From positions 1-38,213 of the forward strand of contig JAAYBP010000200.1 of NCBI GenBank assembly GCA_012730075.1: a DNA stretch of 38,213 bases, given 5' to 3'. The position numbers and the translations under genes are program-made. The notes under the pieces were generated by a model. That model had not been told where the DNA came from. It ran no database searches and saw only the letters and a list, made by a program, of their open reading frames with translations. Source of the stretch: Acidimicrobiales bacterium. Its GTDB lineage: Bacteria; Actinomycetota; Acidimicrobiia; Acidimicrobiales; Iamiaceae. Shown one piece after another: positions 1 to 38,213 of this stretch (position 1 is the first letter of the stretch; the number at the start of each line of letters is the position of its first letter).

Positions 1-203
1 AGGACCGGGCCGTCGGTGTCGATCATCAGCAGCTTGCCGCGGCGTCGGGTGCCGGTGACGCGGCAGCCGACGAGCACGCCGAGCGCGGCCGGGTCGGTGC
101 GCTTCACGAACCACTCGTCGGGGGCGCGGACCCGGGCGATCGTGCGGCCGACGGTGCGGTCGGCGACCCGGCGGAAGTACTCGACCTCCAGGACCTCGGG
201 CAC
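1..203 (-). CDS. Fpg/Nei-family DNA glycosylase, N-terminal fragment (cut by window edge)
   Basis: Base-excision-repair glycosylase that removes oxidised bases and nicks the abasic site; only the first 67 residues lie in the window. The GTG start at 203 gives M-P-E-V-L-E-V-E, the family N-terminus in which Pro2 is the Schiff-base nucleophile and Glu3 the general acid. The family consensus is PELPEVE, so this is a variant. The TRRRGKLLMIDTDG stretch carries the conserved Lys57 of the RRGK motif. A GGGAGG Shine-Dalgarno-like stretch lies about 10 bases upstream, inside the end of the preceding gene. Only 7 bases separate it from the stop of the PLP enzyme, so it is probably the third gene of the methionine operon. 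A true Fpg (oxidised purines) cannot be told from an Nei-like enzyme without the C-terminal zinc finger, which is outside the window. Confidence 0.8.
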   Translation of the reverse strand, partial: MPEVLEVEYFRRVADRTVGRTIARVRAPDEWFVKRTDPAALGVLVGCRVTGTRRRGKLLMIDTDGPV

Positions 204-210
204 GGGCCGG

Positions 211-1392
211 TCAGCCTCCCGCCGCGGCGCTCAGCGCCCGGTCGAGGTCGGCGCGCAGGTCGGCGGCGTCCTCGAGACCGATCGACATGCGGATCGTGCC
301 GGGGCCGATGCCGACCGCCTCCATCTCGTCGGGGAGCAGGTTGACGTGCGTGGTCGACGCCGGGTGGGTCACGAGCGTCTCGGGGCCGCCGAGCGACGAG
401 GCGAGCTGGGCGACCTCGACCGCCTCGACGAACCGGCGCCCCGCGTCGAGCCCGCCGGGCAGGTCGAAGCAGAGGAGTCCGCCGGTGAGGCGCATCTGGC
501 GGCGGGCCAGGTCGTGCTGCGGGTGCGAAGGCAGGCCCGGGTGGCGGACGTTCGCGGCGCGGTCGTCGGCGTCGAGCCAGGTGGCCAGCTCCAGGGCGGT
601 CCCGGTCTGGCGGGCGAAGCGCACCGGCAACGTGCGGATGCCGCGGATGCCGTTGGCGGCGTCGTACGGCGAGGCCGTGGCGCCCTGGAGGACGGCGAAG
701 CCGGTGAGCCACTGCACCAGCTCCTGGGACGTGGCGACCACGCCGAGGGTGGCGTCGTTGTGGCCGGCGAGCGCCTTGGTGGCCGAGTGGACGACGATGT
801 CGACGCCGTGGTCGATCGGGCGTTGGCCGAGCGGCGTGGCGAAGGTCGAGTCGACGACGGTCATCGGCCCGGCGATGGCGCCCAGCTCGTCGAGGTCGAC
901 CAGGTCGAGGCGCGGGTTGGCGGGCGTCTCGGCCCACACCAGCACCGTCTTCCCGGGGCGGACCGCGGCCGCCATCGCCCCCGGCTCGGTGCCGTCGACG
1001 AACGTCACGTCGATGCCGAAGCGGGGACAGACCGCCTGGAACAGGAGTTGGGTGCCGGCGTAGATCTGCCGGGCGGCGACGATGTGGTCGCCCTGGGAGC
1101 ACAGGCCGAGCACCACCGCGGCGACCGCTCCCATGCCCGAGCCGAACGCCCGGGCCGCCTCGGCGCCCTCCAGCTCGGCGACGAGCCGCTCGAAGTCGTT
1201 GACGGTCGGGTTGCCGTACCGGGAGTAGAAGCGGTCGCCGCCGACCGCGAGGGCGGCCTGGCGGGCCTCGTCGACCGAATCGGAGACGAACGTCGACGAC
1301 GCCCACACGACGGGGGCGAGGGCGGGCGAACAGGACTGCCGTCCGCCGCGGACGGCGACGGTGTCGGGATGGAGGTCGGACGACCCGGTCAT
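211..1392 (-). CDS. Cys/Met metabolism PLP-dependent trans-sulfuration enzyme (cystathionine gamma-synthase or homoserine sulfhydrylase type)
   Basis: A 393-residue fold-type I PLP enzyme of the Cys/Met metabolism family. It probably condenses an O-acylated homoserine with cysteine or sulfide. Visible motifs are SRYGNPT at 57-63, VVDSTFATP at 179-187, the PLP lysine K206 in SATKALAGHND, and the C-terminal SSLGGPETLVTHPAS block typical of cystathionine gamma-synthases and related lyases. It lies 34 bases downstream of metX, which makes the acylhomoserine substrate, so a role in methionine synthesis fits. Family members (MetB, MetZ, MetC, methionine gamma-lyase) differ by few residues, and I cannot assign the exact reaction; the length favours MetB/MetZ over the longer MetY enzymes. 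An AAGGGA stretch about 11 bases before the ATG is a plausible ribosome site. Expression is probably controlled by the same SAM-responsive leader as metX. Confidence 0.88.
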   Translation of the reverse strand: MTGSSDLHPDTVAVRGGRQSCSPALAPVVWASSTFVSDSVDEARQAALAVGGDRFYSRYGNPTVNDFERLVAELEGAEAARAFGSGMGAVAAVVLGLCSQGDHIVAARQIYAGTQLLFQAVCPRFGIDVTFVDGTEPGAMAAAVRPGKTVLVWAETPANPRLDLVDLDELGAIAGPMTVVDSTFATPLGQRPIDHGVDIVVHSATKALAGHNDATLGVVATSQELVQWLTGFAVLQGATASPYDAANGIRGIRTLPVRFARQTGTALELATWLDADDRAANVRHPGLPSHPQHDLARRQMRLTGGLLCFDLPGGLDAGRRFVEAVEVAQLASSLGGPETLVTHPASTTHVNLLPDEMEAVGIGPGTIRMSIGLEDAADLRADLDRALSAAAGG

Positions 1393-1426
1393 CGGGTGGG
1401 GTTCCCTTCGTTCGGACGGACGCGGC

Positions 1427-2662
1427 TCACGACGCGACCTGGTTGAGGAGTGGGGCGAGCACGGCGGTCATCTGCTCGTCCTCGAGCAGGAAGGCGTCGT
1501 GGCCGTGGGGGCTGTCGAGCTCGACGTAGCGGGCGTCGTGGCCGCGGTCGGCGAGCGCCATGGCGAGGTCGGCGGACTGGTATGCGGGATACAGGGCGTC
1601 GCTGGATATGCCGATCGCGACCACCGGCGCGGAGATGCGGGCGAGCGCCGAGCCCAGGCCGCCCCGGCCGCGACCGAGGTCGTGGAGGTCCATCGCCTTG
1701 GTGAGCAGCAGGTACGAGTTGGCGTCGAAGCGGCGGATCAGCTTGTCGCCGTGGTGCTCGAGGTAGCGCTCGACCTGGAAGCGCTGCCAGAGGTCGAAGT
1801 GTCCACCGGCGAGCGGTTCGACCTCGTCACGGCCGAACTTGTCGGTGAAGACCCGGTCGGTGCGGAACGTGATCTGGGAGATCATGCGGGCCAGGGCGAG
1901 GCCCTGGTGGGGGCCGTCGCCGGGCTCGGCGTCGTAGTAGTCGCCGTTGCGCCAGAGGGGATCGAGGGCGATCGCCCGCCGACCGGTGCTCCAGTAGGCG
2001 ATCTGCTGGGCGGTGGCGGCGCCGCACGTGGCGATCGGCACGAGGAGGCGGACCCGGTCGGGGAACATCACGCCCCACTCGAGCACCTGCATGCCGCCCA
2101 TCGAGCCGCCGACGATCGCCGCGAAGCGCTCGATGCCGAGGGCGTCGGCCAGGCGGGCCTGGGTGCGGACCATGTCGCGGATCGTGACCACGGGGAACGA
2201 CGAGCCGTACCGCCCGCGGCGGTCGGGCAGGTGCGACGCCGGGCCGGTCGATCCCTGGCAGCCGCCGAGGACGTTGGCGCAGACGACGAACCAGCGGTCG
2301 GTGTCGAGGGCGCGGCCGGGGCCGATCAGTCCTTCCCACCAGCCGGGGGTCGGCTGCCCCGGTCCGGCGGGGCCGGCGGCGTGCGCGTCGCCGGTGAGGG
2401 CGTGGCAGAGGAGGATCGCGTTGTCCGCGGCGGGCGCCAGGCGGCCCCACGTCTCGAAGGCGACCGTCACGTCGCTGAGCTGTCCGCCCCCCTCGAGGAT
2501 GAAGGTGCGGTCGACGAACGTGCGCAGGAACTGCCGCTCGCCGGCCGGGTCGCTCGGCCGCCACGCGCCCGACGCGGGCAGGGTGCTGGTGTGGGCGCCG
2601 GTCCAGTCGGGCTTGGCGAGCGCGGAGCGGCCCACGTCGGTGACGTCGATGTCGTCCTCCAC
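1427..2662 (-). CDS. metX: Homoserine O-acyltransferase (MetX)
   Basis: An alpha/beta-hydrolase-fold enzyme that transfers an acyl group from acyl-CoA to homoserine, the committed step of methionine synthesis. I chose the GTG at 2662 because GAGGAG lies 6 bases upstream; the open frame runs further but through the leader RNA. The 411-residue product has HALTGDAHAAG near 87-97, the nucleophile elbow GGSMGG (185-190, Ser187), the SSDALYP segment with the catalytic Asp, and SPHGHDAFLLE with the catalytic His close to the C-terminus. These are the standard MetX triad elements. Acetyl versus succinyl donor specificity cannot be read from motifs with certainty. It is the first gene of the operon, with the PLP sulfur enzyme and a DNA glycosylase downstream, and is preceded by a SAM-riboswitch-like element. 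Confidence 0.93.
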   Translation of the reverse strand: MEDDIDVTDVGRSALAKPDWTGAHTSTLPASGAWRPSDPAGERQFLRTFVDRTFILEGGGQLSDVTVAFETWGRLAPAADNAILLCHALTGDAHAAGPAGPGQPTPGWWEGLIGPGRALDTDRWFVVCANVLGGCQGSTGPASHLPDRRGRYGSSFPVVTIRDMVRTQARLADALGIERFAAIVGGSMGGMQVLEWGVMFPDRVRLLVPIATCGAATAQQIAYWSTGRRAIALDPLWRNGDYYDAEPGDGPHQGLALARMISQITFRTDRVFTDKFGRDEVEPLAGGHFDLWQRFQVERYLEHHGDKLIRRFDANSYLLLTKAMDLHDLGRGRGGLGSALARISAPVVAIGISSDALYPAYQSADLAMALADRGHDARYVELDSPHGHDAFLLEDEQMTAVLAPLLNQVAS

Positions 2663-2737
2663 GCTTCGCTCCTCGTTCCGAGGGGCGGACCGGGTGCCTG
2701 CGCCGGGTGGATCCCGGACACTTCGTTGCCGGCGAGC

Positions 2738-2830
2738 CGACCACATCCCCACCGGAGGTGGGAGGCACCTTGGGTGTCCGTCCCAGGTTGCCGGACCCGG
2801 TGCACCGGGCCGCTCTTGATGACGCCCGGC
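2738..2830 (-). promoter_or_regulatory. SAM riboswitch-like (S-box superfamily) leader of metX
   Basis: Read on the minus strand the leader contains, in order, the S-box blocks ATCAAGAG, CCGGCAACC and CCAAGGTGCC, followed by a pyrimidine-rich turn and CCCACC-TCC-GGTGGG, a short hairpin. CATC near the 5' end can pair with GATG after that hairpin to close P1. The second helix is a bare CCCGG-TGCA-CCGGG stem, much shorter than the kink-turn arm of classic SAM-I. TGGG/CCCA forms the third stem. It ends about 75 bases before the metX start, the gene expected for this class. Whether it is SAM-I, SAM-IV or the I/IV variant needs a covariance-model search. Confidence 0.8.
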
Positions 2831-2836
2831 AGCGTA
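2831..2836 (-). promoter_or_regulatory. -10 element of the metX operon
   Basis: TACGCT on the minus strand. Transcription would start about 7 bases downstream, right at the 5' edge of the riboswitch-like fold, so the whole leader RNA would be made. No convincing -35 hexamer is visible. Confidence 0.45.
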
Positions 2837-2897
2837 GAACCTCGGACCGCACCCGGGCGAACGAAACCCGTGTACGGGATTCCTCCGACCCCGTGTG

Positions 2898-2903
2898 TAC
2901 GGT
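2898..2903 (+). promoter_or_regulatory. -10 element, leaderless start of the 2911 gene
   Basis: TACGGT followed by exactly 7 bases and then the GTG start. This is the spacing expected if transcription begins on the first base of the start codon. The GGAGG between them touches the GTG with no spacing, so it is unlikely to work as a ribosome site. Confidence 0.5.
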
Positions 2904-2910
2904 CCGGAGG

Positions 2911-3465
2911 GTGAGCGACGAGGAGCCCGCCCCGAGCCGACCCGGCGCCGGTCGAGCCGGCGCGTCGCGGCGCGACTACGTGGGCTGCGGGTTGTGGGCC
3001 CTGGGATTCCTGCTGCTGGTGGTCGTCAGCTTCTCGATCGGGGTGGCCCTGCGCCCCGACTCCGGCGGGGTCGACCGGGTGACCCTCGCCTCCGGCGGGT
3101 CCGGCGACAGCGGCTGGCAGCTCGAGGGGTACGTCGACGACGACCGCGACCACTGCCTCACCCTCTACGTCGACGGCGACGAGACCACCGGCCAGTGCGG
3201 CGCGACGGTCGACGCCGGAGCCGAGGTCGGGCGCTACCTGATCACCTCGGCTCCGCTCCCCGACGGTACGACGGTGGCCTTCGCGCCCCTCCCCCGCCAG
3301 GCGGCGACCGTGGTGCTCGACCTGACCGACGGCACGACCGCCACCGCCGAGGTGCGCATCAGCGAGACCACCGACATCCGCTGGTTCGTGCACGAGACCG
3401 ACTCCGAGATCGCCGGCCCGGCGCGGGTGCTCGACGACGCCGGCGAACCGCTCGCCCCGGGCTGA
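2911..3465 (+). CDS. Single-pass membrane-anchored protein of unknown function
   Basis: I do not recognise this 184-residue protein. Residues 1-22 are hydrophilic, Pro/Arg/Ser rich and end in RR. Residues 25-46 form one hydrophobic segment, giving an N-in, C-out anchor. The remaining 135 or so residues look like an extracytoplasmic beta-rich domain, with two cysteines bracketing the LTLYVDGDETTGQ stretch that could form a disulfide. The GTG at 2911 was chosen over earlier in-frame starts because the upstream part translates the divergent metX leader and because a TACGGT -10 lies 7 bases upstream. It is divergent from metX and convergent with the DNA methyltransferase gene, so it is probably transcribed alone. 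Coding character is supported by an intact frame and a coherent membrane topology only. Confidence 0.7.
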   Translation: MSDEEPAPSRPGAGRAGASRRDYVGCGLWALGFLLLVVVSFSIGVALRPDSGGVDRVTLASGGSGDSGWQLEGYVDDDRDHCLTLYVDGDETTGQCGATVDAGAEVGRYLITSAPLPDGTTVAFAPLPRQAATVVLDLTDGTTATAEVRISETTDIRWFVHETDSEIAGPARVLDDAGEPLAPG

Positions 3466-3519
3466 CCACCGACCCGCCAGGCTGACCGACCTCCGTCCGG
3501 CTCGACCCCGTGCGGCGGG

Positions 3520-5457
3520 TCAACGCCCGCGCGACGCCCCGGGCAGGCGGGCGCGCCACCAGTCCACGACCGGATCGTCGGGCGCGAGGCCGTACGCGGC
3601 GGTGAGGTCGCCGGCCACCTCGACCAGCGGCGTCCCGGCCGACAGCGCGTCGGCGGCGGCGTACCAGCGGTCGCGATCGCTCGGCAGGGGCACGGCGAGG
3701 ACCTGGCGGGCGGCTAGCTTCAGCGCGTCGGCGCTGCGGGCGGTGCCGGCGGACTCCGCCAGCGCCCAGGCGGTGACCGGCGGGGCCGACAGGGCGGCGG
3801 CGACCCGACCCGTCCAGGCGACCGGATCGTCGACGTCCGGGCCCGGTTCGACCGCGACGAGCGGCACGGCTGGCAGGTAGCGGCCGTCGGGATCGGCGAT
3901 CGCCTCGACCACGCGGGTCTGCGGGGCGACCAGCACCTTGGGTCCGAGGCGGGCGGCGAACCAGACGCCCACCGTGGCGTCGGGGCCGCCGCCGTCGGCG
4001 AGGGCCGCGAGCGCGAGGCGACGGACCACCGGGCGCATCCTGACCCGCCCGGCGATCCGGGCCGGCCGCTCGCCCCACGCCACGTGCCACGGGTCGACCA
4101 GCCCGACCGTCAGCACCGCCAGGACGTCGGGGTCGTCGGCGACGTCCTGCCCGTCCGACCCGTCGGCGGCATCGAGGTCCTCGACGAGCGGGGCGAGGGC
4201 GTAGTGGTGGCGACGGAACCCGGCGGCGGCGGTGGCCAGGTCGGCGAGCGTGCCGGCCTCCGGGTCGAGCACGACCGCCGGGACGCCGCGGGCCGCGGCC
4301 AGGAGCGGCGACCACGTGCGCGGGGTCGGGACCGGCGCATCGCCGGCCTCGCGCCAACGCTCGACGCCGACCGCGAGGCGCACGCGGGCCGGCGCGCCGG
4401 GGGGCCGGTCGGCGGGGGCCGGGCCGCCGCTGCGACGTTCCAGCACGACCGCGCATACGTCGACCGCGGCGTCGGCGAACGCCGGTCCGTCGGCGATCCA
4501 CAGACCGATCAGGTCGGCCGCCTCGACCACCGCGGCGCGCACACCCTCGGCGTCCCGCGTACCGAGCACCGATTCGGGCTGCACCAGCACCACCCGCCCT
4601 CCGGGCCGCACCGATTCCAGCCCGGCCAGCAGGAACAGGGCGGCGGCGTCGACGTAGCCGCGGACGGCGTCGCCGTACCGGTCTCGGAGGGCGGCGGCGG
4701 TCGCCCGGTCCCGGGCGGTGCCCCGGCGGAGCTGGCCCAGGAACGGCGGGTTCCCCACCACGAGGTCGACGCCGCGCGCCACCGCCCCGTCGAGCAGACC
4801 GTCGGCCCGACCGATTCGGCGACCGGTCCGCGCCACGGCCGCCGCCGGGTCGGCGCCGTGCTCCACCGCGGCGAGGGCGAGCGCGGTGCGGGCGACGGCG
4901 ACCGCGACCGGGTCGAGGTCGGTGCCCGACACCCGGTCGAGCGCGTCGAGCGGATCGGCCCCGGCGCCGACGGCCCGGTCGATCGCGGCGACGAGGAACG
5001 CGCCCCCGCCCACTGCCGGGTCGTGCACCGTGGCCAGCCGCGGATCGAGGGCCGCGCCGGGCCGATCGGACCGGGGGACGGCCCGCGGCTCGGGGCCACC
5101 GCCGGGCGCGGCACCACCCCCACCGATCGTCGACCCGCCCCCGCCGACGAGCGGGAGGGACGTCGGACCGGCCGCCCACCGGATCAGGGCGGCGGCGAGG
5201 GCGACGGGCGTGTAGTGGGCACCCCGGCCGCGGCGCTCGCCGGGGGCCAGCAGGGCCTCGTGCAGCTGACCGGCCGCCTGGGCGGGACGCCAGCCCGCCG
5301 GGGGGTCCGCCAGCAGACGTCCGAGCGGGGTCGCGGCGCCGCCGGACGGCCCGACGGGACCCGCGGCCGCCCAACGGTCGACGCGCGCCTGCTCGTCGAG
5401 GTCGGGCGACAGCAGCTCGGCGGCCGCCGCCAGCCAGCGCCCGACGGCGGGGTCCAC
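3520..5457 (-). CDS. N6-adenine DNA methyltransferase, Eco57I/N6-DNA-methylase type, without visible partner
   Basis: A 645-residue SAM-dependent DNA methyltransferase. GAHYTP (79-84) is the family's N-terminal motif X region, DPAVGGGAFL (146-155) the SAM-binding motif I, GTDLDP (178-183) motif II, and NPPF (236-239) the catalytic motif IV of amino-methyltransferases acting on adenine. After a conserved YVDAAALFLLAGLESVRPGGRV segment, the C-terminal 300 residues probably hold the target-recognition part. I see no PD-(D/E)XK or HNH nuclease motif in it, and no restriction, ATPase or specificity gene next to it. A Gly/Pro-rich insertion at 103-125 precedes motif I. The start is a GTG 20 bases after the helicase stop; there is no good Shine-Dalgarno, so the start is moderately sure. 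It could be an orphan epigenetic methylase or the remnant of a type IIG-like system. Confidence 0.82.
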   Translation of the reverse strand: MDPAVGRWLAAAAELLSPDLDEQARVDRWAAAGPVGPSGGAATPLGRLLADPPAGWRPAQAAGQLHEALLAPGERRGRGAHYTPVALAAALIRWAAGPTSLPLVGGGGSTIGGGGAAPGGGPEPRAVPRSDRPGAALDPRLATVHDPAVGGGAFLVAAIDRAVGAGADPLDALDRVSGTDLDPVAVAVARTALALAAVEHGADPAAAVARTGRRIGRADGLLDGAVARGVDLVVGNPPFLGQLRRGTARDRATAAALRDRYGDAVRGYVDAAALFLLAGLESVRPGGRVVLVQPESVLGTRDAEGVRAAVVEAADLIGLWIADGPAFADAAVDVCAVVLERRSGGPAPADRPPGAPARVRLAVGVERWREAGDAPVPTPRTWSPLLAAARGVPAVVLDPEAGTLADLATAAAGFRRHHYALAPLVEDLDAADGSDGQDVADDPDVLAVLTVGLVDPWHVAWGERPARIAGRVRMRPVVRRLALAALADGGGPDATVGVWFAARLGPKVLVAPQTRVVEAIADPDGRYLPAVPLVAVEPGPDVDDPVAWTGRVAAALSAPPVTAWALAESAGTARSADALKLAARQVLAVPLPSDRDRWYAAADALSAGTPLVEVAGDLTAAYGLAPDDPVVDWWRARLPGASRGR

Positions 5458-5477
5458 CGCGCTCGGCGCGCCGAGGA

Positions 5478-6650
5478 TCAGGCGGCGCCGCTGTCGGCGG
5501 TGGGATCCCAGGCGGTGAGGTCGGCGAGGCGCGGGTCGTTCGAGAAGATCTCGACGATCGGCAGGTCGATGCCGATGCGCTTCTGGAGCCGCCGCACGTC
5601 GAGCTCCTCGTTCCACAGCGCGAGGGTGACGACCAGGCCGCGCTCGCCGGCCCGGGCGGTGCGGCCGGAGCGGTGGAGGTACGCCTTGTGGTCCTCCGGC
5701 GGGTCGCCGTGGATCACGACGTCGACGTCGTCGACGTGGATGCCGCGGGCGGCGACGTCGGTCGCGACGAGCACCGGGAGCTTGCCGTCGGCGAAGTCCG
5801 CCAGGCTGCGCTCGCGGAGGCGCTGGGGAAGGTCGCCGTGGATCGCCCCGGCCTTCACCCCCTCGTCGCGCAGCTCGGCGACGAGACGGTCGGCGTAGCG
5901 CTTGGTGCGGGTGAACACGATGGTGCGGTTGGACGCCCGGCCGATGGCGGCGATGACCTTCGCCTTGTCCATCTGGTGCACGAGCAGGAAGCGGTGCGTC
6001 ATCTCCTCGACCGTCACCTGGGCGGACTCGACCTCGTGGCGGACCGGGTCCCGCTGGTAGCGGTCGACGAGGGTCTTCACCGCGCCGTCGAGGGTCGCGG
6101 AGAAGAGGAGGGTCTGGTGGGTGCCCTCGATGTGGCGGAGCAACCACTCGACCTGGGGCAGGAAACCCATGTCGGCCATGCGGTCGGCCTCGTCGACGAC
6201 CACGATGTCGACCGCGGCCAGGCTGGCCTCTCCCCGGTCGATCAGGTCGATCATGCGGCCGGGCGTGGCCACGACGACCTCGGCCCCCTGGGCGAGCCGG
6301 CGGACCTGGGCCTCCATGTTCGCCCCGCCGTACACGGCGGCGACCCGGACACCGACGGCCTCGCCCAGCGGGGCGAGCTCGTCGGAGACCTGCACCGCCA
6401 GCTCGCGGGTGGGTACGAGGACCAGGGCGTGGGGCCGTCGCGGCTCGGCGGGCTCGACCCGCTGGAGGGTCGGCAGCCCGAACGCGAGCGTCTTGCCCGA
6501 GCCGGTCTTGGCCTTGCCGCAGACGTCCCGTCCGGCGAGTGCGTCGGCGATGGTGAGCTGTTGGATCGGGAACGCCCGATCGATTCCCCGCTCGGAGAGG
6601 GCCTTCACCAGGGCCGCATCGACTCCGAGCGATTCGAAGCTGTTCGTCAT
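5478..6650 (-). CDS. DEAD-box ATP-dependent RNA helicase
   Basis: A 390-residue compact RNA helicase that unwinds short RNA duplexes in the cytoplasm, probably in ribosome assembly or mRNA turnover. It has the Q-motif region FPIQQ (27-31), Walker A AKTGSGKT (47-54), PTRELA (80-85), TPGR (129-132), DEAD (153-156), SAT (184-186), ARGIH (301-305) and HRSGRTAR (326-333), all in family order. The protein is little more than the two RecA-like domains and lacks the long basic C-terminal tail of CsdA/DeaD, so I give no gene symbol. The ATG at 6650 is preceded by TAGGCT ending 10 bases away. It leads the minus-strand pair with the DNA methyltransferase. Confidence 0.92.
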   Translation of the reverse strand: MTNSFESLGVDAALVKALSERGIDRAFPIQQLTIADALAGRDVCGKAKTGSGKTLAFGLPTLQRVEPAEPRRPHALVLVPTRELAVQVSDELAPLGEAVGVRVAAVYGGANMEAQVRRLAQGAEVVVATPGRMIDLIDRGEASLAAVDIVVVDEADRMADMGFLPQVEWLLRHIEGTHQTLLFSATLDGAVKTLVDRYQRDPVRHEVESAQVTVEEMTHRFLLVHQMDKAKVIAAIGRASNRTIVFTRTKRYADRLVAELRDEGVKAGAIHGDLPQRLRERSLADFADGKLPVLVATDVAARGIHVDDVDVVIHGDPPEDHKAYLHRSGRTARAGERGLVVTLALWNEELDVRRLQKRIGIDLPIVEIFSNDPRLADLTAWDPTADSGAA

Positions 6651-6660
6651 GTCGCCCCAC

Positions 6661-6666
6661 AGCCTA
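6661..6666 (-). promoter_or_regulatory. -10 element of the DEAD-box helicase gene
   Basis: TAGGCT on the minus strand, 10 bases before the ATG. Transcription from it would leave a leader of only about 3 bases. Confidence 0.4.
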
Positions 6667-6702
6667 CGACCGCAGGGGCCCGATTCCCCAGGCGAGCAGC
6701 CG

Positions 6703-7194
6703 TCAGCTCACGGGCAGGGCGCCCTCGATCGCCGCGGTCACCTGCGGATCCTCCGGCTCGACCTGGGGGGCGAAGCGGGCGCGTACGGCGCCGTCGGGGC
6801 CGATCAGGAACTTCTCGAAGTTCCAGCGGATGTCACCGGAGTGGCCCTCGGCGTCGGCGGTCTCGGTGAGCTCCGCGTACAGCGGGTGGCGGTCGTCGCC
6901 GTTGACGTCGATCTTCTCGTACATCGGGAAGGTGACGCCGTAGGTGGTGGAGCAGAAGGTCTGGATCTCCTCGGCGGTGCCGGGTTCCTGGCCCATGAAC
7001 TGGTTGCACGGGAAGCCGGCGACGGTGAACCCGGCGTCCGCGTAGCGGCGTTGCAGTCGCTCGAGACCCTCGTACTGGGGGGTGAGGCCGCAGCGGGAGG
7101 CGACGTTGACGACGAGGACGGCTCGGCCCTCGAGGTCGTGGAGGTCGGCGTCGCCGCCGTCGAGGGCCTTCACGGGGTGGTCGTAGATGCTCAT
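6703..7194 (-). CDS. Glutathione peroxidase family thiol peroxidase (Cys type)
   Basis: A 163-residue peroxiredoxin-like enzyme that reduces hydrogen peroxide and lipid hydroperoxides, in bacteria usually with thioredoxin as electron donor. The catalytic residue is Cys35 in NVASRCGLTPQY (not selenocysteine). The tetrad is completed by Gln65 in FPCNQF and Trp124-Asn125 in RWNFEKFL. Cys63 of FPCNQF and Cys81 are also present; a Cys near 81 is the usual resolving cysteine of thioredoxin-dependent members. The ATG at 7194 gives the normal family length; the longer open frame upstream is out-of-frame read-through of the neighbouring gene. It follows the alkyltransferase-like gene on the same strand after 110 bases. 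Confidence 0.93.
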   Translation of the reverse strand: MSIYDHPVKALDGGDADLHDLEGRAVLVVNVASRCGLTPQYEGLERLQRRYADAGFTVAGFPCNQFMGQEPGTAEEIQTFCSTTYGVTFPMYEKIDVNGDDRHPLYAELTETADAEGHSGDIRWNFEKFLIGPDGAVRARFAPQVEPEDPQVTAAIEGALPVS

Positions 7195-7304
7195 CGGTGA
7201 CCAGTCTGCCGGACCTGGCCGCGGATGGTGTCGACCGTCGTCGCGGGAGCGAGTCCTCGCTTCGCTCGGAACCTGCGCGGCCGTGCCGGCCGGGTCGGCC
7301 TCGC

Positions 7305-7685
7305 CTAACGGCTCCGCCTCCGGCCGTTCGGCGTCCTGACCCGGGCACGCGCGAGGTCCACGTCGACCCCCTCGGCCCGGAGGCGCTCGGCCTGCTCGGC
7401 CTCGTGGCCCGGGACCAGGCGTCCCGCCGCGTTGACGATCCGCCACCACGGCAGGGAGCCGTCCGAGCCGGCGAGGACGCGCCCGACGGCCCGGGCGCGA
7501 CCGGGCCACCCCGCCTCGGCGGCCACCTCGCCGTAGGCGAGCACGTCGCCGGGACGGGTCGCGGCGATCACGGCGCGGGCGGCGCGGTCGAGGTCCGGTT
7601 CGGGACCGTCGGCCCGGTGGCGGGCCACCGCGGCGGCCGCCCGCCGGGCCGACGTCCGGGGCGGCGGCTCGGTCACGGACGCCAT
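7305..7685 (-). CDS. Alkyltransferase-like protein (ATL), MGMT-fold DNA-lesion sensor without catalytic cysteine
   Basis: A 126-residue protein with the DNA-binding winged-helix domain of O6-alkylguanine-DNA alkyltransferases. The core begins near residue 34 and includes DVLAYGEVAAEAGWPGRARAV and the active-site loop PWWRIV (79-84). Active alkyltransferases have PCHRV there. The alkyl-accepting Cys is Trp80 here, and the next His is Trp81. Known ATL proteins flip out alkylated guanine and hand it to nucleotide excision repair instead of repairing it themselves; that role is inferred. ATLs usually show PWHR, so the double Trp is a variant. The first 33 residues are basic and alanine-rich, and the true start could be a little downstream. 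It is divergent from the serine hydrolase gene with only 43 bases between starts. Confidence 0.85.
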   Translation of the reverse strand: MASVTEPPPRTSARRAAAAVARHRADGPEPDLDRAARAVIAATRPGDVLAYGEVAAEAGWPGRARAVGRVLAGSDGSLPWWRIVNAAGRLVPGHEAEQAERLRAEGVDVDLARARVRTPNGRRRSR

Positions 7686-7716
7686 GGTGGCGCACGGGAG
7701 CGGGACGGACCCGACC

Positions 7717-7722
7717 TACGAT
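7717..7722 (+). promoter_or_regulatory. -10 element, leaderless start of the serine hydrolase gene
   Basis: TACGAT followed by 6 bases and then GTG. It fixes the start of the downstream gene at 7729 and argues against the in-frame ATG further upstream. Confidence 0.5.
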
Positions 7723-7728
7723 CGGCCG

Positions 7729-8547
7729 GTGATCCCGTCGGGCCCGCTGCTCGCCCTCGACCGCTGGCCGGTCGAACGGGCCGCCGCCGCGATCGTGACG
7801 GCCGACGGGGTGGTCGCCGCCCACGGCGACGTCGACGAGCCGTTCGCCCTGGCGTCGGTCACCAAGCCGCTGTTCGCGTCGGCGCTGCTGGTGGCGGTCG
7901 AGGAGGAGGTGGTCGGGCTCGACGACCCGGCGGGTCCGCGCGGCGCGACGGTCCGCCACCTCCTCGCCCACGCGTCGGGCCTCGGCCTCGACGGCGGGGA
8001 GCTGGCCCGGCCCGGGCGGCGCCGGATCTACAGCAACGCCGGCTACGACGCCCTGGGCCACGTGCTGCACCGGGCCGCCGACCTGACCCCGGACGCGTAC
8101 CTCGCGGAGGCGGTGATCGAGCCGCTCGGGCTGTCCGCCACGGAGCTGCGGGGATCACCCGCCTCGGGCGGTCGCTCGTCGGTCACCGACCTGGCCCGCT
8201 GGCTGGTCACGTTCGTCTCGCCCGGGGCGCTGCTGGCCCCCGGGACGGTCACCGAGGCGACGACGGTCGCGTTCCCGGGGCTCGACGGGCTGGTCCCCGG
8301 CTACGGGAAGCAGTCCCCCAACGACTGGGGCCTCGGCTTCGAGATCCGGGGGCACAAGGACCCGCACTGGACCGCCCCGGGCAACAGCCCCGCCACGTTC
8401 GGGCACTTCGGGCGGGCGGGCACGTTCGTGTGGGTCGATCCGGCGCTCGCGGCGGGGCTGATCGTGCTGACCGACCGGGAGTTCGGCGACTGGTGCCTGC
8501 CCCGCTGGCCCGCCGTCTCCCAGGCGGTCGTCGACCACCTGGCGTAG
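7729..8547 (+). CDS. Serine hydrolase, class C beta-lactamase/esterase family
   Basis: A 272-residue protein of the beta-lactamase/transpeptidase-like superfamily. It has SVTK (43-46) as the SxxK motif with nucleophile Ser43, YSN (101-103) as the YxN motif, and HFGRAG (226-231) where the KTG/HxG motif sits in esterases of this family. No signal peptide is visible, so it is probably cytoplasmic and more likely an esterase or peptidase than an antibiotic-resistance enzyme. At 272 residues it is shorter than most family members (350-400), through short loops rather than an obvious truncation. The GTG start is chosen from the leaderless -10 six bases upstream. Substrate unknown. Confidence 0.88.
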   Translation: MIPSGPLLALDRWPVERAAAAIVTADGVVAAHGDVDEPFALASVTKPLFASALLVAVEEEVVGLDDPAGPRGATVRHLLAHASGLGLDGGELARPGRRRIYSNAGYDALGHVLHRAADLTPDAYLAEAVIEPLGLSATELRGSPASGGRSSVTDLARWLVTFVSPGALLAPGTVTEATTVAFPGLDGLVPGYGKQSPNDWGLGFEIRGHKDPHWTAPGNSPATFGHFGRAGTFVWVDPALAAGLIVLTDREFGDWCLPRWPAVSQAVVDHLA

Positions 8548-8662
8548 CGCCGCCGTCCCACCCGGCACGGTCGGCGAAACGCTCATGGGGCAGGCCCTCG
8601 GGCCGATGGTTGGCCCATGTCGTCCGGGACACCCACCACCCCCGCGCGTGGGGACGCCTGAG

Positions 8663-9652
8663 GTGCTTCCCGAGCTGCGCGCCCGACGGGCCCTGGCCAG
8701 CCTCGGCTTCCGACCCGACGTCACGCTCAAGCCGGTCGAGAGCGTCAACAACGAGGTGTGGATGACCGACGACATGGTCGTCCGGGTGAGCTGCCGGCCC
8801 GAGCAGCGGCTCCGCCGCGAGGCGCAACTCTCCCACGCGCTGCCCGCCGAGGTCGGCTACCCGCAGGTCCTCGGCTACGGCGGCGAGATGGGCTGCGAGT
8901 GGCTGGTCCTCGGCCGGATCCACGGCCTGCCGCTCAGCCGGTGCTGGCCGTCGATGGACCCGGCCCGGCGCCGGCGGGCGATCGCCCAGGTCGCCGACCG
9001 GATGCGCCGGGTGCACCAGACGCCCGCCCCGCCGCTCGCGCCGCTGCGCAACCTCCCGCAGCCGATCGACCCCGCCCCGACCGGCACGATGGCCGTCGCC
9101 CGCCTCCTCACCGCGCTCGACCGGGCCGGGGCCCTGGAGTTCGTCGACCGGGGCATCACCCAGGGTCTGGCCGACCTCGTCGGCTCGCTCGCGTGGTGCC
9201 TCGAGCCGTTCACCGGCCGGACGCTCGTCCACGGCGATCTCAGCTTCGAGAACATCCTGTGGGATCCCGACCGCGACGAGGTGACGGCGCTGCTCGACTT
9301 CGAGTGGTCCCGCGGGGCACCCCCCGACCTCGACCTCGACGTGCTGCTGCGCTTCTGCGCCTACCCGGACCTCCACGTGCCGTCCGCCTACGCGGCGATG
9401 ACGCTCGCCGACGACTACTCCGAGGTCCCCCACTGGCTCAGCGAGGACTACCCGGAGCTGTTCAAGTCGCCGCACCAGCTCGACCGCTGCCGCCTGTACA
9501 GCATCGCGTGGGACGTCGAGGAACTGCTCAACTTCCCGCCGGTCATGGCCTCTTCCCGCCTCGATGCCCGCCACCCGTACCGGCGGCTCCAGTCGTTGCT
9601 CGTCGGCGACAGCCACCTCGACCGCCTGCACCGTTCGTCGATCACGGCCTGA
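8663..9652 (+). CDS. Aminoglycoside phosphotransferase (APH)-fold kinase, substrate unknown
   Basis: A protein-kinase-like small-molecule kinase of about 329 residues. The APH catalytic loop HGDLSFEN (190-197) holds the catalytic Asp and metal-binding Asn, and LLDFEWSR (from 210) the second metal Asp. The N-lobe is short, with SVNNEVW as a glycine-loop-like segment and VVRV where the ATP-binding residue would lie. The start is uncertain. The frame is open from an ATG at 8585, but the extra 26 residues are Pro/Gly-rich and unlike coding sequence, so I use the GTG at 8663, which has GGGG nine bases upstream; GTG 8648 is also possible. The 3' end overlaps the end of the convergent M42 peptidase gene by 11 bases. 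Family members phosphorylate aminoglycosides, choline, homoserine or sugars; nothing here decides which. Confidence 0.8.
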   Translation: MLPELRARRALASLGFRPDVTLKPVESVNNEVWMTDDMVVRVSCRPEQRLRREAQLSHALPAEVGYPQVLGYGGEMGCEWLVLGRIHGLPLSRCWPSMDPARRRRAIAQVADRMRRVHQTPAPPLAPLRNLPQPIDPAPTGTMAVARLLTALDRAGALEFVDRGITQGLADLVGSLAWCLEPFTGRTLVHGDLSFENILWDPDRDEVTALLDFEWSRGAPPDLDLDVLLRFCAYPDLHVPSAYAAMTLADDYSEVPHWLSEDYPELFKSPHQLDRCRLYSIAWDVEELLNFPPVMASSRLDARHPYRRLQSLLVGDSHLDRLHRSSITA

Positions 9653-10841
9653 CCGGCGGCCTCCCCAGCGGCCCCCAGCGCTCCGCCGGGGCGGGCTGGC
9701 GACCCGACGGGAACTCCGCCAGCGGGCCGGAGGGGCTCGAGTCCCAGCTCTCGAACGTCAGTGGCGTCTGGAGCCAGAGCGTGAGCAGCCCGGCGACGGC
9801 CTCGACCGACCGGCGGTGCGTCCGCTCGTAGCCGTGGCTGCCGTCGAGTCCGAAGGCGATCAGGGCGGCGCGCGTGGCGGCGCCGGCCTCCAGGGCGGCC
9901 GCCACGTCGGACCGGTACCAGCGGAAGACGTCGCGGGCGTGGGGCAGGCCGTGCTGGGCGCACAGGCGGACCAGCCGCCGGGTCAGGTGGAAGTCGAACG
10001 GGCCGGTCTGGTCGGCCATCGGGATGGTGACCCCGTCCTCGATGCTCTGCTGACCCGGAGCGCAGACCGCGTTGTCGATCGAGACCATCTCGGCCACGTC
10101 GGCGTCGAGTCCGTGGCTCGCACCCTGTCCGATCTCCTCGGCGATCGTGACGAGGAAGCTCGTGCGGTGCGGCAGGACGAGGTCGGCGGCGGTCACCGCC
10201 CGGGTCGCCGCGAGCGCCGCCGCCACCCCCGCCTTGCCGTCGAGGTGACGGCTCACGATGAATCCCGAGGGCGTGACCTCCGGGGTCGCGTCGAGGGCGA
10301 CGAAGTCCCCGACCTGGATGCCGAGCTCCCGCAGCCCCGCGGCGTCGAAGACCTCCTCGTCGACGCGCACCTCGACGTGGTCCCACCCCACGCCCTGGGT
10401 GTCGACCTCGTCGCCGAACGCGTGGCCGCTGGCCTTCAGCGGCAGCACGGTGCCGGTGTAGACCCGGTTCGGGTCGTCGGCGAGCACCTTCACGCGGGCC
10501 CCCTCGGCGAACCGGGCGCTGAACGTCCCGACCTGGACGATCGCGAGGCGGCCGTTCGGCTTCAGCTCGCTCACCATGCACCCGATCGTGTCGGCGTGCA
10601 CGACCATCGCGCGGTCGACGTCGTCGGACCGTCCCGGGAGCTCGGCCACGAGCGACCCGCGGCGGGTGAGGGTGAAGGGCACGCCGATCTCGGTCAACAG
10701 GTCGCCGACGAGCTGCATCACCATGTCGGTGCGGCCCGACGGACTGGGCGTGCGGAGCAGCCGCAGCAGGACGTCGAGGGTCCACTCCATGTCGATGGGC
10801 AGCAGCTCCGCCGACCCGCCGTCGGGGGCGGCGACGCTCAT
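9642..10841 (-). CDS. M42-type metallopeptidase of the NAGGN osmolyte cluster
   Basis: A 399-residue dinuclear-zinc aminopeptidase-like protein. Expected metal ligands and catalytic residues are visible: HAD (82-84), Asp201 in SRHLDGKAG, the EE pair 235-236 in TIAEEIGQGAS, Asp256 in SIDNAV, and His336 in GSHGYERTH. Peptidases of this M42 subgroup regularly accompany the two genes that make N-acetylglutaminylglutamine amide (NAGGN). The co-occurrence is established by TIGRFAM families and by work on Pseudomonas and Sinorhizobium; the peptidase's own role is unsettled, and recycling or breakdown of the dipeptide is the natural guess. The ATG overlaps the stop of the synthetase gene (ATGA). It is the last gene of the operon and converges with the APH-fold kinase. 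Confidence 0.88.
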   Translation of the reverse strand: MSVAAPDGGSAELLPIDMEWTLDVLLRLLRTPSPSGRTDMVMQLVGDLLTEIGVPFTLTRRGSLVAELPGRSDDVDRAMVVHADTIGCMVSELKPNGRLAIVQVGTFSARFAEGARVKVLADDPNRVYTGTVLPLKASGHAFGDEVDTQGVGWDHVEVRVDEEVFDAAGLRELGIQVGDFVALDATPEVTPSGFIVSRHLDGKAGVAAALAATRAVTAADLVLPHRTSFLVTIAEEIGQGASHGLDADVAEMVSIDNAVCAPGQQSIEDGVTIPMADQTGPFDFHLTRRLVRLCAQHGLPHARDVFRWYRSDVAAALEAGAATRAALIAFGLDGSHGYERTHRRSVEAVAGLLTLWLQTPLTFESWDSSPSGPLAEFPSGRQPAPAERWGPLGRPPVRP

Positions 10842-12697
10842 GCCTCACCTCCGTCGGGGGTCCACGCCCAGGGCACGGCCGTGGTGCTCGGGAACAGGAG
10901 GTCGACGAACGCGGCCGCGGTCGGCTGCGGCTCGTGGTTGGCGAGGCCCGGGCGCTCGTTGGCCTCGATGAACACGTAGTCGGTGCCCGCCACGTCCGGC
11001 ACGAGGAGGTCGATGCCGGTGACGGGTATGTCGATGGCGGCGGCGGTGGTGACCGCGACGTCCTTCAGCGCCGGGTGCACGTCGGCGGTCACGTCGTGGA
11101 TCGTCCCGCCGGTGTGGAGGTTGGCCGTGCGGCGCACCTGGACCCGCTCCCCCTCGGGCAGGGTGCTGTCGAGGTCCCACCCGGCCTCGGCGACGGTCCG
11201 CTCGGTGACGTCGTCGAGGGGGATCGACGACTCGCCGTGGGTCGCCGAGGCGCGTCGGCGGCTCTGCGCGACGACCAGCTCGCGGACGGTCCGGTCGCCG
11301 GTGCCGACCACCTCCGCCGGACGCCGGAGGGCGGCGGCGACGACCCGGCCGTCGATGACGACGAGCCGGAGGTCGTCGCCGGGCGCGCGCTGCTCGATCA
11401 GGACGTCCGGGCAGTGCTCGCGGGCCCGGTCGAGGGCGGAGGCGAAGTCGTCCGGCCCCTCGACGCCGACGGTCACGCCCAGGCCCTGCTCGCCGCGCAC
11501 CGGCTTCACCACGACGTCGCCGACCTCCGCCAGGAACGCGGCGTCGCCCTCGTCGAAGGTCGCCAGGCGGCCGGGTGGGACCGCGATGCCGGCGGCGGCG
11601 GCGATGCGGCGGGTCAGGCGCTTGTCGTCGCAGCGGCTCATCGCGACCGCGGACGTGAGCTCCGAGAGCGACTCGCGCGTGACGAGGCTGCGGGCGCCGT
11701 GGGTCAGGCGCAGCTCACCGGCCTCCGCGTCGAGCACGTCGACGCGGATCCCCCGACGCACCGCCTCGTCGGCGACGATGCGGGCGTAGGGGTTGAGGTC
11801 GTCGATCGTCGCGGGCAGGTCGGTGAACAACGGCTCGTTGATCGCGTTCTTCCGCTTCACTCCCATCACCGGCACCCGCTCGAACCCGAGCTTCTCGTAG
11901 AGGGAGATCGCGGCCCGGTTGTCGTGCACGACCGACAGGTCGAGGTAGCGGCGACCCCGGCCCCGGAACTCGCCCGCCAGCGCGCCGACCAGGGCGGCGC
12001 CGACGCCGGGGATCGGGCAACCGGGGTCGACGGCGAGGCACCACAGGCTCGATCCGGCCTCGGGGTCGGAGAAGAGGCGCCGGTGGTCGACCCCGGTGAC
12101 CGCACCCACCACTCGGCCCGTGCCGGTGATCTCGGCCACCAGGTAGGTGATGTGGTCGGTGTCGGACTGGTTGTGCCAGAGCACCTCGACCGGCGCCGGC
12201 ACCATCCCGCAGCGCACCGCGACGCGGTTGACCGCCTCGGCGTCGGCCGGGCCGGTCACCGGGCGGATCGAGACCCCCGGGGGCTCAGGGGCCATCGGAC
12301 GACCGGGGGCGAAGCGGAGCCGGTAGGTGTAGCTCGGATCGATGAAGAACTCGTGGGGGTGACGGGCGACGAACACGTGCGGATCGCGCAGGTAGAGGCA
12401 GATGTCACGGCGCCCGTCGGCCTCCTGGCGCAGCACGTCGACCAGGCGGTCGGCGTCGGCGAAGGTCTGACCGAACACGAGCTGCCCCCAACCCATGTCG
12501 AGGACGACGTCGGCCGCCATGGCGGACTGGAGGTGGCTCGGCGGGGCGGCCCACGACGTCGTGGTGATCGCCTCGGCGTGGTCCCAGCCGTCCTCGGCGG
12601 CCCGACGGGGCCGGTCGGCGGGCGAGGTCGCGTCGGCGACGTCCTCGTCCGGGGGTCCGGCCGCGGAGCGGGCGTGGCCCGGAGGCGGGTCGTTCAC
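10838..12697 (-). CDS. ngs: N-acetylglutaminylglutamine synthetase (GNAT-ATP-grasp fusion)
   Basis: A 619-residue two-domain enzyme. Residues about 142-285 form a GNAT acetyltransferase, with LAVDPGCPIPGVGAALV as the acetyl-CoA loop and DNRAAISLYEKLGF as the C-terminal GNAT motif. Residues about 355-600 form an ATP-grasp ligase: VVKPVRGEQGLGV (396-408), DVLIEQRAPGDDLRLVVIDG, and EANERPG (578-584) with metal-binding Glu and Asn. This architecture is that of the enzyme that acetylates glutamine and joins it to a second glutamine. The GTG start at 12697 overlaps the stop of the amidotransferase gene by GTGA, so the genes are translationally coupled. The first 60 residues are polar and probably disordered. 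A cyanophycin-synthetase-like or RimK-like ligase is the alternative, but neighbours on both sides favour NAGGN. Confidence 0.88.
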   Translation of the reverse strand: MNDPPPGHARSAAGPPDEDVADATSPADRPRRAAEDGWDHAEAITTTSWAAPPSHLQSAMAADVVLDMGWGQLVFGQTFADADRLVDVLRQEADGRRDICLYLRDPHVFVARHPHEFFIDPSYTYRLRFAPGRPMAPEPPGVSIRPVTGPADAEAVNRVAVRCGMVPAPVEVLWHNQSDTDHITYLVAEITGTGRVVGAVTGVDHRRLFSDPEAGSSLWCLAVDPGCPIPGVGAALVGALAGEFRGRGRRYLDLSVVHDNRAAISLYEKLGFERVPVMGVKRKNAINEPLFTDLPATIDDLNPYARIVADEAVRRGIRVDVLDAEAGELRLTHGARSLVTRESLSELTSAVAMSRCDDKRLTRRIAAAAGIAVPPGRLATFDEGDAAFLAEVGDVVVKPVRGEQGLGVTVGVEGPDDFASALDRAREHCPDVLIEQRAPGDDLRLVVIDGRVVAAALRRPAEVVGTGDRTVRELVVAQSRRRASATHGESSIPLDDVTERTVAEAGWDLDSTLPEGERVQVRRTANLHTGGTIHDVTADVHPALKDVAVTTAAAIDIPVTGIDLLVPDVAGTDYVFIEANERPGLANHEPQPTAAAFVDLLFPSTTAVPWAWTPDGGEA

Positions 12698-14499
12698 GCC
12701 GCGCACCCGGTTACGCCGTGGTGCTGGAGCCACAGCTCCAGCAGGCCGAGCTGCCACAGCTCGTTGCCGCGGAGCGGCGTGAGGCGCCCGTTGGGGTCGG
12801 CGAGGAGGCCGTCGACCGCCTCCGCGCGGAAGAGGCCACGCTCCCGGGCGACCGGAGCGGTCAGCGCGTCCCGGACCATGTCCAGGTACGGGCCCTCGAT
12901 GTGGGTCAGGGCGGGGACCGGGAAGTAGCCCTTGGGGCGGTCGATCACCTCGGAGGGGATCACCCGGCGGGCCGCCTCCTTGAGCACGCCCTTGCCGCCG
13001 CCGGCGGTCTTGAGATCGGGCGGGCAGGTGGCCGCCAGCTCGACCAGCTCGTGGTCGAGGAACGGGACCCGCCCCTCGAGGCCCCAGGCCATGGTCATGT
13101 TGTCGACCCGCTTCACCGGGTCGTCGACCAGCATGACGGTCGTGTCGAGCCGCAGGGCGCGGTCGACGCCGCCGTCCGCGCCGGGCCGGGCGAAGTGCTC
13201 GGCGACGAATCGTCCGCTCGGGTCGCCGGTCGGGACCCGGCCCTCCGCGACGAGGGCGGCGAGCGCGTCGTCGTCGCGGTCGAAGAACGCGTCGCGGTAG
13301 GCCGCGACCGAGCCCTCGACCGACGCCGCGCCGGCCTCGCCCATCGGTGGGTACCAGTGGTAGCCGGCGAACACCTCGTCGGCCCCCTGCCCCGACTGCA
13401 CCACGGTCACGTGACGGGACACCTCCTCGCTGAGCAGGTAGAACGCGACGCAGTCGTGGCTCACCATCGGCTCGCTCATGGCCCCGATGGCGCCGGACAG
13501 GGCGGGGAGCATGCGGTCGGCACCGATGCGGATGCGGTGGTGCTCGGTGCCGAAGCGCTCGGCGACCAGGTCGGACCAGCGGAACTCGTCGCCCTCGATG
13601 CCGCCGACCGCGTCGAACCCGATCGAGAAGGTCCGCAGCCCGGCCTGGCCCGCCTCGGCGAGCAGCCCGACGATCAGGCTGGAGTCGACGCCGCCGGACA
13701 GGAGGCACCCCACGGGCACGTCGGCCACGAGGCGGCGCTCGACCGCGGTGCGAAGCGAATCGAGGACGGCGTCCTCCCAGTCCCGCTCGGACCACCCGGC
13801 GCGATCGGGGCGCCGGGTGAAGTCCGGCTCCCAGTAGCGGCGCTCGCGGCGGGTGCCGTCGGGTTCGAGGGCGACCACCGTGGCCGGCGGCACCTTGGCG
13901 ACCCCGGCGAGGATCGTCCTCGGCGGCGGTACCACCGAGTGGAAGCTGAGGTAGTGGTGCAGCGCCTCACCGTCGATGCGGGTGTCGACCCCGCCGCCCG
14001 CGAGCAGGGCCGGCAGGCTCGACGCGAACCGCACGCGGTCGCGGTCGCCCGCCGTGTAGAGCGGCTTGATGCCGAGGCGATCGCGGCCGAGCAGGACCCG
14101 ACCGGTGTCGCGCTCGACCAGGGCGAAGGCGAACATCCCCTGGAGCCGTCCGACGACGTCGTCGCCCCACCGGTGGTAGCCCTTCAGCAGCACCTCGGTG
14201 TCGCTGCGCGAGAAGAACCGGTACCCGACCGCCTCCAGGTCGCGACGCAGCTCACGGTGGTTGTAGATGCAGCCGTTGAAGGCGACGGCGAGCCCGAGAT
14301 CGGAGTCGACCATCGGCTGCGATCCGGCCTCGCTCAGGTCGATGATGCGGAGGCGTCGATGACCGAGCGCCACGCGCCCCTGCGCCCAGGCCCCCGAGGC
14401 GTCGGGCCCGCGGGCGGACATCGAGGCGGTCATGGCCCCGACCGCGCCGAGGTCGGGCGGCCGACCGTCGAGCCGGACCTCGCCGGCGATGCCGCACAT
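12694..14499 (-). CDS. asnO: N-acetylglutaminylglutamine amidotransferase (asparagine-synthetase-like)
   Basis: A 601-residue class II glutamine amidotransferase. The start is fixed by MCGIAGEV, because Cys2 must become the N-terminal nucleophile; the open frame upstream to 14649 is not used. The glutaminase domain spans about 2-210, with RGPDASG (30-36), FNGCIYNH and SDTEVLLKGY. The synthetase domain has the ATP pyrophosphatase loop SGGVDSS (268-274). Next to the GNAT-ATP-grasp synthetase and the M42 peptidase, its expected job is converting the C-terminal carboxylate of N-acetylglutaminylglutamine to the amide, giving the osmoprotectant NAGGN. Without this context the sequence would be called AsnB. 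It leads the operon. No strong Shine-Dalgarno is visible; a TATCCT about 110 bases upstream is a weak -10 candidate. Confidence 0.88.
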   Translation of the reverse strand: MCGIAGEVRLDGRPPDLGAVGAMTASMSARGPDASGAWAQGRVALGHRRLRIIDLSEAGSQPMVDSDLGLAVAFNGCIYNHRELRRDLEAVGYRFFSRSDTEVLLKGYHRWGDDVVGRLQGMFAFALVERDTGRVLLGRDRLGIKPLYTAGDRDRVRFASSLPALLAGGGVDTRIDGEALHHYLSFHSVVPPPRTILAGVAKVPPATVVALEPDGTRRERRYWEPDFTRRPDRAGWSERDWEDAVLDSLRTAVERRLVADVPVGCLLSGGVDSSLIVGLLAEAGQAGLRTFSIGFDAVGGIEGDEFRWSDLVAERFGTEHHRIRIGADRMLPALSGAIGAMSEPMVSHDCVAFYLLSEEVSRHVTVVQSGQGADEVFAGYHWYPPMGEAGAASVEGSVAAYRDAFFDRDDDALAALVAEGRVPTGDPSGRFVAEHFARPGADGGVDRALRLDTTVMLVDDPVKRVDNMTMAWGLEGRVPFLDHELVELAATCPPDLKTAGGGKGVLKEAARRVIPSEVIDRPKGYFPVPALTHIEGPYLDMVRDALTAPVARERGLFRAEAVDGLLADPNGRLTPLRGNELWQLGLLELWLQHHGVTGCAA

Positions 14500-14643
14500 C
14501 GTCGCCCGGCTAGCGCCCGGTCCGGCGACCACCGGCGGCGGGCTCGCGGCGGTGGGGGCGGATGCGGGGCATGGGGGAGGTGCCGGTCGTGACGTCCGGC
14601 CGGCATTGGAGGATAACGGGCCCGAACGCCCGAAGCGCCGAAG

Positions 14644-14684
14644 TTTCAATCCTCATCCACCCATGCGGGGGACCAGGATTGAAA
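14644..14684. repeat. CRISPR-repeat-like perfect inverted repeat, single copy
   Basis: TTTCAATCCT and AGGATTGAAA form 10-base perfectly complementary arms around 21 bases that can themselves fold (CCC-ATGC-GGG). ATTGAAA ends are typical of CRISPR repeats, but only one copy exists, there is no second repeat-spacer unit and there are no cas genes. It lies in the 247-base divergent region between the NAGGN operon and the P450 gene, so it could be an operator, an RNA hairpin or a relic. Confidence 0.7.
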
Positions 14685-14695
14685 TTTCGGGGTTT

Positions 14696-14713
14696 CTTGA
14701 CCGTCTGGTCAAG
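14696..14713. promoter_or_regulatory. Palindromic operator candidate upstream of the P450 gene
   Basis: CTTGACC-GTCT-GGTCAAG, a perfect 7-base inverted repeat with a 4-base centre. It lies just upstream of, and reaches into, the position expected for the -35 region of the P450 promoter. The size and symmetry suit a dimeric TetR- or MarR-type regulator; no such regulator gene is in the window. Confidence 0.55.
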
Positions 14714-14733
14714 CAACGGGGACGCGCCGCGCG

Positions 14734-14739
14734 TAACCT
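14734..14739 (+). promoter_or_regulatory. -10 element, leaderless start of the P450 gene
   Basis: TAACCT followed by 7 bases and then ATG, with no Shine-Dalgarno between. Confidence 0.5.
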
Positions 14740-14746
14740 CACGGCC

Positions 14747-16024
14747 ATGACGCCGACGCCGATGCCGCTCGACGAGATCGACCTGTCCGCCATCGACTTC
14801 TGGGAGCGCCCCGCCGACGAGATCGACGGCGCGTTCCTGACCCTCCGACGGGAGGATCCCCGGCGGTTCTTCGACGAGATGCCGGTCGAACCGCCGATGA
14901 TCCAGGGCCGCGGCTACTACTCGCTCACCCGCCACGCCGACGTGGTGGAGGCCAGCCGCCACCCGGAGCGCTTCTGCTCGGGGCAGGGCACGAACATCCC
15001 CGACATGCCGCCGGCGTTCAACGAGTTCTTCGGGTCGATGATCAACCTCGACGACCCGCGCCACGCCCGGATGCGGCGGATCGTCTCCCGCGGGTTCACG
15101 CCGCGGCAGCTCGGCCAGCTCCAGGGCGACGTCGAGGGCATCGCCCGGGAGGTCGTCGACGGCATCATCGAGAAGGGCGAGTGCGACTTCGTCACCGAGG
15201 TCGCCGCCACCCTCCCGCTACGGATCATCCTCGACCTGATGGGCATCCCCCGCAGCGAGGAGAAGTTCGTGTTCGACCGCACGAACATCATCCTCGGACT
15301 CGCCGACGAGGAGTACGTCCCGGACCAGACGGTCACCGGGATCATGACCGCGGTGCTGACCGCCGGTCAGGAGCTCGCCGGCCTCGTCAGCGAGCTGGGC
15401 ACCGCCCGCCAGAAGGAGCCGACCGACGACATGGTGTCGGCACTCGTCAACGCCGAGGTCGACGGCGAGCACCTCACCCCCGACGAGCTCGGGTCGTTCT
15501 TCATCCTGCTCGTCGTCGCGGGGAACGAGACGACCCGCAACGCCATCGCCCACGGCACGATCGCCCTGGCCCAGCACCCCGACCAGCGCCAGATCTGGCT
15601 CGACGACCTCGACGGCGTCACCCCCACCGCGGTCGAGGAGGTCGTGCGGTGGGCCACGCCGGTGCAGCACTTCCGGCGCACGGTCACCGAGGACGGCGTG
15701 CGCCTCGGTGAGCAGGAGTTCTCCGCCGGCGACAAGGTCGTCCTGTGGTACCGCTCGGCCAACCGCGACGAGGCGGTGTTCGACGATCCCTACCGGTTCG
15801 ACGTGCGCCGCACGCCCAACGACCACGTCGGCTTCGGCGGCCCGGGCCCCCACTTCTGCCTCGGCGCCCACCTCGCCCGCCGCGAGGTCGGCGTGATGAT
15901 GCGCGAGCTGATCACGCGGATCCCCGACCTCGAGCCCGGCGAGCCCGACATCCTGCGCTCGTCGTTCATCCACGGGGTGAAGCACCTGCCGGTGACGTTC
16001 ACCCCCGGTCCGCGCTCGGCCTGA
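14747..16024 (+). CDS. Cytochrome P450
   Basis: A 425-residue soluble bacterial cytochrome P450, an oxygenase needing ferredoxin partners that are not in this window. The I-helix oxygen-activation motif is AGNETTR (258-264), the ExxR pair is Glu298-Arg301, and the heme loop is FGGPGPHFCLG (363-373) with axial Cys371. The VQHFRRTVTED segment and overall pattern resemble actinobacterial CYP124/125/142-like enzymes that hydroxylate sterol or fatty-acid side chains; the substrate assignment is a guess. The acyl-CoA dehydrogenase gene that converges on it 5 bases away fits lipid catabolism. The ATG at 14747 is chosen over upstream frame extensions because a leaderless -10 sits 7 bases before it. 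A TTGACC/GGTCAA palindrome upstream suggests repression by a ligand-responsive regulator. Confidence 0.93.
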   Translation: MTPTPMPLDEIDLSAIDFWERPADEIDGAFLTLRREDPRRFFDEMPVEPPMIQGRGYYSLTRHADVVEASRHPERFCSGQGTNIPDMPPAFNEFFGSMINLDDPRHARMRRIVSRGFTPRQLGQLQGDVEGIAREVVDGIIEKGECDFVTEVAATLPLRIILDLMGIPRSEEKFVFDRTNIILGLADEEYVPDQTVTGIMTAVLTAGQELAGLVSELGTARQKEPTDDMVSALVNAEVDGEHLTPDELGSFFILLVVAGNETTRNAIAHGTIALAQHPDQRQIWLDDLDGVTPTAVEEVVRWATPVQHFRRTVTEDGVRLGEQEFSAGDKVVLWYRSANRDEAVFDDPYRFDVRRTPNDHVGFGGPGPHFCLGAHLARREVGVMMRELITRIPDLEPGEPDILRSSFIHGVKHLPVTFTPGPRSA

Positions 16025-16028
16025 GCCC

Positions 16029-17816
16029 TCAGAAGCGGGCCGCGCGCAGCTCCTCGGCACCCGACGTGGCCGGGCCGACGAGCCCGTGGACCTCGGGCAG
16101 GACGCTGCCGACGAAGAACCGCGCCGACACGAGCTTCTGCTCCAGGAACTCGGCGTCGCCCTCGCCCGCGGCGAGCCGCGCCGAGGCGAGCAGCGCCTGG
16201 CGGCCCATGACCCAGCCCGTCGTGGTCAGGGCGAGCAGCCGCTGGAACGGCGTGGCGACCGACAGGGCGACGACCGGGTCGGCCATCCCCTGCTCCATGA
16301 CCCAGATGCCCGCCCGCTCGGCGGCGTCGACGGCCCGGCCCAGCTCCTCGGCGATCGGCGCCAGGTCGTCGCCGCCGGCCTCCAGCGCGGCGACCGTGGC
16401 CCGCATCCGGGCGATGTGGTCGGTGAACACCCCGCCGGCCCGCATCGGCATCTTCCGCCCGATGAGATCCATCGCCTGGATGCCGTTGGTGCCCTCGTAG
16501 ATCTGGGTGATCTTGGCGTCGCGGTAGTGCTGGGCGGCACCGGTCTCCTCGATGTAGCCCATGCCGCCGTGGATCTGGATGCCGATCGACGTGACCCGCT
16601 CGGCCTCGTCGGTGCAGAGGCTCTTGGTGAGGGGGATGAGCAGGTCGACGATCTCCTGGGCGGTGGCCCGGTCCTCCTCGGCGGGGGCGTACTTGGCCCG
16701 GTCGATCTGCTCGGCGACGAGGAAGGCGAGGCCCCGGAGCGCCTCGGTGATCGACCGCATCGTCAGCAGGCTGCGGCGGACGTCGGGGTGGTCGACGATC
16801 GCCGACTTCTCGCCCCGGGCGGCGCCGGGCGCGTAGCCCTGCCGGCGCTCGTTCGCGTAGGCGACGGCCCGCTGGAGGCTGCGCTCGGCGAGGCCGAGGC
16901 CCTCGACCCCGACGCCGAGGCGGGCGTTGTTCATCATCGTGAACATCGTCCGCATGCCGGAGTTCTCCTCGCCGATCAGGTAGCCCACCGCGCCCTCGCC
17001 CTCGTCTCCGAAGGCGAGCACGCACGTGGGGCTCGACCGGATGCCCATCTTGTGCTCGACGGACACGACCTTGACGTCGTTGCGGACACCGAGCTCACCG
17101 TCGTCGCCGACCAGGTACTTCGGGACGATGAAGCAGGAGATGCCCTTGGTGCCGGCGGGCGAGTCGGGGGTGCGGGCCAGCACGAGGTGGATGATGTTGG
17201 AGGTGAGGTCGTGCTCGCCGAAGCTGATGAAGATCTTCTGGCCGGTGATCCGGTAGGTGCCGTCGTCCTGGCGCACCGCCCGGGCGCGGAGGGCGCCGAC
17301 GTCGGACCCGGCGTCGGCCTCGGTGAGGTTCATCGTGCCCGACCACTCCCCCGAGACCATGCGGGGCAGGTACTTCTCGCGCTGCTCCTCGGTGCCGTGG
17401 TGGAGGATGGCGTCGATCGCGCCCTGGCTCAGCAGCGGGCACATCGCCAGCGCCATGTTGGCGCTGTTGAACATCTCCTGCATCGCGATGCCGACGACCC
17501 ACGGGAAGCCGCCACCGCCGTACGCGGGGTCGAACGCCACCGCGCCCCACCCGGCCTCGACGTAGGCGTCGTAGGCCTTGACGTACTCGGCGGGCACGAC
17601 CACCCGGTCGCCGTCGACGTGGGAGCCGACCTCGTCGCCGAGCTGGTTGGTGGGGCCCCAGACCTCGGCCATCAGCCGCCCGAACTCCTCGAGCAGGCCG
17701 GCGACGCCGTCGGCGTCGACGTGTCCGTAGGGCTCCAGCGCGGTGAGACCTTCGAAGTCGACGAGCCCGTCGAGGGCGAAGAGGATGTCGTCGAGGGGCG
17801 CGGCGTACTCGCTCAT
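16029..17816 (-). CDS. Acyl-CoA dehydrogenase, long (FadE5/DmdC-like) type
   Basis: A 595-residue FAD-dependent acyl-CoA dehydrogenase that introduces the alpha-beta double bond in beta-oxidation. It is longer than the usual 380-400 residues, with an N-terminal extension and a C-terminal helical domain as in mycobacterial FadE5 and the 3-methylmercaptopropionyl-CoA dehydrogenase DmdC. The flavin/substrate segment [11 protein letters not shown] is at 162-172. The catalytic base is Glu441 in [22 protein letters not shown] (415-424) is the conserved helix before it. The substrate cannot be chosen between medium/long-chain acyl-CoA and sulfur compounds; no other dmd genes are nearby. The ATG is preceded by TAATCT exactly 6 bases upstream, a leaderless arrangement. 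It converges on the P450 gene and diverges from msrB. Confidence 0.93.
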
Positions 17817-17822
17817 CCCGTC

Positions 17823-17828
17823 AGATTA
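17823..17828 (-). promoter_or_regulatory. -10 element, leaderless start of the acyl-CoA dehydrogenase gene
   Basis: TAATCT on the minus strand, followed by 6 bases and the ATG. Confidence 0.5.
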
Positions 17829-17920
17829 CGGCGAGGGTTCGGTGGGCCCGCCAACCCGCGGGGCCACCGACCGGTGACCCGACCCCGCCGCCGGGGGTGG
17901 CGAGCGACCGACGGGCGCGG

Positions 17921-17926
17921 CACCCT
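17921..17926 (+). promoter_or_regulatory. Weak -10 element, possible leaderless start of msrB
   Basis: CACCCT followed by 6 bases and ATG. It keeps the A2 and T6 of TAnnnT but not T1. A similar CACGCT at the same distance precedes the thioredoxin-like gene at 29737. Confidence 0.3.
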
Positions 17927-17932
17927 GGGGTC

Positions 17933-18349
17933 ATGGAACGAGCCGCCACCCCGACCGAAGCCGAGCTGCGCGAGCGCCTCACCCCGCTCCAGTACGAGGT
18001 CACCCAGCAGGCGGGCACCGAGCGGGCCTTCACCGGCGAGTACTGGGACACCAAGGACCCCGGCACGTACCGCTGCGTCGTCTGCGACACGCCCCTGTTC
18101 CGCTCCGAGACCAAGTTCGAGTCCGGCAGCGGGTGGCCGTCGTTCTGGGAGGCGATCGACCTGGCGAAGGTCGACCTCCACGAGGACCGAGCCCACGGCA
18201 TGGTGCGCACCGAGGTGCGCTGCTCGACGTGCGACGCCCACCTGGGCCACCTGTTCCCCGACGGGCCCCCACCCACCGGCGAGCGCTACTGCATGAACTC
18301 CGCGTCGCTGCGCCTCGACCGCGACGGTGCGGACGCCGACGCCGGCTGA
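17933..18349 (+). CDS. msrB: Peptide-methionine (R)-S-oxide reductase
   Basis: A 138-residue enzyme that reduces the R-epimer of methionine sulfoxide in oxidised proteins. Two CxxC pairs (Cys48/51 and Cys97/100) bind the structural zinc, and the catalytic Cys120 lies in RYCMNSASL. The substrate-binding GWPSF is present, but the preceding position is Ser66 (SGSGWPSF), where many MsrB proteins have the resolving cysteine. Regeneration must therefore use another cysteine or an external thiol, as in some MsrB forms. The ATG at 17933 gives the standard family N-terminus; earlier in-frame starts would run into the divergent promoter region. Confidence 0.95.
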
Positions 18350-18362
18350 GGTCGTCGGGCGA

Positions 18363-19244
18363 TCAGCGCAGGTAGCCGAAGTGGTCGTCGAAGGCGGAGC
18401 CGAGGGTCCAGCCGTCGCGCGGTAGCTCCGCGGGGCCGCGTCGCGCCATCAGCCAGAACTCGCTGACGATCACCTCGGCGACGATCTGCGACTCGAACGT
18501 CGCCCGGGCGAGCACCAGCTCGACGGCCAGGTCGGTCAGCGGCCGCTTCGGGGCGGCGGGGGCCGGGTCGCTCGCGGCCTTGGTGAGGGCGGCGGCCAGC
18601 TCGGCCTTCTGCTCGTCGGACGCCTCGCGGAAGCTGGCGACCACCGCGTCGCGGAAGGTGTGGTCGGCCGACCAGTCCTCGATCGCGTAGAGGCCGCCGG
18701 GCCGCAGCCGCGGGAAGAGGACCTCGAACGACGTGCGGGTCGGATCGAGCTGGTGCGAGGCGTCGTCGATCACGAGGTCGATCGGCGCGCCGTCGAGCTG
18801 GCCGTCGACGAGCGAACCGAGCTGCGCCCGGTCGGCCTGGTCGACCCCGTAGTGGGCGCTGACCGACCCCCCGAGGCCGCGATCGGCGATGAAGCGGTCG
18901 AGTGCCTCCAGCCGCTCGGCCTCGAGGTCGACGGCGACGAGGCGCCGCGGGGCGGCCTCGAGCGCGAGGAGGGCGGTGCTCCCGCCCTCGGCGATGCCGA
19001 GCTCGACGATCGCGGCGCCCCGGTGCGCCCGAGCCATCTCGCGCAGGGCGGCGACGTGGGCGGGCACCTTGACGATGACGAAGTCGTCGGCGGTGGAGCG
19101 CTCCTCGTAGCCGCACCGGAACGTGACCCCGTCGACCTCGATGACGTCGCCCTCCAGGCGGGGGAAGAGCGGCCCGTCGCCGAACTCGGCCCGGAGCGCG
19201 GCGAGGCTCCGCGACCGGCCGGCGTCGTCGTCGGCGTGGGTCAC
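18363..19244 (-). CDS. Class I SAM-dependent methyltransferase
   Basis: A 293-residue Rossmann-fold methyltransferase. ELGIAEGGST (81-90) is the SAM-binding glycine loop, VAVDLEAE (from 103) holds the ribose-binding acidic residue, IDDASH (159-164) and GLYAIEDW (184-191) match the CmcI-like/polysaccharide-associated methyltransferases. That subgroup often modifies sugars or secondary metabolites, which would fit its place at the end of a glycan-precursor operon; the substrate is unknown. The GTG start immediately follows the TAG of the isomerase gene with no gap, so it depends on translational coupling. It converges on msrB. Confidence 0.85.
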   Translation of the reverse strand: MTHADDDAGRSRSLAALRAEFGDGPLFPRLEGDVIEVDGVTFRCGYEERSTADDFVIVKVPAHVAALREMARAHRGAAIVELGIAEGGSTALLALEAAPRRLVAVDLEAERLEALDRFIADRGLGGSVSAHYGVDQADRAQLGSLVDGQLDGAPIDLVIDDASHQLDPTRTSFEVLFPRLRPGGLYAIEDWSADHTFRDAVVASFREASDEQKAELAAALTKAASDPAPAAPKRPLTDLAVELVLARATFESQIVAEVIVSEFWLMARRGPAELPRDGWTLGSAFDDHFGYLR

Positions 19245-20291
19245 CTAGGCCTCCAGCATCCGGGCGAGGTCGTCGACGGCGGGCACCGGTCCGGGGTCGA
19301 GGCCCTCCTGGCCCGCGAGCTCGAGGCTGACGACGTCGCCGTAGAGGACGAGGTCGAGGATCTGGGCCAGCGCCCCGTCGCCCTCGGCCTCGACCTGGTG
19401 GACCGCGCCGACGACCTCCTCGAGCATCGTCTCCAGCGCCCGGTAGCGCTCGGCCTGGCGGGGGTGCTCCTCGTCGTGGCGGAGGAACACGAGCTGGAAC
19501 ACCTGCCGGGTCAGGTCGCCGTTCTGGCCCCAGCCGGCGACCTCGTTGTGGCAGACCTCGGAGAGGAAGTTGGCGAACGCGGGGGCCTTGGCGTTCTCGT
19601 TGATCTGGGTCTTCCAGCGCGCCGCGGTGGCCCGGCCGACCGCGCCCGAGCCGTAGACGATCGGGATCGTGCGACCGATGCGCCGGGCGAGGTCGGCGGC
19701 GGGGCTGCGGTCCGAGGAGAGCTGGAGGGCCCGGCGCTCGAGCTGGTCGACCGCGGCGTCGATCCAGCCGTGGGCGCCGGGGAAGATGCCCATCCGCTCC
19801 AGGGCGAGCAGCGGCGGGGCCAGCATCGAGCCCAGGGCGGTGCGGGCGGCCGGGGCGTCGGGCACCAGCGCGAGGGCCGCGTTCTCGCCGCCCGCCAGCT
19901 CGGCGAGCGTGCCCCCGGACGTGACGGCCAGCAGACGGGCGCCGGACTGGATCGCCTCCTCGGCGGCCTGGAGCGTCTCCTCGGTCTCGCCGGAGTGCGA
20001 GACGGCGACGACGAACGTGTCGGGACCGACGAAGCTCGGCGCGTCGTAGCCCTTGGCCACGGTGACCGGCACCGGCAGGAACAGGTCGCCGACCGCGTGC
20101 AGCACGTCCCCGACGAGGCCGTCGGCGCCCATGCCGACCACGAGGACGTTGGCGACGTCCTCCCCCGCGGGCAGGTGGTCGATCGCCTCGCCGATCTCGA
20201 CCGCGGCCGCCAGCGACGGTCCGAGGGCCAGGGTGGCATCGCGGATCCCGAGCGTGTCGATGCCGCGCCGGGTCGGGTCGGAGGCGCTCAT
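19245..20291 (-). CDS. Bifunctional phosphoglucose/phosphomannose isomerase (SIS domain)
   Basis: A 348-residue sugar isomerase that interconverts fructose-6-phosphate with glucose-6-phosphate and mannose-6-phosphate. The first SIS half contains SHSGETEETL (98-107), the phosphate-binding loop. The second half has KTQINENAKAPAF (227-239) and CHNE (247-250), the conserved Glu and His of this family. Gene order manB, Trm112-like, SIS isomerase is conserved in actinobacteria (Rv3257c, Rv3258c and Rv3256c region in Mycobacterium), which supports a role in GDP-mannose supply. The ATG overlaps the stop of the Trm112-like gene. Confidence 0.88.
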   Translation of the reverse strand: MSASDPTRRGIDTLGIRDATLALGPSLAAAVEIGEAIDHLPAGEDVANVLVVGMGADGLVGDVLHAVGDLFLPVPVTVAKGYDAPSFVGPDTFVVAVSHSGETEETLQAAEEAIQSGARLLAVTSGGTLAELAGGENAALALVPDAPAARTALGSMLAPPLLALERMGIFPGAHGWIDAAVDQLERRALQLSSDRSPAADLARRIGRTIPIVYGSGAVGRATAARWKTQINENAKAPAFANFLSEVCHNEVAGWGQNGDLTRQVFQLVFLRHDEEHPRQAERYRALETMLEEVVGAVHQVEAEGDGALAQILDLVLYGDVVSLELAGQEGLDPGPVPAVDDLARMLEA

Positions 20292-20524
20292 GGTTCGAAG
20301 GTCGGCGCGATGCCCTCGGCCTCGGCCCTGGCGGTGAGCCGGGCGTGCTCCGCGTCGTCGACCTCGGTCGCCTCGTCGACCAGCATCACGGGGATGTCGT
20401 CCTCGATGCGGTAGCGGCGCCGCAGACGGGGGTTGTAGAGCGCGCCCTCGTCCTCGAAGTACAGGAGCGGACCCTTGTCGACCGGGCAGGCGAGGATCTC
20501 TAGGAGCTGGGGGTCGAGGGACAT
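20288..20524 (-). CDS. Trm112-like small protein
   Basis: A 78-residue protein of the Trm112p-like family: LLEILACPVDKGPLLYFEDE, then YNPRLRRRYRIEDDIPVMLVDEA, which is the family signature ending in IPVML. Only one Cys remains (ACPVDKG), so the zinc-knuckle form is absent. In eukaryotes and archaea Trm112 activates methyltransferases; in bacteria the role is unclear. Here a methyltransferase is encoded two genes downstream in the same operon, so partnership is possible but unproven. ATGA overlap with the isomerase gene; 4 bases after manB. Confidence 0.9.
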   Translation of the reverse strand: MSLDPQLLEILACPVDKGPLLYFEDEGALYNPRLRRRYRIEDDIPVMLVDEATEVDDAEHARLTARAEAEGIAPTFEP

Positions 20525-20528
20525 CGGG

Positions 20529-21893
20529 TCACTCCTGGGAGGCGGATCCGGTGATGAGGCCGAGCACCTCGGCGACGTGCGCCTCGCACTCGTCGGTGGT
20601 GGCGGCCTCGAGGTTCAGGCGGAGCAGCGGCTCGGTGTTCGACGGCCGCAGGTTGAACCACCACGAGCCCGCGTCGACCGTGAGGCCGTCGAGGCGGTCC
20701 TGGTCGGCGTCGGGGAACGCGGCGGCGACCCGTTCGATGACGGCCAGGGGGTCGGGGACCTCGGTGTTGATCTCGCCGGAGGCCGCGTAGCGGTCGTAGG
20801 GGCGGCGCATCTCCGACAGCGGCACGCCCGACTGGCACCGCAGCTCGAGCACGTGCAGGGCCGCGATCAGCCCGCTGTCGGCCCGCCAGTTGTCGCGGAA
20901 GTAGTAGTGGGCCGAGTGCTCGCCGCCGAACGCGGCGCCGGTCTCGGCCATGACCGGCTTGATCAGCGAGTGACCGACCTGGGTGCGGATCGGGTGGCCG
21001 CCCCGCTCCGCGACGATCTCGGGCACCGCCTTCGAGCAGATCAGGTTGTAGAGGATCGTGGCGCCGGGCTCCTTGGCGAGGATGCCGGACGCCACCATCG
21101 CGGTGGTGGTCGACCCCGAGATCGGCTCGCCCCGCTCGTCGACGACGAACACCCGATCGGCGTCGCCGTCGAAGGCCAGGCCGACGTCGGCGCCGGTCTC
21201 GAGGACCCGCTTGCGGAGGTCGGCCTGGTTCTCGACCTGGATCGGGTCGGCCGGGTGGTTCGGGAACGTGCCGTCGAGCTCGGGGAAGAGCACCTCGAGC
21301 TCGAACGGCAGGCCCGCGAACACGGCGGGGACGACCAGGCCGCCCATACCGTTGGCGGTGTCCGCGACGACCTTCAGCGGCGTCAGCGACCCGACGTCGA
21401 CGAACGAGCGGACGTGGTCGGCGAAGTCGTCGAGCGCGTCGAGCTCCGAGCGCGTGCCGGTCGTGCCGACCGGCTCGGGACCGCCCGCCGCGACCATCGC
21501 CTTGATGCGGTCGAGCCCCGTGTCGCGGCCGACCGCGGCCGCGCCGGACAGGCAGAACTTGATGCCGTTGTACCCGGCCGGGTTGTGGCTCGCGGTGAAC
21601 ATCGCCCCTGGCGCGTCGTGGCGGCCCGACGCGAAGTACACGAGGTCGGTCGAGCAGAGGCCGAGGTCGACCACGTCGAGGCCCTGGGCCTGCACGCCCT
21701 CGGCGAAGGCGGCGGCGAACTCGACGCCGGACGGTCGCATGTCGCGCCCGACGAGTACGCGCCGGGCGCCGTCGGTGTCGCGGGCGAAGGCGGCGAAGGC
21801 GGCTCCGATGGTGCGGCACAGCCCGGCGTCGATCTGGTCCGGGACGGTGCCCCGGACGTCGTAGGCCTTGAAGATGGCGTCGAGGTCGGCCAT
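20529..21893 (-). CDS. manB: Phosphomannomutase/phosphoglucomutase
   Basis: A 454-residue alpha-D-phosphohexomutase that moves phosphate between C6 and C1 of mannose or glucose, feeding GDP-mannose and nucleotide-sugar synthesis. The phosphoserine is Ser102 in TASHNPAGYNGIK, the magnesium loop is DGDADR (242-247), and the sugar loop GGEHSAHYYF and the C-terminal phosphate loop RPSNTEPLLRLNLEA are all present. Position between the glycosyltransferase and the isomerase marks the sugar-precursor core of this operon. A TAGGGT whose first three bases are the stop codon of the upstream gene ends 9 bases before the ATG, so it may also have its own promoter. Confidence 0.93.
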   Translation of the reverse strand: MADLDAIFKAYDVRGTVPDQIDAGLCRTIGAAFAAFARDTDGARRVLVGRDMRPSGVEFAAAFAEGVQAQGLDVVDLGLCSTDLVYFASGRHDAPGAMFTASHNPAGYNGIKFCLSGAAAVGRDTGLDRIKAMVAAGGPEPVGTTGTRSELDALDDFADHVRSFVDVGSLTPLKVVADTANGMGGLVVPAVFAGLPFELEVLFPELDGTFPNHPADPIQVENQADLRKRVLETGADVGLAFDGDADRVFVVDERGEPISGSTTTAMVASGILAKEPGATILYNLICSKAVPEIVAERGGHPIRTQVGHSLIKPVMAETGAAFGGEHSAHYYFRDNWRADSGLIAALHVLELRCQSGVPLSEMRRPYDRYAASGEINTEVPDPLAVIERVAAAFPDADQDRLDGLTVDAGSWWFNLRPSNTEPLLRLNLEAATTDECEAHVAEVLGLITGSASQE

Positions 21894-21902
21894 GGACCGG
21901 CG

Positions 21903-21908
21903 ACCCTA
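21903..21908 (-). promoter_or_regulatory. Possible internal -10 element of manB
   Basis: TAGGGT on the minus strand, 9 bases before the manB ATG. Its TAG is the stop codon of the glycosyltransferase gene. Confidence 0.3.
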
Positions 21909-23066
21909 CCCCGTGGGGTCGTAGTGGCCGGCCCGTCCGTGGGCGACGATCCGGCCGAGGTCGCGGACGAGGCGGAGCCCGTCGCGGACGGCTCTGACGC
22001 TCGACCGATCGGCGTGCGCGACCTCGACGGGGACCTCCCGGACGCTCAGCCCGTCGCGCTCGGCCAGATGGAACAGCTCGACGTCGAACGCGAACCCGTC
22101 GATGCGGGAACGGGCGAAGAGCGAGCGGGCCACGTCGGACCGGAACGCCTTCAACCCGCACTGGGTGTCGCGGTACGCGCCGAGGAGCACCGCGTGGGTG
22201 CAGAGGTTGACGAGGCGTCCGCCCAGCTCGCGTACGCGCCGGGCGCGCACGAGCGTGGCGGTGTCGGTGTGGGTGCGGCTCCCGACGACCACGTCCCAGC
22301 CGTCCTCCACCGCGACGAGGAGCCGCTCGATCTGCGCCGGGGGGTACGACAGGTCGGCGTCGGTGAAGGCGATCGTCCGTCCCGTCGCGACCGCGACCCC
22401 GGCCCGGACGGCCGCGCCCTTGCCGCGGTTGCGGGCGAGCACGACCACCTCGTCGGCGTCGGCGTCGCGGGCGGCGCGGTCGGTGCCGTCGCCCGATCCG
22501 TCGTCGACCACCACCACCTCGACGTCGTCGGCGCCGACGGTCGGGGTCAGCTCGGCCCGGATCCGCGCCACGGTCGCGCCGATGCGGTCGGCCTCGCGGT
22601 ACGCGGGGACGACGACGCTGAGCCGCCGGGTGCCGGGCGCGGGCGGCTGGTCGCGGCGCTCGTCGAGGGCGGCGCGGACCTCGCCGAACAGCACCGCCCG
22701 GTAGCCGACGAACCGCACGCACGCGGCGAGGGCCACCGCGGGCAGCTTGGCCACGAGGAGGTGGGCGACCGTGTCCCACCCGACCACGGCGACGACCACG
22801 CGGACCACCACGACGTCGATCACGCCCGCCGCGCCCGCCACCAGCACGAAGGCGAACGGACGGCGGACCCAGCGGACCGCGGGGTCGGCCGCGAAGGTGA
22901 CGCGGCGATGGAGGGCGAAGCTGGTCGCGGCGGCGACCGTCAGGGCGACGGCGTCGGCGACCACGACGATCAGGCCGACCGGCCCGGCGAGCACGAGGAA
23001 CGCGCCGACGTCGACCGCGGTCGCCACCACCCCGATCGGCACGAAGCGGCGCAGCCGGGTCGTCAC
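21906..23066 (-). CDS. GtrA-like membrane domain fused to a GT2 polyprenyl-phosphate sugar transferase
   Basis: A 386-residue fusion. Residues 1-128 hold four hydrophobic segments and the GtrA-type end FALHRRVTF (50-58). Residues 148-386 are a family-2 glycosyltransferase like dolichyl-phosphate glucosyl/mannosyltransferase (ALG5/DPM1): VDDGSGDGT (187-195), RNRGKGAAVRAG (212-223), DADLSYP (236-242) and DTQCGLKAFR (300-309). It should transfer a sugar from a nucleotide donor to a polyprenyl phosphate on the cytoplasmic face, and the GtrA part may help flip the product. In most known fusions the GT2 domain comes first; here GtrA is N-terminal. The GTG overlaps the upstream stop by GTGA, and manB lies 12 bases downstream, which ties it to mannose or glucose activation. 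Confidence 0.88.
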   Translation of the reverse strand: MTTRLRRFVPIGVVATAVDVGAFLVLAGPVGLIVVVADAVALTVAAATSFALHRRVTFAADPAVRWVRRPFAFVLVAGAAGVIDVVVVRVVVAVVGWDTVAHLLVAKLPAVALAACVRFVGYRAVLFGEVRAALDERRDQPPAPGTRRLSVVVPAYREADRIGATVARIRAELTPTVGADDVEVVVVDDGSGDGTDRAARDADADEVVVLARNRGKGAAVRAGVAVATGRTIAFTDADLSYPPAQIERLLVAVEDGWDVVVGSRTHTDTATLVRARRVRELGGRLVNLCTHAVLLGAYRDTQCGLKAFRSDVARSLFARSRIDGFAFDVELFHLAERDGLSVREVPVEVAHADRSSVRAVRDGLRLVRDLGRIVAHGRAGHYDPTG

Positions 23067-26000
23067 GGGCCCGGGTCGTCCCCCGGCGAGGGGTCCTCGA
23101 CCGCCGGAGGTGGCTCGTCTCCGGGAGGGAGATCGTCGTCGGCGAGGGGCCCCGGGTCGGGACGCGGGTCACCGCCGGGAGGCGGTTCGCCATCGGGAGG
23201 CGGCTCGGGTTCGGGAGGCGGTTCGCCGTCCGGGGCGGCGACGTAGGGCACGACCGACGCGGTCTCGGCGGCCGCCCGCTCCCACGCCTCGCGCCGCTGG
23301 CGGCGCCGCCGGTCGAGCAGCCCCTCGGGCACCGGTACCGGCCCGAGGCGCCACAGCCCGACGAGCGCGATCAGGCCCATGAGCGTCAGGGCGTAGGCGG
23401 CCCAGTCGAGCCCGGTGCGGTCGTAGTGGAGGGTGACGTGTCGCTCGGTGGGCACGACCACCATCAGGTTCGGGGCCACGCGGTAGGGACCCTCGGCGCC
23501 GTCGACGTGCCAGTTCGGGAAGTACGAGACCTTGACCAGCACCGGCGTCCCCGGCTCGTCGACGGTGAAGCTGAGCGTCTCGACGCCGACGTCGATGTCG
23601 CTGACCTCGGCGGCGCGGACCGGCTCCTCGGGCAGCTCGGGCAGGGTGCGCTCGCCGACCCGCCGTTCGGTGCCGTCGTCGCGCACCATCGGCTCGGCGG
23701 CGAGGTCGTGGCGGGGCCAGTCGTCGGGACCCTCGATCGAGAACGGGACGTCCCAGTGCTCGGGATCGTTGAACCAGGCGATCGCCGGGTCGAGCCAGCT
23801 GTCCTGGTGGGAGTCGACGCCGGCCAGCACCACCGGCAGGCGATCGAGCCCGACGACGAGCTGACGAGCGTCGGCGTCGATCTCGTAGACGTGCCACGGT
23901 CCGGAGACGGCGACCTCGGTGAGGAGATCGTGGTCCGCCGCCGCCGACACCGCCGCGGGGGTGACCGCCAGGTAGTACCGGACGCCGAGCAGGGCGATCT
24001 GGCGGATGCCCCGGTCGAGGCCGAACGAGGAGTACGCGAGGTCCCGCTGCGAGCACGAGCCGGCCGCCGAGAGCTGGCACTGGGTGATGAAGTGGTGCGG
24101 CGTCGTCGCCGACGACTCGAAGTAGAGCCCCTCCATCGAACCGATGCACCCGTCGGTGAAGTACGGGATCATCATCGGCGCCATCGTCGTGCCGTAGGAG
24201 CCGACGCGGTCGCGCTCGAACTCCCAGAAGGCGCGCCCGCAGCCGTGGTCGGGGTCGCGGCCGAGGTCGTCGAGCGTGGTCAGCAGGGCCCGGAACTCCG
24301 GCCACCCACCCTCACCCGCCGGGACCTTGGCCGTCGGGGAGGTGTCGCGGCTCGGCGCCTGGCCCTCCAGCCCCCGGAAGTTGTGCAGCGCCCACGACGA
24401 TCCCGGATTGCGGTCGCGCTCGACCCCGAGGAGCCGGCCCTTGCCCTCGGCCGTCGTGCCGCCGGTCGGCAGGGCGTCGAGCCCGAGCGCGGCCCCGACG
24501 AATACGAGCACCGCCAGCGTCGCCGGCACGGCGACCCCGGCGCCGAGCCACGGGGTCGGCCGCTCGGGGTCGCTCGACACGAGGATCGAGACCGCCCGCA
24601 CCACCTCGGCGACCGCCAGGGCCGCCAGCAGCATGATCGCCAGGTAGTAGAGCGGCAGGACCCGGGCGTTCCAGAGGCGGGAGTCCGGGACGTACACGAA
24701 CCCCAGTGCCCCGACGGCCACCAGCCCGGCGAGCAGGTAGGCGAGCCGTTCCTGGAAGATGATCCCGACGACCAGGCCGACGCCGGCGAGCACGAGCGGC
24801 AGGTCGAGCGACCCCGACGCGGGCCGGAGGTACGACCAGATCGTCTGTGCCGGGTCGTCGCCGGTCACCGACTGCGGAGGGCCGAGCCCGACCTCCGGCG
24901 CGGTCACGTGGCTCAGCGCGACCCAGGTGACCACGGCGAGGGCGACGCCGCCGACTACGGCGGACGCGGCGGGCATCGCGACGCCGCGGGACGCGATGCC
25001 GCCCCTCGCCCAGGCGGCCGCGGCGAACGCCAGCGCGGCACCCACGATCACCGCGAGGACGATCGCGACCAGCCGGGCCCGCCCGTCGAGGTAGGTCCAC
25101 ACCGGGGTCTCGGCGACGTCGCCGCGGATGTGGGGCAGCGGCTCCCAGCCCATGTCGTTCACGTACGCGCTGCGCCCCGCGAACGGCAGCGCCCACCACG
25201 CGCCGAGCAGGCCGGCGACCGGCAGGATCGGCAGGAACCAGCGCAGGCGGGCCCGCCCCGGCCACACCACCAGGGCCAGGGCGGTGGCGGCGAGGGCGTA
25301 GAAGGACGGGATGATGTGGCAGAGGGCGCACAGGGCGAGCAGGGTCGCCGCCGTGCCCCGGCCCCGACCGGTGCGCAGGCCCCTCACCATCACCCCGACG
25401 TACACGAGGGCGAGGGCCAGCCCGATCGAGAAGGAGAACTCCCCCGCCATCGTCGAGGTCATGTTCCCGCCGATGATGTTGCCGGTGCCGCTGTTCAGCG
25501 TCGGCTCGAGGTTGTAGAGGAACAGGACCGTGCCGATCGCCAGCGCCGGGGGGATCGGGAACGGCGCGCCGGCGACGCGGCCGAGCGACCAGGCGGCCAC
25601 CGGCATCAGCACGACGCCCGACACCGCGACGAGCTTGAACGCCACGCCGTAGGGGACCGGCACCACGAGCAGGAGGAGGAAGGCCCCGAGCCCGAACAGG
25701 GCCCACCGTCCGCTCCGCAGCCTCGGCACGAACCACCCGCTCACCAGCACGGCCAGCGCGGCGGGCACCGAGAGCAGGAGCAGCGGGTTCCGCACGCCGA
25801 CGTGCAGCACCACGACCGCCAGCATCGGGACGACCATGTAGAACTGGTACGCGGGGAAGCCGGCGTACCAGTCCGGCGCCCAGCCGTTGAGCTGCCATCG
25901 GGGCAGCACCTCGCGCATCAGGAACATCGGGCCCCAGACGTGCGAGCCCATGTCGCCACCGGTCGGCGTGTTCTCGGTGAGCACCCGGTCGGGGTGGACC

Positions 26001-26134
26001 GTGACGGCGACGAAGCCGACGCAGAGCAGCACGACCGCGAACGTCGCGTAGGTCTCCACCGGGGCGGCGACCAGCCGCCGACCGACGGCGGCCGCCACGT
26101 CGCGCGGCGAACGGAGCGGGGGCCCGTCGGTCAC
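23063..26134 (-). CDS. Large multi-pass membrane protein, GT-C-like (PTPS-related membrane family)
   Basis: A 1023-residue protein. After a first hydrophobic segment near residue 25 comes TGGDMGSHVW, then WAPDWYAGFPAYQFY, followed by about a dozen membrane segments to roughly residue 590. A large extracytoplasmic domain (to about 925), one more membrane segment (YALTLMGLIALVGLW) and a Pro/Gly/Asp/Glu tail follow. This pattern matches actinobacterial membrane proteins annotated as 6-pyruvoyl-tetrahydropterin synthase-related or YfhO-like, thought to be GT-C glycosyltransferases using polyprenyl-phosphate sugars. That would make it the user of the sugar lipid made by the next gene; this is inference. 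The GTG start overlaps the upstream protease stop (GTGA). The open frame upstream of 26134 is shadow of the protease gene. Confidence 0.8.
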   Translation of the reverse strand: MTDGPPLRSPRDVAAAVGRRLVAAPVETYATFAVVLLCVGFVAVTVHPDRVLTENTPTGGDMGSHVWGPMFLMREVLPRWQLNGWAPDWYAGFPAYQFYMVVPMLAVVVLHVGVRNPLLLLSVPAALAVLVSGWFVPRLRSGRWALFGLGAFLLLLVVPVPYGVAFKLVAVSGVVLMPVAAWSLGRVAGAPFPIPPALAIGTVLFLYNLEPTLNSGTGNIIGGNMTSTMAGEFSFSIGLALALVYVGVMVRGLRTGRGRGTAATLLALCALCHIIPSFYALAATALALVVWPGRARLRWFLPILPVAGLLGAWWALPFAGRSAYVNDMGWEPLPHIRGDVAETPVWTYLDGRARLVAIVLAVIVGAALAFAAAAWARGGIASRGVAMPAASAVVGGVALAVVTWVALSHVTAPEVGLGPPQSVTGDDPAQTIWSYLRPASGSLDLPLVLAGVGLVVGIIFQERLAYLLAGLVAVGALGFVYVPDSRLWNARVLPLYYLAIMLLAALAVAEVVRAVSILVSSDPERPTPWLGAGVAVPATLAVLVFVGAALGLDALPTGGTTAEGKGRLLGVERDRNPGSSWALHNFRGLEGQAPSRDTSPTAKVPAGEGGWPEFRALLTTLDDLGRDPDHGCGRAFWEFERDRVGSYGTTMAPMMIPYFTDGCIGSMEGLYFESSATTPHHFITQCQLSAAGSCSQRDLAYSSFGLDRGIRQIALLGVRYYLAVTPAAVSAAADHDLLTEVAVSGPWHVYEIDADARQLVVGLDRLPVVLAGVDSHQDSWLDPAIAWFNDPEHWDVPFSIEGPDDWPRHDLAAEPMVRDDGTERRVGERTLPELPEEPVRAAEVSDIDVGVETLSFTVDEPGTPVLVKVSYFPNWHVDGAEGPYRVAPNLMVVVPTERHVTLHYDRTGLDWAAYALTLMGLIALVGLWRLGPVPVPEGLLDRRRRQRREAWERAAAETASVVPYVAAPDGEPPPEPEPPPDGEPPPGGDPRPDPGPLADDDLPPGDEPPPAVEDPSPGDDPGP
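23094..23230 (-). repeat. Degenerate 18-base tandem repeat encoding a Pro-rich tail
   Basis: Three adjacent 18-base units begin at 23177, 23195 and 23213, each starting GGGAGGCGG on the plus strand and encoding DGEPPP or EPEPPP on the minus strand. Looser copies continue towards 23094. Slippage could change the copy number without breaking the frame. Confidence 0.75.
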
Positions 26135-26970
26135 CCGCCGAGCCCCAGCGCCGGGAGCCCGACCGTCGACAGGACGTCGCGGCAGGTGTCGTCGATCGAG
26201 CCGGACAGGGCGAGCAGGGTGACGACGGTGGTGGCGTTGAAGGCCATGTGGGTCACGATGCCCGGTCCGAGCCGTCCGGTGCGGTCGGCCAGCACGCCGA
26301 GAACCAGCCCGAAGGCCAGCAGGGCGAGGAACTGGAGCCGCTGGAAGTGCACCAGCGCGAACAGGGCGGCGGTGAGGGTCAGGCCGACCCACCGGCCGAC
26401 CGCGGGCGACAGCCCGGCCGCCCCGAAGCGCCCGGCCATGAAGCCGACGACGCCGCGCTGCACGAAGCCCCGGAAGAACAGCTCCTCGACGATCGGCGCG
26501 CCGACGACGGTGACCAGGGTGAGCAGGACGACGCCGAACGGGTCGTCGGCCTTGTCGGCGAGGCGGCACGCCGGCCCCTTGAGGTCGTCGAGCGACTCGC
26601 CGAGGAACCGCGCCCACGGCGTCGAGACGACCGGCACCAGCACGAGCTGGCAGGCGACGCCGAGCACGATCCCGATCGGGACGTCGAGCGGACGCACCGC
26701 CAGGCCGAGCGACGAGCGGGGGTCGGCCCGGCGGGCCCGCAGGACGAGGACGACCGCCCCCACCATCCCGACCCAGAGCGAGGCGGTGCCGAGGGCCAGC
26801 ACGCCGAGGGAGGCGTCGTCGACGTCGCTCACCCCGGCGAGCGCGAACACGATCGACACCAGGATCTGGCTGACGAACAGCGTGGCGACGACCGCGATGG
26901 CGACCTCGCCGAGCCCCCAGGGGGGCGCGGGCGGATCGGTGCGGGAGGGGGCCGGGTCGGGTGCGCTCAC
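26131..26970 (-). CDS. CPBP-family intramembrane metalloprotease (CAAX protease-like)
   Basis: A 279-residue membrane protein with about eight hydrophobic segments. It has the family motifs EELFFR (162-167), His208 in LVHFQ, and His241 with Asn245 in HMAFN. Such proteins (Abi/CPBP, related to Rce1) cleave or bind within membranes; some confer bacteriocin self-immunity. The substrate is unknown. I start at GTG 26970 because MSAPDPAPS begins a normal cytoplasmic tail and TAACCT lies 34 bases upstream at 27005-27010; a GTG at 27018 would add 16 residues and cannot be excluded. It is coupled to the giant membrane protein by a GTGA overlap. Confidence 0.87.
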   Translation of the reverse strand: MSAPDPAPSRTDPPAPPWGLGEVAIAVVATLFVSQILVSIVFALAGVSDVDDASLGVLALGTASLWVGMVGAVVLVLRARRADPRSSLGLAVRPLDVPIGIVLGVACQLVLVPVVSTPWARFLGESLDDLKGPACRLADKADDPFGVVLLTLVTVVGAPIVEELFFRGFVQRGVVGFMAGRFGAAGLSPAVGRWVGLTLTAALFALVHFQRLQFLALLAFGLVLGVLADRTGRLGPGIVTHMAFNATTVVTLLALSGSIDDTCRDVLSTVGLPALGLGG

Positions 26971-27051
26971 GGTTGGGGACCGGCCGCCTGCGGGCCGACC
27001 GGCGAGGTTACCGGGCACCGTCCCCGCCGCCCGGTCGGCGGGCGGGCGGAC

Positions 27052-27288
27052 TCAGCTGGCGAGGGCGTTGTCGCCGAAGAGCGGCAGGGGAACGACGTCG
27101 CGGCGGTCGCGGAGCTGCCAGCCGCGGGGCACCGACGTGCGGTCGGCGTGGCGCCCGCACAGGTCGTGGTTCATCGGGTGGCGCTCGTCGCTCAGGTGGT
27201 CGAGCCAGACCGTCGAGGTGGCGTACTCGTAGGACAGGGTGGCCGCCGCCGGTTCGTGGCAGTCCGGTCGGGCGCAGAGGCGGGCCAT
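27052..27288 (-). CDS. DUF3499 family protein
   Basis: A 78-residue small protein with the DUF3499 pattern: RLCARPDCHEPAAATLSYEY, then DLCGRHADRTSVPRGWQLRD. Four residues could bind zinc (Cys5, Cys9, Cys44, His47), resembling a small treble-clef-like domain. The function is unknown. DUF3499 genes lie next to the manB block across actinobacteria (Rv3259 beside Rv3258c and manB), as here, so the placement supports the call. The ATG is preceded by TACCCT 8 bases upstream. It is divergent from ftsH over 78 bases. Confidence 0.88.
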   Translation of the reverse strand: MARLCARPDCHEPAAATLSYEYATSTVWLDHLSDERHPMNHDLCGRHADRTSVPRGWQLRDRRDVVPLPLFGDNALAS

Positions 27289-27296
27289 GGACCGGC

Positions 27297-27302
27297 AGGG
27301 TA
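27297..27302 (-). promoter_or_regulatory. -10 element of the DUF3499-led operon
   Basis: TACCCT on the minus strand, 8 bases before the ATG, giving a leader of at most 1-2 bases. Confidence 0.4.
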
Positions 27303-27353
27303 CCTCCCCCCGACGAGGTGGATCGTGATGGCCGGAAGGGCCCCCGCGACCCC

Positions 27354-27359
27354 TACGAT
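27354..27359 (+). promoter_or_regulatory. -10 element, leaderless start of ftsH
   Basis: TACGAT followed by 7 bases and ATG, with no Shine-Dalgarno between. It back-to-backs with the DUF3499 -10 in a 78-base divergent region. Confidence 0.5.
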
Positions 27360-27366
27360 GTTTCCC

Positions 27367-29268
<1,902 letters not shown>

Positions 29269-29271
29269 GCC

Positions 29272-29293
29272 GAGCCCGGCCCTAGCCGGGCTC
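29272..29293. terminator. Bidirectional terminator-like hairpin between ftsH and the thioredoxin-like gene
   Basis: GAGCCCGGC-CCTA-GCCGGGCTC, a perfect 9-base stem with a 4-base loop, 4 bases after the ftsH stop. The loop carries the TAG stop codon of the convergent gene (29282-29284). There is no T-tract, as is common for GC-rich actinobacterial terminators. Confidence 0.7.
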
Positions 29294-29737
29294 CACCGGG
29301 TCGGCGTCGCCCCGCGGGTCGCCGTCGTCGCGCAGAGCGGCCATGGCCGACCACAGGTCGGCGGTGGTCGGCTCGCCGAGGAAGTGGCCGCGGACGTCGC
29401 CCCGCTCGTCGAGCAGCAGCAGCAGGGGCACCGCGTCGACGCCGTAGCGCTCGTGTAGGCGGGCGTCGCGCACCGAGTCGATGTCCTGCACGCCGACCTC
29501 GTCGCTCTCGAGCTGGCGGGCCTTCTCCCACGTCGCCCGGCAGGCGTTGCACGTCGCCGAGCTGAACACCGCGACCATCCAGGGGCGGTCGGCGTGTTCG
29601 AGGTCGCGGCGGTCGACGTTGTCGGGCACCGCCCAGCCCGGGCGGGTCGGCGCGTCGGACGAGACCCGCCGACGGATCAGCGCCGCCACCCCGACCGCGA
29701 CCAGGCCCACGACGAGGGCGACCGGTGCGAGCTCCAT
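29282..29737 (-). CDS. Membrane-anchored thioredoxin-like protein
   Basis: A 151-residue protein. Residues 4-21 form a hydrophobic anchor. From about residue 48 it has a thioredoxin-fold domain with active-site CNAC (63-66) in SSATCNACRATW and the cis-Pro region VDAVPLLLLLD (Pro104). Whether the domain faces the periplasm (exported disulfide chemistry) or the cytoplasm is not settled: the RRR right after the hydrophobic segment would by the positive-inside rule favour a cytoplasmic domain. The CNAC dipeptide is not one of the common CGPC/CPYC types. It lies 33 bases after the DUF5719 gene and may also use its own weak -10 (CACGCT, six bases before the ATG). Confidence 0.85.
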   Translation of the reverse strand: MELAPVALVVGLVAVGVAALIRRRVSSDAPTRPGWAVPDNVDRRDLEHADRPWMVAVFSSATCNACRATWEKARQLESDEVGVQDIDSVRDARLHERYGVDAVPLLLLLDERGDVRGHFLGEPTTADLWSAMAALRDDGDPRGDADPVEPG

Positions 29738-29770
29738 CCCGGCAGCGTGCCACGCGCCGGGGCGGGACGG

Positions 29771-31387
29771 TCAGCCGAGTCGCGCCAGCCGGCGGTCCAG
29801 CGGGATGCCGATGGTGGCGGACGTACCGAGCCCCGCCGCCTCGTCGTCGGAGCCTTCCTCGGTGTCCTCGGTCTCGTCGTCGGCCGCCTCCGCGTCGTCC
29901 TCCTCGTCGGGCTCGTCGTCGCCGGGCACCTCGGCGGCGGTGCGCGACAGGAGACGGCGCTCGACGACCACGGGTCCGGAGGCCTCGACCAGCAGCGAGA
30001 CCCGACCCGGGGGGAGGTCGTCGGGGCGCAGCTCGACCCGGCGGCCGGCCTCGATGGTCAGCCGCCCGTCGGGGAGGGCCTCGAGCGTGCCGTCGCCGAA
30101 CGCGGACACCGTCACCTCGACCGCCTCGGCGCCGGGGTTGTCGATGACGTAGCGGGCGTCGTCGGCGCCGTCGGGGCGGGGGCCGGCCGGCAGGACCCAC
30201 GCCGTGTCCTCGACCGGCGACCCGGTGGAGGTGGCCTCGCCGAGGGAGGGCGCCTCCCCCACCGACGACAGGCTGCGCTCGGCGAGGATCGGCACCTCGT
30301 TCCGAGAACGCACGGTCAGCGTGTGGGCGGCGGCGGACGGGATCGCCTCGTGGTCGCGCACGTCGAACACGGCGAAGCGCCCGCCGGGGACGTCGAGCGG
30401 CACCGAGGGGACCGGGTCGTAGCGCTCCTGTTCGTCGAGGGCGACGTCGATCACGACCTCAGCGGTGCGCTCGCCGGGGTTGAACACGACGACCCGCTCG
30501 GCGGTGTAGTTCGAGCTGACGCTCGCGGGGAAGGTCCACGCCTCGGCGGGGGCGGCGACGGCGGGCGTGAGGGTCACGCCCTTGCGCCGGAACGGCTGGG
30601 CCTCGATCTCCTCCGCGGTCGTCGCCGCGCCGGTGCCGTCGAAGGTCTGGATGCGGTCGACGACGACGAGGCCCCGGCGGGTCGTGACGGTGGTGGCCAT
30701 CACCTCCCGTTCGGTGACGAGGTCCGACACCGGGACGACGACCACGCCGCCCGCGGGCACGAGCATCCCCTGGAGCTCGTTGGGCTCCCGCACGTTCTCG
30801 TCGGTGGTGAACGACAGGTCGACCGTCGCCGCCCCGGCGTGGGGGTTGAAGACCGCCAGCGCCATGGTGGCGTCGCGGGTGCTGGCCCCGGCGGGCAGGT
30901 ACCAGCGATCGGAGCTGCGCGAGTGGCACGGGGCCACGTCGCGTCCGAGGGGTCCGACGACCTCGTGCTCGACGGTGATGGTGCCCCCGACCACGTGTAC
31001 GGCGGCGGCGACCCACTCGGCCTCGATCAGGTCGGCCAGCGCCAGCCGCTCGGTGGTGAGCGCCGCCACGTCGACGTCGACCTCCGCCTCCTCGCCGTCC
31101 GAGGAGGTGGCCGTCACCCGGGCCCGGGCGTCGTCGGTGCCTACGTTGGCGAGCACGAGCGTGCCGTCGGCGACGGTGCCCTCGCCGGAGGACTGTCCGG
31201 CGCAGTACCAGGCCCCGTCGAGCGCGTCGTCGGGTGGGCCGACCGGCAGCAGGTTGGCGGGCTCGACGGCGACGAGGGTGGAGTCGTCAACGTCGCCGGC
31301 CGTGGTCGCGCCATCGCCACGGGACAGGACGATGCCACCGACCAGCAGCAGCGCGAGCACGACGAGCGCGACGGCGCGGCGGCTCAC
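29771..31387 (-). CDS. DUF5719 family exported protein
   Basis: A 538-residue protein with an N-terminal signal or anchor (residues 4-22, ALVVLALLLVGGIVL) and a large beta-rich extracytoplasmic region built from repeated segments such as VVVFNPGERTAEVVIDV and YVIDNPGAEAVEVTVSAFG. These resemble the DUF5719 family, found in actinobacteria directly downstream of large GT2/membrane proteins, which is exactly the setting here. Near the C-terminus (about 490-520) is a strongly acidic stretch of mostly Asp and Glu. The GTG start overlaps the stop of the upstream gene by GTGA. Function unknown; a structural or assembly role for a surface glycan is the natural guess. Confidence 0.8.
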   Translation of the reverse strand: MSRRAVALVVLALLLVGGIVLSRGDGATTAGDVDDSTLVAVEPANLLPVGPPDDALDGAWYCAGQSSGEGTVADGTLVLANVGTDDARARVTATSSDGEEAEVDVDVAALTTERLALADLIEAEWVAAAVHVVGGTITVEHEVVGPLGRDVAPCHSRSSDRWYLPAGASTRDATMALAVFNPHAGAATVDLSFTTDENVREPNELQGMLVPAGGVVVVPVSDLVTEREVMATTVTTRRGLVVVDRIQTFDGTGAATTAEEIEAQPFRRKGVTLTPAVAAPAEAWTFPASVSSNYTAERVVVFNPGERTAEVVIDVALDEQERYDPVPSVPLDVPGGRFAVFDVRDHEAIPSAAAHTLTVRSRNEVPILAERSLSSVGEAPSLGEATSTGSPVEDTAWVLPAGPRPDGADDARYVIDNPGAEAVEVTVSAFGDGTLEALPDGRLTIEAGRRVELRPDDLPPGRVSLLVEASGPVVVERRLLSRTAAEVPGDDEPDEEDDAEAADDETEDTEEGSDDEAAGLGTSATIGIPLDRRLARLG

Positions 31388-34300
31388 GTCGGATCCTCCG
31401 GGCCGTCCGCCGGTGGCTCGACCGGATCGGGCTGGTCGAGGCCGACCGCCCGGCGGGCGCGGGAGCTGGCCCGGTTCCGCACCAGGACCGCCGCCAGCCA
31501 CAGCAGGGGCTGGACGAGCACGAGCGCGCGGTAGCCGAGGGGCGTCGAGTGGCCGATGGTGGCCGTCCCGGCGGGCACGTCACGGTGGCGGGCCGCCCAC
31601 CCGAACGCGGCGTCGGTCTCGACGCCGTCGACGTCGATGCTCCACCGGCCGTCGGCGGGGAGGCGGGTGAGCAGGTCGCGGTCGCCGGGGGCGTCGACCT
31701 CGTAGCGGTCGACGTCGGTGGGCGCACCGGCCAGGACGTCGGGGTCGGCCACGCCGGCGGTGGTGGCCCCGCGCGGTTCGCCGGGCAGATCGAGGTCGGA
31801 CTCGACGGCGGCGACGTCACCGCGCCAGGCCACGTTGCGGTAGACGATCAGCGACGGCTCGGTGTCGATGCGCTGGAGGTCGATCTGGGCGGCGAGCAGG
31901 TCGGTGAGCCAGCCCGGCGGGGCGGCGGCGTGGCCCCGGTAGGCCTCGGGCACCGAGCGGACGGGGACGACCACGTAGCGGACGCCCTCGGCGGCGAGCA
32001 GGTGCCCCATCTGCACCGTGCGGCGCGCCGCGGCGAGGTCGACGGCGTCGAACAGCCGGTCGGTGGAGGCGTGGGCGGCGCCGGGCCAGCGGTCGGTGAC
32101 CTCGGGGAGGCCGTCGCTGGTGGCGAGCGACACGTCGTCACGGTACGGCTGTCCGCCGAGCGGGAGGATCGAACGGTCGCCGAGCCAGAGGATCCGCGCC
32201 TCCCGCTCGCCGTCGGACGTCAGCGTCGGGGCCAGCGCCCGGTTGAGGTCGCCGCGGGGCACCCGCCACCGACCGTCGACGATGCCGGGGGCGAGGGTGA
32301 CCCCGCCTACGACGACCGAGAGGGCGGCCGCCACCGAGAGCGCCTGGCGCCAGCCGAAGCGGTAGTGGCGCAGGTCGACCTCGAAGGCCGCCATCCCCAG
32401 GGCGGTCGCGAACGCCAGGCCGACCGCGGCGGGCACCAGCACCAGCTCCGTCACCGGCAGGTCGAAGGGCAGGTCGCCCCGCTCGGCGAGGAGCAGGAGC
32501 GCCCAGGACGCCACCGCGAGGAACCAGGCGCGCACCGCCCAGGCGAGCCGCCAACCGCGTCCGATGACGAGCGGCAGGGCAGCGGCGAGCAGGAACGCCC
32601 AGCCGAGCGGCGTGTTGCCGAACGGGCCGGTCTGGAACCGCAGCAGCTCGCCGAGGGGCCGGAAGCTGGTCTCGTCGGCGCCCACCAGGGCGGTCCAGTC
32701 CTGTCCCGGGATCGACGCGCTCCACGGGAGGTGGAGGACGACCGCGACCACCATCCCGCCGGTGAGCGCGGCGAACATGCGGGCCACGCCGGTCGAGCGA
32801 CCGGCGACGACCGAGCCGACGCCGAGGCCGAGCGTCATCAGCACGGCGAGGGGCACCACGGCGGGCGCGACGAGGGCCCCGAGGGCGAGCGTGAGCCCGA
32901 GCCCGACGATCCGCGACGGGAGGTCGGCGGCCACGGTCAGCGGCGCCGCCTCCTCGTCCGCGAGGTCGATCGGACCGAACGGGGCGAGGCCCGACGCCCG
33001 GGCCAGCCCCAGCACGATCCAGGGGCCGACCGCGTACGCCGCCAGCGCCGACCAGGAGCCGCCGGCGAGGGCGTTGTAGGGCAGGGGCACCGCCGCGTAG
33101 ACGACCACCGCGGCGGCCGCGGCGCGGATCGATCCGATCGGGCGGGCGAGGCGCCACATCGCGAGCGGTCCGGCCGGGAGCAGGGCGAGCACCGCCAGCT
33201 TGCGCGCCGCGCTCATCGAGCCCAGGGTCAGCAGGCCGAGGAGCCCGGCCGCGCCCGCGCCGGTGGGCGACGGACCCTCGCCACCGCCGCTGGTGCTGCG
33301 CCACGACGACAGGTGGGAGCGCAGCAGGTCGAGCGGGGAATCGGGGAACGCCGAGAGCTCCCCCACCGCCGGCAGCGGTTGCAGCAGCAGGTTGCGGGAG
33401 CCGATCAGCATCAGGGCGAGGGTGACGACGGCGGCGACGACCGACACCCTCGTGAGCGGAGCGCGCATGACCGCTCCCAGGTCGCGCCCGGTCGCGGCCA
33501 GCGCGCCGAGGCGATCGTCGCCCCCACCGACCTGGCCGCGCAGGGACGCGGTCAGCCGGGCGCTGCCGCGCACCTGGAGATGGCGGACCTCGGCGTCGCT
33601 GACGGTGCGGACCCGGGCGAGCCGCCGACGCCGACGCCACACCGCCGGGAGGCGCCGGAGGTTCCAGGTCCACGCCCCGACCACGTCGGCGACGTGGCGG
33701 AACCGGCCCGACAGCAGGGCGGCGAGGGCCTCGACGAGGGAGAAGAGGAGCGCCTGGGGGAGGACGCGCACGAGGGTGCCCCGGCGGTAGTTCGACAGGA
33801 CCGACCTCAGCCGGTGGCGCTGCTGGAGGCGACGCCGGTCGTCGTGGGGCCGGCGCTCGCCCAGCGCCTCGAGGTGGCGGACGACGGCGCTGGGGACGAC
33901 GACGACGCGGGCGCCGGCGACGTGGGCCCGCCAGCACAGGTCGACGTCGTCGCCGAGGAACGAGATGCCCGGGTCGAAGCCGCCCAGCGTCGCGAACAGG
34001 TCGGCCCGGACCAGCACCGCGCCGCCGTCGACGTGGAACACGTCGCGGATGGCGTCGTGCTGTTCCTGGTCGGGCTCGCCGGGCTCGGCGTAGGGCGCGG
34101 GCACGCCGGCCTTGTCGACGGCGCCGCCGACCGAGCGGATGTGGTCGGGCTCGTGCCAGTCGACCAGCTTCGGCCCGAGGACGCCGCCGTTCGTGCGGAA
34201 CGCCTCCTCGACGAGGACCCGGACCGCGTTCGGTGCGAGGGCGACGTCGTCGTGGCACAGGAGGTAGAACGCGGCCCCCTCGACGGCGGCGAGGACCTCG

Positions 34301-34560
34301 TTGGTGGCGGCGCCGTAGCCCGGGTCGTCGTCGAGGCGCCGCACCCGCGCGTCGGGCAGCACGGAGGCGACCCTCCCCGTGGGGTCCTCGGCGCTGCCGG
34401 TGTCGACGACGAGGACCGACAGCGACTCGTAGGTCTGCGCGGCGAGGGAGCGCAGGCACTCCTCCAGCCAGTCGCCGGGGTCGTGGGTGACGACGACCGC
34501 GACCACCGCCGGGGCCGCGCCGGCCGGCTTGGTCTGGGCGGCGGGGGGCGCGTCGGTCAC
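31384..34560 (-). CDS. Large GT2 glycosyltransferase with multi-pass membrane region
   Basis: A 1058-residue protein. Residues about 18-270 are a cytoplasmic family-2 glycosyltransferase: VVVTHDPGDWLEECLRSL, VVDTGS (51-56), the DXD-like HDD (103-105) and GDDVDLCWRAH (203-213) as the catalytic acceptor loop. Residues about 370-760 hold roughly a dozen membrane segments, followed by an extracytoplasmic domain and a last membrane segment near 1020. Such proteins are widespread in actinobacteria next to DUF5719, manB and DUF3499 genes and are probably involved in envelope glycan synthesis; the product is unknown. The GTG start has TAGCGT ending 9 bases upstream. It starts the three-gene operon with the DUF5719 and thioredoxin-like genes. 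Confidence 0.87.
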   Translation of the reverse strand: MTDAPPAAQTKPAGAAPAVVAVVVTHDPGDWLEECLRSLAAQTYESLSVLVVDTGSAEDPTGRVASVLPDARVRRLDDDPGYGAATNEVLAAVEGAAFYLLCHDDVALAPNAVRVLVEEAFRTNGGVLGPKLVDWHEPDHIRSVGGAVDKAGVPAPYAEPGEPDQEQHDAIRDVFHVDGGAVLVRADLFATLGGFDPGISFLGDDVDLCWRAHVAGARVVVVPSAVVRHLEALGERRPHDDRRRLQQRHRLRSVLSNYRRGTLVRVLPQALLFSLVEALAALLSGRFRHVADVVGAWTWNLRRLPAVWRRRRRLARVRTVSDAEVRHLQVRGSARLTASLRGQVGGGDDRLGALAATGRDLGAVMRAPLTRVSVVAAVVTLALMLIGSRNLLLQPLPAVGELSAFPDSPLDLLRSHLSSWRSTSGGGEGPSPTGAGAAGLLGLLTLGSMSAARKLAVLALLPAGPLAMWRLARPIGSIRAAAAAVVVYAAVPLPYNALAGGSWSALAAYAVGPWIVLGLARASGLAPFGPIDLADEEAAPLTVAADLPSRIVGLGLTLALGALVAPAVVPLAVLMTLGLGVGSVVAGRSTGVARMFAALTGGMVVAVVLHLPWSASIPGQDWTALVGADETSFRPLGELLRFQTGPFGNTPLGWAFLLAAALPLVIGRGWRLAWAVRAWFLAVASWALLLLAERGDLPFDLPVTELVLVPAAVGLAFATALGMAAFEVDLRHYRFGWRQALSVAAALSVVVGGVTLAPGIVDGRWRVPRGDLNRALAPTLTSDGEREARILWLGDRSILPLGGQPYRDDVSLATSDGLPEVTDRWPGAAHASTDRLFDAVDLAAARRTVQMGHLLAAEGVRYVVVPVRSVPEAYRGHAAAPPGWLTDLLAAQIDLQRIDTEPSLIVYRNVAWRGDVAAVESDLDLPGEPRGATTAGVADPDVLAGAPTDVDRYEVDAPGDRDLLTRLPADGRWSIDVDGVETDAAFGWAARHRDVPAGTATIGHSTPLGYRALVLVQPLLWLAAVLVRNRASSRARRAVGLDQPDPVEPPADGPEDPT

Positions 34561-34569
34561 GGCCGACAG

Positions 34570-34575
34570 ACGCTA
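34570..34575 (-). promoter_or_regulatory. -10 element of the GT2-DUF5719 operon
   Basis: TAGCGT on the minus strand, 9 bases before the GTG start, giving a leader of 2-3 bases. Confidence 0.35.
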
Positions 34576-34651
34576 CCGCCTGCCCCCGCCCGTCCCGGGT
34601 ACCCCTCCGCCGCCGTCCGATGTCGAGCGACCGGTGTCACAGCTTCGGTGC

Positions 34652-34680
34652 TTGCAACTGTTTAACGTCATCGGTACGGT
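34652..34680 (+). promoter_or_regulatory. Sigma70-type promoter of the coiled-coil protein gene
   Basis: TTGCAA (34652-34657) and TACGGT (34675-34680) with a 17-base spacer, in a locally AT-richer stretch. It is the clearest -35/-10 pair in the window. The start codon lies 32 bases after the -10, and GAGGAG at 34701-34706 is a good ribosome site, so this gene is leadered unlike several neighbours. Confidence 0.65.
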
Positions 34681-34712
34681 TGCGAGCAGATCGACACGCA
34701 GAGGAGCGACCA

Positions 34713-35183
34713 ATGACCGATCTGACCGACGACCTCACCAACCTCGTCCGCGACGCCGCCTACGTCGGCGTCGGCGCCGGCGTCATCGCCTTCCAGAAGG
34801 CGCAGGTCAAGCGGGTCGAGCTGACCGAGCTGCTCAAGGAGCAGGCCGACGTCGCCAAGGTCCGGGCCGACGGGCTCGGCGACCGGGTCGAGGCCCTGGT
34901 CGGCGATCTCCGCGGCCGGATCGAGGGCGTGATCGCCTCGATCGACGCCGACGACGTCGTCACCGACGTCAAGGCCGGCTTCGAGGGCCTGTCCACCACG
35001 GTCGAGGACCGCATCAAGGTGCTCGAGGGCCGCCTCGACGCCATCGAGGACCGCTTCGAGTCCCTCGTCGACGAGATCGAGGGCTGGCTCCCCGAGCAGG
35101 CCAAGGACCTCGTCAAGCAGTTCCGCGAGGCCGCCAAGGACGCCCGCCAGCAGGTGCGCAGCGCCCTCGGCACCGCCGCCTGA
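34713..35183 (+). CDS. Coiled-coil protein of unknown function (phasin/apolipoprotein-like)
   Basis: A 156-residue, mostly helical protein. After an N-terminal segment with a mildly hydrophobic stretch (DAAYVGVGAGVIAFQKAQVKRVE), residues about 35-145 show heptad-like helices rich in Asp, Glu, Lys, Arg, Leu and Val: VEDRIKVLEGRLDAIEDRFESLVDEIEG, then AKDLVKQFREAAKDARQQVRSALG. No cysteines or aromatic clusters. It resembles mycobacterial HbhA or phasin-type lipid- or granule-coating proteins in composition and start, but I cannot assign it to a family. Its clear promoter and strong ribosome site suggest abundant expression. It is transcribed alone. Confidence 0.75.
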   Translation: MTDLTDDLTNLVRDAAYVGVGAGVIAFQKAQVKRVELTELLKEQADVAKVRADGLGDRVEALVGDLRGRIEGVIASIDADDVVTDVKAGFEGLSTTVEDRIKVLEGRLDAIEDRFESLVDEIEGWLPEQAKDLVKQFREAAKDARQQVRSALGTAA

Positions 35184-35204
35184 GCGACCTTCCCAGCGGA
35201 TCTC

Positions 35205-35228
35205 CGACCCCACCCCCCGGGGGTCGGA
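35205..35228 (+). terminator. Terminator-like hairpin after the coiled-coil gene
   Basis: CCGACCCC and GGGGTCGG, an 8-base perfect stem with an 8-base loop, 22 bases after the stop. First of several hairpins before the convergent ABC genes. Confidence 0.55.
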
Positions 35229-35257
35229 ATCGCCGGCACCGCTCGTCGGTCCCGGCG

Positions 35258-35291
35258 GGGGATCCGGGCCGTCCCCTGGGACCGGATCCCC
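35258..35291. repeat. Perfect inverted repeat in the convergent intergenic region
   Basis: GGGGATCCGG and CCGGATCCCC, 10-base arms around a 14-base loop. Probably part of a bidirectional termination zone. Confidence 0.6.
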
Positions 35292-35325
35292 TGATCGACC
35301 CGCGCGCCCCGTCCGCGCGGCCCCC

Positions 35326-35354
35326 CGGTGCGCCCCGTCCTGCGGGGCGCACCG
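35326..35354. terminator. Strong 12-base-pair hairpin, probable bidirectional terminator
   Basis: CGGTGCGCCCCG-TCCTG-CGGGGCGCACCG is a perfect 12-base stem with a 5-base loop, 44 bases beyond the ABC gene stop. It would stop transcription from both sides. No T-tract. Confidence 0.65.
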
Positions 35355-35397
35355 GCGCGTCCGGGCCTCGGCCTGGCGCTCGAGGCGTGGAGCCCGG

Positions 35398-37191
35398 TCA
35401 GCCCGCCACGCCGAGGCCCGCGGTCCACGCGTCGTAGAGCGCGGCGTAGCGGCCCCCCGGGACGGCGGCCAGCTCGCGGTGCGTGCCCAGCTCGACCAGC
35501 CGGCCGTCCTCGACGACCCCGACCCGGTCCGCGCGCGCGGCGGTCGAGAGGCGGTGGGCGATCACGATCGTCGTCCGGCCCGCCATCAGCCGCTCGACCG
35601 CCGCGTCGACCAGCACCTCGGTGCCGGGATCGAGGCTGGAGGTCGCCTCGTCGAGCACGAGGATCGCCGGGTCGGCGAGCGCGGCCCGCGCCAGGGAGAC
35701 CAGCTGCTTCTCCCCCGCCGAGAGGCGGCTGCCCCGCTCCCGCACCTCGGTGTCGAGGCCGTCGGCGAGGGCGGCGAAGCGGTCGAGCACCCCGATGGCC
35801 CCGAGGGCGTCCTCGACCTCGGCGTCGGTGGCATCGGCGCGGGCGATGCGCACGTTGTCGCGGATCGTCCCGTTGAACAGGAAGCCCTCCTGGGGCACGA
35901 CCGCCACCCCGTCACGGAGCGAGTCGAGGCGGACGCGCCGCAGGTCGACGCCGCCGACGGTGACCGTGCCGTCGGTCGGGTCGTAGAAGCGGGCGATCAG
36001 CTTGGCGAGCGTCGACTTCCCGGCGCCGGTCGGGCCGACGAGGGCGATGCGCTCCCCGGCCCGGATCGTCAGGTCGACGTCGCTGAGCACGCGGCGGTCC
36101 CGGCCCGCGTAGGCGAAGCCGAGGCCGGTCGCGACGACGTCGCCGCCGGCCGGCAGCGGGACGGCGTCGGGTGCCTCGGGCAGGTCGATCTCGGTGTCGA
36201 GCACCTCGTACAGCTTCTTGAGGGCGGCCCCGGCCGACTGGAGCTGGTTGAACAGCTGCGAGAGCTGCTGCACGGGCTCGAACAGGTTCGACAGGGACAG
36301 GACGAACAGGGCGACGGTGCCGACGGTGAGGTCGCCGTCGACGACCCTCGTCCCCCCGACCCACACGACGAGAGCCGTGGCGCCGGTGCCCGCCAGCTCG
36401 ATCACCGGCAGGTACCACGACTGCACCCACACCGACCGCATGTGCGCGCCGTACAGGCTGCGGTTGCGGCGACCGAAGCGGCGGGTCTCGACGTCCTCAC
36501 GGGCGTGCGCCTGGATGACCCGCACCCCGCTGATGCCCTCCTGGAGGTGCGAGAGCATCAGCCCGATGCGGTCGCGCACGGTCAGGTACGCCCGGTTGGA
36601 GTCGCGCTGGAACTTGATGCTCGCCAGCACGACGAACGGCAGGGGGGCGATCGTCACGAGCAGCAGCAACGGCGACGTCAGGGCGAGCACGACGACCGTC
36701 AGCACGATCAGCAGCGCGCTGGCCACGAACTGGAGCAGGCCGAGCTGCACCAGTTCCTGGAGCGAGTCGACGTCGGAGGTCATGCGGGACACGACGACGC
36801 CGGCCTTCTCGCGGTCGTAGTACGGCATCGACAGCCGCAGGAGCCGACCGAAGACCCGGTTCCGCATGTCGCGCAGGTAGCCCTCACCGGCGCGGGAGAT
36901 CAGCACGACCTGGACCCGGTTCAACCCGTACGCGGCCACCGCGACGAGCACGTACAGGCCGACCGCGGTGTTGAGGGCGCCGGTGTCGGCCTCGGCGATG
37001 CCGTGGTCGATGCCGTAGCGGACGAGGTACGGCCCGGCGATCGTGGCGAGCACGTAGGCGACGCTGACGCCCATGGCGGCCGCGAGGGTCCGCCGGTACG
37101 GGCCGAGCATCCGCAGCGTGCGCACCAGGACGTGGGCGGCGGCGCGGCGGTCGAGGCGGTCCTCGTCGCTGACACCGGCGGAGACGATCAC
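35398..37191 (-). CDS. ABC exporter subunit, membrane plus nucleotide-binding domain (catalytic Walker B, altered signature)
   Basis: A 597-residue half-transporter. The transmembrane domain (about 30-320) has six predicted helices and the coupling segment SMPYYDREKAGVVVSRMTSD. The nucleotide-binding domain has Walker A GPTGAGKST (386-394), signature LSAGEKQ (490-496) instead of LSGGQ, Walker B LVLDEATSSLD with catalytic Glu515, and the H-loop His546. The GTG start overlaps the stop of the upstream subunit by GTGA, so the two are made together and probably form a heterodimer. The altered signature pairs with the altered Walker B of the partner. Substrate unknown: lipids, peptides or drugs are all possible in this family. 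Confidence 0.92.
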   Translation of the reverse strand: MIVSAGVSDEDRLDRRAAAHVLVRTLRMLGPYRRTLAAAMGVSVAYVLATIAGPYLVRYGIDHGIAEADTGALNTAVGLYVLVAVAAYGLNRVQVVLISRAGEGYLRDMRNRVFGRLLRLSMPYYDREKAGVVVSRMTSDVDSLQELVQLGLLQFVASALLIVLTVVVLALTSPLLLLVTIAPLPFVVLASIKFQRDSNRAYLTVRDRIGLMLSHLQEGISGVRVIQAHAREDVETRRFGRRNRSLYGAHMRSVWVQSWYLPVIELAGTGATALVVWVGGTRVVDGDLTVGTVALFVLSLSNLFEPVQQLSQLFNQLQSAGAALKKLYEVLDTEIDLPEAPDAVPLPAGGDVVATGLGFAYAGRDRRVLSDVDLTIRAGERIALVGPTGAGKSTLAKLIARFYDPTDGTVTVGGVDLRRVRLDSLRDGVAVVPQEGFLFNGTIRDNVRIARADATDAEVEDALGAIGVLDRFAALADGLDTEVRERGSRLSAGEKQLVSLARAALADPAILVLDEATSSLDPGTEVLVDAAVERLMAGRTTIVIAHRLSTAARADRVGVVEDGRLVELGTHRELAAVPGGRYAALYDAWTAGLGVAG

Positions 37192-38213
37192 GGCTGGACC
37201 TCGACGCCGGTCGCCTCGGCCGCTTCCTCGGCGGCCCGGCGGTCGGCCTCCTCGGCGGCGGCGAGCACCTCGCGGTAGCGGGCGTCGCCGGCGAGGAGCG
37301 ACGCATGGGTGCCGTCGGCGACGACGCGGCCCTCGTCGACCAGCACGACCCGCTCGGCGAGGGCGATCGTCGCCGGCCGGTGGGCGATCACGATCGTGGT
37401 GCGCCCCCGCATCACCTCGGCCATGGCGTCGCGGATCTCGTGCTCCTTGGTGGGGTCGACCGCACTGGTGGCGTCGTCGAGGATCAGCACCCGCGGGTCG
37501 GCGAGGATCGCCCGGGCGATGGCGATGCGCTGCCGCTGTCCGCCCGACAGCGAGAAGCCGCGCTCGCCGATCGCCGTCTCGTACCCCTCGGGCAGGGCGG
37601 CGATGAACTCGTCGGCGCCGGCGAGGCGGGCGGCCCGCTCGATCGCCTCGAACGGGGCGTCGGGCTCGGCGAAGGCGATGTTGGCCGCGATCGTGTCGCT
37701 GAACAGGAACGTGTCCTCGAACACGACGGCGACCTGGCGGCGCAGCTCGCCGAGGGCCACGTCGCGCACGTCGACGCCGTCGACCAGCACCGCACCGCGG
37801 TCGACGTCGTAGAAGCGGCAGAGCAGCCGGGCGACGGTCGACTTGCCGCTGCCGGTGGCCCCGACGACCGCGACCGACTGGCCGGGAACCACGTCGAGGG
37901 CGAAGCCGTCGAGCACCGGACGCCCCGGGCCGTAGCGGAACGTCACGTCCCGGAACGCGACCGCCCCGCGGGGGTCGTCCCCGCCCAGCGGGGGCAGGGA
38001 GACGGGGCGGCGGGGCTCGTCGACCTCGACCGCGGTGTCGAGCAGCTCGGCGACGCGGCCGGCCGAGGCGACCGCCCGCTGCGCCATGGCGACGATCCAC
38101 CCGAGCATCCGCATCGGCCAGATCAGGAGGGCGACGTACGCGTTGAACGCGACCAGTTCACCGACCGTCAGGCGACCGTCGATCACGAGGTGGCCGCCGT
38201 AGAGCAGCACGAG
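37188..38213 (-). CDS. ABC exporter subunit, C-terminal part (truncated by window edge; non-catalytic Walker B)
   Basis: At least 341 residues; the N-terminus and most of the transmembrane domain lie beyond the window. The last transmembrane helices (VAFNAYVALLIWPMRMLGW) are followed by a complete nucleotide-binding domain: Walker A GATGSGKST, Q-loop FEDTFLF, a canonical signature LSGGQRQR, then Walker B LILDDATSAVD. Asp replaces the catalytic Glu, so this subunit's own ATP site is expected to be degenerate. H-loop IAHRPAT is present. The C-terminus is an Ala/Glu-rich helix. Together with the downstream subunit it fits the asymmetric heterodimeric exporter class such as TM287/288. Confidence 0.9.
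   Translation of the reverse strand, partial: LVLLYGGHLVIDGRLTVGELVAFNAYVALLIWPMRMLGWIVAMAQRAVASAGRVAELLDTAVEVDEPRRPVSLPPLGGDDPRGAVAFRDVTFRYGPGRPVLDGFALDVVPGQSVAVVGATGSGKSTVARLLCRFYDVDRGAVLVDGVDVRDVALGELRRQVAVVFEDTFLFSDTIAANIAFAEPDAPFEAIERAARLAGADEFIAALPEGYETAIGERGFSLSGGQRQRIAIARAILADPRVLILDDATSAVDPTKEHEIRDAMAEVMRGRTTIVIAHRPATIALAERVVLVDEGRVVADGTHASLLAGDARYREVLAAAEEADRRAAEEAAEATGVEVQP

Follow-up and report, generated by a model that had tools for sequence, protein, structure and literature searches.

The RNA that lies 5' of metX in this Acidimicrobiales bacterium is, as judged from its sequence, an ordinary and complete SAM-I/IV riboswitch (RF01725), and it is predicted to sense SAM. Our main reading, to which we give a probability of roughly 0.7, is that this riboswitch represses the translation of metX when SAM is plentiful, and that it does so through an exchange of pairing between its P3 arm and the linker that follows the aptamer. 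SAM-I/IV riboswitches have been described mostly from metagenome sequences, and have been crystallised without an expression platform. The metX leader adds no new riboswitch class; what it brings is a SAM-I/IV riboswitch for which the host order (Acidimicrobiales) and the gene (metX) can be named and the proposed switch can be tested. Here and below, the window is the whole stretch of 38,213 nucleotides that was analysed.

When the window is scanned with all of Rfam, RF01725 is the sole family to score above gathering. It matches positions 2827-2712 of the minus strand with 44.6 bits, where gathering requires 41.1, and covers model positions 1-99 of 99; on a 361-base local region the match has E=3e-6 and outscores the other SAM-clan models. 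The first-pass annotation, which named no strand, had recognised conserved blocks of the SAM-I superfamily, and these are indeed present on the minus strand: ATCAAGAG at 2820-2813, GGCAACC at 2792-2786 and CAAGGTGCC at 2772-2764. The three blocks together with the RF01725 match are far beyond chance. Our lineage model, R1, scores the window RNA, which is one of its own training sequences, at 117.7 bits. The same annotation had offered two identities, a SAM-I/IV variant or a still shorter form. The full-length match bears out the former; the latter fails, the aptamer having P4, P5 and PK-2. It had also named, as grounds against itself, the lack of any SAM-model hit and of covarying pairs, and had proposed a search with RF00162, RF00634 and RF01725 and an alignment of metX leaders. 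What we find is clearly the opposite: RF01725 is the best clan match and stands above gathering, and pairs covary in alignments of 26 and of 79 leaders. The features of the leader and its genes are as follows.

2712-2827, minus strand: complete SAM-I/IV aptamer (RF01725 and lineage model R1)
2744-2821, minus strand: P1, CATC 2821-2818 with GATG 2747-2744, 4 pairs (100% of cells paired in 79 leaders)
2793-2813, minus strand: P2, 8 pairs with one bulged C, a TGCA loop and no internal loop (5 of 7 counted pairs change on both sides)
2764-2792, minus strand: P3 arm GGCAACCTGGGACGGACACCCAAGGTGCC and SAM-binding core, with L3 CGGACA at 2780-2775 (P3 arm identical to that of PDB 4L81, 28 of 28 bases)
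2748-2762, minus strand: P4, CCCACC-TCC-GGTGGG, 6 pairs (4 of 4 counted pairs with double-sided changes)
2728-2741, minus strand: P5, GTCGG-CTCG-CCGGC (4 of 4 counted pairs with double-sided changes)
2715-2720, minus strand: 3' strand of PK-2, TGTCCG, 6 pairs with L3 CGGACA (91.7% of cells paired; 5 of 6 pairs double-sided)
2831-2836, minus strand: -10 element TACGCT of the metX promoter (TANNNT position kept in related leaders)
1427-2662, minus strand: metX, homoserine O-acetyltransferase family, 411 aa from GTG 2662 (NCBIfam NF001209)
211-1392, minus strand: Cys/Met metabolism PLP enzyme (PF01053, 371.6 bits)

In the window aptamer P4 is placed between P3 and P1, P5 lies 3' of P1, and J1/2 reads AAGA. 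The pairs of P2 run G-C, bulged C, G-C, G-U, three C-G and two G-C before the TGCA loop. That is, the five contiguous C-G/G-C pairs adjoining the loop, which the first-pass annotation had taken for the whole of a minimal P2, are only the tip of an eight-pair helix, the loop itself having been read correctly. Since P2 contains no internal loop, it has neither a kink-turn nor a P2a/P2b split, and an L2 pseudoknot (PK-1) is not evident in the window aptamer. The annotation was right, then, that the kink-turn and this pseudoknot are lacking, as the definition of the class requires; a pseudoknot partner does exist, in the PK-2 strand TGTCCG at 2720-2715. The full extent of the aptamer is 2827-2712. 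The interval that had been given, 2738-2830, went no further than P1, and for this reason the 3' part with P5 and PK-2 escaped notice; P4 had been left unnamed.

SAM-I (S-box, RF00162) riboswitches carry a kink-turn in P2 and a pseudoknot between L2 and J3/4, and they lack P5 and PK-2. The window RNA shares the SAM core and P4 with them, but its P2 has no internal loop, and within the clan RF00162 is not the model that matches best. With SAM-IV (RF00634) it shares the SAM core, P5 and PK-2, but it differs in its unsplit P2, its P4 and the want of an evident PK-1, and RF00634 is likewise not the best match. SAM-I/IV is distinguished from SAM-IV by just these features, P2 being split into P2a and P2b in SAM-IV, which has PK-1 and no P4 (PMC6890682); the missing internal loop of P2 belongs to the first description of SAM-I/IV (PMC2864571). 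The crystallised SAM-I/IV RNA (PDB 4L81), whose sequence is printed in PMC5393176, agrees with the window in its unsplit P2, P4, P5 and PK-2 between L3 and the tail, without kink-turn or PK-1, and the two are the same at 82 of 91 aligned positions in a gapped alignment. By comparison with 4L81, the window RNA has a longer P2 (8 pairs, TGCA loop) and a PK-2 of 6 pairs whose tail is TGTCCG; its host order can be named, and, unlike the crystallised RNA, it comes with a full expression platform. The altered J1/2 letter of 4L81 (AUCACGAG) also occurs in close relatives of the window. The 4L81 aptamer, moreover, shares 89 of 95 aligned bases with a metX leader from an Acidimicrobiia bin (L069 2259-2376, L067 2244-2376), so that its metagenomic source was probably an Acidimicrobiia bacterium. 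As a separate observation, in the J1/2 (CATCANGAG) of family f1 leaders one A of the otherwise conserved AAGAG varies among A, C, T and G, the letter in 4L81 being C.

The aptamer is widespread among relatives of the window. Within its own family 20 of 24 genomes have a match, and none of the 17 with a completeness of 80% or more lacks one; among relatives overall 33 of 61 do, 15 of these 33 falling below the Rfam cut-off. The lineage model finds the aptamer in 40 of the 62 named metX loci searched (most records with it being titled Acidimicrobiia, Acidimicrobiales or Actinomycetota bins) and, of 296 genomes sampled from the class, in 90. Judged from this set of relatives, SAM-I/IV riboswitches would commonly regulate methionine synthesis in Acidimicrobiia. 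In a plain MAFFT alignment of 26 leaders 98.3% of cells are paired, and on each of five measures the observed value lies beyond those of all 500 shuffles. In 79 leaders, which are kin and include some overlapping records, so that the counts are not independent events, 97.6% of cells are paired, 22 of 34 pairs have changed on both sides, and 183 cells carry double-sided changes, versus 48 in shuffles; sliding the structure along the alignment lowers pairing to 33-51%. PK-2 was left out of the alignment model, and its five covarying pairs are therefore an independent test.

The first-pass annotation had placed a -10 element such that the RNA begins at P1, and the related leaders agree: TANNNT occurs 7-15 bases before P1 in 51 of 79, compared with 6.6 expected from shuffles, and its distance to P1 is nearly constant, mostly 8-9 bases. 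With TACGCT at 2836-2831, the predicted 5' end of the RNA is no more than a few bases away from P1, and we expect transcription to start near 2824, at the foot of this helix.

The riboswitch sits upstream of metX, as had been annotated, in a divergent region. The reading frame from GTG 2662 encodes MetX (NF001209 at 471 bits versus a cut-off of 331), and matches homoserine O-acetyltransferases of the PDB, to 3.8e-96; GAGGAG at 2674-2669 is its Shine-Dalgarno sequence. The gene for the Cys/Met PLP enzyme is the probable second gene of a metX operon; none of the NCBIfam matches listed for this enzyme reaches an equivalog cut-off. From what is established for the class, the RNA would bind SAM and regulate metX, and the context of metX and a Cys/Met PLP enzyme fits this role. 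The longest call of the metX frame, 441 aa from GTG 2752, begins inside the aptamer and probably has the wrong start; gene callers may pick it. Elsewhere in the window, a minus-strand frame at 3520-5374 has N6_Mtase and Eco57I methylase domains (PF02384, PF07669), and a DEAD-box helicase gene (5478-6650) adjoins it.

Between the aptamer and the Shine-Dalgarno sequence there is a linker of about 40 bases, in which two overlapping elements can be drawn.

2683-2699, minus strand: anti-P3 element AGGCACCCGGTCCGCCC, proposed partner of P3 in the apo state (P3-linker duplex -27.5 kcal/mol)
2667-2687, minus strand: anti-SD/SD hairpin CGCCCCTCG-GAA-CGAGGAGCG, proposed OFF state

We infer SAM binding, the direction of control and two-state switching as follows. 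Transcription would start at the foot of P1. Binding of SAM would lock P1, P3 and the pseudoknot PK-2 that L3 forms with the tail, and would leave the linker free, so that its C-rich strand CGCCCCTCG could pair with the Shine-Dalgarno sequence GAGGAG and turn translation off. Without SAM, the linker (AGGCACC..GGTCCG.CCC), an imperfect antisense copy of P3, would open P3, and the resulting duplex would take the anti-Shine-Dalgarno strand along with it, freeing the ribosome site. Because the antisense copy overlaps the anti-Shine-Dalgarno strand, such a switch would work by opening P3 and not P1. SAM-I riboswitches usually switch by exchange of a P1 strand. We lean towards the view that a competing P3 antisense copy, which in some of these bacteria repeats the PK-2 strand (GGTGTCC) and which overlaps the anti-Shine-Dalgarno strand, is the platform of SAM-I/IV in Acidimicrobiia, and P3 exchange is a reasonable, testable addition.

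The complementarity between P3 and the linker is non-random. In 18 of 20 family leaders the linker contains either GGCACC, against the 3' strand of P3, or GGTGTCC, the repeat of the PK-2 strand, against L3/P3; the other two have a shorter AGGCAC (L099) and GGCGCC, whose pairing with GGTGCC includes a G-U pair (L025). Across the 20 leaders the P3-linker duplex beats dinucleotide-shuffled linkers with a mean z of -2.03, 11 of 20 reaching p<0.05, p-values that overstate independence since the leaders are kin; the P2, P4 and P5 controls in the same leaders have no excess over shuffles (-0.44 to -0.09). Altered arms come with altered linkers: L3 GGACAAC is matched by linker GTTGTCC in L005, and GGACGCCC by GGGCGTCC in L112, while the linker of L111 is an almost perfect antisense of its P3 arm. 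In the group of L040, L043 and L065 the 5' side of P3 with L3 (GGGAGGGA) resembles the Shine-Dalgarno sequence GGGAGG, and a single strand, CCCTCCC, can pair with either. Pairing each arm with its own rather than a swapped linker yields p=0.0002 for P3 in 54 leaders and 0.006 in 23 distinct arms, but this result is not decisive because P2, a control, passes as well when all leaders are used (0.0004, as against 0.12 with distinct arms). A pairing of the P1 strand at the RNA 5' end with the linker, which in some leaders sets GGTGACC against GGTCATC, was dropped at an own-versus-swapped p of about 0.08.

In the fold model of the window, the unpaired share of the Shine-Dalgarno sequence is 22% when the aptamer is formed and 79% when the P3-linker duplex is. 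Two-state folding with the aptamer enforced gives a Shine-Dalgarno accessibility of 0.27 for native versus 0.41 for shuffled linkers, and the P3-linker state is favoured with native linkers (-6.7 kcal/mol; window -9.0) and disfavoured with shuffled ones (+2.8). The rise in accessibility upon forcing the duplex is partly trivial, shuffled linkers reaching 0.56, and so what is informative is that holo accessibility is lower and that the duplex is stable. Three of the 20 family leaders (L020, L027, L028) gain no accessibility, and in two (L008, L022) the duplex state is not favoured. Minimum-energy folding of whole leaders is uninformative because the RNA is so GC-rich: the free folds do not of themselves display the switch, their predicted minimum is a structure other than the aptamer, and in most of them the Shine-Dalgarno sequence is paired too.

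The same aptamer could instead hinder the ribosome directly, through formation of PK-2 and P5, the complementarity of the linker being GC-rich background. In seven leaders (L049, L053, L055, L058, L106, L108, L116) the Shine-Dalgarno sequence follows immediately after the PK-2 strand, as in TGTCCGAGGAG followed by ATG. This makes direct occlusion plausible there and suggests that those lineages use a platform differing from that of the window. In the window, however, the Shine-Dalgarno sequence lies some 40 bases past PK-2, and the complementarity is specific to P3, both against shuffles and against the other arms; we consider direct occlusion of metX unlikely. Slightly less probable still is control of transcription, by attenuation or Rho-dependent termination. 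SAM-I riboswitches often act in this way, and Rho dependence would leave no consensus signal, but a good Shine-Dalgarno sequence and its complementary strand are present in the leader, and the lack of any intrinsic terminator found in the metX leader also counts against it.

That the RNA might represent a distinct, shortened class of SAM riboswitch is suggested by an Rfam score only slightly above gathering and a P1 of only four pairs. Every helix of SAM-I/IV is present, however, as is PK-2, and the core is near-identical to that of the crystallised RNA; the complete anatomy refutes this reading, to which we give very little credence. Least probable of all is a decayed, non-functional remnant, for which we have no supporting points: the promoter is conserved, the helices are intact with compensatory changes, metX is intact, and the aptamer is found in all well-covered genomes of the family. 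Translational control by P3-linker exchange is the reading we prefer.

Two further variants occur among the relatives. In family f50, the genomes of one genus, about 1 Mb in size, have a low-scoring version (32-42 bits) of 91-93 bases, possibly a really shortened SAM-I/IV RNA. The other, at L003 1501-1622, resembles SAM-I/IV but has nothing of the usual L3/PK-2 sequence, its loop being GTTTCGCC and its tail GTGCGAAG; it precedes a gene with a homoserine dehydrogenase-like N-terminus.
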